DNA of 64,000 nt, taken from assembly GCF_900167375.1 (NCBI RefSeq), contig NZ_FUWY01000001.1:248001-312000 (forward strand). Direction: 5' to 3'. The notes beneath the pieces were generated by a model, which was not told where the DNA came from, ran no database searches, and saw nothing but the letters and a program-made list of their open reading frames with translations. Position 1 is the first letter of the stretch; each line of letters opens with the position of its first letter. Positions 1 to 64,000 of this stretch are shown here, in pieces. The position numbers were made by a program, and so were the translations under genes. Origin of the DNA: Anaerorhabdus furcosa. Lineage in GTDB: Bacteria > Bacillota_I > Bacilli_A > Erysipelotrichales > Erysipelotrichaceae.

Positions 1-166
1 TGTGCAAGTCAAAAATTGCACTGTATATTTTACGATGTGCATCTAAGTAAAAATCAGAATCACCTAATCCTGAATCCATCACAACAGTTAAACTGTTAGA
101 ATAAACCATAAGTGTTCCAAGTAATGACTGTTCAGCTTCTAAACTATTTGGCATTTGACGAATCAT
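1..166 (-). CDS. dnaB: Replicative DNA helicase DnaB, N-terminal end (partial)
   Basis: Only the first 55 codons are inside the window; the gene runs off the left edge. The reading frame begins MIRQMPNSLEAEQSLLG, the typical opening of the DnaB N-terminal domain, which forms the collar of the hexameric helicase that unwinds DNA at the replication fork. Its ATG at 166 follows the rplI stop codon by 8 bases, the order (rplI then dnaB) usual in low-GC Gram-positives. It is probably translated from the same transcript as rplI. The ATPase domain cannot be seen. Confidence 0.9.
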   Translation of the reverse strand, partial: MIRQMPNSLEAEQSLLGTLMVYSNSLTVVMDSGLGDSDFYLDAHRKIYSAIFDLH

Positions 167-174
167 GCTTAATC

Positions 175-621
175 CTACGCTTTCTCTTTAATGTGACATT
201 TAATCTCACCAATTACATTTTTATATAATTCAGCTTTCACCGTACTATAACCTAATCCTGCAATTGGATCTGTATCAATAAATTTTCTTTTATCTACATG
301 AATATTAAATTTCTTATTCAATTCTTCTGCAATTTGTTTTGTAGAAACTGAACCAAATACTTTTCCATTTTTACTATTCAATGTAAATTCCAATGTGATT
401 CCTTTTAATTTTTCTTTTAATGCAATCGCTTGTGCTTCAAGCTCTTTTGCATTTTGTCTTGCTTCTTCATTTTGATCTTCTAATATTTCCATACTCTTAG
501 CAGTAGCTTGAACTGCAAGACCTTTCGAAATAAGAAAATTTCTTGCATATCCATCAGCCACTTCTAATACTTGACCTTTTTTACCAACTTTTTTTACATC
601 ACTCAGTAGGATTACTTTCAT
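175..621 (-). CDS. rplI: 50S ribosomal protein L9
   Basis: L9 is a two-domain protein binding 23S rRNA. The 148-residue product begins [16 protein letters not shown] and carries the family signature region (residues about 13-41, with [13 protein letters not shown]). A charged helix (about 43-75) links it to the C-terminal domain, and the length is normal. I chose the ATG at 621 because the family starts MKVILL and a GAGGAGG ribosome site lies just upstream; an earlier in-frame start at 660 would add 13 residues foreign to the family. The first 23 bases overlap the end of gdpP, which suggests translational coupling. Confidence 0.95.
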
Positions 622-2572
622 TTCCTTCAACCTCCTCAAAATATCGACTAATTGCATCAATTAGTTCGTTCTTTAATTCTACCACATCTTTGCCTTCTCT
701 TTGTAGTGCTGCAGCTGTTAAATGTCCTCCACCATGCATATTTTCCATAATTCTTTGAACATTCACTTTACCTCTACTTCTCGCACTAATTGCAACTTGA
801 TTCTCATTGATCATTGCAATCACAAAACTTGCTTGTATATCTTTAATTTGAAGAATATTGTCCGCAACTTGTGACATCATTGAACGAGATACCACTTTAT
901 CAGTTACTGGGGCAATAATAATTCCTTTTTCATATTGTTCACAGTTATTCATAATAATTGATTTCATCGTAAACTCTGCGTAGGTATCTTTTAAGTACTC
1001 ATCAACCACAAGTGGATCAGCACCTAAACTTCTAAGCATTCCTGCAGCTTCAAATGTCCTTGTTCCAGTTCTTACTTTAAAACGATTTGTATCAATAATC
1101 ATACCAGCATACATAATATTTGCTTCTAATTCATTAAGTTCTATGCGATTTGATAGATATGGAATAAATTCAGAAACAAGTTCAGATGTACTTGATGCAC
1201 CTGCCTCAATATATACCAAAATTGGATTAATTTCCAAATCAGCACTACGACGATGATGATCAAAAATCGCAATCTTTTTCGCATTCTCTAATAAATGAGA
1301 ACCATTTGATTGTTTCAAACTGTGATGATCAACCATAATAACTAAAGTATCATCTCTATATTGATTAATTGCTTCATTCTCAGTTACAAATTGATGATGC
1401 TCTAATAGTTCAGCTTTATTCTTTTCAATTACACCAGATAGTTTTTCTTCAATACCACCTGTTTTCGCAATAATGCAACATCCTTTACCATAGGCTTGAA
1501 CAATACGACTCATCGCGATTGCACCACCCATACAGTCAAAATCTGCTTCTTTATGGCAACAAATAATTACATTCCCTGATTTTTGAATTAAATCTTTCAG
1601 TGTGTTTGCCATAATTCTTACACGAACACGACTTCGTTTTTCTATTGCTTCAGAGCTTCCTCCAAAGAATTTCACATCTTCACCAGCTCTTCGTATTGCA
1701 ACTTGATCTCCTCCACGAGATTGAGCTAAATCAAGTAATTGAACAACCATTTCATCTAATTCTTCAAAATTAGATGTCCCTCTTGCAAATGCCATAGATA
1801 AAGTAATGGATACATCCAACTCTTGAGAAGCACGACGTACTGTGTTTAAAATACTGAATCGATTCTCAACAAGTCCTTTAAATAAACTCTCATTTAAAAC
1901 AACCATGTAACGATCATTTTTTAGTCTTCTAAGTAATAAACCATGTTGCTTACACCATTCAACAACCGGTTGTCGAATACTATTATTAATACTTGATGTT
2001 AATTTTTCATCCTCATAACGAGTTGATTCTTCATAGTTATCTAAATTGATTAAACCAACAACAATTTGCTCATCTTCATAAGCATCTTTAAACATTTTTG
2101 TTTCAGTAATATCTTTAAAGAATAAAACTTTTGCATCCTCTTTACGATGCACTAAATAAATATGATTATCTAATTTTATTTCTACTTCTTCTGCTTTACC
2201 AGAAATCAAGTCATCTGTTTCTGGTAACCACACAAGTAATTTCTTACCTACACGATTAAACCCTCTTTCTTCAAAGATTTCACTCATCCAAGAGATTACA
2301 TAGTTGTCATCATAAGCAAGCATTCCTGTTTCACCAAAAAGAAATGCTTCTTTTGCTTCAGTACCTAATACTCTTGTTATTCCATGATTTGTTTCTTCCA
2401 AATCCTTTTCATATGTCTTAAATAAAATTACAAGCATCGCAATTTCAATTGCTGTAATTAATGCAGATAAAATAATATTGATATCCCACATTAATTTGAA
2501 AAAGACAATCAAAATCACTTGGATAACAAGTAATAGTGAAACTTGTACTTTCAGTTTACTTAATTTCTCCAC
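599..2572 (-). CDS. gdpP: Cyclic-di-AMP phosphodiesterase GdpP (DHH/DHHA1 family)
   Basis: This is a membrane-bound hydrolase of c-di-AMP. Two N-terminal membrane segments (about 9-50) are followed by a degenerate PAS region (about 60-130), a degenerate GGDEF region (about 170-300) and the DHH-DHHA1 catalytic part (about 340-650). The visible metal motifs are HKEADFD, VDHHS and FDHHRR, and the DHHA1 signature is GGGHLTAAA. Length (657 residues) fits the family. The start is a GTG at 2572 with AAGGAGG at good spacing. The gene overlaps the 3' end of yybS by 17 bases and rplI by 23, so the three are probably co-translated. In relatives GdpP loss raises c-di-AMP and alters beta-lactam tolerance (family knowledge). 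Confidence 0.93.
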
Positions 2573-3488
2573 TTTGAATCCTCCTTAATAAGTCCACTCT
2601 CCAATTAGTTGCGATGTAAAGAAATCCAAATAAAGAGAATGCTGGAATTGCAACTGGTAAAAACAATATTGTTAATAGAACTAAATAAAATGTAATATTT
2701 TTCTTGAATTGTATAGCTCCAAATACAATTGCTCCCAAATAACCAAAAAACATTAAATATAAATTAGAAGCCAAATTCAAAATCATTAAAATATCTTGTA
2801 CATTAGATTTTTGTGGCGTTCTTAATAAATATTCAGCTCCAGCCCAACAAATAATAGCTACATATCCAGTCCATTTTGGGCTACTAATTTGTGATAATGG
2901 TTTTGCTTTAGGAAATTGAAATCCTAATCTTTGAAGTAGTAATCTTGAAAGCATATGAATCAATAAACCCTCAACAACACCCGTTAAGAAAACACTAAAG
3001 ATTGCAGCGATACGAATCATTTGTGTAATGTCAATTGGTAATGCTGCAACAGCGGTTCCCATAGTTTGCTCAAACACTTGTTTCATTGTTTGAACTTCCA
3101 TAGCTATATCATAACCGAAAAAGGATGCAAATAAAACAGTTGTCACCAAATTAGAAACTAGTGAAATCCCCATTGCAGTAAGCATTAATCGACGTGATGT
3201 CCACTTTTGCTTAACTCCTTCTCCATAAATCAGTCCAGTTACAGACGTTACAGTAAAGTAATATATCGATTGTGGAGTACCCAATAGCACTGTCAGAATA
3301 ATCATTGCTGCAAGTGGCAACAACCCATCTTTCCAACCGTATTTTGCAGTAAAAAATACCATTGGTAAGGGTAATATCCAAGCAAACAAATCAACAATCC
3401 CACCTAATTGCCGATTCGCGAAAAGCAATACACCAACAAGTGCTGTCATCATTGCTCCATCTGTAATTTTTCTCACATTGTTATTCAT
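2556..3488 (-). CDS. YybS-type DUF2232 multispan membrane protein
   Basis: A 310-residue, strongly hydrophobic protein with about eight predicted membrane segments. It sits between rpsR and gdpP, where Bacillota carry yybS (DUF2232). The fold resembles ECF transporter S components, but no substrate is known. A GGAGGAG ribosome site precedes the ATG. A terminator-like hairpin lies between rpsR and this gene, so its expression probably depends on read-through from the ribosomal operon. Assignment rests on context plus general sequence character. Confidence 0.75.
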   Translation of the reverse strand: MNNNVRKITDGAMMTALVGVLLFANRQLGGIVDLFAWILPLPMVFFTAKYGWKDGLLPLAAMIILTVLLGTPQSIYYFTVTSVTGLIYGEGVKQKWTSRRLMLTAMGISLVSNLVTTVLFASFFGYDIAMEVQTMKQVFEQTMGTAVAALPIDITQMIRIAAIFSVFLTGVVEGLLIHMLSRLLLQRLGFQFPKAKPLSQISSPKWTGYVAIICWAGAEYLLRTPQKSNVQDILMILNLASNLYLMFFGYLGAIVFGAIQFKKNITFYLVLLTILFLPVAIPAFSLFGFLYIATNWRVDLLRRIQSGEIK

Positions 3489-3510
3489 TTAGGGTCTCCT
3501 CCAAAAGTTC

Positions 3511-3540
3511 AAAAACCTCCATCATGTTGACGGAGGTTTA
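3511..3540 (-). terminator. Intrinsic terminator/attenuator between rpsR and yybS
   Basis: An 8-bp stem (AAACCTCC at 3513-3520 with GGAGGTTT at 3532-3539) is followed on the minus strand by TTTTTG. It falls right after rpsR and before yybS, so it likely reduces read-through into yybS-gdpP rather than ending all transcription. Confidence 0.7.
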
Positions 3541-3544
3541 CCTG

Positions 3545-3775
3545 TTAATCATTAACGTATGGTAATAGTGCCATTTGACGAGCACGTTTAATTGCTGTTG
3601 CTAACATACGTTGATATTTAGCACGAGTTCCAGTTACACGTCTAGGAATAATCTTTCCGTTCGCTGAAACAAATTTTTTCAACAATTCAATATCTTTATA
3701 GTCGATTGATGTAACGTTATTCTTTGTGAAGTAACATACTTTCTTACGACCCATTCTTTGCTTTTTGAATGCCAT
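3545..3775 (-). CDS. rpsR: 30S ribosomal protein S18
   Basis: The 76-residue product matches S18 throughout. It starts [16 protein letters not shown] and contains [17 protein letters not shown], the conserved centre. The family length is normal. S18 forms a pair with S6 in the small subunit, and its gene follows rpsF and ssb in the usual order. The gap to ssb is 14 bases. Confidence 0.97.
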
Positions 3776-3789
3776 GGTAGATCTCCTTT

Positions 3790-4257
3790 CTAAAATGGTA
3801 AGTCATCGCTGGAAATATCCAAAGATGGTCCAGCATTGAAATCATCAAACGCGTTATCTGCTTCAAACCCTGATGCTTCCATACCTGAATAGGATGGGCC
3901 ATCAAATGATGTTGATGCAGGGCGGTTTTCTGATGTTGATTTAGATTCTAATAATTGACAAGAATCACAAACAACTTCTGTAACATAAACTTTTTTACCA
4001 TCGGTTCCATCATAATTACGTGTTTGAATACGACCTTCAACCCCAACTAAAGCACCTTTTCTAGCATATTGCCCTAAAAAGTCAGCAGTTTGGCGCCAAG
4101 CTACGCAGTTAATGAAATCTGCTTGTTTCTCTTGTCCTTGTCCAGATACACGACGATTGCATGCAACTGTAAATGAAGCAACAGAAAGTCCTGATGATGT
4201 TTTTTTAATTTCAACATCTTTTGTTAGTCTTCCGACTAAAACGACACGATTAATCAT
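3790..4257 (-). CDS. ssb: Single-stranded DNA-binding protein
   Basis: A 155-residue SSB. The OB fold (about 1-105) begins [18 protein letters not shown], a low-complexity linker follows, and the acidic tail ends SSDDLPF, the conserved tip that recruits partner proteins. It lies between rpsF and rpsR in the classical rpsF-ssb-rpsR operon, 10 bases after rpsF. Confidence 0.97.
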
Positions 4258-4267
4258 GGGTCACCTC

Positions 4268-4558
4268 TTAGTTTTCGTCTTGTTTTACAATCATGAAACG
4301 AACAATGTTTGCATTGATACGCATTAAACGTTCAAATTCTTTAACTGTTTCGTTGTCAGCTTCAAATGTTACTACCATGTAATAACCTTTGGTCATGTCT
4401 TCTATACGATACGCAAATTCTTTCACGCCCCACTCATCTACATTTACGATTTTTCCACCACCGTTAGTGATGATACCGTGCATAGACTCGATTACTTCTT
4501 GGCGTTTAGCATCTTCTAAAGATGCATTTACGATGTACATGACTTCATATTTTCTCAT
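4268..4558 (-). CDS. rpsF: 30S ribosomal protein S6
   Basis: The 96-residue S6 begins MRKYEVMYIVNASLE and has the KEFAYRI and KGYYMVV stretches of the family. It is the first gene of the rpsF-ssb-rpsR operon, preceded by AAGGAGG and by a structured leader that may be the binding site of the S6:S18 complex (see the leader entry). Confidence 0.97.
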   Translation of the reverse strand: MRKYEVMYIVNASLEDAKRQEVIESMHGIITNGGGKIVNVDEWGVKEFAYRIEDMTKGYYMVVTFEADNETVKEFERLMRINANIVRFMIVKQDEN

Positions 4559-4561
4559 GTG

Positions 4562-4624
4562 TACACCTCCTTATGGTCTTCTGGCCTTTTCAGGCAAGGA
4601 GTAGACGATTAATCTACCCGTGCC
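4562..4624 (-). promoter_or_regulatory. Structured rpsF leader, candidate S6:S18 autoregulatory RNA
   Basis: On the minus-strand RNA, GGCA (complement of 4621-4624) can pair with TGCC (complement of 4593-4596), and GTAGA (4613-4617) with TCTAC (4601-4605), leaving a purine-rich/CTCC internal loop. The CTCCTT in this region (complement of 4596-4601) is also an exact anti-Shine-Dalgarno for AAGGAG (4567-4572), with a GCCT-GAAA-AGGC hairpin between. The two folds exclude one another. S6:S18-binding leaders are known in Bacillota; the exact published CCG motif is not obvious here. Confidence 0.55.
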
Positions 4625-4628
4625 TATG

Positions 4629-4657
4629 ATTTTATCACATGTTAGACAATGTGTAAA
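4629..4657 (-). promoter_or_regulatory. Promoter of the rpsF-ssb-rpsR operon
   Basis: TTTACA (complement of 4652-4657), 17-base spacer, TAAAAT (complement of 4629-4634) with an upstream TG giving an extended -10. Transcription would start near 4622, exactly at the first pairing segment of the leader. Confidence 0.8.
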
Positions 4658-4747
4658 CTTTTTTAGAGCCTTTCTACCTTATTTATCCTTTATTTATCTA
4701 TCTTTTCCTAAGATTGTGTGTAAAAATTACCTCAAGGAGAGTAATTT

Positions 4748-5008
4748 ATGAAAAAAAATAAGTATTTAGCCTTAATTTTCGCTATTTTAGCGCTTATTGA
4801 TACCCATGCTGCTTGCATTATTATAACGAGTGATTATGTCCATGGATATTATGCAGCAAAGTATATGTATGCCAGTGCTCCTGCATGGCTTGCATTTCTA
4901 TGGCTCATTCCTTTTGGATTTGGATTACTTTTATTTTCACTTCTTTCTATCAAATTTTATAAAGCCTACAAACAATCTTTGCAAAATCCTAAAGAATCTG
5001 ACGAATAA
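4748..5008 (+). CDS. Small two-span membrane protein, unknown
   Basis: An 86-residue protein with hydrophobic segments at about 7-28 and 44-68 and a charged C-terminus. AAGGAGAG precedes the ATG at good spacing. It points the same way as the ECF transporter operon, 69 bases ahead of the S component. A separate extended -10 promoter lies in that gap, so it may be an independent unit or the first gene of the operon. I recognise no family. Confidence 0.6.
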   Translation: MKKNKYLALIFAILALIDTHAACIIITSDYVHGYYAAKYMYASAPAWLAFLWLIPFGFGLLLFSLLSIKFYKAYKQSLQNPKESDE

Positions 5009-5040
5009 CCTGATTTTGATAGTAAATTTTGACTAAAATA

Positions 5041-5049
5041 TGCTAAAAT
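5041..5049 (+). promoter_or_regulatory. Extended -10 promoter ahead of the ECF transporter operon
   Basis: TGCTAAAAT at 5041-5049 is an extended -10 with no good -35 box. The S-component ATG follows at 5078 with an AAGGGGG ribosome site. No riboswitch fold is apparent in the short leader. Confidence 0.55.
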
Positions 5050-5077
5050 GTTTGGGTACAATTAAGGGGGTACAATT

Positions 5078-5632
5078 ATGACAAAGAAAAGTTTATTTTC
5101 TACAAAAACAATTGTGGCAACTGGTCTTGGGGCAGCATTATTCATGGTATTATTCATGTTTGTAAAAATACCTTCACCAATTCCTGAAACAAATTTACAA
5201 ATCGCTTATGGTGTATCTGCATTCTTTGGTGCAGTGTTTGGTCCAATTTGTGGTTTCTTAGTAGCATTCATTGGACATGCTCTAAATGACTTCAGTTATG
5301 GAGCTCCTTGGTGGAGCTGGGTTATCGCATCTGGGGTAGCTGCTGCTATTGGTGGTATGGTTTACTTCATGATTGATGCAGACAGTGGCAAAATCGGTAA
5401 ATCAGAAATTTTCAAATTCTGTGCTATGAATATCGTTGGTAATGCAATTGCATGGGTTATTGTTGCGCCAATATTAGATATCGTAATTTATGCAGAGCCT
5501 GTAAATCTTGTATTTACACAAGGTCTTGTTGCCTTTGTACTTGATGCAATATGTGCTTGTGTTGTTGGGTCATTATTATTGCTTGCTTACGCTAAAACAA
5601 AAACTAGTAAAGGCTCACTTACAAAAGAATAA
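5078..5632 (+). CDS. ECF transporter S component, UPF0397 family
   Basis: The 184-residue integral membrane protein matches UPF0397: GLGAALF near the N-terminus, FGPICGF, IGHALNDF, WWSWVIASG and a C-terminal LLLAYAKTKTSKGSL. S components bind the substrate and dock on the energising module; the downstream genes supply a fused double ATPase and an EcfT, so the transporter is complete. Databases sometimes call this family riboflavin-type, and comparative genomics has linked it to methionine regulation, but the substrate is unproven. Here it is followed by two SAM-hydrolase genes, pointing to an adenosine, SAM or methionine-related ligand (inference). Confidence 0.85.
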   Translation: MTKKSLFSTKTIVATGLGAALFMVLFMFVKIPSPIPETNLQIAYGVSAFFGAVFGPICGFLVAFIGHALNDFSYGAPWWSWVIASGVAAAIGGMVYFMIDADSGKIGKSEIFKFCAMNIVGNAIAWVIVAPILDIVIYAEPVNLVFTQGLVAFVLDAICACVVGSLLLLAYAKTKTSKGSLTKE

Positions 5633-5652
5633 TTATTATTACTTGTAACAGG

Positions 5653-5682
5653 AATGGGCTAATTGAATTTAGCCCATTTTTA
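5653..5682 (+). terminator. Intercistronic hairpin between S component and ATPase
   Basis: A perfect 10-bp stem (AATGGGCTAA at 5653-5662 with TTAGCCCATT at 5669-5678) followed by TTTAATT. It would let more S component than energising module be made, as expected if one module serves several S components (inference). Confidence 0.75.
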
Positions 5683-5707
5683 ATTAGTAGACAGACGAGG
5701 TGAAATT

Positions 5708-7417
5708 ATGAGACAACCTGTTATTCAATTTAAGGATTTTACTTTCCAATATTATTCCCAAGCAGAACCTACATTGCATAACATCAATTTAACGATTCAC
5801 TCTGGTGAAAAGATATTAATTGTTGGACCAAGTGGAAGTGGGAAAAGTACACTGGGGCATTGTTTAAATGGATTAATTCCTTTCTCATATAAAGGAGAAA
5901 TTCAAGGTTCATTATTGATTCATGATTCAGAAACAAAAACACAAACTTTATTTGATTTATCGAAACAAATTGGTACTGTTCTTCAAGATTCAGATGGCCA
6001 ATTCGTTGGATTAACCGTGGGTGAGGACATTGCATTCGCTTTAGAAAATGATAATGTTCCTTTACCTGCAATGAAAGACAGAGTTAAAAAAATTGCACAG
6101 CTTGTATCCATGGATGAGTTATTGGGTAGTAATCCCTTTGAACTATCTGGTGGGCAAAAACAACGTGTATCACTTGCGGGTGTATTAGTTGATGATGTCG
6201 ATATCCTTCTTTTTGATGAACCTCTTGCAAATCTTGATCCTGCAACTGGAAAAACTGCAATCGAATTGATTGATGATATTCATGATGAAGGAAAAACTGT
6301 TGTCATCATTGAACATCGTTTAGAAGATGTACTACATCGTAATATTGATCGCATCATTGTTATGAATGAGGGAAGAATTCTTATGGATGATACACCAAAC
6401 AATGTATTATCAAGCAACATTCTTCTTGAACAAGGGATAAGAGAACCCCTCTATATTACTGCGTGTAAATATGCAGGAATCAAAATCACACCTGATATGA
6501 ATCCTGAACATATCTCTACATTCAATATCGATGCTGTCGCAAATCAATTACAAAGTTGGTTCAAAACACATAACCGTACACTACCTACACCAAAAGAAAA
6601 ATCATTGCTTGAAATTAATCATTTGAGTTTTAGTTATGATGGTAGTCGTAAGATATTAGAAGATATTAACCTCATCATTAATGAAGGTGAAATGATTTCA
6701 ATTGTTGGTAAGAATGGTGCTGGTAAAAGTACACTTTCTAAACTTATTGTTGGATTTGAGAAAGAAGATAAGGGTTCGATTTTATTAGAAGGACAAGATT
6801 TAGTAAACTATACAATCAAAGAACGTGCAGAACATGTTGGTATTGTTTTACAAAATCCAAATCAAATGATTTCTAAAAACTTAATCTATGATGAAATCGC
6901 TTTAGGACTGCGCATACGAAATATTAATGAAGAAGAAATTGAAAAACGTGTTTTAGATGTAATGAAAATTTGTGGTTTGTTACCATTTAAGAGTTGGCCA
7001 ATTAGCGCATTAAGTTATGGACAAAAGAAAAGGGTAACGATTGCTTGTATCTTAGTTCTTAATCCTAAAATACTCATTCTTGATGAGCCTACAGCGGGTC
7101 AAGATTATCATCACTATTCAGAAATCATGGAATTCTTAGAAAGTTTAAATAAGAATGGTCAAACTATCATTTTAATAACACATGACATGCATTTAATGTT
7201 GGAATATACCCCTCGTGCTATTGTTCTTGCAAATGGAAAGAAATTAGCTGACACAAAAGCATATGAAGTCTTATGTGACCCTGTATTAATTCAAGAAGCA
7301 AATTTAAAAGAAACTTCATTATTTGAATTAGCACAAAAAGCACACATTAGTGACCCACTTAAATTCGTAGAATGTTTCATTATCCAAGAAAGAAGGGAAC
7401 GTAATCATGAAAGTTAA
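5708..7417 (+). CDS. ECF transporter fused double ATPase (EcfA-EcfA')
   Basis: 569 residues with two complete ABC ATPase domains in one chain. Domain 1 has Walker A GPSGSGKST (40-48), signature LSGGQKQR and Walker B LLFDEP. Domain 2 has GKNGAGKST (334-342), LSYGQKKR and LILDEP. Both look competent. Fused ATPases are typical of dedicated, operon-encoded ECF modules such as YkoD or the UPF0397-linked type. The gene overlaps ecfT by 11 bases. It drives import by the S component encoded upstream. Confidence 0.93.
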   Translation: MRQPVIQFKDFTFQYYSQAEPTLHNINLTIHSGEKILIVGPSGSGKSTLGHCLNGLIPFSYKGEIQGSLLIHDSETKTQTLFDLSKQIGTVLQDSDGQFVGLTVGEDIAFALENDNVPLPAMKDRVKKIAQLVSMDELLGSNPFELSGGQKQRVSLAGVLVDDVDILLFDEPLANLDPATGKTAIELIDDIHDEGKTVVIIEHRLEDVLHRNIDRIIVMNEGRILMDDTPNNVLSSNILLEQGIREPLYITACKYAGIKITPDMNPEHISTFNIDAVANQLQSWFKTHNRTLPTPKEKSLLEINHLSFSYDGSRKILEDINLIINEGEMISIVGKNGAGKSTLSKLIVGFEKEDKGSILLEGQDLVNYTIKERAEHVGIVLQNPNQMISKNLIYDEIALGLRIRNINEEEIEKRVLDVMKICGLLPFKSWPISALSYGQKKRVTIACILVLNPKILILDEPTAGQDYHHYSEIMEFLESLNKNGQTIILITHDMHLMLEYTPRAIVLANGKKLADTKAYEVLCDPVLIQEANLKETSLFELAQKAHISDPLKFVECFIIQERRERNHES

Positions 7418-8240
7418 AATGTTCTCTTACAATCAATTAGATACTTATATCCATCATTTAAGTGGTCTAACAAAATTTGTATGTTTCTTGTTATTAACAA
7501 CGACCGTCATGTTATCATTTGATATTCGTGTTATCTTATTTGTATTAATTTTGTCTTTTGCTTTATTCAAAGTTGCAAAAATAAAATTTAGTCAAGTTAA
7601 GCTTATGTTGATTTATGTCTTCATCTTCTTAATTACAAATTTCATTCTTACCTTTGTTTTTGCTCCATTACAAGGTGTTGAAATTTATGGTACTGAACAT
7701 GTGTTATTCACCATCGCAGGTCCATATGTTGTTACACTTGAACAACTATTCTATCAAATAACAAAGCTATTAAAATATTTATCTATTGTACCTCTTGGTA
7801 TTATGTTCTTTCTTACTACAAACCCAAGTGAGTTTGCATCATCACTAAATAAGATTAAAGTGAATTATAAAGCATGTACTGCTTTATCACTGACACTCCG
7901 ATATTTCCCAGATGTTCAACGTGACTATCATTCAATCTCACTTGCTCAACAAGCTCGTGGTACCGAATTATCAAATAAAGAGAAATTATCAAAACGATTC
8001 AAGAATATTATTTCTATTCTTACACCTCTTATCTTTACAACATTAGATCGAATCGAACTTATTACCAACGCAATGGAATTAAGAGGTTATGGTAAAAGCA
8101 AAACTAGAACTTGGTATGCATATCGTCCACTTAATAAAAACGATTACATCGCAATGGGAGTATGTCTTGCAATCTTTATCGCTTCACTTCTAATCACAAC
8201 TTTTGTAAATCATAGTATTTACTTTAATCCATTTATATAA
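7407..8240 (+). CDS. ECF transporter transmembrane component EcfT
   Basis: 277 residues with about six membrane segments. The cytoplasmic coupling region contains SLAQQARGTELS and ELRGYGKSKTRT, which match the two Ala-Arg-Gly type coupling helices of EcfT that contact the ATPases. It starts inside the end of the ATPase gene and ends 15 bases before the first SAM-hydrolase gene, so the genes are one operon. Confidence 0.9.
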   Translation: MKVKMFSYNQLDTYIHHLSGLTKFVCFLLLTTTVMLSFDIRVILFVLILSFALFKVAKIKFSQVKLMLIYVFIFLITNFILTFVFAPLQGVEIYGTEHVLFTIAGPYVVTLEQLFYQITKLLKYLSIVPLGIMFFLTTNPSEFASSLNKIKVNYKACTALSLTLRYFPDVQRDYHSISLAQQARGTELSNKEKLSKRFKNIISILTPLIFTTLDRIELITNAMELRGYGKSKTRTWYAYRPLNKNDYIAMGVCLAIFIASLLITTFVNHSIYFNPFI

Positions 8241-8255
8241 AAGGAGAATAAAAAT

Positions 8256-9101
8256 ATGGAAAAACCAATTTTAGTATTTCAAACAGACTTCACTTATAAA
8301 GAAGGTGCAGTATGTGCAATGTATGGTGTTGTTAAGAGTGTTGATCGCTCACTAGAAATCATAGATGGAAGTCATGAACTTCCTCAATATGATATTTGGT
8401 CTGCTTCTTATCGTTTATATCAATCGATGAAGTTTTGGCCAGAGGGAACTATCTTTGTATCTGTAGTAGATCCAGGTGTGGGCACTGCAAGAAAAGCCTG
8501 TGTTGCAAAGACAAAAGATGGCTACTATGTTGTAACACCTGATAATGGTGCTCTAACACACTTAATGAAGTATGTAGGTATCGAAGAGGTAAGAGAAATT
8601 GATGAAACAGTAAATCGTTTAAAAGGAAAAGGAACCGAAGGTGTTGCAATTTTCCATGGTCGTGATTTATTTGGTTACTGTGCTGCAAAACTTGCTTCTG
8701 GAATTATTACTTATGAACAAGTAGGACCAGCTTATCCAGTTGAAGAAATCGTAACTCATGAAATTTTAGAACCAACGCTTTCAGGTAATAAAGTTGACGG
8801 TATATTTGAAATCAATGATCCAAACTTTGGAAACTTATGGACAAATATCCCACTTGTTATGATGCATGAAGCTGGCTTCAATTACGGTGATTATCTCAAT
8901 GTTGAAATTAAGCACAAAGGTGAAACTGTTGTGAATAAACCAATTCTGTTCCACAAATCATTTGGTATGGCTTCTATCGGCGAACCAATTATTTATAATA
9001 ATGAATTGATGAAAGTGTCATTGGCTGTATCAATGGGTAACTTCGTCGAAGAATATCATTGTGACTTTGGTTCTGACTGGACCATCACTTTCACTAAATA
9101 G
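8256..9101 (+). CDS. SAM hydroxide adenosyltransferase (DUF62), copy 1
   Basis: 281 residues of the DUF62/fluorinase-like family, which hydrolyses S-adenosylmethionine to adenosine and methionine. The catalytic Asp-Arg-His triad is present: Asp and Arg seven apart in VVDPGVGTARKA, and His in FHGRD. QTDF near the start and TPDNGALT also match. It has no signal peptide, so it is cytoplasmic. It follows ecfT by 15 bases with a GGAGAATAAA ribosome site. The second copy follows 9 bases later. Co-transcription with an ECF importer suggests the substrate arrives through that transporter. Confidence 0.9.
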   Translation: MEKPILVFQTDFTYKEGAVCAMYGVVKSVDRSLEIIDGSHELPQYDIWSASYRLYQSMKFWPEGTIFVSVVDPGVGTARKACVAKTKDGYYVVTPDNGALTHLMKYVGIEEVREIDETVNRLKGKGTEGVAIFHGRDLFGYCAAKLASGIITYEQVGPAYPVEEIVTHEILEPTLSGNKVDGIFEINDPNFGNLWTNIPLVMMHEAGFNYGDYLNVEIKHKGETVVNKPILFHKSFGMASIGEPIIYNNELMKVSLAVSMGNFVEEYHCDFGSDWTITFTK

Positions 9102-9110
9102 GAGAATAAA

Positions 9111-9950
9111 ATGAAAAAAACTTTAGTATTACAATCCGACTTTGGATTAGTCGATGGAGCAATTAGTGCAATGGAGGGTGTTGCCTTTGGTGTTGATGAA
9201 ACATTACGTATTCGTAATCTTACCCACGACATCACACCTTACAATATCTTTGAAGCAAGTTACCGCTTATTCCAAACAGTAGAATATTGGTCAGAAGGTA
9301 CTGTCTTTGTTTCTGTTGTTGATCCAGGTGTTGGATCATCTCGTAAAAGTGTAGTTGCGCTTACAAACGCTGGACATTACATCGTTACACCAGATAACGG
9401 AACTCTCACTCATATCAAAAAATATATGGGAATTAAAGCAATTCGCGAAATATCAGAAGTTTCAAATCGCCGTGCTAATACAGAAGCGAGCTATACTTTC
9501 CATGGCCGTGATGTGTATGCCTTTACAGGTGCTCGTCTTGCTGCTGGTATTATCACATTTGAAGACGTTGGTCCTGAACTATCAGTTGAAAGAATTGTTG
9601 AATTACCTGTTACTGCAACAGAAGTTACAAGTGATTCTGTAAAAGGTTCTATTGATATCCTTGATGTTCGCTTTGGATCACTTTGGACAAGTATTGAACG
9701 TGAAGAGTTCTTAAGCATCAATCCTGCTTATGGTGAAAGACTTGAAGTTACTATCTACAACAATGATATGTTGGTTTATCAAAATCAAGTAATCTATGGT
9801 AAAAGTTTTGCAGATGTAAGAATTGGTTCACCAATTATTTATATCAACTCTGTTTACCGCGTAGGTATCGCAATCAATCAAGGTTCATTCTCAAAGGCAT
9901 ACAACATTGGTGTTGGTGCACAATGGAGTGTAGAAATTAAAAAAGCATAA
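9111..9950 (+). CDS. SAM hydroxide adenosyltransferase (DUF62), copy 2
   Basis: 279 residues, clearly paralogous to the gene before it and also with an intact triad (VVDPGVGSSRKS and FHGRD). Its N-terminus starts KKTLVLQSDFG. The middle and C-terminal halves differ appreciably from copy 1, so this is an old duplication, not a recent one, and the two may differ in substrate or form a hetero-oligomer (the family is trimeric). It is the last gene of the operon, followed by a terminator. Confidence 0.9.
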   Translation: MKKTLVLQSDFGLVDGAISAMEGVAFGVDETLRIRNLTHDITPYNIFEASYRLFQTVEYWSEGTVFVSVVDPGVGSSRKSVVALTNAGHYIVTPDNGTLTHIKKYMGIKAIREISEVSNRRANTEASYTFHGRDVYAFTGARLAAGIITFEDVGPELSVERIVELPVTATEVTSDSVKGSIDILDVRFGSLWTSIEREEFLSINPAYGERLEVTIYNNDMLVYQNQVIYGKSFADVRIGSPIIYINSVYRVGIAINQGSFSKAYNIGVGAQWSVEIKKA

Positions 9951-9954
9951 TATC

Positions 9955-9990
9955 AAAAAGATATGTTTAAATTGAGCATATCTTTTATTT
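9955..9990. terminator. Shared terminator between convergent genes
   Basis: AAAGATATG (9957-9965) pairs with CATATCTTT (9977-9985), with T-rich sequence after it on the plus strand and A5 (T5 on the minus strand) before it. It can end both the ECF/SAM-hydrolase operon and the convergent minus-strand gene. Confidence 0.7.
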
Positions 9991-10446
9991 TATCTTCACA
10001 TATTCATATTTAATACTTGTACCCACTACAACATCTTCAATCTTGTCGATAATTAACCAATCATCCATATTACTTTGTTTATCAAAATCCAAAGGTTCTA
10101 TTTCTTCTACATGATTAAATTCAACAAGACATAGACATTTCTTTAGCCAACGCTCTTTTTGTTTATCAGTAAGATTTAATTTCTTTTGATTCTTTTCAAG
10201 AATTTCTCTACTTTCTTCATCACTCAATTTAACATAATTCTCTACATGAGTTACAACTGCTTTTGCAGTTATTTTCATCGTTCCTTTTTCCATGAAGTAT
10301 AGAACGTCATTTTCAAATACTCTGCTGTGGGGAAACTTTCTACCCGCTGCTCCTCTAACAACCATCGTCTTTGTATGATTGATGATTTTATCTAACTCTT
10401 TATTTCCTTTTCCTCCTGTATTATCACAGTAAACTAAATGCACCAT
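9985..10446 (-). CDS. ASCH/PUA-like hypothetical protein
   Basis: 153 residues. The stretch IINHTKTMVVRGAAGRK, followed by a predominantly beta pattern (DVLYFMEKG, ITAKAVVTHV, CLCLVEFNHV), resembles the ASCH/EVE group of PUA-like folds that bind RNA or modified nucleotides. No catalytic residues can be assigned. It begins immediately after the AraC-type regulator stop codon, so the two form an operon. The link between the two is unexplained. Confidence 0.5.
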   Translation of the reverse strand: MVHLVYCDNTGGKGNKELDKIINHTKTMVVRGAAGRKFPHSRVFENDVLYFMEKGTMKITAKAVVTHVENYVKLSDEESREILEKNQKKLNLTDKQKERWLKKCLCLVEFNHVEEIEPLDFDKQSNMDDWLIIDKIEDVVVGTSIKYEYVKIK

Positions 10447-11307
10447 TTATTTATCCTCCTCAATGGGAATCCAAATTTGACTTAAGTAATCATCGTCAAA
10501 AGAATTTCCTTCACTATACCATTCAACTTCTGGACAATCAGCATGATTGAATGGATACTTTACAACCCATTCTTCATTTAAGAATTTCCATCCATTTTGA
10601 ATCGCCTCTGGTAGTCTACCTTTACAATCAAATACTGCCCAAGTTACTGAAGGTAACACGATTTCTTCAAACTCATCTGATTGTTTATCACCGATTACCG
10701 CTACTGCATAATCAATTTCTTCTGCCTCACTAGAATAGTTCAAACACAAACCAAATAGTCCCTTGGGACTTCCTTGATCCAAGTTAACAAGTTTAGAAAA
10801 TGTTCCATCTTTAAAATATTGTTGCCATATCGCTGGAATTTCTTTAAAATTGTTTCCATTTACACAAGATATTTTTTTTATTTTACCAAGCAGTCGCATC
10901 TCTTCTTTTTTTACCAATCGCCAAGCATATTCTTGTTTTGTAGATACTTGCATCTTTGGAAATACTCTTAATTCAATATCTTCATTTCTAGCATCTTTAG
11001 GTGATACCCCATGAAATTGATTGAATGCTTTTGTAAACGATGTCGGTGAATCATACCCATACTTGTAACTAATATCAACCACTCTCATATTTGTGCTTTT
11101 CAAATCATAACCAGCTAGTGTTAATTTTCGATTTCTTACATATTCTGCAAAACTCATTTCATTCATATAAGAAAATACTTTTTGAAAAAATCCGTATGAA
11201 CAGCCTGCGATTCTTGTTATATCTTCTTGTTCAATTGGCTCTTCAGTTCTCTGAAGATGATTTTCTACATAATCAATAATTTGTTGTAACTGTTCATTCC
11301 AATCCAT
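10447..11307 (-). CDS. AraC-family regulator with GyrI-like effector domain
   Basis: 286 residues. The N-terminal half (about 5-110) is a two-helix-turn-helix AraC domain with ITRIAGCSYGFFQKVF and VDISYKYGYDSPTSFTKAF. The C-terminal half (about 130-285) resembles the GyrI/BmrR-type small-molecule-binding fold. Such Rob-like proteins usually sense hydrophobic compounds and activate efflux or stress genes (family knowledge). The only gene behind it is the ASCH-like protein. Confidence 0.85.
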   Translation of the reverse strand: MDWNEQLQQIIDYVENHLQRTEEPIEQEDITRIAGCSYGFFQKVFSYMNEMSFAEYVRNRKLTLAGYDLKSTNMRVVDISYKYGYDSPTSFTKAFNQFHGVSPKDARNEDIELRVFPKMQVSTKQEYAWRLVKKEEMRLLGKIKKISCVNGNNFKEIPAIWQQYFKDGTFSKLVNLDQGSPKGLFGLCLNYSSEAEEIDYAVAVIGDKQSDEFEEIVLPSVTWAVFDCKGRLPEAIQNGWKFLNEEWVVKYPFNHADCPEVEWYSEGNSFDDDYLSQIWIPIEEDK

Positions 11308-11383
11308 ATTCGTACCTCATCGTGTATTCTAATTCTACATGAAATAAATATTACTTTCATCTCTTTTTATGTTCCGTCAGGAT

Positions 11384-11408
11384 AGAAAAAGATAAGTATT
11401 CACTTATC
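11384..11408 (-). terminator. Terminator of the PadR/DUF1700 operon
   Basis: GATAAGT (11391-11397) pairs with ACTTATC (11402-11408), followed on the minus strand by TTTTTC. Confidence 0.75.
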
Positions 11409-11422
11409 CTCTAATACAATAT

Positions 11423-11653
11423 TTAATTACCAAAATGAAAAACGTAGAGTGGACCCATTTTTGCATAGATACGGAATTGATTATCATCATCGACATGAAC
11501 TGTTTGATACCATATTTCTTTATCTTCTAATTTCATGTTTTCAAGATTATTATCTGCAAGATTAAATCCTGCAATCATAAATGCAAGCCCTGCAATAATT
11601 AAGCATGAACTCCAAATCAATAAATTCTTTTTACTAAGTAACTCTTTTACCAT
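11423..11653 (-). CDS. Short membrane protein, likely remnant of a DUF4097-type third gene
   Basis: 76 residues with a single membrane segment at about 11-32 (LLIWSSCLIIAGLAFMIAGF) and a short outer part. PadR-DUF1700 operons usually carry a third gene encoding a membrane-anchored DUF4097 beta-helix protein of about 250-400 residues. Here the third gene keeps only the anchor and is closed by a terminator 15 bases later. It overlaps the DUF1700 gene by 7 bases. A truncation or a genuine small protein are both possible. Confidence 0.5.
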   Translation of the reverse strand: MVKELLSKKNLLIWSSCLIIAGLAFMIAGFNLADNNLENMKLEDKEIWYQTVHVDDDNQFRIYAKMGPLYVFHFGN

Positions 11654-12267
11654 AATTTAATTCCTCTCAATCTTTGCAAACAGTTGATATCAACCCAACC
11701 CCAGACATTCTTCGTGATAACAACAAAGTATTTTGAAATCATTCCTGTACTGATTGCTAGTAAGATAAATAAACCCGATGCTATAACGCCTACACCAAAT
11801 TGTGTCAAACCTAGAGCTAAATTACTTTGCATAATTGCAAATGACCCCAATGTGCTAACAACGCTTAGGATAACACTAACAACAGTAAGCGTTCCCATAA
11901 GAAATGGAATTGTCCAAAGTAGCATATAACCCACTAAAAGTAAGCAAAATCCCGTTAACAATAACATGAGTCCCATCAAAACAAACGCACCCCAGAATGG
12001 ACTTCCAAGCACAATCAGTGTTGCGATTAACATCTTTTTTGCTGGTGTACTTTCCTTTTTCGATTTATTTGAAACATCTTCTGATAAAATTGTTTCTGCA
12101 ATTTGTCCAGGTGTACCTACTTTGATAACTGCTTCTTCCTGCGTACAACCATCTTCTATGAAATCTTCTATCATTTCACTATAATATGAAATCGCTTTTT
12201 CTCTCTCACTCGGACTTAATTTATTTAAAAGATTTTCTAATCTTTCTAAAAATTCTTGTTTATTCAT
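11647..12267 (-). CDS. DUF1700 (HAAS domain) membrane protein
   Basis: 206 residues. The cytoplasmic N-terminal HAAS region (1-75) has the telltale FLERLENLLNKLSPSEREKA, YYSEMIEDF and GTPGQIA motifs. Four membrane segments follow (about 83-190). In Bacillota it sits in an operon with PadR, apparently relaying a membrane or envelope signal to it. The start overlaps the padR 3' end by 8 bases. Confidence 0.85.
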   Translation of the reverse strand: MNKQEFLERLENLLNKLSPSEREKAISYYSEMIEDFIEDGCTQEEAVIKVGTPGQIAETILSEDVSNKSKKESTPAKKMLIATLIVLGSPFWGAFVLMGLMLLLTGFCLLLVGYMLLWTIPFLMGTLTVVSVILSVVSTLGSFAIMQSNLALGLTQFGVGVIASGLFILLAISTGMISKYFVVITKNVWGWVDINCLQRLRGIKLW

Positions 12268-12577
12268 CCTCTTTATCTCCTTTTATAAATTTGTATATTT
12301 TCTCTATTTCATCCCAATCCTCTAAAAACCTATTAATCTGTCCAATTCCTTTATCAGTTATTTGATAATATTTTCTTAATCGACTATTATGCTCAACAGA
12401 ATAAGTCGATACTTGTTGGCTTGTTTCTAATCTTTTGAGTATTGGATATAAAGTTGATTCAGAGATTTCAATGCATGTTGAAACATCTTTTACAATTTGA
12501 TACCCATAAGAATCTGCATCTTTTAGTGCTGCAAGAACGCAAAACTCTAAGAATCCTTTTTTTAATTGTGCATCCAT
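12260..12577 (-). CDS. PadR-family transcriptional regulator
   Basis: A 105-residue winged-helix protein: MDAQLKKGFLEFCVLAALKD, SYGYQIVKDV, SESTLYPILKRLE and RKYYQITDKG are the PadR signature. It heads the padR-DUF1700 operon behind a promoter whose -10 box is covered by a perfect palindrome, so it is very probably autoregulated. Confidence 0.92.
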   Translation of the reverse strand: MDAQLKKGFLEFCVLAALKDADSYGYQIVKDVSTCIEISESTLYPILKRLETSQQVSTYSVEHNSRLRKYYQITDKGIGQINRFLEDWDEIEKIYKFIKGDKEDE

Positions 12578-12594
12578 AAGAACCTCCTTATGTG

Positions 12595-12626
12595 TATACT
12601 ATACATTGCATAGTATAATGTGTCAA
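12595..12626 (-). promoter_or_regulatory. padR promoter with palindromic operator
   Basis: TTGACA (complement of 12621-12626), 17-base spacer, TATAGT (complement of 12598-12603). Across the -10 lies TATACTAT (12595-12602), 7 bases, ATAGTATA (12610-12617): a perfect 8+8 inverted repeat, well placed to be the PadR operator. Confidence 0.8.
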
Positions 12627-12640
12627 CTAGTATTTTACAA

Positions 12641-12667
12641 AATAAAAAGATGAGATTTTTCTCATCC
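12641..12667 (-). terminator. Terminator of the Lrp/aminotransferase operon
   Basis: GATGAGA (12649-12655) pairs with TCTCATC (12660-12666), with T5 following on the minus strand. Confidence 0.75.
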
Positions 12668-12681
12668 TTCTACCTTCACAA

Positions 12682-13848
12682 TTATTTCAATGAATTTAAG
12701 AATCTTTCCATTCTTTCTAATGCTTCTTTAATTTCATCAATACTATAAGCATAAGAAATTCTTACATATCCTTCTCCACATTTACCAAAAGCTGAACCTG
12801 GCACAACTGCAACTTTTTCTTGTTGAAGTAATTTCTCACAGAATTCATCTGATGTTAAACCTGTAGATGTAATGTTTGGGAATACATAAAATGCTCCTTC
12901 AGGTAAATGGCATTTCAATCCAATACGATTTAAACCATTTACGATAAAGTTTCGTCTACCTTCAAATGATTCACGATGAACATCACAATCATTATCTCCT
13001 TTAGCCGCAGCTTCTACTGCCGCATACTGACTAATCGTTGATGGACACATGATGCAATATTGGTGAACTTTATTCATTGATTTGATAATATCCGCATCCG
13101 CTAATAAATAACCAATACGCCATCCTGTCATAGAATAAGCTTTAGAGAATCCATTGATGATGATAACTTGTTCTTTAATTTCTTCAAAAGATGAAATTGT
13201 ACAAAATTTATCTCCATAAGATAATTCTGCATAAATCTCATCCGTTAATACTACTAGGTCATGCGCTTTAATAAGCGGGATTAATTCTTCATAATCTTCC
13301 TTATTCATAACCCCACCTGTAGGATTACCTGGGAAATTTAAGAATAAAATTTTTGTTTTATCACTAATTGCATTTTCCAATGCCTCTTTTGTTAATTTAA
13401 AATGATTTTCTTCTTTTAGTTCAATGATGACAGGTGTTCCACCTGCAAGACGAACTAATGGTTCATAAGCCACATATCCAGGTTGAAGTAGTATTACTTC
13501 ATCTCCTGGATCTAATAATGTTCGCATAACAATATCAATAGCTTCTGATCCACCAACGGTTATCATACATTGATTTTGCCAATCATACGAAACACCAAAA
13601 CGACGTTGATAATACTTACATATTTCTTTTCTTAACTCTGGTAAACCCACATTACTCGTGTAAAATGTTTTACCACTTTTAATTGCATAAATTGCTTCTT
13701 CACGAATATGCCAAGGTGTTTGAAAATCTGGTTCCCCTACCCCTAACGATACTACTCCTTCCATTTGACTTGCCATGTCAAAGTATTTACGAATACCTGA
13801 AGGAGGAATTTCTTGAATCAATTTATTTAAGTATTTTGCTCCACTCAT
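12682..13848 (-). CDS. Class I/II PLP-dependent aminotransferase
   Basis: 388 residues of the fold-type I aminotransferase family. Visible features are GVGEPDFQTP near the N-terminus, NFPGNPTGG, LTDEIYAEL (the PLP-contacting Asp/Tyr) and NGFSKAYSMTGWRIGY, whose Lys forms the Schiff base. Close relatives are MalY/AspC-like or aromatic aminotransferases; the amino-acid substrate cannot be told from sequence. The start overlaps the Lrp-type regulator stop by 4 bases (ATGA), a tight regulator-enzyme pair common for this group. Confidence 0.88.
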   Translation of the reverse strand: MSGAKYLNKLIQEIPPSGIRKYFDMASQMEGVVSLGVGEPDFQTPWHIREEAIYAIKSGKTFYTSNVGLPELRKEICKYYQRRFGVSYDWQNQCMITVGGSEAIDIVMRTLLDPGDEVILLQPGYVAYEPLVRLAGGTPVIIELKEENHFKLTKEALENAISDKTKILFLNFPGNPTGGVMNKEDYEELIPLIKAHDLVVLTDEIYAELSYGDKFCTISSFEEIKEQVIIINGFSKAYSMTGWRIGYLLADADIIKSMNKVHQYCIMCPSTISQYAAVEAAAKGDNDCDVHRESFEGRRNFIVNGLNRIGLKCHLPEGAFYVFPNITSTGLTSDEFCEKLLQQEKVAVVPGSAFGKCGEGYVRISYAYSIDEIKEALERMERFLNSLK

Positions 13849-14333
13849 GGAGTAACAATCAATCGTTTAACAGGCTCTTCATCTTCTGTTACTACGACAC
13901 CTTCTACTTTATATTGTTTAAGAACGAAACATGTAATTGTATGTTTAACACCTTCAATTGGTGCTAACTTTTGACCAACGAAATCCGCAACTTCACGCAT
14001 TGTTTTTCCTTGAATTACAACCATGAATTCACTTTTACCACTCATTAAATATAGACTAGAAACTTCAGGGTATTTTGAGATTTCCGCGGCGACATTATCA
14101 TAACCACTTTCACGTTCCGGTTGCGCACCAACCTCAATAATTGCCATACAGTGATCACGATTCGTCTTGTCCCAATTAATTACTGTGTGATATCCACAAA
14201 TAATTTTTTCGTCTTCAAGACGGCGTTTTGTACGAACAACTACTTCTTCTGTTTCGTTTAGAATATCCGCTAAATCAGTAATTGATATACGAGGATCATT
14301 TTCTAACACATGTAATAGTTTTAATTCATCCAT
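13845..14333 (-). CDS. Lrp/AsnC-family transcriptional regulator
   Basis: 162 residues: an N-terminal helix-turn-helix (LLHVLENDPRISITDLADIL) and a C-terminal RAM/AsnC ligand domain (about 70-150). Such proteins sense amino acids. Being co-transcribed with an aminotransferase by a 4-base overlap, it probably controls that enzyme in response to its substrate or product. Confidence 0.88.
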   Translation of the reverse strand: MDELKLLHVLENDPRISITDLADILNETEEVVVRTKRRLEDEKIICGYHTVINWDKTNRDHCMAIIEVGAQPERESGYDNVAAEISKYPEVSSLYLMSGKSEFMVVIQGKTMREVADFVGQKLAPIEGVKHTITCFVLKQYKVEGVVVTEDEEPVKRLIVTP

Positions 14334-14354
14334 AAGACACCTCTTTCTATTACT

Positions 14355-14382
14355 ATTTTATCATTACTTAGTTACTTTGTAA
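14355..14382 (-). promoter_or_regulatory. Promoter of the Lrp/aminotransferase operon
   Basis: TTACAA (complement of 14377-14382), 16-base spacer, TAAAAT (complement of 14355-14360) with TGA directly upstream of it (extended -10). The spacer has repeated GTAA motifs that could be regulator contacts. Confidence 0.6.
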
Positions 14383-14630
14383 TCAAGATAATTCTTAAAA
14401 GAAAAAGATATACCGTTTATATTAACTATATATCTCATCCATTCATTATCGATTGCTAAAAGTAGTAAGCATTTCTTTTGTTACTTTCGAATAGTTCCAT
14501 TGACCGATGTATTTTTTTTCATTACTTATTACCTCACTTTATATGCAACCTTATTTTTTCATATCTAGGTTATATCAGAGTTATAATTCAACAAATCTTT
14601 ATTTTTCATTCATTTGCATAGTAGCAATAC
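14383..14630. other. Gene-free stretch between Lrp-type gene and GGDEF-EAL gene
   Basis: AT-rich, with no convincing open frame with a ribosome site, no RNA-gene-like fold and no repeat. The gap holds only the promoter at its low end and the terminator at its high end. Confidence 0.6.
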
Positions 14631-14667
14631 AAAAGAAAGCACTCCTTACCTTTGAGTGCTTTCTTAC
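14631..14667 (-). terminator. Terminator of the dCACHE-GGDEF-EAL gene
   Basis: A perfect 12-bp stem, AAGAAAGCACTC (14633-14644) with GAGTGCTTTCTT (14654-14665), directly after the stop codon. Confidence 0.85.
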
Positions 14668-14669
14668 TT

Positions 14670-16895
14670 TTAATTGTTTTTTAATTGTTCTTCATACTTT
14701 TCTTTTGGCATTGGTTTTGCATAATAGAAGCCTTGAGCAACATAACAAGAAAGTTCTTTTAATAAGTTTACTTGCTCAATCGTCTCAACACCTTCAACAA
14801 CCACTGACATATCTAAGCCCTTAGCAAGTGAGATAATATTGCTCAATACAAACTCAACTCGTTTACTATCTTCTGCATCAGTCAAGAAACCTCTATCTAC
14901 CTTTAATACATCAGCTTCAATGTCCTTTAATAAATTGAAGGATGAATAGCCACTTCCAAAATCATCAATACAGATAAGGAATCCTTTTAATCTTAATTCT
15001 TTACATATCTTAGAGAAATTTTCGATATCTTCATGAATAATCGTTTCAAGTAATTCTAACTCTACAAGATGTGGTGGTAAATCATATTTGTTAATAATTG
15101 ACTCTAAGCGTTCTACATAACCTTCGCTATACACTAAAGCTTTCGATTGATTTACTGAAATCGGTAATGGTGTTAATCCCATTGATATCCATTCTCTTTG
15201 CATCTTACATACTTCTTCTAAGACAAATAAATCAATATTTACAATGAATCCATTCTTTTCAAATAATGGTAAGAATTCATTTGGTGGAATAATTTTTCCA
15301 TCTTTAATCCAACGTACTAAAGCTTCTGCTCCAACCATTTTTCCAGTATTTATATCTACTTTAGATTGTAAGTATGCTTTAAATTGCCCACTATTTAGAG
15401 CTTCATACATAACGTTTTCTATTTCTTTTTCATTAATTGCATTTTCTCTCATTGTTTCCGTATAGAAACAGAATTTACGTTCAGACTCCATCGCTTTTGC
15501 ATCTTGATGAGCCATGGTTGCTCTGTCCATAATTAATCCAATATCTTTTTCATTAGCAGGCACCTTATAAATACCTGTTGTTACATTTACTTTATATTGC
15601 TTATCTGCCTGAATTAATTCTTCTCTTAACCGTGCTCTAAATTCAACACCCATTTTAAGAACTTCCTCATCTGAATTACACATTAGTAAGCACATAAAAT
15701 TGTCACCAGATTCATGACAATATAAATCTTCCTTCGTTAATATTTTAGAAATAAGTTTCTCCATCTTAAATAAAATAAAGTCACCCTCAGTATAACCATA
15801 CATGTCATTAATCATTTTAAAATTATCAACATCTACTCTAACCATATATAATCCAGATTTGTAATTTTTCAACTTATCTTCTACTAATAATTTAAACTTG
15901 TTCAAATTATTACAATGAAGAAGTGGATCTGTATAAGCTAGATTCTCTAATTTCTTTTTGTTTCGATACTCCATAAATACAATCGCAATTAACAAACAGC
16001 TAAACAAAAGAATCGAAACTGTTACGCTAATAATATTTCTTATTACCAAACGATTGGTATAATCCATAACAACAGATTTTGGTACAGCAGTTACAACGGA
16101 CCAATTATTTATTTTTGATGCGGCAAATGTCGCCAATAACTTTTGTCCATTGTGCTCATATTCAATAACATTTTGTTCATGTTTTTTAATATCTTCTTTA
16201 TACTTATCAATTATTTCAGCATTATTGCCTTCTTCTTTTAGAAGTGTATATAGATTTAATCCTGCAGTTGATTCTTCATTCAACTTCGAATGAGTAATGA
16301 TTGTCCCTGCATCATCAATAATGTAAGAGTAACCATAATCACCAAATGTACTTGTACTAATTAAATCAGAAAATATATCTGGAGAATTAGTTGCAAAGAT
16401 TACTCCTTTTAATTCACCTTGCCAATAGTATGGTGTTGCATATACATTTATTGGTAATCCATCTACTCGATCAATCAATTGATCCGATACATTGCTTTTA
16501 CCTTCAAGTGCTATTTTAAAATATTGTCTATCTTTCGATGTAAATGTCATATTATCTGTAGTACTTGCAATACCATCCAAAGAGATAAACGCAAGTCGTT
16601 TGAAACTAGTTCTATCATCTTCCATTGATAAAATCTCTAATACGTTTTCTATACTAAACTCTTCAATGTGTCCTGCAATATTGGATATAGATTCTAGTTT
16701 ATCTAATTCTTGCTTCACCATTTTATCAAGTGCATTCGCATTTAAAACTGCTATTTCATTTAAAAATTGCTCATTTTGTTTATCTAAGTCATCTTTAGTA
16801 GATTCTACAATCCATATACCTACTACAAAAAGAGTTCCTAAGATTATAGAAATAGCTAATATCCACCGAAATATTTTAGATGAATTCTTCTTCAC
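14670..16895 (-). CDS. Membrane dCACHE-GGDEF-EAL protein, probable c-di-GMP phosphodiesterase
   Basis: 741 residues: membrane segment (about 10-30), extracellular double-CACHE sensor (about 35-280), second membrane segment (about 285-307), GGDEF domain (about 315-475) and EAL domain (about 485-735). The GGDEF motif is degenerate (ESGDNF, near residue 396), so cyclase activity is unlikely. The EAL side keeps AEALVRW, SVNQSKA, ELELLET, IDDFGSGYSS, KVDRGF, VVEGVET and QGFYYAKP, so phosphodiesterase activity is likely. It starts at GTG 16895 behind GGAGAGG and is transcribed alone. Confidence 0.9.
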   Translation of the reverse strand: MKKNSSKIFRWILAISIILGTLFVVGIWIVESTKDDLDKQNEQFLNEIAVLNANALDKMVKQELDKLESISNIAGHIEEFSIENVLEILSMEDDRTSFKRLAFISLDGIASTTDNMTFTSKDRQYFKIALEGKSNVSDQLIDRVDGLPINVYATPYYWQGELKGVIFATNSPDIFSDLISTSTFGDYGYSYIIDDAGTIITHSKLNEESTAGLNLYTLLKEEGNNAEIIDKYKEDIKKHEQNVIEYEHNGQKLLATFAASKINNWSVVTAVPKSVVMDYTNRLVIRNIISVTVSILLFSCLLIAIVFMEYRNKKKLENLAYTDPLLHCNNLNKFKLLVEDKLKNYKSGLYMVRVDVDNFKMINDMYGYTEGDFILFKMEKLISKILTKEDLYCHESGDNFMCLLMCNSDEEVLKMGVEFRARLREELIQADKQYKVNVTTGIYKVPANEKDIGLIMDRATMAHQDAKAMESERKFCFYTETMRENAINEKEIENVMYEALNSGQFKAYLQSKVDINTGKMVGAEALVRWIKDGKIIPPNEFLPLFEKNGFIVNIDLFVLEEVCKMQREWISMGLTPLPISVNQSKALVYSEGYVERLESIINKYDLPPHLVELELLETIIHEDIENFSKICKELRLKGFLICIDDFGSGYSSFNLLKDIEADVLKVDRGFLTDAEDSKRVEFVLSNIISLAKGLDMSVVVEGVETIEQVNLLKELSCYVAQGFYYAKPMPKEKYEEQLKNN

Positions 16896-16934
16896 ACGAC
16901 ACCTCTCCTACACACTTGTAAAACCCATACTTAC

Positions 16935-16943
16935 ATTATAACA
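16935..16943 (-). promoter_or_regulatory. Extended -10 promoter of the GGDEF-EAL gene
   Basis: TGTTATAAT on the minus strand (complement of 16935-16943), lying between the upstream terminator and the GTG start. No -35 match, consistent with an extended -10 promoter. Confidence 0.6.
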
Positions 16944-16970
16944 AGAAAAAAAACGGATTTATACCCGTTT
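16944..16970 (-). terminator. Terminator of the downstream ABC pair
   Basis: AAACGG (16951-16956) pairs with CCGTTT (16965-16970); the minus-strand RNA then runs into eight T residues. Confidence 0.75.
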
Positions 16971-16971
16971 C

Positions 16972-17649
16972 TTACTTTAAATCTATCAATTTGCCATCTT
17001 GTAGAAATACTCGATGATCTGAAAGTTTAGAAACTTCATTGCTATGTGTAACAACAATAACCGTTTTACCAAACTTTTCTGTTAACATTTTAAAGATATG
17101 AATGATTTCACTTTCTGTTGCGGTATCTAGATTTCCTGTTGGTTCATCTGCAAAAATCAAATCTACATTGGACGCTAATGCACGAGCAATCGCAATCCGT
17201 TGTTGCTCTCCACCAGACAAATGTGTTACTAAACGATCTGCTTTTGATTGTACAATCCCAAACTTATCCAGTAATGCATAACCAATTTCCTTTTGGTTTT
17301 TTGGCATTTCATTATCTGTTTCGAGCATAGCTACTTCAATGTTTTCGATACCAGTTAAATACTGAATCAAATTATAAGCTTGAAACACTACACCAATTTT
17401 ATTTCTGCGATATTTATACAAACCCAATTGTTTAATATCTGCATCATCAAAATAAATATTTCCACTTTCCTGTGAATCTAATCCTGCAAGAATACTGAGT
17501 AGTGTAGTTTTACCGCTTCCTGATGGACCAAGAATTGTATAAAACTTTCCCTCTTCAAATTCATAACTTAAGTCTTTTAGTATTTCTCTTCGATATCCAC
17601 CATCAACATATCCATAGCTTATATGATCTATTTTTAATTTTATATTCAT
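16972..17649 (-). CDS. ABC transporter ATPase, MacB/LolD type (copy B)
   Basis: 225 residues with Walker A GPSGSGKTT, Q-loop VVFQAYNL, signature LSGGEQQR, Walker B LIFADEPTGNLD and the H-loop VTHS. It belongs to the MacB/LolD/FtsE-like class that works with FtsX-fold permeases as mechanotransmission machines rather than ordinary pumps. It follows its permease by 9 bases. It is very similar to copy A at 19336-20013, differing mainly in scattered conservative changes. Confidence 0.9.
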   Translation of the reverse strand: MNIKLKIDHISYGYVDGGYRREILKDLSYEFEEGKFYTILGPSGSGKTTLLSILAGLDSQESGNIYFDDADIKQLGLYKYRRNKIGVVFQAYNLIQYLTGIENIEVAMLETDNEMPKNQKEIGYALLDKFGIVQSKADRLVTHLSGGEQQRIAIARALASNVDLIFADEPTGNLDTATESEIIHIFKMLTEKFGKTVIVVTHSNEVSKLSDHRVFLQDGKLIDLK

Positions 17650-17658
17650 TTTATCCTC

Positions 17659-19233
17659 CTACGACAACATGATTCTCTTTGGATTTAAACGCATAATCAT
17701 AATAGATGGAATTAATATACTTATAAATACAACAAGTACTCCCAATCCATAGATTTCAATGATAAGCAATGGCTCAATCGATACATTATAATTCTCTAAT
17801 AGTTCATCTTGGCTAATCCTCGTAAAATAGTCTTGATCCCAAATTCCGCCATAAGTAACATCTGTTTGAATTTCTTCTTCAGTATTACTTTGTTGATAAT
17901 CCAAGACCAGTTCTCCAACTTTTCCTGCAATTAAACTTCCAGTTCCAACTGCCAATGTAAATCCAAGAAAAGCTACAATTAGTAATTCTGCAAACAATTG
18001 CATGACTACTTTTACTTTACTAACACCCAATGACAAAAGTACACCGATTTCAAATTCACGTGTTTTCAATGTAAGAGCTGTAACTAATGATATAATGACA
18101 ACTGCATTTATCGCTACAATCCATACGATAACATTCGCAAAGAATGAAAGTGTATCCAATGGTTTTGCCAATTCCTTAAATTCTTTTTCGTTTGAATTGA
18201 ATTTTATAAATTGTTCCTCAAGTGATTGATGATCACTTACAAAAGATTCAATATTTTCTGCACTTTTCAATAAGAAAGTTGCTTTATTTGTAACTAAATA
18301 ATCTTCTATTACAGGTCTTTCCTGACCTTCTATCATTGAGAAATTCCCTGTGCTTACAAAATAGTCATACACTTTAGAAATCAAATTATAACTATAATCT
18401 GCATATGCTGTTAATGGAAGCAAAATTACATTTTTAGGTGACTCATAAGGTGCCATCCAATCAAATTGGTCAGAATTTGGATCTACATCATTTTTGGTTG
18501 AGTAGATACCAATAATTTCTACTTCCATGATGCAATCTTGATCTGTAAGTCCCATCGTTGTTTTATATTGTTCTAATTGATCATTTTGAAACATAACATA
18601 TTTAAATGTATCACCTATTTGTAAACCATTTACCTCTGCCAACTCTTTTGTAATTAAGGCAACACGATTTGAATTATCCATATCATCTTGTGTATACATT
18701 CTTCCTTGTTCCAAGGTAAATGTACCATCTTCAAACTCAATCATGTTTGGATAGGCATTAGCCATCAAAAATAAATTTGCTTCTTGATATACATATTCTT
18801 TACCAGTAATTGCATCATAACTTGCTCCTGATGAATTTTCATTTTTCTTATTTTCATTACCTACAGGCACATTTTCTATTCCTATGGAATATACCATTGT
18901 ACTAGTAAGTTGATTTACTGCTGATACTCGTTCATCTGCCATCATTTTCTTTACATTTTCATTATTAACTCTTGGCATATTTTTATTAAATTCTGTTCTT
19001 TCTTCATCGGATTCTAGTTTATCCATTTCTTTCCAGAAAGAATCATAATCAATTTCATAATTTACAACAGCGCGCATCTTATCACGTGTTATTTTTTTAG
19101 CATTTTCTGCAGCATTACTTATTCCTAACCCTACTAAAACTAAATTACCAATCATGAAAAAAGTAATTCCTAAAATAATTGACTTCGATGTTTTTCTTTT
19201 ACAATACAATATTGCTCTTTTCAAATAGTTCAT
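17659..19233 (-). CDS. FtsX/MacB-fold permease (copy B)
   Basis: 524 residues: one N-terminal membrane segment (about 18-37), an extracellular domain of about 330 residues, then three membrane segments (about 370-525). The FtsX core shows ALTLKTREFEIGVLLSLGVSKVKVV. This is a four-span MacB-type permease, so a homodimer with two ATPases is expected. It ends with RLNPKRIMLS, a MacB-like tail. Paralogous to the permease at 20023-21591, most conserved in the membrane parts and divergent in the outer domain, which suggests different outer ligands. Confidence 0.88.
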   Translation of the reverse strand: MNYLKRAILYCKRKTSKSIILGITFFMIGNLVLVGLGISNAAENAKKITRDKMRAVVNYEIDYDSFWKEMDKLESDEERTEFNKNMPRVNNENVKKMMADERVSAVNQLTSTMVYSIGIENVPVGNENKKNENSSGASYDAITGKEYVYQEANLFLMANAYPNMIEFEDGTFTLEQGRMYTQDDMDNSNRVALITKELAEVNGLQIGDTFKYVMFQNDQLEQYKTTMGLTDQDCIMEVEIIGIYSTKNDVDPNSDQFDWMAPYESPKNVILLPLTAYADYSYNLISKVYDYFVSTGNFSMIEGQERPVIEDYLVTNKATFLLKSAENIESFVSDHQSLEEQFIKFNSNEKEFKELAKPLDTLSFFANVIVWIVAINAVVIISLVTALTLKTREFEIGVLLSLGVSKVKVVMQLFAELLIVAFLGFTLAVGTGSLIAGKVGELVLDYQQSNTEEEIQTDVTYGGIWDQDYFTRISQDELLENYNVSIEPLLIIEIYGLGVLVVFISILIPSIMIMRLNPKRIMLS

Positions 19234-19309
19234 ATCTATCTACCACCTTATACAATTATTTTATTTGATAAATATTAAGAACTTCTAAACACAAACTTAA
19301 TTTTCATAA

Positions 19310-19337
19310 AAGAAAAAGAAGTGAAATTTCACTTCTT
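19310..19337 (-). terminator. Terminator between the two ABC pairs
   Basis: A perfect 22-base palindrome (11-bp arms, AAGAAGTGAAA and its mirror) at 19316-19337, overlapping the stop codon of copy A ATPase, with TTTTTC following on the minus strand. Confidence 0.85.
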
Positions 19338-20013
19338 AGTCAATGTCTTGTAATTTGCCATCTTGTAGAAATACACGATGATCAGATAATTTTGAAACTT
19401 CATTACTGTGTGTTACAACGATAACTGTTTTATTAAATTTTTCAGTTAACATTCTAAAGATTTGTATAATTTCTTGCTCTGTTGCAGTATCCAAATTCCC
19501 TGTAGGTTCATCCGCAAAGATTAAATCTACATTAGAAGCTAGTGCACGCGCAATCGCAATACGTTGTTGTTCTCCTCCTGATAGGTGAGTAACTAAACGA
19601 TCAGCTTTTGATTTTACAATTCCAAATTTTTCTAATAAAGCATATCCTATTTCTTTTCGATTTTTAGGTACTTCGTTATCAGTTTCTGTCATGGCAAGTT
19701 CAATATTTTCAATACCTGTTAAGTATTGAACTAAGTTATATGCTTGGAATACTACACCAATTTTATTTCTTCTATACTTATATAAGCCAAGCTTTTCTAA
19801 AGATTCACCTGCATAATAAACAGTTCCTGATTCTTGTTTATCAAGACCCGCTAGAATACTAAGTAATGTTGTTTTACCAGAACCTGATGGACCAAGGATT
19901 GTATAAAATTTACCTTCTTCGAAGTCATAACTTAAATCTTTAAGGATTTCACGACGGTAACCACCATCTACATATCCATAGTTTATGTTTTCTACTTTTA
20001 ATATTGTTCCCAT
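19336..20013 (-). CDS. ABC transporter ATPase, MacB/LolD type (copy A)
   Basis: 225 residues with GPSGSGKTT, LSGGEQQR and ADEPTGNLD, as in copy B. Most residues are shared with copy B, including LTGIENIE and the HRVFLQDGKL C-terminal end, so the pair is a tandem duplication. It follows its own permease by 9 bases in the PASTA-permease-ATPase series. Confidence 0.9.
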   Translation of the reverse strand: MGTILKVENINYGYVDGGYRREILKDLSYDFEEGKFYTILGPSGSGKTTLLSILAGLDKQESGTVYYAGESLEKLGLYKYRRNKIGVVFQAYNLVQYLTGIENIELAMTETDNEVPKNRKEIGYALLEKFGIVKSKADRLVTHLSGGEQQRIAIARALASNVDLIFADEPTGNLDTATEQEIIQIFRMLTEKFNKTVIVVTHSNEVSKLSDHRVFLQDGKLQDID

Positions 20014-20022
20014 GGTTTCCTC

Positions 20023-21591
20023 CTATGCCAACAAGATTTGTTTTGGATTTAATCTCATAATCATTGCAGATGGAACTACGATACTAATAAAGACAACCGC
20101 AACACCCATTGCATAGATTTGTAAAATAATCCAAACACTAATTGATACATTATAATTCTCTAGTAATTGATCCTGACTAATCTCAGTAAAGTAATTTTGA
20201 TCACCTACCCAAGAATAATAATTGTCATCGGTAGTAATTTCTTCTTCTGTATTACTTTGTTGGAAGTCTAATACCATTTTTCCTACTTGACCTGCAATTA
20301 AACTACCTGTTCCAACTGCCAGTGTAAATCCAAGGAATGCTACAATTAATAGTTCCACAAACATCTGCAGAACAACCTTAACCTTACTTACACCAAGAGA
20401 CAATAGAACACCAATTTCAAATTCACGTGTTTTTAATGTTAATGCAGTAACTAATGAAATGATTACTACTGCATTTAATGTAACAATCCAGACGATAACA
20501 TTTGCGAATAGTGATAATGTATCTAATGGTTTTGCTAATTTTTTGAATTGTTCATTGTTTGCATTTAAGAAAGTATAGTCTTTTAATTCTGATTTGTAAT
20601 CATCTACAAATGAATCTACTTTTAATGGCTCATTTAATAAATAAACAACTTTATTTGCATAATATGAAGTTTCAACTGTTGGCTCTTCACCATACATATC
20701 ACTATTTCCTTGAGATACATAGTAATCATATGATGCCTTTGATGATGCATAGTTGAATTGTGCGTATGTTGATCCAGGAATTAATACAAAATTCTTTGGA
20801 GATTCATAAGCAGACATCCAATCAAATCTTTGATCATTTGGATCAACATCAGCTTTAGTATTATAAATACCAATAATTTCTAAATCCATTTTTGTCATTT
20901 CTTCTGTAATACCCATTGTTAACAAATATTCCATTTGATTCTTATCAGTACTTGACAACGTAATTGTATCTCCAACTGATAAACCATTTACATCTGCTAG
21001 CTCTTTAGTTATTACTGCAACTGGACTTGCATTATCAATATCATTTTGATTGTACATTCTTCCATCCACAATCGTATTCGTACCTTCCACAAACTCAATA
21101 GTCTCTGGAACAATATTTGTTTGTATCATGATGTTTGGCTCAACATATTCCATTTGAGTGCCATCTTGCATCACGACGGCTCCTCCTCCACCATTTTCAG
21201 CTTTCTTTTCTTCATTTCCAAGTGGAACATTATCAAAGCCTTGAGAATACATTGGTGATGATGCAGAGTAATTCATTGCTTTCACTCTTTCATCTTTTGC
21301 CATTTTAAGTGCTATTTCTTTTTCAATTTTTGGATAGTTCTTGTATGCTTCAGTTCTTTCTTCATCAGACTCTAATGAATCTGTATATTCCCAGAATTTT
21401 TGGTTATCAACCTCATAGTTAACAACCGCACGCATTGATCTACGTGTTAATGTTTTAGCGTTATTTGCTGCATCGCTAATTCCCAAACCAATCAATACTA
21501 GATTTCCAATCATGAAGAATGTGATTCCTAATAGAATTGATTTAGACATCTTACGCGTTACATAACGCCAAGCACGATTCAAAAAGTTCAT
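20023..21591 (-). CDS. FtsX/MacB-fold permease (copy A)
   Basis: 522 residues with the same layout as copy B: membrane segment about 18-37, large outer domain, three C-terminal membrane segments, and ALTLKTREFEIGVLLSLG. The outer domain diverges from copy B. It starts 23 bases after the PASTA gene, so the two are co-transcribed. Confidence 0.88.
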   Translation of the reverse strand: MNFLNRAWRYVTRKMSKSILLGITFFMIGNLVLIGLGISDAANNAKTLTRRSMRAVVNYEVDNQKFWEYTDSLESDEERTEAYKNYPKIEKEIALKMAKDERVKAMNYSASSPMYSQGFDNVPLGNEEKKAENGGGGAVVMQDGTQMEYVEPNIMIQTNIVPETIEFVEGTNTIVDGRMYNQNDIDNASPVAVITKELADVNGLSVGDTITLSSTDKNQMEYLLTMGITEEMTKMDLEIIGIYNTKADVDPNDQRFDWMSAYESPKNFVLIPGSTYAQFNYASSKASYDYYVSQGNSDMYGEEPTVETSYYANKVVYLLNEPLKVDSFVDDYKSELKDYTFLNANNEQFKKLAKPLDTLSLFANVIVWIVTLNAVVIISLVTALTLKTREFEIGVLLSLGVSKVKVVLQMFVELLIVAFLGFTLAVGTGSLIAGQVGKMVLDFQQSNTEEEITTDDNYYSWVGDQNYFTEISQDQLLENYNVSISVWIILQIYAMGVAVVFISIVVPSAMIMRLNPKQILLA

Positions 21592-21614
21592 GTTTTATCC
21601 TCTTTCTTTTTATA

Positions 21615-23402
21615 CTAATTTGAAGCTATTACCGACATTCCTTCAGTCAATTCTGTATTCGTGTTAATTACAGTCACTCCATCAGAAGAAAGTAATTTGT
21701 ATGCTGTACTTGCTCCATCTATTGTACCAACCACGCTTAGATTCACACCATTTGCTTTACATAACGCTTCAAACATTGAGAAGTTTTGACCAGTATATGT
21801 AAATGATTTATTTTCAGGCGTTGGTGTTGGTGTTGGTTTTACAGTACAAGCTCCAGTTGAAGTCTTCATTGCAATCTTCGCATTTAGTGGCAATGGTCTT
21901 GCACACCCATTTGCACTTGTATCAATTTGATTACCATTTCCATCTAAACAACGATAACTAATGATTTGACCAGGTGTTGGGTATTCATCACTACATACTT
22001 GACCATCCCATGCACCAGTTGCTAAGTTAGCACCTTTACCATTTGCATCATCTACCCATTTTGTTAACTCGAGATAATCCTTACCATACCAAGCACGGCT
22101 ATTTGTCTCAAGTTGAGGCATATAAATCGAGATAGTAAGTTCAAGCACTGTTCCTGCATCAACTGCAGAACCAGCCTTTATTGATTGCTCAACCACTGTT
22201 CCTTCTGCTGCACTGTTATAACGTTCTTTCTTAACAATTGTTACTTTATTCTCTGGTGTTGCTGCCCAAACTTCAAGCATTTCTTTTGTATAACCAACTA
22301 AGTTAGGAATCTTAACAGCTTTTCCTTTAGAAACAACTACAGTAACTGTTGCTCCTTCTTCAACGCTATCACCTACTTTAGTTCCTTGAGAAATGATTTT
22401 TCCTGTTTCAACAGTATCACTATATACTTCAGTTTTTTGAACAACTAATTTTTTTGTAGTAGCCCAAGCTTCAAATTCAGCAAATGTTTTTCCTACAAAG
22501 TTTTCCATTGCTACAGTTCCAGCAGGTGCAGGTCCTTTAGAAATATTAATTGTTAGTGTTGCACCTCTAGTAAAACTACTTTCAGTACCTGTTTTTAATT
22601 CGAAATTAATCACTTGATCTTTTTCTACAATCGTATTGTATTGCGTATTAATTTTTGTTTTAGATAGTTTGTTGGTTTCAATCCAATCTTTAATTTCTGA
22701 ATAGTTCATATTCATTAAATCTGGGAAATCAACAGGATCCTCTGGATTCGCACCTTTAGATGCTACAAATGTTAAAGGTGTTGTATCTTTAATCTTTGAA
22801 CCAGCTGTTTTATCTTGAGATATAATTACATCTTTATCATATTCCATGCTAAATTCTGTATTCATAATAATATTTGAAGTTGAAATATTGTTTTGTTTTG
22901 CCCAAGCTCCTACATCATTAATTGTTTGTCCTACAAAATTAGGCATTGGAATTTTAGGTGCAAATACAAAATACCAAACTGCTACTCCAATTGCTACTAA
23001 TGCAACAATTCCTGCAATCAATAATTTCGGATCTAATTTGAAAGGTTTCTTTTCAATTTTTTCAAGCTTTTCTTCGTGGAAACTATTTGGTCCTTTTCCA
23101 TCTCTTAATGAAGCTTTCCTTGGTGCTGCTGTTGGTGCTGGTGCTGCTGTTGGTGCTGCTGTTGGTTTTTTTACAGGCTCACTAACAACTTGTTTAGTTG
23201 GTTGTGGAGCAGGTTTAGGTGCTGTATTGCTAGATGTAGATTTTTCATGTGGAAAATCATAGTCTTGATTTTTATAACTTCTTAATTCATCACCCTTATT
23301 GTTTGAGACTTGATAGATATCAAAATCATCGCGCTCAACACCTTTTTTTTCATCTTCAAGTTCTTCTGCAAGTGAACTTAAGAAATCTTTTTTATTCGTC
23401 AT
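21615..23402 (-). CDS. Membrane-anchored PASTA-repeat protein without a kinase domain
   Basis: 595 residues. A cytoplasmic N-terminal part (1-125) is acidic, then Pro/Ala-rich with a repeated PTAAP motif. One membrane segment lies at about 127-147, and the outer part holds four clear PASTA units (each opening like NFVGQT, FPDLMN, NFVGKT, IPNLVG and ending FVASKG, INISKG, VVVSKG, LTISIY). Two degenerate units follow, the first with four Cys. PASTA repeats bind peptidoglycan or lipid II in PknB/StkP kinases and PBPs; here there is no kinase or transpeptidase domain. The gene leads the ABC pairs. Confidence 0.85.
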   Translation of the reverse strand: MTNKKDFLSSLAEELEDEKKGVERDDFDIYQVSNNKGDELRSYKNQDYDFPHEKSTSSNTAPKPAPQPTKQVVSEPVKKPTAAPTAAPAPTAAPRKASLRDGKGPNSFHEEKLEKIEKKPFKLDPKLLIAGIVALVAIGVAVWYFVFAPKIPMPNFVGQTINDVGAWAKQNNISTSNIIMNTEFSMEYDKDVIISQDKTAGSKIKDTTPLTFVASKGANPEDPVDFPDLMNMNYSEIKDWIETNKLSKTKINTQYNTIVEKDQVINFELKTGTESSFTRGATLTINISKGPAPAGTVAMENFVGKTFAEFEAWATTKKLVVQKTEVYSDTVETGKIISQGTKVGDSVEEGATVTVVVSKGKAVKIPNLVGYTKEMLEVWAATPENKVTIVKKERYNSAAEGTVVEQSIKAGSAVDAGTVLELTISIYMPQLETNSRAWYGKDYLELTKWVDDANGKGANLATGAWDGQVCSDEYPTPGQIISYRCLDGNGNQIDTSANGCARPLPLNAKIAMKTSTGACTVKPTPTPTPENKSFTYTGQNFSMFEALCKANGVNLSVVGTIDGASTAYKLLSSDGVTVINTNTELTEGMSVIASN

Positions 23403-23510
23403 ACATTGCCCTCACTTCTTTTCTATTCTACATGATTTAGATAGTCATTGCCACCCACTAGAGTAAATATTCATAATTTCTTAAGATTTAGGGAAGATGA
23501 AAAAATATAA

Positions 23511-23541
23511 ATTAAAAACAGATGATTTTTCACATCTGTTT
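23511..23541 (-). terminator. Terminator of uvrB
   Basis: AAACAGATG (23516-23524) with CATCTGTTT (23533-23541), T-rich on the minus strand. Confidence 0.8.
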
Positions 23542-23550
23542 AATTGCATT

Positions 23551-25530
23551 TTATTCGCCTTTTATTTCAATTAAAATGTCTCTTAATTCTGCAGCTCTCT
23601 CGAAATCAAGGACTTTTGCAGCATCCTTCATTTCTTTTTCTAAATTAGCAATCAATTCTTGTTTTTCTTTCTTACCAACTTTAGATTTCTTCTTAATAAA
23701 CTTCGCTGCCATTTCTTGTGTTTCTTTGCCATGAACAGCTTCTTGAATATCTTTTTTAATCGTTGTAGGTGTTATTCCATATTTAATATTATGATCTTCT
23801 TGAATTTTTCTACGACGATTTGTTTCATCAATTGCAAGTTGCATTGAATTTGTGATTCGATCTGCATACATAATAACTTGACCATGTGCATTACGTGCAG
23901 CACGTCCAATCGTTTGTATTAATGAACGTTGTGAACGTAAGAATCCTTCTTTATCGGCATCCAATATAACAACCAAAGATACCTCTGGAATATCAAGACC
24001 TTCACGTAACAAGTTGATTCCAACAAGGACATCAATCTTACCACGTCTTAAATCACGAATTGTTTCAATACGTTCCAGTGTTTGAGTTTCATGATGAAGA
24101 TAAGCAACTTTGTATTCACTTTTCTTCAAATAATCCGTTAAATCTTCTGCCATCTTCACAGTTAATGTTGTGATTAAAACACGTTCATTCTTCTCGATAC
24201 GTGCATTGATTTCATCTGTTATATCATCAATTTGTCCTCTTGTTGGGCGGATAAATATTTCAGGATCAAGTAGACCTGTTGGACGAATAATTTGTTCTGT
24301 AAACTTGTTGTTTACTTTTTGCAACTCATAATCACCTGGTGTTGCAGATACATAAATTGCTTGAGGGAATATTTCCTCGAACTCACTAAATCTCATTGGT
24401 CGATTATCTAAAGCACTTGGAAGTCTAAATCCATATTCTACAAGTGTTTCTTTTCTTGCTCGATCACCGTTATACATTCCTCTTATTTGCGGTAATGACA
24501 CATGACTTTCATCAACAACTAGTAAGAAATCATCCTTTGGAAAATAGTCGAATAGATTGAATGGTCTCTCTCCTGGTTTTCTATTATCAATTTCTCTTGA
24601 ATAGTTTTCTATTCCAGGACATACTCCAAACTCTCTTAAAGCTTCAATATCAAATGTACAGCGTTGCTCAAGTCGTTGTGCTTCTAGAAGTTTTCCTTGG
24701 CTTTGCAACTCTTTAACTCGTGCTCTCATCTCTTCTTCGATTTCATTGCACGCTCTTAACATATTTTCTTTTGGTCTTGCATAGCCTGTTGCTGGGAAAA
24801 TAATATACACTGTATAGCCATTAATAATTTTTCCTGTTAATGGATCCACTTCTAATATTCTCTCAATCTCATCATCAAACATTTCTATTCGTAACGCAAA
24901 TTGATCCGTATGCCCTAATGTTATTTCTACAACATCGCCACGCACTTTAAACGTTCCTTTTTGGTTATCTATATCATTTCTTTGATATTGTCTTTCAATT
25001 AATTTCCTAAGCAAAGCTTGTCTTTCGATTCTTTCACCAACACGAATTGTAAAAAACATGCCTTTATATTGTTCAGGATCACTTGATGCATAAATACATG
25101 CAACAGACGCAACGATTATTGTATCTCTTCTTTCAAGTACTGAATTGTACGCCGCCATACGTAACATATCTAATTCATCATTGGTCATCGAGTTCTTTTC
25201 AATATAAGTATCTGTTTTTGGCATGTAAGCTTCTGGTTGATAAAAATCGAAGTTAGAAACAAAGTATTCAACTCGATTATTTGGAAATAATTCCTTGAAT
25301 TCTGAATATAATTGTCCTGCAAGTGTTTTATTGTGCACAAATACAAGAGTTGGTTTATTAATTTGTTCAATTACATTTCCGATTGTAAACGTCTTCCCTG
25401 TGCCTGTTGCACCCAAAAGAACTTGTTCATGTTTTCCATCTCTAATCCCTTGAACGAGTTCTTTAATCGCTAGGGGCTGATCTCCGGTAGGCTTATATTT
25501 TGATACTAATTCAAATTTGTGTTCACTCAT
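23551..25530 (-). CDS. uvrB: Excinuclease ABC subunit B
   Basis: 659 residues, the normal UvrB length, with Walker A GATGTGKT (40-47), the helicase motifs, [30 protein letters not shown] and a C-terminal UVR motif (about 620-655). It is the damage-verifying subunit of nucleotide excision repair. The beta-hairpin is unusual: the normally Tyr-rich SYYDYYQPEAY reads [11 protein letters not shown] (92-102), and IYGLGSP reads IYASSDP. uvrA is not next to it. It is transcribed alone from its own promoter. Confidence 0.93.
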
Positions 25531-25562
25531 TTTTATGCCCTCCCTTACTATTCTAGCACATA

Positions 25563-25591
25563 ATTATAGAATATACATGAATTATATTCAA
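25563..25591 (-). promoter_or_regulatory. uvrB promoter
   Basis: TTGAAT (complement of 25586-25591), 17-base spacer, TATAAT (complement of 25563-25568). No clear LexA/DinR box. Confidence 0.7.
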
Positions 25592-25601
25592 GTGATAAGA
25601 G

Positions 25602-26180
25602 TTATCTTTTCATATAGATAAATTCATCAAATCCCATTTGTTTTGGATATTTCACTTTTTCTCTTTTAAATTCATGAAACCCCTTCTTTGTATAACAATT
25701 TATCGCATTTTCATTGATACTCGTTACTTTTAAACTTATTTCTTTTTGTTTATTATTTTCAATTGTATGTTGCAATAATTGACTCCCTATTCCCTGATGA
25801 TTGAAGTCAGGATCAACCCCCAAAATATCAACATAGACTTGATCAGTATTAAAATGAAGTGGTTCTTCAAATTCTTTCTTTAACATCATTGCCATTGCAT
25901 ATCCTTTAAAGAAACCAACTTCTTTTTGAAATACTTTTTCTTTAATATATTGTGCTCTCTCATTCTTTGTAACAAGTGATATAAATCCAACAATCTTTTG
26001 ATTCACAATAGCGACATCATAAACATCAATAAATACACCTGGTGCTAATATTCTAGCTATTTTATTTTCATCTGTACTTAATAATTTCCAATCATTATTA
26101 AAAGCTCTTGCACTGATTAATGCAATCGCTTCCCTATCTTCTTCTAGTGCTTTTCTAATTATTAGATCCTTCATTTTCAT
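25602..26180 (-). CDS. GNAT-family N-acetyltransferase
   Basis: 192 residues with the acetyl-CoA-binding block VDILGVDPDFNHQGIGSQLL (motif A, about 115-135) and a C-terminal NAINCYTKKGFHEF block typical of GNAT enzymes. The acceptor cannot be predicted. The ATG has only weak upstream pairing to 16S rRNA. It stands alone between uvrB and the S41 protease. Confidence 0.85.
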   Translation of the reverse strand: MKMKDLIIRKALEEDREAIALISARAFNNDWKLLSTDENKIARILAPGVFIDVYDVAIVNQKIVGFISLVTKNERAQYIKEKVFQKEVGFFKGYAMAMMLKKEFEEPLHFNTDQVYVDILGVDPDFNHQGIGSQLLQHTIENNKQKEISLKVTSINENAINCYTKKGFHEFKREKVKYPKQMGFDEFIYMKR

Positions 26181-26207
26181 TACCTCAATGTCTTTTTATG
26201 ATAACAC

Positions 26208-26233
26208 AAGAAAAGCTAGATTACTCTAGCTTT
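26208..26233 (-). terminator. Terminator of the S41 protease gene
   Basis: AAAGCTAGA (26212-26220) with TCTAGCTTT (26225-26233), four-base loop, directly after the stop codon. Confidence 0.85.
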
Positions 26234-26234
26234 G

Positions 26235-27752
26235 CTACTGATTTTCTTTTAGTACATTAATTGCTTCATTCAATTGTGCATCTTTAGCTTCATTGAGTGA
26301 GTACTCTTTAACTACCGATGAAACTATAGCCTCAAATGTACCTTTGTCTAAAATACCATCTTGTGTTATGTTCAAGTTTTTCTCAAATTGTTTAAGCGCA
26401 GTTAATGTTGATTCATCAAAGTATCCATCTGTACGATTTACAGAATATCCTAAATAGTCTAAACCTTCTTGTAAAATACGCACATAATTTGATACTTGAT
26501 CAACTGTAAATGAATCTGTTTCTTCCATTGGTAAGTAGGCTTCATATAGAATATCATGTAGTTTAACTTCAATGTCTGGTTTAATTCCTACACCATCAAT
26601 TGAAACTCCACTTGGTGATAACCATTTCGATGAAGTATATTTTAAAGCTGATCCATCAGTAAATGGTTGTGTTATTTGGACAGTACCTTTACCATAACTT
26701 GTTGTACCCATAACAGTTACATTATCTCTTAATTCTTGTAATGCGATTGTCAATACTTCTGATGCGCTTGCAGTTTGTTCATTAATAAGAATTACAATAT
26801 CTTCAATATTATCGTATTTACCACCAAGTGAAAGTGTTTCTTGAACGCTTCCATTTGCATATTCTTGTTTCATAACGACAACATCTTTATCAACAAAGAA
26901 ACTTACAACATCAACAAATGCGTCTAAGTAGCCTCCACCATTGTCTCTTAAATCAATCACAAGCTTCTTCATGCCTGCATCTTTCATTTCATCTAAATAT
27001 GCTTCCACTTCATATCCTGTTGAATCTCCAAAACCATATATTTCTAAATAACCAATATCATCTTGAAGCATTTTTCCATAGGTGGTTCCATTTACTTCTG
27101 CTCTGCTAATATCAAGGGTAACTGGTTTTCCACCTCTTAAGAATTCAATTGAAACATTTGTCCCTGATTCACCACGAACTCTGTCTTTAATATCATCAGT
27201 TGTTAATCCTTCAACAGATACACCATCTATTTTATTTATAATATCACCAGGTAATACACCTGCTTTTTCTGCTGGAGAATTCTTGAATACACGATTAATT
27301 AAATAAACTCCTTCATTGGTTGTAAATTGAACACCAATTCCTACAAAGTTCATATTAATTGATTGCGTGAAATTTTGTAACTCATCACTTGAAAAATATG
27401 TTGTATGTGGATCCTCTTCACTTGTTGCCATTCCATATAATGCACGATCCATCAAATGTTCTTGAATATCTGGATCATCTTTCGCAAAATACCAATTATT
27501 TTCTAGTAGATCCATGACATAATCAATTTTAGACTGTTGCTTTTCTTGAGTTGTTGGATTGATTTGTATTACTTTTGCATTCCCAATTAGCCATCCCACA
27601 ACAAAAACAAAAATCATACTTACAACTATAAAAACCGTGAACAATCGTCTTTGGAATTTTTGTTCCTTCTTTTCTGCTTCATCTGGCCATATATGACGTT
27701 CTAATTTAATTCGAACTTTTTTATCGTCATCTTTTTCTTCTTCATTACTCAT
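26235..27752 (-). CDS. S41-family carboxyl-terminal processing protease (CtpA/CtpB type)
   Basis: 505 residues: an N-terminal charged stretch, one membrane segment (about 34-55), a PDZ domain (about 110-200), the S41 catalytic domain with Ser in TASASEV (near 330) and Lys in SYGKGTV (near 355), and a C-terminal peptidoglycan-binding domain (about 415-480, with LGYSVNRTDGYFDEST). The protein is anchored outside the membrane. The family processes exported proteins by cutting at C-termini. It lies next to the ftsEX-M23 operon but has its own terminators. Confidence 0.9.
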   Translation of the reverse strand: MSNEEEKDDDKKVRIKLERHIWPDEAEKKEQKFQRRLFTVFIVVSMIFVFVVGWLIGNAKVIQINPTTQEKQQSKIDYVMDLLENNWYFAKDDPDIQEHLMDRALYGMATSEEDPHTTYFSSDELQNFTQSINMNFVGIGVQFTTNEGVYLINRVFKNSPAEKAGVLPGDIINKIDGVSVEGLTTDDIKDRVRGESGTNVSIEFLRGGKPVTLDISRAEVNGTTYGKMLQDDIGYLEIYGFGDSTGYEVEAYLDEMKDAGMKKLVIDLRDNGGGYLDAFVDVVSFFVDKDVVVMKQEYANGSVQETLSLGGKYDNIEDIVILINEQTASASEVLTIALQELRDNVTVMGTTSYGKGTVQITQPFTDGSALKYTSSKWLSPSGVSIDGVGIKPDIEVKLHDILYEAYLPMEETDSFTVDQVSNYVRILQEGLDYLGYSVNRTDGYFDESTLTALKQFEKNLNITQDGILDKGTFEAIVSSVVKEYSLNEAKDAQLNEAINVLKENQ

Positions 27753-27789
27753 ATATTTTTACCTCACGCTACCTATTTTATCATAAATC

Positions 27790-27822
27790 ACAACAAAAGG
27801 AGACAATCTGCCTCCTTGTTTT
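27790..27822 (-). terminator. Terminator of the ftsE-ftsX-M23 operon
   Basis: An imperfect stem between ACAAAAGGAG (27792-27802 area) and CTCCTTGT (27812-27819), with TTTTGTTG after it on the minus strand. Confidence 0.6.
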
Positions 27823-27824
27823 TA

Positions 27825-29192
27825 TTAAAATACTTCTTCTGGTCTTACGCGGCATGGTGCTCCACGATTTGCACAGGTAGTACTTAATCCGGTATTACCC
27901 CAGCCAGCTCCAAATGCTAAGTCACCATTCCAAGATGAAATGTATTCATTAATTGACATTGAACCTAGTTTAAATACTTCAACATGGCAATGATTTCCAG
28001 ATGAGTTCCCTGAACTACCTACTCGTCCAATTGTATCACCTGCATTTACAATCGTATTTTGTGCAATTGGTGATCCTTGTTGCATATGAAGATATTTGAT
28101 TGCGTAAAGAGTACCATCAATTCTAGTAAGTAAATACACTTGGTTACCACCACCTCGGCTTCCACCTTGTGCCTCACCACAACTGTTTCCCATTCCACCA
28201 GTTGATGGACAACCATCTGCACTCTTGATAATAACACCATTACCTGCAGCACGAATCGCAACTCCAGCTCCTGGTGCAAAGTCTGTACCTAGGTGAGTTC
28301 CTCCATCAGGATATGCCCATGTTCCCGCTGAGATTCTTCCACCACTTACTGGTCTTACAAATCCTGAAGAACTTGGAATATTATCAAGTGATGCAGACAT
28401 TGCAGCTAAATCTTTTTTGATTTGTTCAAGGTTACCTGCGATACGGTTACCTGCTGCTTCAAGTTCTGCTTCCTTCTTTTGTGACTCTTCTTTTGCTATT
28501 TCTGCACGACGTTTCATAACCATAATTTCATTTTGCTTTGTCACCACATCAGCTTTATCAACTTCAAGTTGTGCTTTATCTTCTTCAAGTTGTGCTTTTG
28601 CTACTGTTAATTCATCAATTAAAGCTTTTAAACTTTCCTTAACACTATCATCATAACTCGCAATATCACTTAATCCATTCGTTCTACGAACTAGGTCATT
28701 TAAATCTTTTGCACCCATAACGATATCAATGTATTGATTCAAACGCATCGTTGATTGATTTGCAACCATACGGTCTTTCATTTTTTGTTTTAATGCTTCA
28801 ATTTCTGCTTCTTTTTGAACAATTTCAGCTTCTTTTGCAGTTATCTCTTCTGTTTTAACTGAAATTTGTTCATTTAGTGCAGCGATTTCTGCATTCAATG
28901 TAGCGATTTTTGCATTATACCCTGCAATTTCTCTTCCATATTTCTCAATATCTTTTGAAATTGCTTCTCTTTCAGCTTCAATTGCTGCAAGTTCTTCACG
29001 TAACCCACTTGAACTATTACTATAGTAATCCGCGAAAGCTTGACACGAAGTTTTTTCTTCTGCTGTCAAATCATCACGCGAACATTTCGCAACCCATTCA
29101 GCTGAGTTAGAAAAATCTTCTTCAGCTATTACTGGTACTACTATTCCTAGAATCATCAAGGAACTTAACATTAATTTAATTAACTTTTTCAT
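27825..29192 (-). CDS. Secreted coiled-coil M23 (LytM) endopeptidase linked to FtsEX
   Basis: 455 residues: signal peptide (about 1-24), a long coiled coil (about 60-270) and a C-terminal M23 domain with the zinc motifs HLGTD (about 300-304) and HCH (about 401-403), so it should be catalytically active. The start at ATG 29192 gives a proper signal peptide and a GAGGTGG ribosome site; an in-frame GTG 12 bases upstream lies inside that site. It overlaps the ftsX stop. FtsEX normally controls a coiled-coil hydrolase partner such as PcsB or CwlO, or the inactive M23 activator EnvC; here the partner is an apparently active M23. Confidence 0.9.
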   Translation of the reverse strand: MKKLIKLMLSSLMILGIVVPVIAEEDFSNSAEWVAKCSRDDLTAEEKTSCQAFADYYSNSSSGLREELAAIEAEREAISKDIEKYGREIAGYNAKIATLNAEIAALNEQISVKTEEITAKEAEIVQKEAEIEALKQKMKDRMVANQSTMRLNQYIDIVMGAKDLNDLVRRTNGLSDIASYDDSVKESLKALIDELTVAKAQLEEDKAQLEVDKADVVTKQNEIMVMKRRAEIAKEESQKKEAELEAAGNRIAGNLEQIKKDLAAMSASLDNIPSSSGFVRPVSGGRISAGTWAYPDGGTHLGTDFAPGAGVAIRAAGNGVIIKSADGCPSTGGMGNSCGEAQGGSRGGGNQVYLLTRIDGTLYAIKYLHMQQGSPIAQNTIVNAGDTIGRVGSSGNSSGNHCHVEVFKLGSMSINEYISSWNGDLAFGAGWGNTGLSTTCANRGAPCRVRPEEVF

Positions 29193-30097
29193 TATCTCTT
29201 CCACCTCAAGTATTTAGTAACTGACAAGAAACTACCAATTAATCCAACTAACATTCCTACCCCTACTAATAACAATGAAATTTGTAATACAAACGGATGT
29301 GGCGGTATCATGATGAACATACTTGAGATTAAGATACCGTTTAATTTGGAATATGCAAAGATATATCCAAAGATGGTAGCGAAGATTGGAATGATTGCCC
29401 CTAATGCTCCAATAATCATACCCTCTACCACAAATGGTGCTCGTATAAATCCATTCTTAGCGCCAACATTTCGCATAATGGCAATTTCGTTAGCACGTGC
29501 TAAGATTGTTACTTTGATTGTATTTTGAATCAAGAATATTGCAAGTAAACTTAATGCAACTACGATGACAAAGCCACCTGTTCTAACTGAACCAAGTGCA
29601 TCGACTAACATGACAGAACTTTCTCCACCATAGTTAGAATTCGCAACACCTTCAATTGCATCAATTTGTGTTTTCAATGCTTGTAGATCATTTCCATCTT
29701 TTATTTTTACATAATACGCATTATGCATTGGATTATCTTCTCGATAAGATTCAAAGATTTCTTTTTCATGCTCATCTGTAAAACTATCAATAAAGAAATT
29801 CAATTCTTCTTCTTTACTTGAGAATGTTACAACATCAACTCCTGGAAGTTCTTTTATCGCTAATCCGATGCGATCAATATTTTCCTGTGACTCATAGTTA
29901 TAATCAATCATGACAGAGATTTGTACATCCCCTTCGATTTTATTCGTCATTGAGTTTACATTGACTGTAAAAATAACAAAGATACTAATAATAATTAAAG
30001 TAATTGTAACTGCCGATGCTGATGAAATTGACATTGCTGCATGTCGTCCTACTCCAAAGAAGCCTTCTTTAATATGTCGAATAAATCTACTGAACAT
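29192..30097 (-). CDS. ftsX: Cell-division protein FtsX
   Basis: 301 residues with four membrane segments, an outer domain between the first and second, and a cytoplasmic N-terminus. The start at ATG 30097 (MFSRFIRHIKEGFFGVG) is preceded by AAGGAGG; a longer frame would add 15 atypical residues. It overlaps ftsE by 11 bases and meets the M23 gene at its stop codon. FtsEX acts as a mechanotransmission device that switches on wall hydrolysis in dividing cells. Confidence 0.93.
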   Translation of the reverse strand: MFSRFIRHIKEGFFGVGRHAAMSISSASAVTITLIIISIFVIFTVNVNSMTNKIEGDVQISVMIDYNYESQENIDRIGLAIKELPGVDVVTFSSKEEELNFFIDSFTDEHEKEIFESYREDNPMHNAYYVKIKDGNDLQALKTQIDAIEGVANSNYGGESSVMLVDALGSVRTGGFVIVVALSLLAIFLIQNTIKVTILARANEIAIMRNVGAKNGFIRAPFVVEGMIIGALGAIIPIFATIFGYIFAYSKLNGILISSMFIMIPPHPFVLQISLLLVGVGMLVGLIGSFLSVTKYLRWKR

Positions 30098-30779
30098 GTT
30101 TAATATAGCCTCCTTCAGATAAGTCCGCAGCAACATGACCATTTTCTAATACGATCGTTCTTTTACGATGCTTATTTACAAGCGTGATATCGTGAGTAAC
30201 CATGAGGATTGTTGTTCCTTCTTCACGATTTATCTTTTCAAGAAGTGTCATGATCTCATCTGATTTTACTGGATCTAAGTTTCCAGTTGGTTCATCCGCA
30301 ATTAATACTTTCGGTTTATTAGCAATTGCACGTGCGATAGCCACACGTTGTTGTTGCCCCCCTGATAGTTCATTCGGAAATGAACTTCCTTTATCATCAA
30401 GTCCTACAAGATTCATTACTTGTCTTACACGATGACGGATAATATCTTTTTTCATATTTATTACTTCTAATGCATAGGATATATTTTCAAAAACTGTTTT
30501 CGCTTCCAACAAACGGAAGTCTTGGAAAACAACTCCAATATTTCTCCTATACAAAGGTACACGAGAATGTTTCAATTTCCCCACATTGATTCCTACAACA
30601 TCAACATTTCCTTTTGTAGGTACTTCTTCTCCATCAAGAAGTTTAATTAAAGTTGATTTACCTGAACCTGTTGGTCCAATAATATAGACAAATTCACCTT
30701 GTTTGATTTCAAGATTAATATCATACAAAGCATTTACACCATTTTTATATGTTTTACTAACACCAGCTAAAGTAATCAT
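30087..30779 (-). CDS. ftsE: Cell-division ATP-binding protein FtsE
   Basis: 230 residues with Walker A GPTGSGKST, signature LSGGQQQR, Walker B LIADEPTGNLD and H-loop VTHD. The best-known FtsE segment VVFQDFRLL is present. First gene of the ftsE-ftsX-M23 operon, behind an extended -10 promoter. Confidence 0.95.
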   Translation of the reverse strand: MITLAGVSKTYKNGVNALYDINLEIKQGEFVYIIGPTGSGKSTLIKLLDGEEVPTKGNVDVVGINVGKLKHSRVPLYRRNIGVVFQDFRLLEAKTVFENISYALEVINMKKDIIRHRVRQVMNLVGLDDKGSSFPNELSGGQQQRVAIARAIANKPKVLIADEPTGNLDPVKSDEIMTLLEKINREEGTTILMVTHDITLVNKHRKRTIVLENGHVAADLSEGGYIKHVQ

Positions 30780-30801
30780 CTCACTATCTCCTAACTAACA
30801 T

Positions 30802-30810
30802 ATTATATCA
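30802..30810 (-). promoter_or_regulatory. Extended -10 promoter of the ftsEX operon
   Basis: TGATATAAT on the minus strand (complement of 30802-30810), 23 bases before the ftsE ATG; no clear -35. Confidence 0.6.
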
Positions 30811-30818
30811 CAACCATT

Positions 30819-31667
30819 TTAAACACGGTATCCAAAACTAAAACCTTCCCCATGGACGTCAGTTGTATCCGTAGTAATAATAAATGCCTTTGGATCTATT
30901 TCATTGATGATATCAATGAGTTGTGGATATTGATTTTGTGACACTACTGCAAGTACTACATTCTTTTCATCATTGGTATAACCACCACGTGCAAGAGTTA
31001 TTGTCGTACCGCGATTTAACTTATCATGAATTTCTTTTGAAATTTTATCATATTCTGCCGAAATAATTTGTACTGATTTTGATTCCTGTCCTCCTACAAC
31101 CAAAACCTTATCGATTGCATAGCTTGTTGTAAAGACAGAAATAATACCAATCAAAACAGTTTCTAAATTGTATGCAAATAATCCCAATAGAACAGTTAAG
31201 AAATCCGTAATCAAAATTAATTTTGCAATGGATATATTTGTATACTTGTGTACAACTAGTGGTGGTATATCCATACCCCCAGTACTTGAACCAGTTCGAA
31301 TTACAAGTCCAATTCCAACTCCTGCAATAAGTCCTCCATAGAGTGAAGCTAGTATTGGATCAAGATTCGCTGGTGGTGTTAAAAATGAAGAAATTAGAGT
31401 TAGAAAAACCGGATAAACAAATGAACTCACTACTGTTTTAATCGCAAAATCTTTCCCCAATAAAATCCAACCCACAAAGAACAATCCAATAACCAACGCA
31501 TTAACCATTACATCAGTAGGAATTTGAATAAAAGAGTGAAGTGCTACAGCAATCCCTGCAACGCCTCCTGATAAAATATTATATGGCAATATGAAAAATC
31601 CTACCGCTAACGCTAGTAAAAAATTTCCTAACAATATTAAAAAAGTATTTCTTATTTTGACCTTCAT
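30819..31667 (-). CDS. YitT-family membrane protein (DUF161/DUF2179)
   Basis: 282 residues: five or six membrane segments (about 10-190) and a C-terminal cytoplasmic DUF2179 domain (about 195-280, with AEYDKISKEIHDKLNRGTT). The start at ATG 31667 follows GAGGTGG; a longer frame has a weak site. Function unknown across the family. It is transcribed divergently from the VanZ-type gene. Confidence 0.88.
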   Translation of the reverse strand: MKVKIRNTFLILLGNFLLALAVGFFILPYNILSGGVAGIAVALHSFIQIPTDVMVNALVIGLFFVGWILLGKDFAIKTVVSSFVYPVFLTLISSFLTPPANLDPILASLYGGLIAGVGIGLVIRTGSSTGGMDIPPLVVHKYTNISIAKLILITDFLTVLLGLFAYNLETVLIGIISVFTTSYAIDKVLVVGGQESKSVQIISAEYDKISKEIHDKLNRGTTITLARGGYTNDEKNVVLAVVSQNQYPQLIDIINEIDPKAFIITTDTTDVHGEGFSFGYRV

Positions 31668-31691
31668 TATCCACCTCAAACTTACTGGACT

Positions 31692-31729
31692 ATTATAACA
31701 TAAACTTTTAATGATAAATATGTTAGAAT
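31692..31729. promoter_or_regulatory. Divergent extended -10 promoters of yitT-like and vanZ-like genes
   Basis: On the minus strand, TGTTATAAT has its -10 at 31692-31697. On the plus strand, TGTTAGAAT has its -10 at 31724-31729. Both are extended -10 boxes with poor -35 sites. Confidence 0.55.
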
Positions 31730-31751
31730 ACATTACGAGTAGGAGGCAAGT

Positions 31752-32195
31752 ATGAAATTCATTCGAAGCAACTGTTGGGTACTAGTAATCTTAATGATTT
31801 GTTTTATCTTTATGAATTCCTTAACCCCTGCTGTATCATCAAAGGCATTAAGTAGTGATATTACAAATATTATTCTCAATGGATTCAATTCTATTCATGT
31901 TCAAATGGATTACGATTTCTTACACCTCATGATTAGAAAGTCAGCACATTTTACTGAGTATGCTATTCTTGGAATACTCATTATGTATGCAGTTAAGACA
32001 AAACCATTGTTTCAATCTAGCGTAGTCAATTTTACAGTTTTCTTCTTGGTACCTATCACAGATGAACTTATTCAAAAGTTCACTCCAGGAAGATCTTGTG
32101 AAATCGGTGATATGTTTATCGATGCGTCTGGTATGATTGTTGGATGTTTACTCGTACTTGGAGTCATTCATTTCTTACTAGATAAAAAGAAGTAA
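31752..32195 (+). CDS. VanZ-family membrane protein
   Basis: 147 residues with four membrane segments. The VanZ signature is present: RKSAHFTEYAILG and DELIQKFTPGRSCEIGDMFIDASG. VanZ-like proteins alter envelope sensitivity to lipoglycopeptides in some species, mechanism unclear. It is followed 16 bases later by the large exodomain protein. Confidence 0.88.
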   Translation: MKFIRSNCWVLVILMICFIFMNSLTPAVSSKALSSDITNIILNGFNSIHVQMDYDFLHLMIRKSAHFTEYAILGILIMYAVKTKPLFQSSVVNFTVFFLVPITDELIQKFTPGRSCEIGDMFIDASGMIVGCLLVLGVIHFLLDKKK

Positions 32196-32211
32196 AATAG
32201 AAAGAGGTTTT

Positions 32212-33792
32212 ATGAAAAACAAAAATTTACTCATTGCTATCGTTGTATTTCTAGTTTTATCGCTTGGATGTTTCTATGTTCTATTACCTGCACTTTCAAT
32301 CCAATCCTATTCTTCACTTATTATTTTTGGCGGGATTTTATTTATTACTTACATGGTTTATACGATTGGTATTAATTTTACCCAACCGCTATCCACAATC
32401 AAATCTTCTTTTTACCTTATGGCAACAGTTGGAGCAATCATTATCGTAGCAGTTGTTGGTAGTGTACTAAACTCACCTATCTTTATTAGTAAGACTTATG
32501 CAAATCGTCTTGAAGTAACTACTGGTGATTTTGCAGAAGACATTCAACCTGTTAATTTAAACAACCTTCCCTTGTTGGATAAATCAAGTACTGAAAAAGT
32601 TGGAGATCGTGTTATGGGACAACTTCCTGAGCTTATTTCACAATTCGCAGTATCTGATCAATATACACAAATAAGTTATAACGGAAGACTTGTACGTGTT
32701 ACACCATTGGAATATAACGGGTTCTTCAAATGGTTTGGTAATCGCAATGAAGGAATTCCTGGTTACATCATGGTTGATAGTACAACAGGAGAAGCAAGTT
32801 TAATTAAACTACCTGAAGGTATGAAATATGTAACTAGCGGATACTTTAATGACAACTTGCAACGTCACATTCGTTTTCAATATCCAACTGAGTTATTATC
32901 TACATCAGTATTTGAAATTGATGATGATGGTAATCCATATTTTATAACACCTGTATTAAAAGTTCGTTGGATTGAAATGTTACCTGATATTAAGGGTGCA
33001 ATTCTAACCAATCCAATTGATGGTACATCAACATATTATGATGTAAAAGATGTTCCAAAATGGGTTGACCATGTTTATCCTGCAAATCTTGTGATCGAGC
33101 AAGCTAATTCTTGGGGGTCATATCAAGATGGTTGGTTAAATAGTTTCATTGGTCAAAAGAACGTTCGTACAACAACTCAAGGTTATACTTATCTTGCAGA
33201 TGACACAGATATCTTTGTTTATACTGGTATTACATCGGCAACTGCAGATCAATCAAACATCGGGTTCATCTTAATCAACTTACGTACAAAGGAAACTAAA
33301 TATTATGCAGTACCAGGCGCAGAAGAATTTAGTGCTATGGCATCAGCTCAGGGGGCAGTTCAAGAAAAAGGATATATCTCAACTTTCCCTCTTCTTATTA
33401 ATTTAAATGATCGTCCTACTTATTTATCTTCTTTGAAAGATAGTGCTGGCTTAGTTAAAGCTTATGCATTTGTTGATGTACAAGATTATCAAAAAGTAAA
33501 AGTAACAGACAGTTCTCTTGGATTAGTTACTGCTGCTAAAGATTATTTACAAATGATGGGAGCCACTAATACGGAACTTGTCGTTGGTGATAAAGTAACA
33601 GGAATTGTAACTGATATTCAAAGTTTAGTACTTGATGGAAATACATACTATTATTTAACAATACAAGATGATTCAAATATCTACAAAGCCATGGTGACTT
33701 TGGATGATCATTTACCATTTATTAAAGTTGGTCAAACAATTTCATTCTCACACGCAGACAATGCCATCATCATGATTGAATCAATTCAATAG
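32212..33792 (+). CDS. Three-span membrane protein with large outer domain, unknown
   Basis: 526 residues. Membrane segments lie at about 7-30, 33-53 and 66-87, followed by roughly 440 residues predicted outside. That part has repeated beta-rich and Thr/Gly-rich stretches such as YIMVDSTTGEAS and GTSTYYDVKDVP. I see no catalytic motif I can name and no cysteines in the outer part. It is co-transcribed with the VanZ gene and closed by a strong terminator. The pairing with VanZ and the size suggest an envelope-assembly role (weak inference). Confidence 0.65.
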   Translation: MKNKNLLIAIVVFLVLSLGCFYVLLPALSIQSYSSLIIFGGILFITYMVYTIGINFTQPLSTIKSSFYLMATVGAIIIVAVVGSVLNSPIFISKTYANRLEVTTGDFAEDIQPVNLNNLPLLDKSSTEKVGDRVMGQLPELISQFAVSDQYTQISYNGRLVRVTPLEYNGFFKWFGNRNEGIPGYIMVDSTTGEASLIKLPEGMKYVTSGYFNDNLQRHIRFQYPTELLSTSVFEIDDDGNPYFITPVLKVRWIEMLPDIKGAILTNPIDGTSTYYDVKDVPKWVDHVYPANLVIEQANSWGSYQDGWLNSFIGQKNVRTTTQGYTYLADDTDIFVYTGITSATADQSNIGFILINLRTKETKYYAVPGAEEFSAMASAQGAVQEKGYISTFPLLINLNDRPTYLSSLKDSAGLVKAYAFVDVQDYQKVKVTDSSLGLVTAAKDYLQMMGATNTELVVGDKVTGIVTDIQSLVLDGNTYYYLTIQDDSNIYKAMVTLDDHLPFIKVGQTISFSHADNAIIMIESIQ

Positions 33793-33797
33793 TCACA

Positions 33798-33833
33798 AAA
33801 TCTACTAGAGGAAACTTTAGTAGATTTTTATTT
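33798..33833 (+). terminator. Terminator of the vanZ-like operon
   Basis: A perfect 10-bp stem, AAATCTACTA (33798-33807) with TAGTAGATTT (33818-33827), followed by TTTATTTG. Confidence 0.88.
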
Positions 33834-33849
33834 GTAAACCACCTATAAT
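33821..33849 (+). promoter_or_regulatory. Candidate promoter driving a leaderless transcript
   Basis: TATAAT at 33844-33849 is six bases before the ATG at 33856, so transcription should begin at or beside the A of the start codon. The possible -35 (TAGATT, 33821-33826) is weak. No Shine-Dalgarno is visible. Confidence 0.5.
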
Positions 33850-33855
33850 AAACCT

Positions 33856-35151
33856 ATGAAAAAACTACTATTAATCTTACTTACAATTACATTATTTGGA
33901 TGCAGTCAGCCTCAGGCAGAAAACATTCCAGATACAATTCACATGGTAACTACGACTGACATCCATGTAATTGATCCAAGTCTTGTTGAAAATAAAACAC
34001 TATACAATGATTTATCACTAAATTCTGGTGATGGTAGATTGCTTAATTACTCAGGTGAAATACTTCAAGCTTTTATTGATGAGATGCTAATTAAGAAACC
34101 TGAGTATGTCATCATTACTGGTGATTTAACCTTAGATGGTGAAAAATTATCTCACCAATGGTTAGCAAAACAATTGGATCAACTGGTACAACAAGGTATC
34201 CAACCTTTAATTATCCCTGGAAATCATGACATTATGAATCCATCATCAAGAACCTATGGTTCTCCTTCTACTTATACGTCTACTGTATCAGCAGAAGAAT
34301 TCGCAACAATTTATGAAAATTGTGGTTATGGTAATGCACTATACAAAGATGAAAATTCATTGAGTTATGTTTATGAATTGAGAGATAATGCTTGGATACT
34401 CATGCTTGATACTGCAATGTATTATGAGAATTCAGCACTAGGTGCAGAATCTTCTGGGAAAATAAAATCAGAGACTTTTGATTGGATTGAAGAAATTGGA
34501 GCTCTTGCAAAAGAAAAAGAAGTAGAACTTATTAGTGCCACCCATCATAGTTTAATTCAACATAATTCTTTCTTTAGTTCTAGTTACACTTTATTAAATA
34601 CCCTTAAAGCACAACGTATATTCGATGAACAAAACATTCGTATTAATTTAAGTGGACACCTTCATGCTCAGACAATTGCACAAAAGGAAATAGTAAACGG
34701 AACAATCACTGATATTTGTACCAGCTCTTTGTTGGTGTATACAAATCAATATGGTGATATCCATTATAAGCCATTTGAGAATTTCAAATACACTTCCAGC
34801 GAAGTCGATATTGAACTATGGGCACAAGACAATTCTGATAATGATGACTTATTGTCTTTTGAAGATTACTCTTATGAATATTTTAAGTTTGCAAGTACAT
34901 CACGAGGCGTAGATCGTTTTAAGGAAAAAGGATTTACTGATGAGCAAGTAAAGGCTTTGCAAGATGTAAAAGGGATATTAAATTGTTATTATTTTACAGG
35001 AAATGTTGATGAAGTAAGAGATGAATTCAAAGCTTCTGACTTCTACAATTGGCTCATTGAACAAGATGATGATACTAAATCTTATATTCTAACCATGATT
35101 CAAGAATCACCCATCTACCCAAAGGAAATAACTCTCATATTAAATAAATGA
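33856..35151 (+). CDS. Metallophosphoesterase lipoprotein
   Basis: 431 residues. Lipoprotein signal with lipobox TLFGC (Cys16). The calcineurin-type metallophosphoesterase motifs occur in order: TTDIH, ITGDLTLDGE, IPGNHDI, ATHHS and LSGHLHAQ. It is therefore an outer-face phosphatase or phosphodiesterase with two metals. The C-terminal ~100 residues have no known motif. The ATG lies six bases after a TATAAT box and lacks a ribosome site. Confidence 0.88.
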   Translation: MKKLLLILLTITLFGCSQPQAENIPDTIHMVTTTDIHVIDPSLVENKTLYNDLSLNSGDGRLLNYSGEILQAFIDEMLIKKPEYVIITGDLTLDGEKLSHQWLAKQLDQLVQQGIQPLIIPGNHDIMNPSSRTYGSPSTYTSTVSAEEFATIYENCGYGNALYKDENSLSYVYELRDNAWILMLDTAMYYENSALGAESSGKIKSETFDWIEEIGALAKEKEVELISATHHSLIQHNSFFSSSYTLLNTLKAQRIFDEQNIRINLSGHLHAQTIAQKEIVNGTITDICTSSLLVYTNQYGDIHYKPFENFKYTSSEVDIELWAQDNSDNDDLLSFEDYSYEYFKFASTSRGVDRFKEKGFTDEQVKALQDVKGILNCYYFTGNVDEVRDEFKASDFYNWLIEQDDDTKSYILTMIQESPIYPKEITLILNK

Positions 35152-35170
35152 CAAAAATGTAAGTTATGTG

Positions 35171-35203
35171 TAAGTCAGTATTAAGGTGCTGACTTTTCTT
35201 TTG
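35171..35203 (+). terminator. Terminator of the metallophosphoesterase gene
   Basis: AAGTCAG (35172-35178) with CTGACTT (35189-35195), followed by TTCTTTTG. Confidence 0.7.
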
Positions 35204-35235
35204 CCTTAAAATAAAGTCATAAAGGTGGTGATACC

Positions 35236-35853
35236 ATGAAAAGAGCAATTATCTTATCCGTGATGGCTATCATGTTATTTGTATTGAGTTTATGTGCACC
35301 TATCATTAATGATGGATATGCAATGTATAAAAACGCAACTAAAGAAAAAGATCTAGCAACAATGATCCAAGAGATACGTTCTAATGAAAACTATGTGACA
35401 ATTGATCAAATATCTCCTGACTACTTAGCCGCACTTATTCAATCAGAAGATCATCGATTCTATGAACATTTTGGTTTGGATGTTATTGCATTAACACGGG
35501 CTTTTGTAAAAAATATAGCCGCTGGAAAGATAAAAGAAGGTGGTAGCACAATTACCCAACAACTTGCAAAGAATCTATACTTTTCCTTCGAAAAAAAATA
35601 CGAACGAAAAGTTGCTGAATTGTTTGTCGTATTTGACTTAGAAAATAATTATACAAAAGATGAAATCCTTGAATTGTATGTAAATATTATTTATTTTGGT
35701 GAAGATTGCTATGGTATTAAAGAAGCATCATTGCATTACTTTAATAAATTACCTAATCAATTAAATCAAGTTGAAATCAATGCTTTAGTTTATACAATTA
35801 AATCGCCAAACAATTATAATCCAAACAAATTAAAACTAACCTATGCAAATTAA
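35236..35853 (+). CDS. Short monofunctional peptidoglycan glycosyltransferase (GT51)
   Basis: 205 residues: an N-terminal membrane anchor (4-24) and a GT51 domain with EDHRFYEHFG (catalytic Glu at 71), GGSTITQQLAKN, ERKVAELF and KDEILELYVNIIYFG. GT51 enzymes polymerise lipid II. It lacks a transpeptidase domain and ends about 130 residues after the catalytic Glu, so it is a compact MtgA/SgtB-like enzyme. AAAGGTGG precedes the ATG. Confidence 0.88.
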   Translation: MKRAIILSVMAIMLFVLSLCAPIINDGYAMYKNATKEKDLATMIQEIRSNENYVTIDQISPDYLAALIQSEDHRFYEHFGLDVIALTRAFVKNIAAGKIKEGGSTITQQLAKNLYFSFEKKYERKVAELFVVFDLENNYTKDEILELYVNIIYFGEDCYGIKEASLHYFNKLPNQLNQVEINALVYTIKSPNNYNPNKLKLTYAN

Positions 35854-35864
35854 TATCCTCTTCA

Positions 35865-36338
35865 TTATCTTTTAAGTGCTACTGATTTGTTCTTCTTTTC
35901 CAAGATGTTTAATGCATTATCTATAGCACTTTCATTCTTAGTCGAAATTACAATAATATCGATATTTGATTCTATAACTATTTTTTTACTTCCACCAAAT
36001 CCTTTGCTACCTTTTATTGATTTTATCTCCAAATATTTCATGAAGACAAACTTTCTATAGCTATAAGAAATCATGAACTCTTCAAAAAATAAGGTATTGT
36101 CAATAATTTGATATTTTTGAATTTCCTCATTTGTCAATTGCATCAATATTTTATTTAACTTATTTAGTCTAATTTCAATCATGCTAACAATAAATACTTC
36201 ATAGACTAGTACCGCAACAAGTAGAATCCATGAATTTATTCTACCAAAATAAAGTAAGACTAAAAGCAAACCAAAAAACAGATTAAATGCTGAATCAGCC
36301 CATACTTTCTTTGCAAAGGTATTCTTTATTTCTTTCAT
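35865..36338 (-). CDS. Two-span membrane protein, unknown
   Basis: 157 residues from ATG 36338 (MKEIKNTFAKKVW). Two membrane segments (about 17-55) are followed by a soluble C-terminal part (about 80-155) rich in Lys and Ile. I recognise no family. The start is chosen because AAGGAG lies six bases upstream; a longer reading frame beginning with GTG at 36383 would sit inside the promoter. Convergent with the GT51 gene, 11 bases apart. Confidence 0.6.
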   Translation of the reverse strand: MKEIKNTFAKKVWADSAFNLFFGLLLVLLYFGRINSWILLVAVLVYEVFIVSMIEIRLNKLNKILMQLTNEEIQKYQIIDNTLFFEEFMISYSYRKFVFMKYLEIKSIKGSKGFGGSKKIVIESNIDIIVISTKNESAIDNALNILEKKNKSVALKR

Positions 36339-36373
36339 CATCTTCTCCTTAATTTCTAATTCATCTATAGCAA

Positions 36374-36403
36374 ATTGTATCACACTAACAGTTTTTTATT
36401 CAA
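36374..36403 (-). promoter_or_regulatory. Promoter of the two-span membrane protein gene
   Basis: TTGAAT (complement of 36398-36403), 18-base spacer, TACAAT (complement of 36374-36379), preceded by TGA (extended -10). It fixes the start codon at 36338. Confidence 0.65.
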
Positions 36404-36404
36404 A

Positions 36405-36441
36405 ATACAAACAAACCAAAGCATTCCTTACTTTGGTTTGT
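36405..36441 (-). terminator. Terminator of the HAD phosphatase gene
   Basis: An 11-bp perfect stem, ACAAACCAAAG (36411-36421) with CTTTGGTTTGT (36431-36441), directly after the stop codon. Confidence 0.88.
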
Positions 36442-37107
36442 TTATTCTTCTAAAAACATGTCTTTCAATTGTTTAAAATCAATTATTGAAAAATCTGCTT
36501 TGCTTTGATCAAAATTAAATCGCTTATCTTCCTTTGCAATTACAAATAAACCCGCATTCTTTGCAGCTTGAATTCCTACTGTAGAATCTTCAATTACGAT
36601 ACAATTTCCTTGATTTAATCCCAATTTCTTAAGCGTATCCTGATAAATTTCTGGATTCGGTTTGCTTTCAACAAAATCTTCTCCTGAAACGATGACATCA
36701 AAATATGATTTTAGTTCTATAGTATCTAGTACTTTTGAAATTGTTTCTTTAGTACTTGATGAGGCTAATCCTATTTTCATGTTCTTACTTTTTAAATATT
36801 GAATTAAAGCACGAATACCCTCATTTTCTATTCGTTTATAATTTACATCGAAATCAATCCAAAACTCTTTATAATCTTCTAAATAAGTCTCTTCATCAGT
36901 GTAGAAATTTACGATATGATTACTCAACAATTTAAACGCATCTTTTCTAGTCTTACCGACAAGTTCTATTAATAATGATTTATCATATTCATAATTCTTA
37001 ATCGCCATGAATATTTCTTGTTTGTGAATATAAACTGGTTCTGAATCTATTATTACTCCATCCATATCAAAAATGATTCCTTTAATGTTTCTATTTAATA
37101 TTTTCAT
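36442..37107 (-). CDS. HAD-family phosphatase, beta-phosphoglucomutase-like
   Basis: 221 residues with motif I IIFDMDGVIIDSEP, motif II LASSS, the Lys in ESKPNPEIY and motif IV VIEDSTVGIQAA. The Asp-x-Asp nucleophile pair and the cap domain (about 18-85) fit the beta-phosphoglucomutase/phosphosugar phosphatase group. It follows the chromate-type pair by 2 bases and the SIS/PTS cluster. A sugar-phosphate substrate is likely, perhaps a by-product of the amino-sugar pathway (inference). Confidence 0.88.
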   Translation of the reverse strand: MKILNRNIKGIIFDMDGVIIDSEPVYIHKQEIFMAIKNYEYDKSLLIELVGKTRKDAFKLLSNHIVNFYTDEETYLEDYKEFWIDFDVNYKRIENEGIRALIQYLKSKNMKIGLASSSTKETISKVLDTIELKSYFDVIVSGEDFVESKPNPEIYQDTLKKLGLNQGNCIVIEDSTVGIQAAKNAGLFVIAKEDKRFNFDQSKADFSIIDFKQLKDMFLEE

Positions 37108-37109
37108 TT

Positions 37110-37664
37110 TTAAAATGCGAATAATATTCCTGTAAGTGCACAGGTAACGATAATCAAAATTGGATGAAGTTTTTTAAATTGATTAACAACAATGAGTGCA
37201 CCTAATAGGAATACTGATTTCATATTAAATAAATTGAAAATTGAATCAAATTTTTGATTGAATAAAGTAATTAGAAAAATATCAATGCATGCAACCAAAA
37301 TCAAAGAAACAACAGCTGGTCTTAACCCATAGAATACATCTTGTACTGTTTGATTTTGTTTGAACTTTGTTAACATATTCGCAATAATGCAAATTACAAT
37401 GATACTTGGTGCAACAAGAGCAAGTGATGTTGCGATAGCTCCTGGTAATCCAAACATATGATAACCAACATATGTCGCCATATTAATACCCATTGGTCCT
37501 GGTGTACTCTCAGAGATTGCAATCATGGTGGTTAGCATTTCAGTTGTAAACCAATTATATTTAACTGCCATATCTTGTAGGAAGGGGATAGTTGCTAATC
37601 CACCACCAATTGCAAATAAACCTGTTTTGAAGAATTCAAATATTAATAACAAAAAAGTACTCAT
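37110..37664 (-). CDS. Chromate-transporter family half-protein (C-terminal partner)
   Basis: 184 residues with about five membrane segments, FKTGLFAIGGGLATIPFL, and ESTPGPMGINMATYVGY. It is one of two short ChrA-type chains that pair to form a transporter. The start overlaps the preceding half by 4 bases. Natural substrate unknown; split ChrA pairs are common in Bacillota and not proof of chromate resistance. Confidence 0.88.
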   Translation of the reverse strand: MSTFLLLIFEFFKTGLFAIGGGLATIPFLQDMAVKYNWFTTEMLTTMIAISESTPGPMGINMATYVGYHMFGLPGAIATSLALVAPSIIVICIIANMLTKFKQNQTVQDVFYGLRPAVVSLILVACIDIFLITLFNQKFDSIFNLFNMKSVFLLGALIVVNQFKKLHPILIIVTCALTGILFAF

Positions 37665-38203
37665 ATTTTTCTTCTCCTTATATTACGAATAACAACTCCA
37701 ATAAATGCTGAAAGTAAGATTGTTATAACTACCGAGAAATCAAGGAAGTATGATAGGATAAATGCACCACAAAAAATAATGATTCCCGTAGTATCTTTGA
37801 TACTTGATTTCCATAGTTTAATAATACTTGTGATCATTAAATAACATACTGCTACTCGTATACCTGCCAAAGCATTTTGTACTATTGTGATTTGTGCAAA
37901 ATTACTTAATGCTGTTGCAATTAAGCTAATAATGATAAGACTGGGTGTTATCACACCCAGTGTCGCAACAATTCCACCCAATACCCCTTTTTGATAATAG
38001 CCAATAAAAGTTGCTGTGTTTACTGCAATAATACCTGGTGTGCATTGACCTATTGCATAGTAATCCATAACTTCTTCTTCTGTTGCCCATTTGTGTTTCT
38101 CAATAACCTCTTTTTGAATCATAGGTAACATTGCATAGCCACCACCAAATGTGAATAAACCCATTTTGAACCACGAAACAAACAAATCAATATATATTTT
38201 CAT
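37661..38203 (-). CDS. Chromate-transporter family half-protein (N-terminal partner)
   Basis: 180 residues from ATG 38203 (MKIYIDLFVSWFKMG). FTFGGGYAMLPMIQKE and QCTPGIIAVNTATFIG match the family. A longer frame from 38245 would run through the terminator hairpin and is therefore rejected. It lies just past that hairpin, so it probably depends on read-through from the PTS operon, or on a promoter I cannot see. Confidence 0.88.
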   Translation of the reverse strand: MKIYIDLFVSWFKMGLFTFGGGYAMLPMIQKEVIEKHKWATEEEVMDYYAIGQCTPGIIAVNTATFIGYYQKGVLGGIVATLGVITPSLIIISLIATALSNFAQITIVQNALAGIRVAVCYLMITSIIKLWKSSIKDTTGIIIFCGAFILSYFLDFSVVITILLSAFIGVVIRNIRRRKI

Positions 38204-38210
38204 ACCTTCA

Positions 38211-38240
38211 CCTAAAAAGGAAGGGATGCAGCGCATCCCT
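38211..38240 (-). terminator. Terminator/attenuator after the second SIS gene
   Basis: AGGGATGC (38222-38229) and GCATCCCT (38233-38240), three-base loop, then CCTTTTT on the minus strand. Confidence 0.8.
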
Positions 38241-38247
38241 ATCACCT

Positions 38248-39336
38248 TTATTTACTTCCTAATAAATAGTGGAAATTTCTGATCTTTGGTATATTTGCAT
38301 TAATACCTAAATCTTTAGATAAGAAGAATGCTAAGCATTGTAAAGGAATAATGTATTCAAATGCACAGAATTCTTTATCATTTACAAATTTGAAATCCAT
38401 ATCTTTAGAACTGTTCACCCCTAAATCACCAATCATAAATTGATGTGAAGAGTAATCACCCATAAAGTTTTTCAGTTTAACGGAGCGTTCTTTAAATTCA
38501 TCATCTTGAGCTAGATAAACCAAATGAACTCCTTCATCAATCGAATGATAAATACCATGCATAAATTCTTCTAATTCATATCCTTCAATACCATAGCGAA
38601 CTGCTTCTTCAATTTTCAAACGACCTTCTAATATATTACCAAAGTTATTTTTATAACCCACTAGAAGAATTCTCTTGGCTGTTAAGAAATCTTCACGGTT
38701 TCGATTATACCAATTGATCGATTCATTGATTACATGATCTAAATTCTCTACAATCTTGTATAATCTTGCTAATACTTTGTTATATTCATCCAAAGTAATC
38801 GTATTGAGTGCTAATCCTGTTTCTAATGCCATAACTACTAACATCATCATTGTTGCTTGATATCCTTTAGTTTTTGGTCCTGCCACTTCAGTTCCACAAG
38901 CTAAACATAAAGCAATATCTGAGTAAGCAGCTAGCTTAGAATCTTTACCAGCTTCTGTTAACGAAACCGTTTTACATCCGTGATCTTTTGAATATTCCAA
39001 TCCTTGAATTGTAGATTTGCTTTCACCACCTTGTGAAATACCAATAACGACTGTTTTTTCATTAAAAACAGATGTAAAGTTTTTATACAACAATGGATAG
39101 TTTGCATCTACTGTTACTTTTAAAGTTCTTTCCATAAAAGCTCTAGAAGATAATCCACCATGATATGAAGTCCCTGATCCAATAATAATTACTTTTGAAT
39201 ATTTATTCTCTACAAAATCATCTACAAATTCTTTTGTATATTCTTTTCTATTATCTAGAATGTTTTTTAATACAGTTGGAGTTTCGTGAATATACTCTAA
39301 CATTGCATTTTCTGATATAGTATCGTAGTTATCCAT
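38248..39336 (-). CDS. SIS-domain sugar-phosphate isomerase/deglycase, copy 1
   Basis: 362 residues with two SIS domains (about 35-170 and 205-340). GlmS-like motifs are IIGSGTSYHGG and ISQGGESKST. Near the second domain sits YELEEFMHGIYHSIDE (with the Glu/His usually needed for ring opening), shared exactly with the other copy. Families of this type include AgaS/NagB-II deaminases, GlmS isomerase domains and FrlB/GfrE/GfrF Amadori deglycases. The last gene of the PTS operon. Which reaction it runs is open. Confidence 0.8.
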   Translation of the reverse strand: MDNYDTISENAMLEYIHETPTVLKNILDNRKEYTKEFVDDFVENKYSKVIIIGSGTSYHGGLSSRAFMERTLKVTVDANYPLLYKNFTSVFNEKTVVIGISQGGESKSTIQGLEYSKDHGCKTVSLTEAGKDSKLAAYSDIALCLACGTEVAGPKTKGYQATMMMLVVMALETGLALNTITLDEYNKVLARLYKIVENLDHVINESINWYNRNREDFLTAKRILLVGYKNNFGNILEGRLKIEEAVRYGIEGYELEEFMHGIYHSIDEGVHLVYLAQDDEFKERSVKLKNFMGDYSSHQFMIGDLGVNSSKDMDFKFVNDKEFCAFEYIIPLQCLAFFLSKDLGINANIPKIRNFHYLLGSK

Positions 39337-39346
39337 TTTACACCTC

Positions 39347-40174
39347 TTATCCAGCTACAACTGGTGCCAAGAAAGGCACACTTTCTAATAATACTAATAA
39401 AATTGCTAATCCAATAAGAAGGAACATAACTTTAGTTGTGCTCATTCCTTTTTTCATTAAATAGTAGCAACCAAATGTTAATGCTAATGGAAGCATATTT
39501 GGCATTAATGTATCAAATAATGATTGAATTGCATAAGACACATTACCAAATGAGAATGTAACTGATGTGGTAACTTTAACCATGCTTGAAATCATTGCTC
39601 CTACAACTACAGATCCAACAATTTTAGCTCCGGCAGTTACTTCTTCAATTGTTCCACTTCCCATTGCTCCACTTAAGAAATTCATTCCTTGTTCATAACC
39701 TAATTTTAGTCCATATTTACGTACTAAGAAGTTAGGAATATTATGAATTAACCAGAAAATAATTGGTCCTAGATAATTTCCTTCAAGCGCCATAGCAACA
39801 CCAATACCTAATCCCACTGTTCTAAGTGTTCCCCAGAATAATCCATCTCCAATTCCAGCAAGTGGTCCAATTAGTGCTGTACGTACCGCTGCAATTGAGT
39901 CTCCATCCATTTCTGGATTTCTATGTTTCTCTTCCTCCATCGCAAGAACTACACCTTGAATGAAACATGTCATTTGTGGACTTGTATTGTAAAACCCTGT
40001 ATGACGAGTTAATGCTTCTTTAAATCCTTCTGGATCATCATGATAAATTTCTTGTAAGCCAGGTACTAAACTATATAACCAACCTACTGTTTGTTGACGT
40101 TCATAGTTGAAACATCCTTGTAGAGGAAATGAGCGCCAAAATGTACGTTGCATTGTTTTTGATGTTAATGTCAT
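39347..40174 (-). CDS. PTS mannose-family IID component
   Basis: 275 residues. The signature is RTFWRSFPLQGCFNYERQQ, GPLAGIGDG and multiple C-terminal membrane segments. It pairs with IIC to form the membrane channel of a mannose-family phosphotransferase permease. Gap to IIC 13 bases. Confidence 0.92.
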   Translation of the reverse strand: MTLTSKTMQRTFWRSFPLQGCFNYERQQTVGWLYSLVPGLQEIYHDDPEGFKEALTRHTGFYNTSPQMTCFIQGVVLAMEEEKHRNPEMDGDSIAAVRTALIGPLAGIGDGLFWGTLRTVGLGIGVAMALEGNYLGPIIFWLIHNIPNFLVRKYGLKLGYEQGMNFLSGAMGSGTIEEVTAGAKIVGSVVVGAMISSMVKVTTSVTFSFGNVSYAIQSLFDTLMPNMLPLALTFGCYYLMKKGMSTTKVMFLLIGLAILLVLLESVPFLAPVVAG

Positions 40175-40187
40175 TTTCTTATCCTCC

Positions 40188-40922
40188 CTATGCTGAATGC
40201 TTTCTAGTTTGATAAATTGCTACTGCAATAATAACCCCAATAAATGTAATTCCTAATAAACTCATACCTAAGAATGCGTTGAGTACAAATCCTAAGAATA
40301 GATATACTGCTGTTTGTTTATCAAACATAAAGTTCATTAATAGAGCCATACCTAAAGCAGGTAATAAGCTTGCTGATCTTGATAATCCACTAAGAATAAC
40401 TTGTGGAATATAGTTAACAATTGTTTGAACTACATCTGCTCCAAAATAACATCCCAAGAATACTGGTAATGCTGTAAGAGCAAAGAAGATCCATGCACCT
40501 TGCCATAATGCTCCATCAATTTTTTTAGTATTGCCTTCTGCTGCAGCTTTGTCGATTACGATATTGTAACGAACGTTAATCATACGACATAAGATACCTA
40601 ATGCTTGTCCAAGGATTGCCATAGGCATTGCTAATGCAACTACTGTTTCAGCATCTAATCCTGCTGTAATTGCAAAGAATGTTCCCATAACTGCACCGAT
40701 AGTTGAATCCGGAGGAGTTGCTCCACCAATACCAACAATACCTAAGAAAATTAATTGCAAGCTTGCCCCCATGATTAATCCAGTATAAGGATCCCCCATG
40801 ATAATACCAACTAATACCCCTGCACATAATGGAACTTCAGCTAATGTTTGTCCAAACACACGTCCATCCCAACGTAATAACCCTGCTAGAATTGAAACTA
40901 GAATACATTGAATTAAAAACAT
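40188..40922 (-). CDS. PTS mannose-family IIC component
   Basis: 244 residues, seven or eight membrane segments, with LLRWDGRVFGQT, MGDPYTGLIMGASLQ and GGATPPDSTIG, the characteristic IIC region that contributes the sugar path. It lies between IIB and IID in the standard order. Confidence 0.92.
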   Translation of the reverse strand: MFLIQCILVSILAGLLRWDGRVFGQTLAEVPLCAGVLVGIIMGDPYTGLIMGASLQLIFLGIVGIGGATPPDSTIGAVMGTFFAITAGLDAETVVALAMPMAILGQALGILCRMINVRYNIVIDKAAAEGNTKKIDGALWQGAWIFFALTALPVFLGCYFGADVVQTIVNYIPQVILSGLSRSASLLPALGMALLMNFMFDKQTAVYLFLGFVLNAFLGMSLLGITFIGVIIAVAIYQTRKHSA

Positions 40923-40942
40923 AATTATTCTCCCCTTTCGAT

Positions 40943-41422
40943 TTATAATTTAGATGCGATTTCTTTCAATGAAACACGTTTTTGATCTGGTTTTGTTTGT
41001 TGATAAATTGTTCTGTCTAGTTTTTCAATTTCTTTTAAATCTTCAACATCTTTTTGATCAACAAATACTTTTAATGTAACTTGTTTCTTACCATTTGAAG
41101 ATCTCATTGCACCAATATTTACTTCATGAATTGCTTCACATCCTTGTACAAGTTTTAATGCGTTTTGTGCATTAGCACACACAATAAATATTTTTTCTAC
41201 ATCATGTGAACCATCATTCACATACTTAATCGTATCTTCCAATGTTAATACATGCATTGTTACTCCCTTTGGTTTTGCAAGGTTCAATGTCATCGTAAGC
41301 ATTGGATTTGTTGCGTGTTGATCATCTGCAACAATTACTGTATCAGCCCCTGTATGAGATAACCAAAGAACAACAACTTCTCCATGAATCAATCGATCAT
41401 CAATTCGTAATTGCTTAATCAT
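40943..41422 (-). CDS. PTS mannose-family IIB component
   Basis: 159 residues starting MIKQLRIDDRLIHGEVV, with the phosphorylated His at position 13, the mannose-family IIB site. It accepts phosphate from IIA and passes it to the incoming sugar. Gap 18 bases from IIA. Confidence 0.93.
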   Translation of the reverse strand: MIKQLRIDDRLIHGEVVVLWLSHTGADTVIVADDQHATNPMLTMTLNLAKPKGVTMHVLTLEDTIKYVNDGSHDVEKIFIVCANAQNALKLVQGCEAIHEVNIGAMRSSNGKKQVTLKVFVDQKDVEDLKEIEKLDRTIYQQTKPDQKRVSLKEIASKL

Positions 41423-41440
41423 ATTTTTCCTCCTTTCCTT

Positions 41441-41857
41441 TTAAGCATTGTTGCTTTCACTAAATACATCATTGATATACAACATTGTATTTTTAGCATC
41501 TTCTAAAATGTTTCTAATATTTTCATGAATGTCGCCATCTTCAACTGCTTGCATTGCAAATGCCAACATCATTCCTAAATTTAATCCAGAGATAACATGC
41601 ATCATTGGATATTCAGCCAACATGGGTGCAGCACATGCTGTTGTACTTCCTGCTGGAATATCTGTAAGTACAAGTACTGGAATATTTGCATCTACTTGAT
41701 TCATATAATTCGCAATACTTTCTTTCACTTCTTCTGGTGAACTTGATACCGTAACACATAATGTATCAATCATTGAATTGTCACCCATGATAACGTTAAC
41801 TGATTCTTTAATTCCTTCTGCGAAAGTACCATGCGTTATGACTAATATTTTTTTCAT
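41441..41857 (-). CDS. PTS mannose-family IIA component
   Basis: 138 residues. MKKILVITHGTFAEG places the active His at position 9, and TDIPAGSTT follows at about residue 65. A stand-alone IIA, not fused to IIB. It is phosphorylated by HPr. Gap 10 bases from the SIS gene upstream. Confidence 0.93.
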   Translation of the reverse strand: MKKILVITHGTFAEGIKESVNVIMGDNSMIDTLCVTVSSSPEEVKESIANYMNQVDANIPVLVLTDIPAGSTTACAAPMLAEYPMMHVISGLNLGMMLAFAMQAVEDGDIHENIRNILEDAKNTMLYINDVFSESNNA

Positions 41858-41867
41858 TTCTACCTCC

Positions 41868-42956
41868 CTATATGAATTTACTATTCATTTTCTTATGAAA
41901 ATATGGATCACTTGGTTTGTTTGGATTAATTCCCTTACTAATTGCAATTCGATAAGCAAGAATTTGGCAAGGAACAATGTATTCAATCATCGAAAATTCT
42001 TCGCTTTCCACAAAATCAATCACCAAGTTTTTTTCTGTTTCTTCATCCATTTGACTTGTGATCAAATACTGATGACTAGTGAATTCTCCTAAATAATTTT
42101 TTAACTGAATCATGCGTTGATAGTATTTACTCTTATCTCCAAGATAGAGAAGATAACAGTTCTCATCGATTGAATGATAAATTCCATGCATAAATTCCTC
42201 TAATTCATAAAAACATGTTTGAAATCTACCACACTCAAGAATCTTCAATGCCCCCTCTTGTAAAATTCCATAATTTTTACCATAGCCAACAAGAATCATC
42301 CGTTCACATTGTTTCAAATCAAGTTCATTTCTTTTAAACCATTCATCGCTTTTGATTGCAATCGTTGTGAGATTTAGAATTGTCTTATTTAATTCAGCAG
42401 TATATTCTTCATACTCAATATTCGTTATTGTCTTTAACTCCCTTGCAGTTTCTAATGCACAACATAGTAATGTTACAAGCTCACATATGAAACTTTTACT
42501 TTTTGGTGATACATCTTCAATCCCATGATCTAAGAAAATTGTTTTATCACAATGCTTAACAACCTCTGATTCTAGTTCATTAGTTAATGCCATGGTAATC
42601 ATACCGAGCGAGTTGGCTTTATCTAATGCATTAATTGTTGATGCACTACTACCTGTTGCAGAAATACCTATAAATAACCCTTTTCCCTTTACCATATAAT
42701 CACCATCGATAAAGTGATTAGTTAAGGGAACTAATACTGATACTTTTAATACCTTTTCAAAAAATGTTCTTACACCTTGTGCCGAATAATTCGAAGTACC
42801 TGCACCTGTTAATACAATTGTTTCAATTTCATTGGTTTTGAATACATTGATAAAGTCAGAAGATAACTCTTTTCGATTTGAGAATACCTTTAGTGCCACC
42901 TTCTCAGACTCATAAATGTAGTCATGCATGTCCCCTAAAAATGTTTTCATATTCAA
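41868..42956 (-). CDS. SIS-domain sugar-phosphate isomerase/deglycase, copy 2
   Basis: 362 residues, paralogous to copy 1 with the same length, two SIS domains and the identical YELEEFMHGIYHSIDE segment. Its first domain differs (LTGAGTSNYSAQ, ISATGSSAST), closer to AgaS-like sequences. It is the first gene of the six-gene operon SIS-IIA-IIB-IIC-IID-SIS. Two different SIS enzymes with one mannose-type permease recalls the Salmonella gfr operon (glucoselysine/fructoselysine), while the nearby NagA points to N-acetylated amino sugars. Confidence 0.8.
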   Translation of the reverse strand: MNMKTFLGDMHDYIYESEKVALKVFSNRKELSSDFINVFKTNEIETIVLTGAGTSNYSAQGVRTFFEKVLKVSVLVPLTNHFIDGDYMVKGKGLFIGISATGSSASTINALDKANSLGMITMALTNELESEVVKHCDKTIFLDHGIEDVSPKSKSFICELVTLLCCALETARELKTITNIEYEEYTAELNKTILNLTTIAIKSDEWFKRNELDLKQCERMILVGYGKNYGILQEGALKILECGRFQTCFYELEEFMHGIYHSIDENCYLLYLGDKSKYYQRMIQLKNYLGEFTSHQYLITSQMDEETEKNLVIDFVESEEFSMIEYIVPCQILAYRIAISKGINPNKPSDPYFHKKMNSKFI

Positions 42957-43000
42957 TTTTCCTCTTTTGTTGGTTTTAGATTACCATATTCTTTTTTATT

Positions 43001-43010
43001 TGTATATACA
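43001..43010. promoter_or_regulatory. Candidate GntR operator of the SIS/PTS operon
   Basis: TGTATATACA, a perfect 10-base palindrome 44 bases before the SIS ATG. It shares the GTATATAC core with the two GGTATATACC sites of the other GntR-linked PTS operon. Confidence 0.55.
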
Positions 43011-43082
43011 TTTCTATTAATATATATGATTATTTTTTTATTTATTAGTTTATCGAGAATAAAAAGCTTAATTTTTTTTCTC

Positions 43083-43141
43083 TTTGTAGTTATTAAATTC
43101 CATACCTGAGTCCATCAATTTTACAATTAAATTACTACAAA
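43083..43141. repeat. Imperfect 17-base inverted repeat with 25-base loop
   Basis: 43083-43099 and 43125-43141 match in opposite orientation at 15 of 17 positions. It could be a stem-loop in the leader RNA of the SIS/PTS operon or a two-part protein site. Confidence 0.5.
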
Positions 43142-43220
43142 ATCATTATTTAACCCTTTATATAAAGGTTTATTTTCATTTTTATAACTAATTTTCAATT
43201 TCGTTTCAGTTGTTAAAAAT

Positions 43221-43252
43221 TAAAAAACTAGTTCCCTCGAACTAGTTTTAAC
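43221..43252 (-). terminator. nagA terminator
   Basis: AAAACTAGTT (43224-43233) with AACTAGTTTT (43240-43249), six-base loop. Confidence 0.85.
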
Positions 43253-43259
43253 TTCGTTT

Positions 43260-44480
43260 TTATTTATATATACATTGAGTTATTTTATGCTTTAAGATGA
43301 AGTCTTTATTTTGTAAATCTTCAATTTTTGTTGAGTTATCATAAACTAAATTACCTTCTACATAAGTACATTCCACTGTGAAATCATCATCGATAACTAC
43401 AATATCTGCATAATTTCCAATTTTTAATATTCCTCTATTTTCTAGTTTATATAGGTCACAACAATTTTTGCTACTTAACTTTAATACTTCCTGTAGATCA
43501 TAATCTAACTCTTGCACAAGATTCTTCAAACCATAAATCATCGGTATACTACTTCCTTGTATTTTTCCTGTTTCTGTATGAATTGAACCATCTTTGCCAA
43601 CTTCGATTGTTGTTTTATCATCCGTTCCCTGATATACCCCCGCTGGTAACGCTGTATATTCAGAGTTATCTGAGATCATAATGATTTTATTTAAGTCTTT
43701 CACACTCAACATGATTTGTACCATCTCTTTACAGACATGAATAAAATCACAAATGACTTCACAGTAAACATTGTTGTTTAAAAGCCCAGCGCCTATAGCA
43801 CCAACATCACGATGATGCAGCCCTGTCATTGCATTCCCTAAGTGAGTCATGACCCGAAATCCTTTTTGATCAATACACTTATTAACATTTTCGTAAAGAT
43901 AATCTGTATGTGCGATAGCTAAGGTAACATCCTTATCCTTCATTACTCTTGTTACAGATTCTATGCTTTCAATTTCAGGTGATAAAGATACTAATTTTAA
44001 TTGTCCTTTTCCATCATTAACCATTTTTTCTGCTATTTCTTTCGAAGGGTGTATAAAACCTTTTTTTATTCCCTTTTCCCCGACCCGATTTAACCATGGT
44101 CCCTCACTATGAATCCCCAAAATCTTTGCACCCTTTTCTTTGTTATCTTTTGCAAATGTAGCAATTGAAGCAATCTTATCAATGGAACATGTTGGAAAAA
44201 CTCCAGTTACTCCATAAGCCACTAAACCCTTTAAATATCCTTGAATTGCTGTTTCGTGATCGATTGTATAGTTTTCAGATGTTCTCATCGGGTATCCCAA
44301 AAATCCATGATTGTGCGTATCAATTAAACCCGGAATTATTTTCTTTCCTCTAAAATCTACATCTATTTCACCATCGTATTGCTCACAAATATCTTGAATC
44401 ATTTTATTTTCTAAAATGATATATCCGTCTATTACTCCGCTTTCCGTGTAAATTTTGTCACATCTTAGTACTGTCAACAT
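43260..44480 (-). CDS. nagA: N-acetylglucosamine-6-phosphate deacetylase
   Basis: 406 residues from ATG 44480 (GGAGG with 7-base spacing); an upstream in-frame ATG at 44498 sits on that ribosome site. Amidohydrolase features: DTHNHGFLG, GIHSEGPWL (metal Glu), LAIAHTD, MTHLGNAM with HHRD, and MISDNSE (catalytic Asp). It removes acetate from GlcNAc-6-P or a related N-acetylated sugar phosphate. It lies between the SIS/PTS operon and its GntR regulator. No nagB of the classical type is nearby; a SIS enzyme may replace it. Confidence 0.88.
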   Translation of the reverse strand: MLTVLRCDKIYTESGVIDGYIILENKMIQDICEQYDGEIDVDFRGKKIIPGLIDTHNHGFLGYPMRTSENYTIDHETAIQGYLKGLVAYGVTGVFPTCSIDKIASIATFAKDNKEKGAKILGIHSEGPWLNRVGEKGIKKGFIHPSKEIAEKMVNDGKGQLKLVSLSPEIESIESVTRVMKDKDVTLAIAHTDYLYENVNKCIDQKGFRVMTHLGNAMTGLHHRDVGAIGAGLLNNNVYCEVICDFIHVCKEMVQIMLSVKDLNKIIMISDNSEYTALPAGVYQGTDDKTTIEVGKDGSIHTETGKIQGSSIPMIYGLKNLVQELDYDLQEVLKLSSKNCCDLYKLENRGILKIGNYADIVVIDDDFTVECTYVEGNLVYDNSTKIEDLQNKDFILKHKITQCIYK

Positions 44481-44502
44481 AAAAAAACCTCCATTCATAT
44501 AT

Positions 44503-44531
44503 ATAATACATTAAATGTATATATATTTAAA
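44503..44531 (-). promoter_or_regulatory. nagA promoter with overlapping operator
   Basis: TTTAAA (44526-44531), 17-base spacer, TATTAT (complement of 44503-44508). Between and over the -10 lies ATACAT-3-ATGTAT at 44506-44520, a dyad in a run of TA repeats (44496-44526). Confidence 0.6.
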
Positions 44532-44543
44532 GAGGTTTACTTT

Positions 44544-45254
44544 TTATTCACCTACAACTTCACTACTAAATGAATATTCAAAACGATTAGAAATATAATA
44601 TGTCTCTGTATATTCATATACTTCTTGATTTTGATTGTATCGAATGGATACACTCTTTAGTAATGCATCTTTGCCAATTTGTAATAGTTTTTGCTGATAA
44701 TCGTTTGACATTGTTGCCGACATTTTTGTTTCATAGTTTGAACAAAACGTACCTTTTTTCTCTAAATATTCGTCCATAGAACCATCTAATCCAGATACCT
44801 CAAACTCACCTACAATCTTTGCTACCAAATAGGTATGAGCTAGTGCTATCGGTTTTCCATCACCTGTTCTTAGGCGAGTGAAATAGTAAAGTTCATCATC
44901 TTGATTTAAATTTAAGTATTCAGCAATAATGGGTACATCTCTGCTTGAAATCACTCGATATTCAATCAGTTTAGATCCTGCTTTCATCCCCATTTCCTTC
45001 ATATCATCACTAAAACTACGCTTCGTTCTAATTGAACGAATAACAGTTCTTGGTGCTACAAAGGAACCTCTTCCAGCTACGCGATCAATATAACCTTTTT
45101 GTTTTAACATAGCCAGTGCTTTATTAACTGTAAGTCGACCAATATCAAATTTATTACTTAGTTGAAGTTCAGTCATGATTTGATCGCCAATTTTTAGTCT
45201 TCCACTCTCTATTTCATCAATAATATATTTTTCAATTATTTCATACTTTTTCAT
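44544..45254 (-). CDS. GntR-family regulator with UTRA domain (NagR/PhnF group)
   Basis: 236 residues: an N-terminal winged helix (about 5-70, IMTELQLSNKFDIGRLTVNKALAML) and a UTRA effector domain (about 85-230). UTRA regulators of this group bind sugar phosphates such as GlcN-6-P. Its gene precedes nagA in the same direction and faces the SIS/PTS operon, so it probably controls both. Confidence 0.88.
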   Translation of the reverse strand: MKKYEIIEKYIIDEIESGRLKIGDQIMTELQLSNKFDIGRLTVNKALAMLKQKGYIDRVAGRGSFVAPRTVIRSIRTKRSFSDDMKEMGMKAGSKLIEYRVISSRDVPIIAEYLNLNQDDELYYFTRLRTGDGKPIALAHTYLVAKIVGEFEVSGLDGSMDEYLEKKGTFCSNYETKMSATMSNDYQQKLLQIGKDALLKSVSIRYNQNQEVYEYTETYYISNRFEYSFSSEVVGE

Positions 45255-45319
45255 TATCTTTTTTCCTTTTGCATTTATTTATCTATATAATAGCATTTTT
45301 TATACAATTTTAGAAATCC

Positions 45320-45348
45320 AAGAAAAAATGAACCCTTCGGTCCATTTT
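45320..45348 (-). terminator. Terminator of prfB
   Basis: AAAATGAACC (45325-45334) and GGTCCATTTT (45339-45348), one mismatch, four-base loop, then TTTTTTC on the minus strand. Confidence 0.8.
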
Positions 45349-46445
45349 ATATCTGACTCTTTAAGTAGCCAAAGATGAATTCATCAATGTTTCCATCCAT
45401 AACACTTGAAACATTCCCTATTTCCACACCTGTACGATGATCTTTAACAAGGGTATAAGGACAAAATACATAGGAGCGTATTTGTGATCCCCATTCAATT
45501 GCTTTATGATCACCCTTCATGGCATTTACTCTTGCTTCTTGCTCCTCAATCATGCGTTGATATAGTTTAGATTTCAACATATTTAAACAATGTTCACGGT
45601 TTTGAATTTGGCTTCTTTCAGTTTGACAAGTAACCGTAATCCCTGTAGGTTTATGAACCATGCGGACCGCTGAATCTGTTTTATTAACATGTTGTCCTCC
45701 AGCCCCACTTGCTCTCATGGTTGTAATATCCAAATCCTTTTCATCAATTGTAATTTCAATTTCATTATTGAATTGTGGCATGACATCAACAGAAGCAAAC
45801 GAGGTATGACGACGTCCAGATGAATCAAAAGGAGAGATACGAACAAGACGATGAACACCTTTTTCTGCCTTTAAGTAACCATAGACCATATAACCTTCAA
45901 TAAGAATACTGCAAGATTTCATCCCTGCTTCATCACCATCTTGATAATCTAAAACCGTGACTTTATATCCTTTATCCTCTGCCCATCTTGAATACATACG
46001 GAATAGCATTTGTGCCCAGTCTTGCGACTCAGTACCTCCTGCTCCTGGGTGTAGTTCAAGAATTGCATTGTTCTTATCATAAGGATGACTCAATAACACC
46101 TTAATTTCAAAGTCTTCAAATTGTTTCATTGTATCAACATATTCTTCTTCAATTACCATCATTAATTCTTCGTCATAAGTTTTTTTCATTTCTTCAACAG
46201 ACTCATCAATGCTTAATAATTGTGCTTTCAAACTAGAATAAAGCGATATTAATTCCTTAATCCCATTAGTCTCTTGAATCACGACTTGTGCAGCCTTAGG
46301 ATCATTCCAAAATCCCTCTTCTGCCATTTTTTCTTCATTCTTCGCTACAATTTCTTTTTTGTTAGCTAAGTCAAAGAGAATCGCCTAGTTGTATTAACTT
46401 CGTTGAAGAAGTCTCTAGGCTTTGTTTGATTTCATATAATTCCAT
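45347..46445 (-). CDS. prfB: Peptide chain release factor 2 with programmed +1 frameshift
   Basis: RF2 recognises UGA and UAA. Translation starts at ATG 46445, which overlaps the secA stop codon (TAATG), and runs 24 codons before an in-frame TGA at 46371-46373. A +1 shift at CTT-TGA-C joins it to the long frame that continues LDLANKKEIVAKNEEKM. The body has the GGQ motif (GAGGQHVNK) and SPFDSSGRRHTSF. Total length about 365 residues, normal. The first part of the protein cannot be read in the main frame, so a start at 46327 would be wrong. Confidence 0.93.
46371..46391 (-). promoter_or_regulatory. prfB recoding site
   Basis: CTT-TGA-C at the in-frame stop (codon 25), 5 bases after a weak Shine-Dalgarno-like TAGGCG. 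The classical signal is AGGGGG three bases before CTT. Confidence 0.85.
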
Positions 46446-48793
46446 TATTTCTTTTTCTCCTCAATTACGATACGTACGTTAAGACAGAATCCAACTATTT
46501 CTTGGGAAATACGAACCATCATGTCTTCAAACATTTCATATCCTTCTTGTACATAAGCTTGTAGTGGATTTGCTTGTGCATAAGAACGTAGTCCAATACC
46601 ATCACGTAATTTCGACATCATATCAATGTGATTTACCCAAGCACGGTCGATTACTTTAAGTACCATTGTTTTTTCTATTGGTAAAATTTGTTCCTTCACT
46701 TGAGCAATCTTATCTTCATATTCTTTCCAAGCTTGTTGGCTACAAATTTCTACCAATTCCTCTACTGACTTATCTTTTAAATCACCAGCATTTAGTTTTT
46801 CTTTGAATCCCATCTTTTCTAGATTTTCAAGTATTTCTTCAACATGGATTATATCTTCTTTCCCTGTGTGATCTACATGAGAACTAATGATATTAGTGAT
46901 AACGCGTTTAAACATATCCTCTACAATTGTATGTACATCTTCATTTTCAAGAATGAAATTTCTTTGTTCATAAATAATTTCACGTTGTTGTCTTAATACA
47001 TCATCATATTCCAATAATGCTTTACGCGAATCAAAGTTAACACCTTCTACTCGTTTTTGTGCATTTCCAATTGATTTTGTGATTACTTTTGATTCAATCG
47101 GTACATCTCCTAATTGTGCAAACAAGCCCTCCATACGTTCACTGCCAAAACGAACCATTAGCTCATCTTGTACTGAAACATAGAAACGAGAATATCCTGG
47201 ATCACCTTGACGACCAGAACGTCCACGTAATTGGTTATCAATACGGCGAGATTCATGTCTTTCAGAACCAATAACCGCAAGACCACCTATTTCACGAACA
47301 CCTTCGCCAAGTTTAATATCAGTACCACGTCCTGCCATGTTTGTTGCAATTGTAACTGCACCTTTGCGTCCTGCAAATTGAATGATTTCAGCTTCACGCG
47401 CATGGTTTTTAGCATTTAAAATTTCATGTGGAATCTTACGAGATTTCAACATCTTAGAAATAAATTCTGATGTTTCTACAGCAATTGTTCCAACTAAAAC
47501 AGGTTGTCCTTTTTCATGACATACTTTTACTTCTTCAACAAGTGCTTCAAACTTCGCTTTTTGTGATCCAAATACTGCATCTGGATAGTCAATACGCGCA
47601 ACATCTCTATTTGTAGGGATTTCATAAACACGCATATTATAAATACTTAAGAATTCTTCTTCTTCTGTTTTTGCAGTACCCGTCATTCCTGATAGTTTGT
47701 TGTAAAGACGGAAGAAATTTTGGTAAGTAATTGTTGCAAGCGTTGTTGTTTCTTGTTTAATTGAAACTCCTTCTTTCGCTTCAATCGCTTGATGTAATCC
47801 ATCCGAATATGCACGCCCTTTCATAAGACGTCCAGTATTTTGGTCAACAATTACGATTTCATCTTCTTGTACAACATATTCAACATCATTGTGCATAATA
47901 TAGTTTGCACGCAATGCTTGTGATATGTGATGAACAGTTTGTGTATGTTCTAATTCATATAAGTTTTTAACTTTGAATGCTTTCTCAGCTTTAGTTACAC
48001 CCTCATCTGTTAATGTAATTGCTTTTGCCTTAACGTCTATTTCATAATCTTCACCTTCAGTTAATCCCTTAACAAAACGATCAGCTTGAATATATAGATT
48101 TGCGGTTTGTTTTTGACCACCTGAAATAATTAATGGTGTACGTGATTCATCAATTAAGATTGAATCGACTTCATCAATCAGTGCAAAGTGCAATGGACGT
48201 AATACGCGATCTTCTACGCGAGTTACCATGTTATCTCTTAAGTAATCAAATCCTACTTCTGCATTGGTTGTATAAGTAATATCACACAGATAAGCAGCAC
48301 GTTTTTGAGCTGGTGTAAGTTGACGTAAATTCAATCCAACTGTTAATCCTAAAAAGCGATGAATTTGACCCATCCAATTCGCATCACGCTCAGCTAGATA
48401 TTCATTGACAGTAACAACATGAACACCTTTTCCTTCAAGGGCATTTAAATATACTGCCATAACTGAAGTCAGTGTTTTCCCTTCCCCAGTCTTCATTTCC
48501 GCAATATCGCCACCTTGCATAACTGCAGCACCCATTAACTGTACAAAGTATGGATATTCTCCAATTACACGTTTTGCAGCTTCACGAACTGTCGCAAAAG
48601 CTTCAGGTAAAATATCATCCAAAGATGCACCTTCTGCAAGTTTTCCTTTTAAAATATTTGTTTGGTTTTTTAGTTCCTCATCACTCATTGCGGTGTACTT
48701 ATCTGCTAGAGCTTCTACAGGTCTAACCTTATTTTCTATTTCTTTAACACGTTTCTTTTCTACATTGAAAAGCTTATCAATAAAATTTGCCAT
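46445..48793 (-). CDS. secA: Preprotein translocase ATPase SecA
   Basis: 782 residues with the DEAD motor (MKTGEGKTLT Walker A, DEVDSILIDESRTPL) and TNMAGRGTDIKLG, GRSGRQGDPG in motor 2. It pushes secretory proteins through SecYEG. The C-terminal zinc-binding tail found in longer SecA proteins is absent; the chain ends after GFCLNVRIVIEEKKK. CGGAGGAATT precedes the ATG. prfB starts at its stop codon. Confidence 0.95.
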   Translation of the reverse strand: MANFIDKLFNVEKKRVKEIENKVRPVEALADKYTAMSDEELKNQTNILKGKLAEGASLDDILPEAFATVREAAKRVIGEYPYFVQLMGAAVMQGGDIAEMKTGEGKTLTSVMAVYLNALEGKGVHVVTVNEYLAERDANWMGQIHRFLGLTVGLNLRQLTPAQKRAAYLCDITYTTNAEVGFDYLRDNMVTRVEDRVLRPLHFALIDEVDSILIDESRTPLIISGGQKQTANLYIQADRFVKGLTEGEDYEIDVKAKAITLTDEGVTKAEKAFKVKNLYELEHTQTVHHISQALRANYIMHNDVEYVVQEDEIVIVDQNTGRLMKGRAYSDGLHQAIEAKEGVSIKQETTTLATITYQNFFRLYNKLSGMTGTAKTEEEEFLSIYNMRVYEIPTNRDVARIDYPDAVFGSQKAKFEALVEEVKVCHEKGQPVLVGTIAVETSEFISKMLKSRKIPHEILNAKNHAREAEIIQFAGRKGAVTIATNMAGRGTDIKLGEGVREIGGLAVIGSERHESRRIDNQLRGRSGRQGDPGYSRFYVSVQDELMVRFGSERMEGLFAQLGDVPIESKVITKSIGNAQKRVEGVNFDSRKALLEYDDVLRQQREIIYEQRNFILENEDVHTIVEDMFKRVITNIISSHVDHTGKEDIIHVEEILENLEKMGFKEKLNAGDLKDKSVEELVEICSQQAWKEYEDKIAQVKEQILPIEKTMVLKVIDRAWVNHIDMMSKLRDGIGLRSYAQANPLQAYVQEGYEMFEDMMVRISQEIVGFCLNVRIVIEEKKK

Positions 48794-48827
48794 AATTCCT
48801 CCGAATTCACATTTTTATGCACGATAT

Positions 48828-48856
48828 ATTATACCTTATTTACCCACTGAAAACAA
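48828..48856 (-). promoter_or_regulatory. secA promoter
   Basis: TTGTTT (complement of 48851-48856), 17-base spacer, TATAAT (complement of 48828-48833). Confidence 0.65.
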
Positions 48857-48877
48857 ACTAACTGACATGGATTTCCA

Positions 48878-49495
48878 CTATTTTAAGTTTAAAGGGTGAA
48901 TAGCAACTACAAATATCTTAATCTTACAATTATAGACAGAAAGCGCATGGAGTGCTCCTTTGATTGTATTCCCTGTTGTACACACATCATCAACCAGTAA
49001 GATTTTCTTTGGTATTGTCATATTCTCTTTACATTTAATGTTGAATTTCATTTTCTCTCGATCTTTTTTATTTAAGAACGCTTGTTTTTGTGAACTTATT
49101 TTTTCAAGGCAATCACATTGTTGTAACCCAGTATTCTCAAACATCCTCGCTACATGATGAAATCCTCTTTCCTTTACCTTCTCATTACTACTGGGCATAG
49201 GGACAAGCGTATAACCTTGATATCTCAGTGAAAACCACCAACGTTTGGTATAGAGAAAAACATCCGCCAACGCCTCATCCATACATTCCTTGTATTGAAC
49301 TAAGAGTGAACTAAAAAAGTCATCATAAACATAGACATAATTCACTTTTATTTTTTGAATATAAAACTTCTTTTTACTTGTAGTTAGTGACCTTCTACAC
49401 ACTGGACAAATAACATCATGATTCGCTAATAAATCTAGAACTGTCGAGCCATTCTCAATCGACTTAAAGCAATACTTACACTCTTCCATTATCAT
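48878..49495 (-). CDS. comFC: ComFC-type phosphoribosyltransferase-family competence protein
   Basis: 205 residues: two CxxC pairs (CKYC, CPVC) in the first 40 residues and a phosphoribosyltransferase-type motif ILLVDDVCTTGNT (about 167-179). ComFC acts with ComFA in DNA uptake. Its start lies 20 bases inside the end of comFA and has no clear ribosome site, so translation is probably coupled. The start could be ATG 49495 or 49489. Confidence 0.88.
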   Translation of the reverse strand: MIMEECKYCFKSIENGSTVLDLLANHDVICPVCRRSLTTSKKKFYIQKIKVNYVYVYDDFFSSLLVQYKECMDEALADVFLYTKRWWFSLRYQGYTLVPMPSSNEKVKERGFHHVARMFENTGLQQCDCLEKISSQKQAFLNKKDREKMKFNIKCKENMTIPKKILLVDDVCTTGNTIKGALHALSVYNCKIKIFVVAIHPLNLK

Positions 49496-50627
49496 TTATT
49501 TTTATGCATGTTTTGATGCAATCATCAACTAACTTTGATTTTTGCTTGGATAAGAAAAGACAATCTCCTGTTGGATAATTAAAACTTCTTCCCACTCGAC
49601 CACTCATTTGTACCAAACTCGCTTCATCAAAAACAGAATTATCCGCATGAAAAACACAAACATCAACCCCTTCAATTGTTACACCTCGCTCAAGAATTGT
49701 AGTGGCAATTAGACATTGAATTTTCTTGTCTTTGAACCTTTCAATAATATCATCTTTATTTACTGTTTTACTTGTACATGAACCGACTACAAATAGGCAT
49801 GATAAAAGGCGATGCATAACTTTAGACAATTGTATTGTAGGTACAAAAATAAGAAGTGAGTGTGTTGCATGTTGCTTAATCCAAAGTACTAACAATAAAA
49901 ATAAAATCATTGTTGGTGCAACAATTAATTTAGGTACAGGTAAGTCTTTATTATGAGGTCTACGATAAAGTTTTAAATGCGTTAATTCATCGTTTTGAAT
50001 TCTTCTTTTTATTGTTTGGTCTGGTGTTGCTGTTAAGTAAACCATTTGTCCTATACAACTTGTTTTCACAATGCCTTCCAATACAACATTCCCTTTGTAT
50101 GGAAAAGCATCAGGTTCATCCAGTATCACCAGATCAAATGACTTCGGATAGCGATACAATTGATGCGTTGTACACACAATTAAATCACCAACTAAATCCT
50201 GAGTATATCCTTGGCATACCGCAATCACTTTAGCATGGTTGAAAATCGCCTTTAGTCGTGCATACAAATCCAACACAACCTGTCTTCTTGCCACTGCAAA
50301 GACAACTCTTTTCTTATTTTTCAAATAATAACTTATACTCTGTAAAACCAGTTCCGTTTTACCTCCTCCACACAATGCATCTATGAACACATCTTTTCCA
50401 TTCATTAAACTTTGTAGACACTTGAGTGATACTTCTTTTTGCTTTGGCGTTAAAGGGTATTTTAGTGTATATTCATCTGCATTCTCTTTGATTTCCACTT
50501 TCCCGTTTTCTTGTATTTCCTCCTCAATCAATTGCCTTTTAAATTGAATACAGCGTCTACAAATCCAACCCCGACTTGATTTATAAAAATACTTTTTATC
50601 TTTGTTTCGACACCTTGGACATTGCAT
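49476..50627 (-). CDS. comFA: ComFA late-competence DNA translocase
   Basis: 383 residues. A four-cysteine zinc site (C3, C6, C23, C26) precedes a superfamily 2 helicase: ALCGGGKTEL (Walker A), VILDEPDAF, VYLTATPD, TTILERGV and QMSGRVGRS. ComFA is the ATP-dependent motor pulling single-stranded DNA in during transformation. Its ATG at 50627 follows the hairpin at 50633-50662, whose 3' arm contains the AAGGAG ribosome site. Confidence 0.92.
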   Translation of the reverse strand: MQCPRCRNKDKKYFYKSSRGWICRRCIQFKRQLIEEEIQENGKVEIKENADEYTLKYPLTPKQKEVSLKCLQSLMNGKDVFIDALCGGGKTELVLQSISYYLKNKKRVVFAVARRQVVLDLYARLKAIFNHAKVIAVCQGYTQDLVGDLIVCTTHQLYRYPKSFDLVILDEPDAFPYKGNVVLEGIVKTSCIGQMVYLTATPDQTIKRRIQNDELTHLKLYRRPHNKDLPVPKLIVAPTMILFLLLVLWIKQHATHSLLIFVPTIQLSKVMHRLLSCLFVVGSCTSKTVNKDDIIERFKDKKIQCLIATTILERGVTIEGVDVCVFHADNSVFDEASLVQMSGRVGRSFNYPTGDCLFLSKQKSKLVDDCIKTCIKINDNGRV

Positions 50628-50662
50628 AAAAAAACTCCTTCATATTCTTATATGAACGAGTT
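50628..50662 (-). terminator. Terminator hairpin that contains the comFA ribosome site
   Basis: AACTC-TTCATAT and ATATGAA-GAGTT form a 12-bp stem with one mismatch (50633-50645 with 50650-50662) and four-base loop. Seven T residues follow (50628-50634) and then ATG. The 3' arm holds AAGGAG (50635-50640), and the T-run is the spacer to the start codon. Confidence 0.8.
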
Positions 50663-50672
50663 ATCTTTTCTC

Positions 50673-51308
50673 CTATTCAATATCTTCTGGTGTTGTAATT
50701 TTGATGTTTTTGTAGTCACCCTCTACTACTGCTATCTTTACATCACTGTATTTTTCTACTAAGGATGCATCATCTGTTCCCAAAAACTTATCTTTAAAGG
50801 CTTTTTGGTAACATTCTATCAATAATTTTGTTTTAAATGCTTGTGGTGTTTGGGCATGCATTAGCTTGGCACGGTCAAGCGTCTTCGCTATAACGCCATT
50901 TTCTACTACTTTGATTGTATCCTTACAAGGTACCATAAGTAGTGCTGCCTCGTTATTTTCCATAGCCTGTGTTAATTTTTTAAGAGATTCTATTGTCACA
51001 AAGGGTCTAGCTCCGTCATGAACAAATACAACTTCCTCTTTTGCTGCACAAAGGCCATTATATACGCTTTCTTGACGAGTTTCTCCACCTTTTACAATCA
51101 CAATTTTCCCTGAATATCGGTTTGTATGTGTTTTATAATCTTCACCTTCAGTAACCACAATGATTTGATTACATAATGGGTCATTTTCAAACTTTTTCAT
51201 GGTTTGTTCAAGGATTGTGATCCCATTTAACGGATAATATACCTTATTATAGCCTAAATTCATACGTGACCCTCTTCCAGCAGCCACAATGATAACTGAA
51301 TATTTCAT
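50673..51308 (-). CDS. ispD: 2-C-methyl-D-erythritol 4-phosphate cytidylyltransferase
   Basis: 211 residues with AAGRGSRM near the start, VHDGARPFV, the KDTIK block, HAQTPQAFK and TDDASLVEK, the IspD fingerprint. It makes CDP-methylerythritol in the non-mevalonate isoprenoid pathway. Upstream of comFA and separated from it by the hairpin. No other isoprenoid gene in the window. Confidence 0.93.
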   Translation of the reverse strand: MKYSVIIVAAGRGSRMNLGYNKVYYPLNGITILEQTMKKFENDPLCNQIIVVTEGEDYKTHTNRYSGKIVIVKGGETRQESVYNGLCAAKEEVVFVHDGARPFVTIESLKKLTQAMENNEAALLMVPCKDTIKVVENGVIAKTLDRAKLMHAQTPQAFKTKLLIECYQKAFKDKFLGTDDASLVEKYSDVKIAVVEGDYKNIKITTPEDIE

Positions 51309-51399
51309 TTGAAATCCCTCTAACTTTTTTTACATCATACACTAAAAACTTTACTTACTCAATATTTTAAGTTTCTAGGAAGAAAGTTAAGTTTTTCTA

Positions 51400-51428
51400 T
51401 TCAAAACCCAGTAATTTTATCGTATAAT
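51400..51428 (+). promoter_or_regulatory. Promoter of the corrinoid adenosyltransferase/nrdJ operon
   Basis: TTCAAA (51400-51405), 17-base spacer, TATAAT (51423-51428). The short leader has no cobalamin riboswitch-like fold. Confidence 0.65.
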
Positions 51429-51455
51429 TAGATTAGCTTTTTGAGGAGGATTTAT

Positions 51456-51962
51456 ATGAAGGTATCTACCAAGAGAGGCGATACCGGTACAACGAGTATC
51501 TTTGATCACCGCGTTAGCAAATCTAGTCTAGTTATCGAAGTTTTGGGTGAACTGGACTCATGTATTGCGGAATGCATCCTACTCAGCGCAAAATGGGATT
51601 CCGAGTCCTCTACATCAAAAAAAATTGTAGAGGATTTAAATTGTATATGTGCAATCATTGCCGGTTATCGTCCAGCATCACTATTTACTGACGACAAAAC
51701 AGAGTGGCTAGAAAAGACAATGGATCAAGATTCTATCACCGATTCCTTTCACTTTGTTTACCCTTTCGATAATGAAAAGGCAGCAGCAATGAATCATTTG
51801 CGAACAACTGTACGAAGAGTTGAAAGAGTTTTGTGCCAACTAATTCAGGAACAAGAAGTTCCACCATCCATCTTGCGATATATCAATCGCTTAAGTGACT
51901 TTTGGTTCATCTTAGGTTGTAGAGAATATTTCGAGAATACTACAAAGGAGAATGTATTATGA
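51456..51962 (+). CDS. PduO-type cob(I)alamin adenosyltransferase
   Basis: 168 residues from ATG 51456 (GAGGAGG, 6-base spacing). TKRGDTGTTSIFDHRVSK corresponds to the family TRxGDxGxTxL...R..K block, EVLGELDSCIAEC to the GxxDELN site, and MNHLRTTVRRVERVL to the conserved RxxxRRxER helix. It transfers the adenosyl group from ATP to cobalamin. It overlaps the B12-dependent ribonucleotide reductase gene by 4 bases (ATGA), which makes a dedicated cofactor supply very likely. The motifs are divergent, so activity should be tested. Confidence 0.85.
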   Translation: MKVSTKRGDTGTTSIFDHRVSKSSLVIEVLGELDSCIAECILLSAKWDSESSTSKKIVEDLNCICAIIAGYRPASLFTDDKTEWLEKTMDQDSITDSFHFVYPFDNEKAAAMNHLRTTVRRVERVLCQLIQEQEVPPSILRYINRLSDFWFILGCREYFENTTKENVL

Positions 51963-54475
51963 CTTATAGCAAAGAAACAATCCAAAAACTAAATCAAGAC
52001 ATTGAGGCTTATTTTCCTCATCTTACAAAGATTGAGTCTGATTTTCACACAATTCACAGTGGTGTATCACGTCTTGTTATGTTAGATCGATATTCACAAA
52101 AAGATAGAGAACTCATTTCTCTTGGTGTTGGTGATATTGTTTTAACTGTCATTAAAGAAGATCCTAAGTATCCTGCAAGAGGAGTAGGTATTATCAAATC
52201 AATTGATCATGCTAATGAAACTGTTGTGATTGAAATTGAAGAAGAATTTAGAGGAACTCTTGAAGATGAAAAAGAATCTCAAACAGGTCTTGTAAAACGT
52301 ACATTCTTCCAAATTGATAAACCATTAGAAATATTTTATGAACAAATCGCAAAACGTGTTGGTTTTGCTTTAGCTAATCCTGAAAAAGATGATGCTACTC
52401 GTCAAAAATATGGACAATTGTTTTATGAACAATTAAAAGACTTAAATACAATACCAGCAGGACGTGTTTTATATGGTGCTGGAAGTGGAACACAAGTAAC
52501 TTACTTTAACTGCTTCGTTATGCCATTTGTAAAAGACAGTCGTGGTGGAATTGCCGATCATAGAAAAGAAGTTATGGAAATCATGAGCCGTGGTGGTGGA
52601 GTGGGAACCAATGGTTCAACACTACGTCCAAAATCTGCACCTGCTAAAGGTGTAGGTGGTAAATCAAGTGGTGCTGTATCATGGCTAAATGATATTGCGA
52701 ATCTAACTAATTTAGTTGAGCAAGGTGGTAGTCGTCGTGGAGCACAAATGATTATGCTTGCTGATTGGCATCCTGATATTTATGAATTCATCATTTCTAA
52801 GATGCAAAATCCAAGAGTATTAAAATGGTTAAGCGAAAATTCAAATGACGAACAAATTCGTGAGTTAGCTCATCGCAAACTTAAATTTACACCTCTCTCT
52901 CGTTTAGAGAAAGAAATGTATGAAAGTTTAGTTGATTCAAAAACAACGCCTGAACATATCAAAGATCATGCACGTGAAGTTTTATTAGACGGCGGTAGTT
53001 TAGAAGTACAAAACTCTGAATTCTTAACAGGTGCAAATATTTCTGTAACATTGACAAAAGAATTTATGAAAGCTGTTGAAGAAGATGGAACATTTGATTT
53101 ACGTTTCCCAGATCTTCAAATCTATAACGAAGAACAAAAAACTGCTTATGATGAAAAATGGCATGATGTTGGTGATGTACGTGAATGGGCTGAGATGGGC
53201 TATCCTGTTAAAACATATCGTACTATCAAAGCACGTGACTTATGGGATTTAATTTGTTTCTGTGCTACTTATTCTGCAGAACCTGGAATCTTCTTCATCG
53301 ATAATGCTAACGATATGACAAACGCAAAAACATATGGTCAAAAAGTAGTTGCTACAAATCCTTGTGGCGAACAACCTCTAGCTCCATATTCTGTATGTAA
53401 CTTAGCTGCAGTAAACCTTGCTAATTTTGTTAATAAAAATACTGGTGAAATCTTATTCGAAAAACTCGCTAACACTGTATCACTTACAGTACGTATGCAA
53501 GACAATGTAATTGATGATACACCTTACTTCTTAGAAGCAAACAAAAATCAAGCACTAGGTGAAAGACGTGTAGGTCTTGGTATTATGGGATTACATGATT
53601 TACTCATTTGGGCTAGAAAACGTTATGGCTCACCTGAATCGATTGAAACAATTAATTCAGTATTCAAATGTATTTCAGAGAGTGCTTATAGAACTTCTGT
53701 TGAATTAGCTAAAGAAAAAGGATCATTCCCATTCTTTACAAAGGGAGAAGATTTCATTCAATCTGGATATATGAAACTAATGGACGAAAGTATTCGCCAA
53801 GATATTGTTAAGTATGGTATCCGTAACTCTCACTTACTAACTATCGCTCCTACAGGATCAACTGGAACAATGGTTGGTGTATCAACTGGTCTTGAACCAT
53901 ACTTCAGCTTTAGTTACTTCCGTTCTGGACGTTTAGGTAAATTCATTGAAGTTAATGCTGCAATCGTTGATCAATGGTTAGCACTTAACCCTGGATATAG
54001 CCGTGATTCTTTACCTGATTACTTCGTAAGTGCTATGCAACTTTCTCCTGAAGAACACGCTGATACACAATGTGCGATTCAACATTGGATCGATTCATCA
54101 ATCTCTAAGACAGTCAATGCACCTCGTGGCTTCTCTGTAAGACAAGTACAACGCATTTATGAACGTTTATTCAATGGTGGTGCAAAAGGTGGAACTGTTT
54201 ATGTAGATGGTTCTCGTGATTCTCAAGTATTAAGTCTTACAAATGATGAAGATACTGCATGGGATCAAATGAGTATTACAAAAGACTTTGGTGTTGATGT
54301 AAGAAAACAACAAGAAGAAGAAAAGAAAACTGATTTAAGAGCGGATCGTCAAGATAGAAACATTGGTGTTGAAGTTGGAGACATCTGTCCTATCTGCTTA
54401 GAAGGTATCGTAGAGGAAATTGGTGGATGCAATACTTGCACAAACTGTAATGCTCAACTAAAATGTGGATTATAA
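51959..54475 (+). CDS. nrdJ: Adenosylcobalamin-dependent (class II) ribonucleotide reductase
   Basis: 838 residues. The fingerprint includes YFNCFVMPF (redox Cys near 185), SRGGGVGTNGS, NPCGEQPL (radical Cys) followed by SVCNLAAVNL, LTIAPTGSTGT, and a C-terminal cysteine cluster (CPICLEGI and GCNTCTNCNAQLKC). The radical is generated by adenosylcobalamin, so no NrdB partner or oxygen is required. Residues about 25-115 form an N-terminal domain. The sole neighbour in the operon is the corrinoid adenosyltransferase, which starts the transcript. Confidence 0.93.
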   Translation: MTYSKETIQKLNQDIEAYFPHLTKIESDFHTIHSGVSRLVMLDRYSQKDRELISLGVGDIVLTVIKEDPKYPARGVGIIKSIDHANETVVIEIEEEFRGTLEDEKESQTGLVKRTFFQIDKPLEIFYEQIAKRVGFALANPEKDDATRQKYGQLFYEQLKDLNTIPAGRVLYGAGSGTQVTYFNCFVMPFVKDSRGGIADHRKEVMEIMSRGGGVGTNGSTLRPKSAPAKGVGGKSSGAVSWLNDIANLTNLVEQGGSRRGAQMIMLADWHPDIYEFIISKMQNPRVLKWLSENSNDEQIRELAHRKLKFTPLSRLEKEMYESLVDSKTTPEHIKDHAREVLLDGGSLEVQNSEFLTGANISVTLTKEFMKAVEEDGTFDLRFPDLQIYNEEQKTAYDEKWHDVGDVREWAEMGYPVKTYRTIKARDLWDLICFCATYSAEPGIFFIDNANDMTNAKTYGQKVVATNPCGEQPLAPYSVCNLAAVNLANFVNKNTGEILFEKLANTVSLTVRMQDNVIDDTPYFLEANKNQALGERRVGLGIMGLHDLLIWARKRYGSPESIETINSVFKCISESAYRTSVELAKEKGSFPFFTKGEDFIQSGYMKLMDESIRQDIVKYGIRNSHLLTIAPTGSTGTMVGVSTGLEPYFSFSYFRSGRLGKFIEVNAAIVDQWLALNPGYSRDSLPDYFVSAMQLSPEEHADTQCAIQHWIDSSISKTVNAPRGFSVRQVQRIYERLFNGGAKGGTVYVDGSRDSQVLSLTNDEDTAWDQMSITKDFGVDVRKQQEEEKKTDLRADRQDRNIGVEVGDICPICLEGIVEEIGGCNTCTNCNAQLKCGL

Positions 54476-54478
54476 AAT

Positions 54479-54503
54479 AAAAAGAGACTCTGTCTCTTTT
54501 TTA
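54479..54503 (+). terminator. nrdJ terminator
   Basis: A 10-bp perfect stem, AAAAAGAGAC (54479-54488) and GTCTCTTTTT (54492-54501), three-base loop. Confidence 0.88.
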
Positions 54504-54525
54504 TTTGAATAAACATGCGATATCT

Positions 54526-54554
54526 TTGATGAAGTTTAAGAAGAATGCTAGAAT
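54526..54554 (+). promoter_or_regulatory. Promoter of the nitroreductase gene
   Basis: TTGATG (54526-54531), 17-base spacer, TAGAAT (54549-54554) with TGC upstream (extended -10). Confidence 0.7.
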
Positions 54555-54645
54555 AGAAACAGTATTACTTGTTAATTACTAAGAACTAGAAATTCTTAAA
54601 ATGGTTTAATCACAATCATTTTTCTTGAAAGGATGTAATGAAATT

Positions 54646-55377
54646 ATGAACAATACAACAGATTTATTATTAAGCAGAGCTTCATGTAGAAAATTTAGTG
54701 ATACTCCAATTACCAACGAAGATATGAATGCAATCATACAATGCGCAAAACAAGCACCTAGCGCAGGAAACATGCAAATGTACACAATCCTTAACATTAC
54801 CGATAAAGAATTAAAAGAAAGATTAAGTGTTACGTGTGATAATCAACCCTTCATTAAAGATGCTAGTCACATTCTAATCTTTTGTAATGACATGAGCAAA
54901 TGGGATCGTGCTTTTACCTTGTTTGGTGCAAAACAAGAAGGCGACAAATCAATTGATGAAGCTGATTTTATTCTTAGTATGCAAGACGCAATCATCGCTG
55001 CGCAAAATGCAGTTATTGCTGCACAAAGTATGGGAATAGGAACATGCTACATCGGCGATATTATGGAAAATTTAGAAATTCACCAAGAGTTATTACATCT
55101 TCCTAAATACGTATTCCCTTGTTGCATGCTTGTGTTAGGTTATTTTCCAGATGCACCTATTATTCCACCACACAATCGTTATACAAACAAATACATTGTT
55201 TGTGAAAACACCTACAAGGAATTAACTGATGAAGAAATTGGTGAAATGTTTAGTATTGGGACACATGAAGAAACAGTTAGTTGGATGAAACGTTTCTACG
55301 ATCGAAAAATTAATTCTGATTTCTTTAAAGAAATGGGACGATCATTAAATAAAGCAATATCTGAGTGGAAGAAGTAG
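54646..55377 (+). CDS. Nitroreductase-family flavoprotein
   Basis: 243 residues from ATG 54646. SRASCRKFSDTPI near the start and QAPSAGNMQMYTI bind FMN phosphate and ring; MGIGTCYIGDI is the central conserved turn. An FMN-dependent NAD(P)H reductase of nitro or quinone compounds. An AAAGGA ribosome site lies about 12 bases upstream; a TTG start at 54625 would fall on it. Confidence 0.88.
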   Translation: MNNTTDLLLSRASCRKFSDTPITNEDMNAIIQCAKQAPSAGNMQMYTILNITDKELKERLSVTCDNQPFIKDASHILIFCNDMSKWDRAFTLFGAKQEGDKSIDEADFILSMQDAIIAAQNAVIAAQSMGIGTCYIGDIMENLEIHQELLHLPKYVFPCCMLVLGYFPDAPIIPPHNRYTNKYIVCENTYKELTDEEIGEMFSIGTHEETVSWMKRFYDRKINSDFFKEMGRSLNKAISEWKK

Positions 55378-55396
55378 TCAACTACTTCTTTTCTAT
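55369..55396 (+). terminator. Terminator of the nitroreductase gene
   Basis: AAGAAGTAG (55369-55377) with CTACTTCTT (55382-55390), the stop codon being inside the hairpin, then TTCTATTT. Confidence 0.75.
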
Positions 55397-55422
55397 TTAT
55401 AATGAATACAAGAGGTGACATG

Positions 55423-55818
55423 ATGAAATTTGACAAATATTCTTATTATCTAGGTATGACTTTTGCATTTGTAGAGTGTGTCAGTAATGATGCAAAGGAA
55501 GTAGCGCTTACCCATCCTCTATCCAATGAAGAATTTAAAGTGTTAAAAGAATACAATGAAAAAATTGTATTTGAAAATCAACTTCATTTATACTGGGATA
55601 CGATACATAATAAAACAATAGGTGTTATTTATAAATACGAAGAAAGCATAATTAAATATGTAGCACTTCGTAAGCATTTCAATGTAATTGATAATTTCGA
55701 TAAGTTTAAAGATTTATTAGGTTATAATATCGTATCAAAAATGAATGAATACACTAAAATTGAAACCAATATAATTCAAAGTGAAGACTGGCTATTGGCA
55801 CATAATAATCAACAATAA
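55423..55818 (+). CDS. Small acidic protein, unknown
   Basis: 131 residues from ATG 55423 (AGAGGTG at 5-base spacing; ATG 55420 is possible). No signal peptide or membrane segment. I recognise no family. It is behind a terminator and may have its own promoter (TATTTATAATG region). Convergent with the HD-GYP gene 24 bases away. Confidence 0.5.
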   Translation: MKFDKYSYYLGMTFAFVECVSNDAKEVALTHPLSNEEFKVLKEYNEKIVFENQLHLYWDTIHNKTIGVIYKYEESIIKYVALRKHFNVIDNFDKFKDLLGYNIVSKMNEYTKIETNIIQSEDWLLAHNNQQ

Positions 55819-55841
55819 TTAATCGCAATTCTATAAGAGCA

Positions 55842-56756
55842 CTAATTTATCTCTTTATCTAAATCAAGAAGATATTTTTCTAATGCATCAATAACAATAG
55901 AATCAAATTGTATATCTTGACATCTCCGCAGTTCAGCAAGAGCATTTTTAGTTGTCATCCCAACACGATAAGGTCGTGTTACAACCATTGCATCATAGGC
56001 ATCTGCTACACAAATAATGCGTGCAGCTAAACTTATTTCATCTCCTTTTAACCCCTGTGGATATCCTTTTCCATCCAATCGTTCATGATGATCAAACGCA
56101 ATCTTTGCGACTTCAGGTCCATAATATTCTAATATCATTTCATAAGTGTGACGACTATGAGTTTTCATTACTTCATACTCATCATCTGTAAGTTTTTCAG
56201 GTTTGAGTAATATTTCTACTGGAATTCTTGCTTTTCCAACATCATGAAATTTTGCAGCATAAAAAAGATTAAGCAATTGACTTTGATCAAACTCAAGATA
56301 ATAAGCAATACCCATTGTCAAATTCTTAACGCGTTCGCAATGAGAAAGGGTATCACCATCTACATTTTGTAATTGGAAAAGAATTTCATTTAGGTGTGTT
56401 ACAGATTCTTCAAATTCACCAAAACAAGGAGTCTTACGAATACTTAATAATTCAACATCATCTATTGCTTTAAATAGATGATTGCGTTCTAGTTTTTGAT
56501 AACAAAATGTATCCCCTGGAGAAAGTAAAACTTTTTCTTTAACATCAAATATTTCAAGTCTTCCTTTGATGATATAATTAAATTCAAACTCTTCAGTATC
56601 CATAGTATAAAAACAACCCACCGTTCCCTTAGGAAAAACATCATGTGTTACTTCAAAGGATGGATCATTATATATTAAATGAGTCATATTCCCACCTGAA
56701 AATTCTGTTCCAGCGTGCATATATGATCCAGCTCTATTTATCAAAATATCTTGCAT
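55842..56756 (-). CDS. Cupin-HD-GYP protein, probable c-di-GMP phosphodiesterase
   Basis: 304 residues. The N-terminal half (about 1-110) is a cupin-like domain (DTEEFEFNYIIKGRLEIF, VLLSPGDTF). The C-terminal half (about 120-295) is an HD-GYP domain with FHDVGKARIPVEIL and HHERLDGKGYPQGL, then ADAYDAM. HD-GYP enzymes break down c-di-GMP. A sensory cupin fused directly to HD-GYP is uncommon. No membrane segment, so the ligand should be cytoplasmic. Confidence 0.88.
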   Translation of the reverse strand: MQDILINRAGSYMHAGTEFSGGNMTHLIYNDPSFEVTHDVFPKGTVGCFYTMDTEEFEFNYIIKGRLEIFDVKEKVLLSPGDTFCYQKLERNHLFKAIDDVELLSIRKTPCFGEFEESVTHLNEILFQLQNVDGDTLSHCERVKNLTMGIAYYLEFDQSQLLNLFYAAKFHDVGKARIPVEILLKPEKLTDDEYEVMKTHSRHTYEMILEYYGPEVAKIAFDHHERLDGKGYPQGLKGDEISLAARIICVADAYDAMVVTRPYRVGMTTKNALAELRRCQDIQFDSIVIDALEKYLLDLDKEIN

Positions 56757-56980
56757 AGTAAATTCTCCTAATTATTATTTCTGTTTATACATTTCATAAT
56801 TTAAAATAAAAAATGATTCTTAACAATATAAAAATCAGCAATTAAACATCACTATGATTACCCTAGTTATATAGTATACTTTTAAAAGTATCTTTGCAAA
56901 TAATTAACTGGATTAATGAGCAAAATAATACATTAATTCTTTATTTATTTCTAACATCATTAATTTATGAAATTTAATAA

Positions 56981-57019
56981 AAAAAATTAGTAATTAATTG
57001 CTACCTTACTAATTTTTTT
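56981..57019 (-). terminator. Terminator of the MATE gene
   Basis: AAAAATTAGTAA and TTACTAATTTTT (about 56981-56993 with 57006-57018), directly after the stop codon. Confidence 0.8.
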
Positions 57020-57022
57020 ATT

Positions 57023-58348
57023 TTATACAATTCCTTTTGTTAGCCAAGTTTTTCCTCGATATCTAAAATAGAAGAACGCTGATCGAATAACCCAGTCACA
57101 CATCATTGCAAGCCATACACCAACTAATCCTAGTTCAAAGGTTAGACCAAATAAATAACTTAGTCCTATACGACATGCCCACATCGTAATGATTGAAGTT
57201 ACCATGGTGTACTTTACATCTCCAGCAGCACGTAATGCATTCGGTAATCCAAAAGCTGGTACTGCAAAGATCATAGCTCCTATACAATACATCGTCATAA
57301 TCTCTAATGTTAATTCAAAGGTTGGTAATGATAAATTATAAATACTTAAAATTGGTTTTAATAATAAAATCATGACCACATTTAATGCAATAATTCCAAT
57401 ATAACTAAGTTTCATTAATAGTTTAGTATAGTGACGTGCTTGTTCAAATTCTTTAGCACCAATGCATCTACCTACTACCGTAATCATCGCTAATCCAATC
57501 GCCATTTCTGGAATTGTTGCCAAATTTGATAAATTATTTCCTACAGCATTCGCTGTGATCGATATTGTACCAAATGACGCAATAAGTCCTGCTGTTAATA
57601 ACTTACCCACATGGAACATACCATTTTCTAATCCAGAAGGAATTCCGATTAAAAATATCTTTTTGATAATTTGCATGTTAGGACGATAAGATCTAAAGGT
57701 ATCAATTTTCACTTCCGTTTCTTGATGTGTAATATTATAAATCATGATAAATGCACCGATAATCATTGATCCTGTTGTTGCGATTGCTGCCCCTGCAACA
57801 CCCATATTGAATCCATAAATCAAGATTGCATTACCAATTACATTGATTGCATTCATTAATAACGAACATTTTAATGATAACTTTGCATTCCCAATCGCTC
57901 TAAATAATGCAGCTCCTGCATTAAATAAAGAAATGAATGGATATCCAATTGCAGTAATCAAGAAATATGTTTTTGCACTTTCAAAAACTTCTGGATCAAG
58001 ATTACCAAAAATCATATGAATCAAATTAATTCTAAATGTAATACATAGTGCTGAAATAATAATCGCAATAAATACAGTTGCAAATACAAGTTGTTTTGAA
58101 CTTTTCTTTGCACTTTCTAAATCCTTTTTCCCCAAATATTGACTTACTACAACTGAGCCTCCCACAGCTAATGCCGCAAACAATTGAAGTAGTAATACGT
58201 TGATTCCATCGATTAATGATACACCAGATACCGCTGCCTCAGAACATGAAGCTACCATGACCGTATCTGCCATTCCCATTAATACCGCAAGTATTTGTTC
58301 AAATATTAATGGAATTATTAATTTTCTCAAGTCTCTCTTACTAAACAT
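57023..58348 (-). CDS. MATE-family multidrug/toxin exporter
   Basis: 441 residues, twelve membrane segments, with PLIFEQILAVLMGMADTVMVAS near the start and SVVSQ-type repeat in each half (VVSQYLGKKD, VVGRCIGAKEFEQA). An Na+ or H+-driven exporter. It stands alone between terminators. Substrate not predictable. Confidence 0.9.
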   Translation of the reverse strand: MFSKRDLRKLIIPLIFEQILAVLMGMADTVMVASCSEAAVSGVSLIDGINVLLLQLFAALAVGGSVVVSQYLGKKDLESAKKSSKQLVFATVFIAIIISALCITFRINLIHMIFGNLDPEVFESAKTYFLITAIGYPFISLFNAGAALFRAIGNAKLSLKCSLLMNAINVIGNAILIYGFNMGVAGAAIATTGSMIIGAFIMIYNITHQETEVKIDTFRSYRPNMQIIKKIFLIGIPSGLENGMFHVGKLLTAGLIASFGTISITANAVGNNLSNLATIPEMAIGLAMITVVGRCIGAKEFEQARHYTKLLMKLSYIGIIALNVVMILLLKPILSIYNLSLPTFELTLEIMTMYCIGAMIFAVPAFGLPNALRAAGDVKYTMVTSIITMWACRIGLSYLFGLTFELGLVGVWLAMMCDWVIRSAFFYFRYRGKTWLTKGIV

Positions 58349-58390
58349 ATTCTCCCCACATTCATGATTGATATTATAACCCTTTAGGCA

Positions 58391-58417
58391 AAAAAAAAGA
58401 AGAACGAATTCTTCTTT
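58391..58417 (-). terminator. Terminator of the second GntR gene
   Basis: AAAGAAGAA-TTCG-TTCTTCTTT on the minus strand (58396-58417), a 9-bp stem closed by a UUCG tetraloop, then a run of T. Confidence 0.9.
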
Positions 58418-59084
58418 AAATTGTTATTTCAATGCTTTTTGCTTCTGGATTAAGATAAGATTCAATATAAGCATAGATTCTTCCATTTTTTGTATTGATT
58501 TTGCTTTGAACACAAATGATAGGTGTGTTAATTTTTACATTCAATAAATTCGCAAATTTCACCGGAACAATCATTGGGACGAATACTTGATTTACAGAAC
58601 CTGTTTCAATTTTTGCACTAAACTCCAAAATATTAAGAATGTTGTTCATCACAGAATCATCTATCATTAAGCGAACAATATAAATCTGATCTAAACTCTC
58701 TGGTTGACCGTTTTGTAAATTTAAACGTACAATACGAACAAATTGATCATGTGTTGATATTTCGAGTTTTTGTGCTACTTCTCTATTTTCATCTTTTACA
58801 TCAAAATAAATTATTTTGTAATCACACTCTAAATCAAATGAATTTAAAGCATGGCTATCTGTCTTTTTATGCAACTTACTATCCGCTACAAAAGTACCAA
58901 TATTTTGTACACGATATAAGACTCCTTCTTCAACTAGAAGATCAATTGCTTTTCGTACTGTCATACGACTCGCATTGTATTTTTTCTCTAATTCTCTCTC
59001 TGAAAGAATTGGCGTATTTGGAGCTTGATTACGTATTTCATCACGGATTAATTCCATAATTTTTTGATATATTGGTATTGTCAT
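58416..59084 (-). CDS. GntR-family regulator with UTRA domain
   Basis: 222 residues from ATG 59084 (AAGGAGG at 8 bases; ATG 59090 would be too close). Winged helix (about 1-70, ILSERELEKKYNASRMTVRKAI) and UTRA domain (about 85-220). Last gene of the PTS operon behind the DUF871 gene. It is the likely binder of the GGTATATACC sites at 63103-63144. Confidence 0.85.
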   Translation of the reverse strand: MTIPIYQKIMELIRDEIRNQAPNTPILSERELEKKYNASRMTVRKAIDLLVEEGVLYRVQNIGTFVADSKLHKKTDSHALNSFDLECDYKIIYFDVKDENREVAQKLEISTHDQFVRIVRLNLQNGQPESLDQIYIVRLMIDDSVMNNILNILEFSAKIETGSVNQVFVPMIVPVKFANLLNVKINTPIICVQSKINTKNGRIYAYIESYLNPEAKSIEITI

Positions 59085-59139
59085 AATCATATCCTCCTTC
59101 TACCTTTAAAATAATAACAACTTTTTCAAACTTTTCAAT

Positions 59140-59180
59140 AGGAAAAGCCTTTAGCATTATCTAATTAACGCAAAAGGCTT
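59140..59180 (-). terminator. Hairpin after the DUF871 gene
   Basis: AAGCCTTT-GC and GC-AAAGGCTT arms (59145-59155 with 59170-59180), overlapping the stop codon, then TTTTCCTATT. It separates the structural genes from the regulator gene. Confidence 0.65.
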
Positions 59181-60239
59181 CCATGGTTCAATAAATTCTA
59201 GTAAGATTTTTTCTTCTTCTAATACTTTACCAACTAAATTAATGTTCCCTGTATTTGGCATATCTTTTAGAATAAGATGTAATTCCCCTTTATAACGTCC
59301 ATACTTTTCATTTAGGATACAGACATCACCTCGATGCAATACCTCTGGTGTTGTCCCTTGTGGTATAACCGCATCTTTGTAGTCAATTCTACTCATGGTA
59401 CTTCTTGCCATATATTCACTCATATCACCACGGACATAATGCGGGTAATTAAATAGTATTTCTTTTTCTACTTCTGTTACTTGTTGATTTAATTCAATCT
59501 TAATTGTAAGCTTTCCTGGATGAATTTGGTTTACTTGTTTAAGTTCCTCTTCACTAGCATAACAATTCGCTATTAGTATATCATCTACAAGCCCTGTTGC
59601 ATATAAATGTCGTACTTGAAGATCAATAGGTAAATCACGGTGCATTTCTAATGTGCATAATCCATCATTCACTGGCCAAGGTCCAAATGCATTCTTTTCT
59701 TGACTTGACACAAATGCAGCAACTTTTAGATTGTTTTCTTTAATTGCACTTGATGTCTTCTTAAATAATTCATAACTCAATCCTGTATAGCGTTGTGGAT
59801 AGAAATTATGGCAGGTAATTAAATGATCACGATAAGGTTTATAACTTAGAATATTATCGATAAACTTTGTATCCTGTGAGGCATTTACTTCTATTTTTAA
59901 TCGTTGAGGATTTACAGTCATTAATGCTTCTTTTTGTCCATTAAATCCTTCGTCGAGTCGTATTCCATCTGCATATAAATCTTTAAAAAATGTTAAATCA
60001 TCATAACTACAATGATTGGCTTCAAATACACTAGGTGCAACATCAAGGATTACTTCAAATCCTTTTTCATGGGCGTATTTGTTTAATTCTTTGAACTTCT
60101 GTAAATCTTCTTCACTGACACTTAGTAAATTTGTGAAGAGCCTTGAATATCCATATTTTGCTGCAAGGTCAATGTACTCTTTATCTTTTTTCATGTCTTT
60201 TGATACATCTGGATATAATGAAATACCAAGTCTAGGCAT
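59157..60239 (-). CDS. DUF871 (MupG-like) 6-phospho-glycosidase
   Basis: 360 residues of the DUF871 family: MPRLGISLYPDVS near the start, VILDVAPSVF, GIRLDEGF, CHNFYPQRYTGL and VRGDMSEYMARS. In Staphylococcus aureus MupG cuts MurNAc-6-P-GlcNAc inside the cell. Here it sits behind a lactose/cellobiose-family PTS rather than a MurNAc permease, so it may act on another phosphorylated disaccharide. Gap of 3 bases from DUF3284. The two Asp residues typical of the active site are not certain from sequence alone. Confidence 0.82.
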   Translation of the reverse strand: MPRLGISLYPDVSKDMKKDKEYIDLAAKYGYSRLFTNLLSVSEEDLQKFKELNKYAHEKGFEVILDVAPSVFEANHCSYDDLTFFKDLYADGIRLDEGFNGQKEALMTVNPQRLKIEVNASQDTKFIDNILSYKPYRDHLITCHNFYPQRYTGLSYELFKKTSSAIKENNLKVAAFVSSQEKNAFGPWPVNDGLCTLEMHRDLPIDLQVRHLYATGLVDDILIANCYASEEELKQVNQIHPGKLTIKIELNQQVTEVEKEILFNYPHYVRGDMSEYMARSTMSRIDYKDAVIPQGTTPEVLHRGDVCILNEKYGRYKGELHLILKDMPNTGNINLVGKVLEEEKILLEFIEPWKPFALIR

Positions 60240-60242
60240 ATG

Positions 60243-60686
60243 TTATTCTCCTTTTAATACATGATCCTCAATTGCATTGAGTAAGTAATGTATTCTTCTC
60301 TTACTTCTTCCTTTATAAAATACTCTCATAAGTTTATGATTCAATTTCTTCATTGTATCTTTACCTACAAAATCTTCTTCATAGGTTACTAAACATTCAT
60401 TTTCATTTAAATCCTTTGCACTATATCTTATTGTATTTCTCCCTTGAGTTGAATCAAAAGTAGCTTCATACTCAAATGGTGATTTTTCTAACTTTGTAAT
60501 TTCGACTGTTACATGGTCTGTTTGTTTCATTTGGGTTGTTAATGGTTTTTTATAGGTTATTCCTGCACGAATATGATCTTTATCTACATTTACTTGTCCA
60601 TATTCTTTAAGTTCATATTGAATTGAATTGAGGATGTGTTGAGAAAATTGGTTAGCACTAATTTTTAATTGTTGTTGAATTTGCAT
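60243..60686 (-). CDS. DUF3284 protein
   Basis: 147 residues (MQIQQQLKISANQFSQHIL) resembling DUF3284 proteins, which occur with lactose/cellobiose-family PTS operons and have no known role. A START/SRPBCC-like beta pattern (HVTVEITKLEK, YEATFDSTQGRNTIRY) is suggested. The ATG lies one base after the stop of the 57-residue gene, and its ribosome site lies in that gene. Confidence 0.75.
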   Translation of the reverse strand: MQIQQQLKISANQFSQHILNSIQYELKEYGQVNVDKDHIRAGITYKKPLTTQMKQTDHVTVEITKLEKSPFEYEATFDSTQGRNTIRYSAKDLNENECLVTYEEDFVGKDTMKKLNHKLMRVFYKGRSKRRIHYLLNAIEDHVLKGE

Positions 60687-60687
60687 A

Positions 60688-60861
60688 CTAAGCCCTTCTT
60701 TCTTTCTTCATTTTCCTGTTTTTGTAGATAACCATGCCTATACCTACAACTACATAAAATAGCCCACTAAATATCATCATTAAGTTGACTGGTGTTGTGG
60801 TTGCTGAAAGAGTAATTAATAATAAACCTAATGTGCAAACTGCTAAACCCCATTTTTCCAT
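60688..60861 (-). CDS. Small 57-residue two-span membrane protein, unknown
   Basis: Reading frame from ATG 60861 to TAG 60688. It begins MEKWGLAVCTLGLLLITLS, has two hydrophobic stretches (about 5-19 and 26-45) and a basic C-terminus KNRKMKKERRA. GTGAGGAT precedes the ATG with a 6-base spacer. It follows the 69-residue gene with a 10-base overlap (60861 vs 60872 stop, gap 10) and ends one base before DUF3284. Such a small membrane protein in a PTS operon is not a known component. Confidence 0.65.
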   Translation of the reverse strand: MEKWGLAVCTLGLLLITLSATTTPVNLMMIFSGLFYVVVGIGMVIYKNRKMKKERRA

Positions 60862-60871
60862 TTTCTTATCC

Positions 60872-61081
60872 TCACTTTATTACTTGAAAATATAACGACT
60901 TTCCTAACTCACTATTTTTAATAATTGATTTCGCAAGTTCTACTGCTGAGTCATCATCCGTTGTTGCTTCAAAGGATAGTTTTAATCCAGTTTTCCCTTT
61001 GAATTCAAACTTTACATCACCTGGATAACTCTCTAATAATTTTATCACTTGTTCATGTTGAGCACAATTTACATAAATCAC
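60872..61081 (-). CDS. Small 69-residue protein in PTS operon, unknown
   Basis: MIYVNCAQHEQVIKLLESYP and a beta-alpha-beta pattern (KFEFKGKTGLKLSFEATT, AVELAKSII). Size and fold pattern recall HPr-like or ACT-like small domains, but no active His is positioned as in HPr (the only His, at residue 9, is in AQHEQV). I recognise no family. It is 8 bases after IIA and 10 bases before the 57-residue gene. Confidence 0.6.
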   Translation of the reverse strand: MIYVNCAQHEQVIKLLESYPGDVKFEFKGKTGLKLSFEATTDDDSAVELAKSIIKNSELGKSLYFQVIK

Positions 61082-61089
61082 GATAATCC

Positions 61090-61398
61090 CTACTTTCTAC
61101 TTTGATAAATTTCAATTAATTCTTGTGCAATAATCTTGAATCCTTCAGCACTCATCAGTTGATCTTCAGCATGTACAAGTAATAGATTAATGGATGTAAT
61201 TTCTCCATTTGCTTCTTTTTGAATTAATTCTGCATGTGCATGATGTCCTTCTAAGAAAAGTTGACTTCCTTCTTCCATTTTCTTAGTCGCTTCTTCAAAA
61301 TCGCCTTTTTTAGCTTCTTGAATCGCTTCAATATACAATGATCTAGCTGTTCCAACAGTTGAAATAATTTGAAATGCAAGTAGTTCTAATCCTTCCAT
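61090..61398 (-). CDS. PTS lactose/cellobiose-family IIA component
   Basis: 102 residues, all-helical. NLLLVHAEDQLM places the phosphorylated His at 76 with Asp79 for the metal; GHHAHAELIQ is the second conserved helix. It forms a trimer. Between IIC and it is an intercistronic hairpin. Confidence 0.92.
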   Translation of the reverse strand: MEGLELLAFQIISTVGTARSLYIEAIQEAKKGDFEEATKKMEEGSQLFLEGHHAHAELIQKEANGEITSINLLLVHAEDQLMSAEGFKIIAQELIEIYQSRK

Positions 61399-61410
61399 AA
61401 AACCTCCTAT

Positions 61411-61440
61411 TTTAAAATGAGAGAGGGGTTTTCACCCCTC
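61411..61440 (-). terminator. Intercistronic hairpin between IIC and IIA
   Basis: GAGGGG (61423-61428) with CCCCTC (61435-61440), six-base loop; only TTTT follows. More likely a partial terminator or RNA stabiliser than a full stop. Confidence 0.55.
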
Positions 61441-61451
61441 ATAATTGTTTA

Positions 61452-62741
61452 TTATTCTTGAGATGGTTTGATTGTATTCGCAACTTTAACGAAGATTGAC
61501 CATAAGAAGATTGCAATAACTAAATTCAATAAAGCAACTCCTGCTGCGACGATATTTCCACCTGTTGCTAAGAATGCATAGAATACTGGTGGAACAATCC
61601 AAGGTACTTGAATAAACACTGGTGGGATAATTCCAAATTGAGTAAATAAATATGCAATGGTTACTAAGATTGGAGTAATGATTAACCAAGGTATTAAATA
61701 AACTGCATTCAATACGATTGGAAGTCCAAATGCTACTGGTTCATTGATATTGAAGATACCCATTGGTGCAGAAACTTTTGCAACTGCTTTTTCATCTTCA
61801 CGTTTAGAGAAAATTAATAGCGCGATAACTAGTGCAATTGTACATCCTGCTCCACCCATCCATGCAAATGCATCAAATGATCCACGTGTCCATAAGTATG
61901 GAAGTTTATCTACTGCAGTTCCAGCCATATAAGCTGTATTGTTTTCTAGTAATGCAGTTAACCATGCACCATCTAATACTGGTGCCAATACGTTTGTACC
62001 ATGTAATCCAAAGAACCAGAATAATTGTACAACGAATGTAAGAATTAATACTGCTGGTAAACCTTGAACTAAATTAATGAATGGTCCTTGAATCACTTTG
62101 AATACCCAGTCATTAAATGCCATTCCAACAAATGTTGAGAATAGATAAGCAACAATACCGAATATATAAATTGCGATTGTTCCTGGAATGATTGCTGCAA
62201 ATGCTTTTGATACAGCTGGTGGAACAACATCTGGCATTTTGATGATAATATTCTTTTTCATTAAGAATACATAAATCATTGTAGCTACTAAACCGATAAA
62301 TAATGCTGAGAATAGAGCACTAGCTCCAAATTCTCCCCAGTGGAAATAACCCCAACCTGCATCTACTTGAGATTGACGAGTTGTTACGAGAAATGCAGAT
62401 AATGCTACAAGTCCTCCACCTAATGGGTTCACATCATAACTCTTTGATAAGTTATATCCAAGTGCAATTACAAATGCAATTGCTAAGATAACAGTAGTTC
62501 CCCACCATACATTTCCGTTAACACCAATCACTGGCGCCATTGCAGTAACGAAATCTGTCATCTTCCACATATTTGGTAAATCACGAACAAATACATTAAT
62601 TAATGAAGCAATAGCCCCTGCCATTGTAATTGGCATAATAGAAATGAATGCATCTCTAACTGCTACTAAATGGCGTTGAGAACCAATTTTTGCTGCAATT
62701 GGAACAAAATTACGTTCCATCCAATTTACTAAACCGTTCAT
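61452..62741 (-). CDS. PTS lactose/cellobiose-family IIC component
   Basis: 429 residues with ten membrane segments. RDAFISIMPITMAGAIASL, LFWFFGLHGTNV and NEPVAFGLPIVLNAVYLIPW are the characteristic cellobiose/chitobiose IIC motifs. It carries the disaccharide across the membrane while it is phosphorylated. 37 bases after IIB. Confidence 0.93.
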   Translation of the reverse strand: MNGLVNWMERNFVPIAAKIGSQRHLVAVRDAFISIMPITMAGAIASLINVFVRDLPNMWKMTDFVTAMAPVIGVNGNVWWGTTVILAIAFVIALGYNLSKSYDVNPLGGGLVALSAFLVTTRQSQVDAGWGYFHWGEFGASALFSALFIGLVATMIYVFLMKKNIIIKMPDVVPPAVSKAFAAIIPGTIAIYIFGIVAYLFSTFVGMAFNDWVFKVIQGPFINLVQGLPAVLILTFVVQLFWFFGLHGTNVLAPVLDGAWLTALLENNTAYMAGTAVDKLPYLWTRGSFDAFAWMGGAGCTIALVIALLIFSKREDEKAVAKVSAPMGIFNINEPVAFGLPIVLNAVYLIPWLIITPILVTIAYLFTQFGIIPPVFIQVPWIVPPVFYAFLATGGNIVAAGVALLNLVIAIFLWSIFVKVANTIKPSQE

Positions 62742-62778
62742 TTTATCCTCCTTGAAATTTAGTTATGTTGAACAATAG

Positions 62779-63075
62779 CTATTTTATAAGTGCTATTGCA
62801 TCAGCCAATATTTTTTTACCATCCATACGACCATAGCTAGCCATATCAATTGTTGCTACTGGTTTGTTTGGATCAAGTGCTTGAATGCGAGATAAAGCAA
62901 ATCTGATTTGTGGCCCTATTAGAATGACATCAGCAATCGCAACATTTTCTTTCGCTTGTGCTTCACCTACTGCCCAAATCTCTGCGTCAATGTTTTGCTC
63001 TGTTGCAGCATCTTGCATTTTCTTTACAATTGCGCTTGTACTCATCCCTGCACAACAAATTAAACAAATTTTCAT
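62779..63075 (-). CDS. PTS lactose/cellobiose-family IIB component
   Basis: 98 residues with ICCAGMSTSAIV: Cys7 is the phosphorylated residue. IGPQIRFALSRI is the second conserved stretch. First gene of the operon IIB-IIC-IIA-69aa-57aa-DUF3284-DUF871-GntR. Confidence 0.93.
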   Translation of the reverse strand: MKICLICCAGMSTSAIVKKMQDAATEQNIDAEIWAVGEAQAKENVAIADVILIGPQIRFALSRIQALDPNKPVATIDMASYGRMDGKKILADAIALIK

Positions 63076-63102
63076 GATTTCCCCTTTCTAGCCTTTTTGC
63101 TC

Positions 63103-63144
63103 GGTATATACCAAAAATACCCTTTATTTATGCCGGTATATACC
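63103..63144. promoter_or_regulatory. Two GGTATATACC operators ahead of the IIB operon
   Basis: Perfect 10-base palindromes at 63103-63112 and 63135-63144, centres 32 bases apart (about three helical turns). They lie between the operon start and the cre site. Probably bound by the GntR encoded at the operon end; no clean promoter between them. Confidence 0.7.
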
Positions 63145-63180
63145 ACTTACACTCTCAATATAATCTATGAGAGAATAAAA

Positions 63181-63194
63181 TGCAAGCGTTTTCT
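63181..63194. promoter_or_regulatory. Candidate CcpA cre site
   Basis: TGCAAGCGTTTTCT fits the cre consensus TGnAAnCGnTnnCA except for the last base. It is 106 bases upstream of the IIB start, suggesting carbon-catabolite control of this operon. Confidence 0.6.
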
Positions 63195-63465
63195 TTAACT
63201 TTTTTACTAAATGTTTACAAGGAGTAAAAAGTTTACTATTATCTTTTATAGCCAAAAATATTATACTGTATTTTGTCATAAATATAACTTTTCATCTAAC
63301 CAAAAGCGAAAGAAACAATACCAAATTACTACTTATATTTCAGTATCTACCCCTTCCTTTAGACGCTAAATCTCAATTTATTTAACTAAAAGTACTCATT
63401 TTCTCTTAAAATTCTCTATTGCTACGAGGTTATTCTTAGTTTCATATCCCAGGGAACCTCTATTT
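63195..63465. other. Gene-free stretch between the IIB operon and the AraC-type gene
   Basis: Very AT-rich. I see no open frame with a ribosome site, no RNA fold of note and no long repeat. Together with its flanks the intergenic gap is 455 bases. Confidence 0.6.
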
Positions 63466-63484
63466 AGTACTAAATTTTAGTACT
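63466..63484. promoter_or_regulatory. 19-base perfect palindrome ahead of the AraC-type gene
   Basis: AGTACTAAA-T-TTTAGTACT. It overlaps the expected -35 region of the promoter with -10 at 63505-63510, so a bound protein would block or tune it. Confidence 0.65.
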
Positions 63485-63502
63485 GTTACATGATTTGCTT
63501 AT

Positions 63503-63510
63503 GCTAAAAT
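63503..63510 (+). promoter_or_regulatory. Extended -10 promoter of the AraC-type gene
   Basis: TGCTAAAAT (TG at 63502-63503, -10 at 63505-63510), 21 bases before the ATG, no clear -35. Confidence 0.6.
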
Positions 63511-63530
63511 AATTTATAGAGGAAACAGTC

Positions 63531-64000
63531 ATGAAAAAGATAAGTAACATATTAATTAGCAATAACAATAAACAGGAAATTCTTTCAAATATGAATCCCG
63601 ATTTCCCCTATATTTCATCATATTCTGAATTAGATAAATATCCTGAAAAAACTGCTCCTTGGCATTGGCATGAATCCATTGAACTATTTTATGTCAAAAG
63701 TGGAAGCCTCGAATACAATACACCTCAAGGAAAGAAAATATTCACAAAAGGTCAAGCAGGAATCTTAAACTCAAATGTATTGCATAAAACACGCTCCTTG
63801 GATGAAAATGGAAATACAGTTCTTTTAATCCACATGTTTCGTCCTGTCTTCTTAAGCGGTAAAAAAGAGAGCCTTATCGATAAATCATTAATTGCACCTT
63901 TTACAAGTTCACATGAAATTGAGCTCATGCAATTCACCAATAAAAAACACAAGGAACTCATTCGACTAATTAAAGAGTCTTTCACCTTAAACGAAAATGA
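63531..64000 (+). CDS. AraC-type regulator, N-terminal cupin half (partial)
   Basis: 156 codons are visible; the gene runs off the right edge. The start MKKISNILISNNNKQ is followed by a cupin (TAPWHWHESIELFYVKSG, KGQAGILNSNVLHKTRS), the sugar-binding half of AraC-family regulators. The DNA-binding half must lie beyond the window. GAGGAAAC precedes the ATG. It is divergent from the lactose/cellobiose-family PTS operon and could help regulate it. Confidence 0.8.
   Translation, partial: MKKISNILISNNNKQEILSNMNPDFPYISSYSELDKYPEKTAPWHWHESIELFYVKSGSLEYNTPQGKKIFTKGQAGILNSNVLHKTRSLDENGNTVLLIHMFRPVFLSGKKESLIDKSLIAPFTSSHEIELMQFTNKKHKELIRLIKESFTLNEN

Follow-up and report, generated by a model that had tools for sequence, protein, structure and literature searches.

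The closest described relatives of the locus reported here are streptococcal ECF transporters of the MtsA type. SSU0362 of Streptococcus suis is annotated as MtsA of a methionine-regulated ECF transporter (PMC9423846); the pneumococcal genes SP_0481-4, which have an MtaR/MetR site, have been put forward as a possible additional locus for methionine uptake (PMC3551916); and the promoter of pneumococcal spd-0431 is upregulated without methionine via the activator CmhR, at the box TATAGTTTSAAACTATA (PMC5359408). We identify spd-0431 as a DUF62 gene because of its gene order (Trk genes before, ribU after) and because a published primer encodes GLVDGA, a DUF62 motif. Published accounts of MtsA give it no substrate, and the DUF62 gene appears in them as a hypothetical protein; the Mts naming reportedly originates from a 2009 paper on ECF transporters.

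In DUF62 chemistry, methionine is displaced from C5' of SAM and a sulfonium leaving group is needed, so that SAH and MTA are poor candidate substrates. The purpose of this SAM hydrolysis is debated: one proposal is that it removes the (R,S) epimer, which a 2025 paper doubts. Every part of the operon described below is a member of a known family; in the freely licensed papers searched we found no statement of a conserved, regulated DUF62-ECF pairing or its joint role as SAM salvage, or of SAM uptake by an ECF transporter.

The window (the whole 64,000-nucleotide stretch of Anaerorhabdus furcosa DNA that was analysed) contains an operon in the order S-EcfAA'-EcfT-DUF62-1-DUF62-2, all on the + strand within 5078-9950. 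A sequence-only reading had placed an S component, a fused double ATPase, an EcfT and two DUF62 genes here, and Pfam and NCBIfam matches bear out all five:

5078..5632, + strand: S component, UPF0397 / PF07155, MtsA-type, 184 aa (PF07155 9e-43; predicted ECF S-component fold)
5652..5682, + strand: hairpin and T run in the S/EcfAA' gap, possible partial terminator (fold z -4.5 and sequence)
5708..7417, + strand: fused double ATPase EcfAA', 569 aa (two ABC_tran and DUF3744 in Pfam; NCBIfam ECF ATPase above cut-off)
7407..8240, + strand: EcfT, 277 aa (CbiQ 1.5e-24, Pfam)
8256..9101, + strand: DUF62-1 (D1 clade), predicted SAM hydrolase, 281 aa (SAM_HAT_N and SAM_HAT_C; triad D72-R79-H134; separate clade)
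9111..9950, + strand: DUF62-2 (D2 clade), predicted SAM hydrolase, 279 aa (SAM_HAT_N and SAM_HAT_C; triad D71-R78-H131; streptococcal type)
about 9956-9986, + strand: closing terminator-like hairpin with U tract (fold z -4.3)

The downstream genes are as tightly packed as had been described (overlaps or gaps of 9-15 bases): EcfAA' and EcfT overlap by 11 bases, and gaps of 15 and 9 bases separate EcfT from DUF62-1 and DUF62-1 from DUF62-2. The closing terminator of that description likewise corresponds to the last hairpin in the list, which is absent from the output of a simple terminator scan. The gap between S and EcfAA' is wider, at 75 bases, and includes a strong hairpin with T residues after it, so the S component may be produced in excess of the EcfAA'-T module. 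Just 5' of the S gene, window positions 4748-5008 encode an 86-aa hydrophobic protein with no Pfam or NCBIfam match.

With S, two ABC ATPase domains and T all together, the first three genes have the composition of a dedicated-module ECF transporter by both Pfam and NCBIfam. The AlphaFold2 model of the S component (pLDDT 94) adopts the six-helix ECF S fold as a predicted structure, with FolT, RibU and ThiT as its best PDB matches (TM about 0.6). Choosing a ligand from this fold was rejected: FolT, RibU, ThiT and BioY match about equally and none is singled out. In the tree, the S proteins linked to DUF62 form one clade (support 99), which also includes a few S-A-T sets without DUF62; solitary PF07155 proteins, including this genome's second copy, fall outside it.

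The genome has no DUF62 genes besides the two in the window. Their products pass the Pfam cut-offs for PF01887 and PF20257 (SAM_HAT_N E 1.7e-45 and 1.4e-45 for DUF62-1 and DUF62-2, plus SAM_HAT_C) and, among solved structures, match hydrolases and halogenases (best E 1e-33 and 1e-34). They stay below the NCBIfam (R)-SAM hydrolase equivalogs NF058624 / NF053629, at 109.5 and 137.5 bits at best against cut-offs of 350 / 470. As had been read from the letters, both keep the Asp-Arg-His triad which marks hydrolases (PMC10491745), and in our alignment its residues fall on those of the solved hydrolase PH0463; the aligned chlorinase has no triad. Neither protein has a signal peptide, each opening at once with the first strand of its fold, so the enzymes should act in the cytoplasm, on a substrate that the cell must either import or make. 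A side finding was PDB 7ccg chain A, labelled "DNA-directed RNA polymerase subunit delta", which by its sequence belongs to the DUF62/halogenase family and looks mislabelled.

The sequence-only reading had proposed a survey of UPF0397/DUF62 co-occurrence, and had held that a missing neighbourhood link in relatives would speak against its idea; the link is present. In 395 genomes of the host's class, 18 have DUF62 and 316 have some PF07155 protein, and 14 of the 18 have a PF07155 S gene clustered with DUF62, against about 0.7 expected by chance (nominal P 2.7e-17, overstated as the genomes are related). Within the host's family, S, A, T and DUF62 genes are together in all ten linked genomes; the nearest named relative in searches was Floccifex porci (Erysipelotrichaceae). 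Most hits in a scan of named genomes came from streptococci, whose DUF62 proteins are 74-78% identical to window DUF62-2 and whose S proteins are 38-52% identical to the window S. There the DUF62 gene lies 22-98 bases 5' of the S gene on the same strand in 76/76 loci, a raw count inflated because the genomes are related and species recur (with many from S. suis). EcfA and EcfT are nearby in 48 of the 76 and elsewhere are farther away or beyond the fetched stretch; in several streptococci a nucleoside phosphorylase gene lies just 5' of EcfA. The orders seen are S-A-T-D1-D2, D2-S-A-T-D1, D2-S-A-T, D2-S with A-T apart, and S-A-T-M20-D2. The linkage of DUF62 with ECF genes is real and old, and from these varied orders selection, beyond common descent of one arrangement, seems to maintain their proximity.

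Exceptions exist in both directions: three S-A-T sets of the same S clade have no DUF62 nearby, and four genomes of the class (loci L116, L117, L121 and L122) have DUF62 with no transporter nearby. The triad is intact in L116; the other three have FDGRD for FHGRD, changing the catalytic His to Asp, and L117 and L121 have a neighbour gene in common, for a 555-aa protein. In L129 (3178-12149) an insertion of two large genes on the opposite strand (577 and 636 aa) separates S from EcfAA', and all parts of the system are retained.

Control regions of the relatives point to methionine in most cases. T-box leaders stand directly before S in L130, L131 and L183, operons of a divergent S subfamily, and by our reading rule (GAA or a close variant, one base, the codon, a purine) the specifier codon is AUG in 3/3. 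Applied to T-boxes of the same family before methionyl-, isoleucyl-, arginyl-, valyl- and histidyl/aspartyl-type synthetases and metN/metQ, the rule returned the expected codons, the target amino acid being taken from our own reading of the downstream proteins; judged from the leader sequences, the three T-boxes are most likely methionine-specific. The T-box operon of L183 (4490-9816) has the order S-A-T-M20-D2, with an M20 peptidase-family gene between EcfT and a DUF62 lacking the triad Arg and His; streptococcal metQNP operons also include an M20 gene. In 24 streptococcal loci the DUF62-S pair follows a metQ/M20/metN/metP operon, in some with an intervening gene, and none of the 24 has a CmhR-type box. 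The CmhR/MetR-type box, counted by the core pattern TATA(A/G)N7CTATA, occurs in 29/50 of the other streptococcal loci, with 0.18 expected over 75. The intervening gene is often Trep_Strep (PF09605), a second and unrelated S-type gene, between metP and DUF62-S (L063, L080, L083 and similar loci).

A purine riboswitch lies directly before S in L132 (9368-9469, - strand), upstream of an S-A-T-DUF62-DUF62 operon. We take the C at its position-74 equivalent to mark the guanine class, for which such an operon is an unusual target. Upstream of the window operon itself we found no RNA element (SAM riboswitch and T-box were sought at gathering and relaxed thresholds) and no CmhR or CmbR box; it therefore has no methionine-responsive element of the MtsA type, though its relatives carry such elements.

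The host genome encodes MetK, two MTA/SAH nucleosidases that score above cut-off, and a transporter of the MetNIQ type that has a Met T-box of its own. No homologue of MetE or MetH/MmuM was found in it (95.7% completeness, so that a gene may have been missed), and because of this absence the simplest reading is that the host is a methionine auxotroph.

We propose, as the probable though by no means certain function of the operon, a methionine-and-purine salvage in which SAM is imported and then hydrolysed. The UPF0397 S component would bind extracellular SAM, probably including the aged (R,S) epimer, and the dedicated EcfAA'T module would import it at the cost of ATP. Cytoplasmic DUF62 would then add water at the sulfonium C5', giving L-methionine, which could supply translation and MetK in a host with no recognisable methionine synthase, and adenosine, which could enter purine salvage. 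Three parts of this are ones that we infer: SAM as the ligand of S, its hydrolysis by both DUF62 proteins, and a response of the window copy to methionine.

Several lines of evidence lead us to this SAM-salvage reading: the lineage-wide linkage in several gene orders; the Met T-boxes, the purine riboswitch and the CmhR boxes or placement behind met ABC operons; the published induction of pneumococcal spd-0431 by methionine starvation (PMC5359408); the nucleoside phosphorylase adjoining EcfA in several streptococci; a host with MetK and MetQ and without MetE or MetH/MmuM; and cytoplasmic DUF62 proteins with the full triad in 46/50 linked rows. A methionine-short cell gains nothing by splitting SAM which it has made itself at the cost of ATP. 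A SAM hydrolase produced in methionine shortage would pay only with external SAM or with the waste (R,S) epimer, which favours SAM import. That both products are useful also agrees with the regulation seen, by methionine in most operons and by purine in one.

Against SAM salvage stand the S fold, which points to no ligand, and the window operon, which has no recognised methionine element. Triad residues are lost in the sole linked DUF62 of L120 and L183 and in one of the two copies in L130 and L133. The three S-A-T sets and four DUF62 genomes that are exceptions to the linkage also count against it, and imported SAM could in principle be used directly, with no hydrolysis needed. The earlier suggestion that DUF62 salvages an imported SAM-like compound has thus gained support from the linkage, the Met T-boxes, the CmhR boxes, the purine riboswitch and the published methionine regulation, while the ligand of S is still one that we infer.

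The sequence-only reading had also supposed that two hydrolases serve two substrates or form a heterotrimer. A requirement for two is not supported: in the tree DUF62 genes split into two old clades, D1 and D2, and streptococci retain only one, of the DUF62-2 type. The pair may still have a two-substrate or heterotrimer role, as D1 and D2 are old separate clades which differ in residues around the substrate pocket: in the FGN/FGS motif, which binds adenine in relatives, D2 has Ser in 33/33 rows and D1 mostly Asn, and in the methionine-carboxylate-binding region D1 has mostly Glu and D2 Ser. One rather speculative form of this, which we would not expect to hold, is that D1 and D2 have each specialised on one SAM epimer, (S,S) or (R,S), making a racemised external SAM pool wholly usable as methionine and adenosine.

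The alternative that survives best, which we regard as unlikely but deserving serious consideration, is that transporter and hydrolase share methionine control and not a substrate: the ECF transporter would import another methionine source (methionine, S-methylmethionine, methylthioadenosine, SAH or a precursor) and DUF62 would separately clear internal (R,S)-SAM, recovering methionine. This would agree with the preference of one characterised DUF62 protein for (R,S)-SAM and the epimer clearance proposed for it (PMC12120602, PMC10491745), with the annotation of the transporter only as methionine-regulated and with the S-A-T sets that have no DUF62. However, the DUF62-S pair is the constant core of the streptococcal loci even where EcfA and EcfT are elsewhere, and a pure methionine importer would hardly explain why one operon has a purine riboswitch.

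We think it improbable to a much greater degree that the hydrolases have shifted to some other adenosyl or base-modified sulfonium or halogen compound, imported via the same S, with SAM not the real substrate. The pocket differences between D1 and D2 and the few linked copies without the catalytic His could be read in this way, but the triad is otherwise kept, and control by methionine suggests that methionine is among the products.

The database name of the S family raises a further alternative, since the window S scores 199.9 bits against a cut-off of 99 for NF010182 ("riboflavin transporter"), the streptococcal S protein tested also falls under the NF010182/PF07155 name, and the window S has a weak similarity to S. 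aureus RibU (E 0.017). Neither an FMN riboswitch nor a riboflavin-gene context is seen at the window or immediately ahead of the linked operons that were examined; L098, L126 and L127 have an FMN riboswitch that stands before another S-type gene close to the operon. The family name may go back to RibV of Mesoplasma florum, whose prediction was based on a riboswitch and which the published complementation test did not include (PMC4418817). That the transporter carries riboflavin, with DUF62 nearby incidentally, is thus hardly credible given that all regulation found is by methionine or purine, and as the genomic context seen gives the name no backing, it is probably wrong for the DUF62-linked clade.

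Returning to SAM salvage, the recurrent pairing of importer and hydrolase suggests that the puzzling DUF62 enzymes salvage externally acquired SAM, and such pairing under methionine and purine control offers a concrete, cheaply testable answer to what DUF62 is for. If this is true, SAM joins the substrates of ECF transporters, and the "riboflavin" name of NF010182/PF07155 would need correction for the DUF62-linked subfamily.

Compared with known systems, the window operon is closest to streptococcal MtsA (S. suis SSU0362; pneumococcal SP_0481-4 / spd-0431), with which it shares the S family, the fused ATPase, T and a D2-type DUF62 that in all 76 streptococcal loci is the neighbour of S; it differs in its S-A-T-D1-D2 order, its second hydrolase and its lack of a CmhR box. 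Its DUF62 proteins resemble the (R,S)-SAM hydrolases (StDUF62; PH0463; MJ1651; NF058624, NF053629) in fold, in both domains and in the triad, but they score below the equivalog cut-offs, are tied to a transporter and are two old paralogues. The S, A-A' and T set is that of group I-like dedicated-module ECF vitamin transporters, with an S fold matching FolT, RibU and ThiT, whereas here SAM is the proposed ligand and hydrolases are encoded within the operon. Fluorinase (FlA) and chlorinase (SalL) belong to the same superfamily as the window DUF62 proteins but are without the hydrolytic triad, which both window proteins have.
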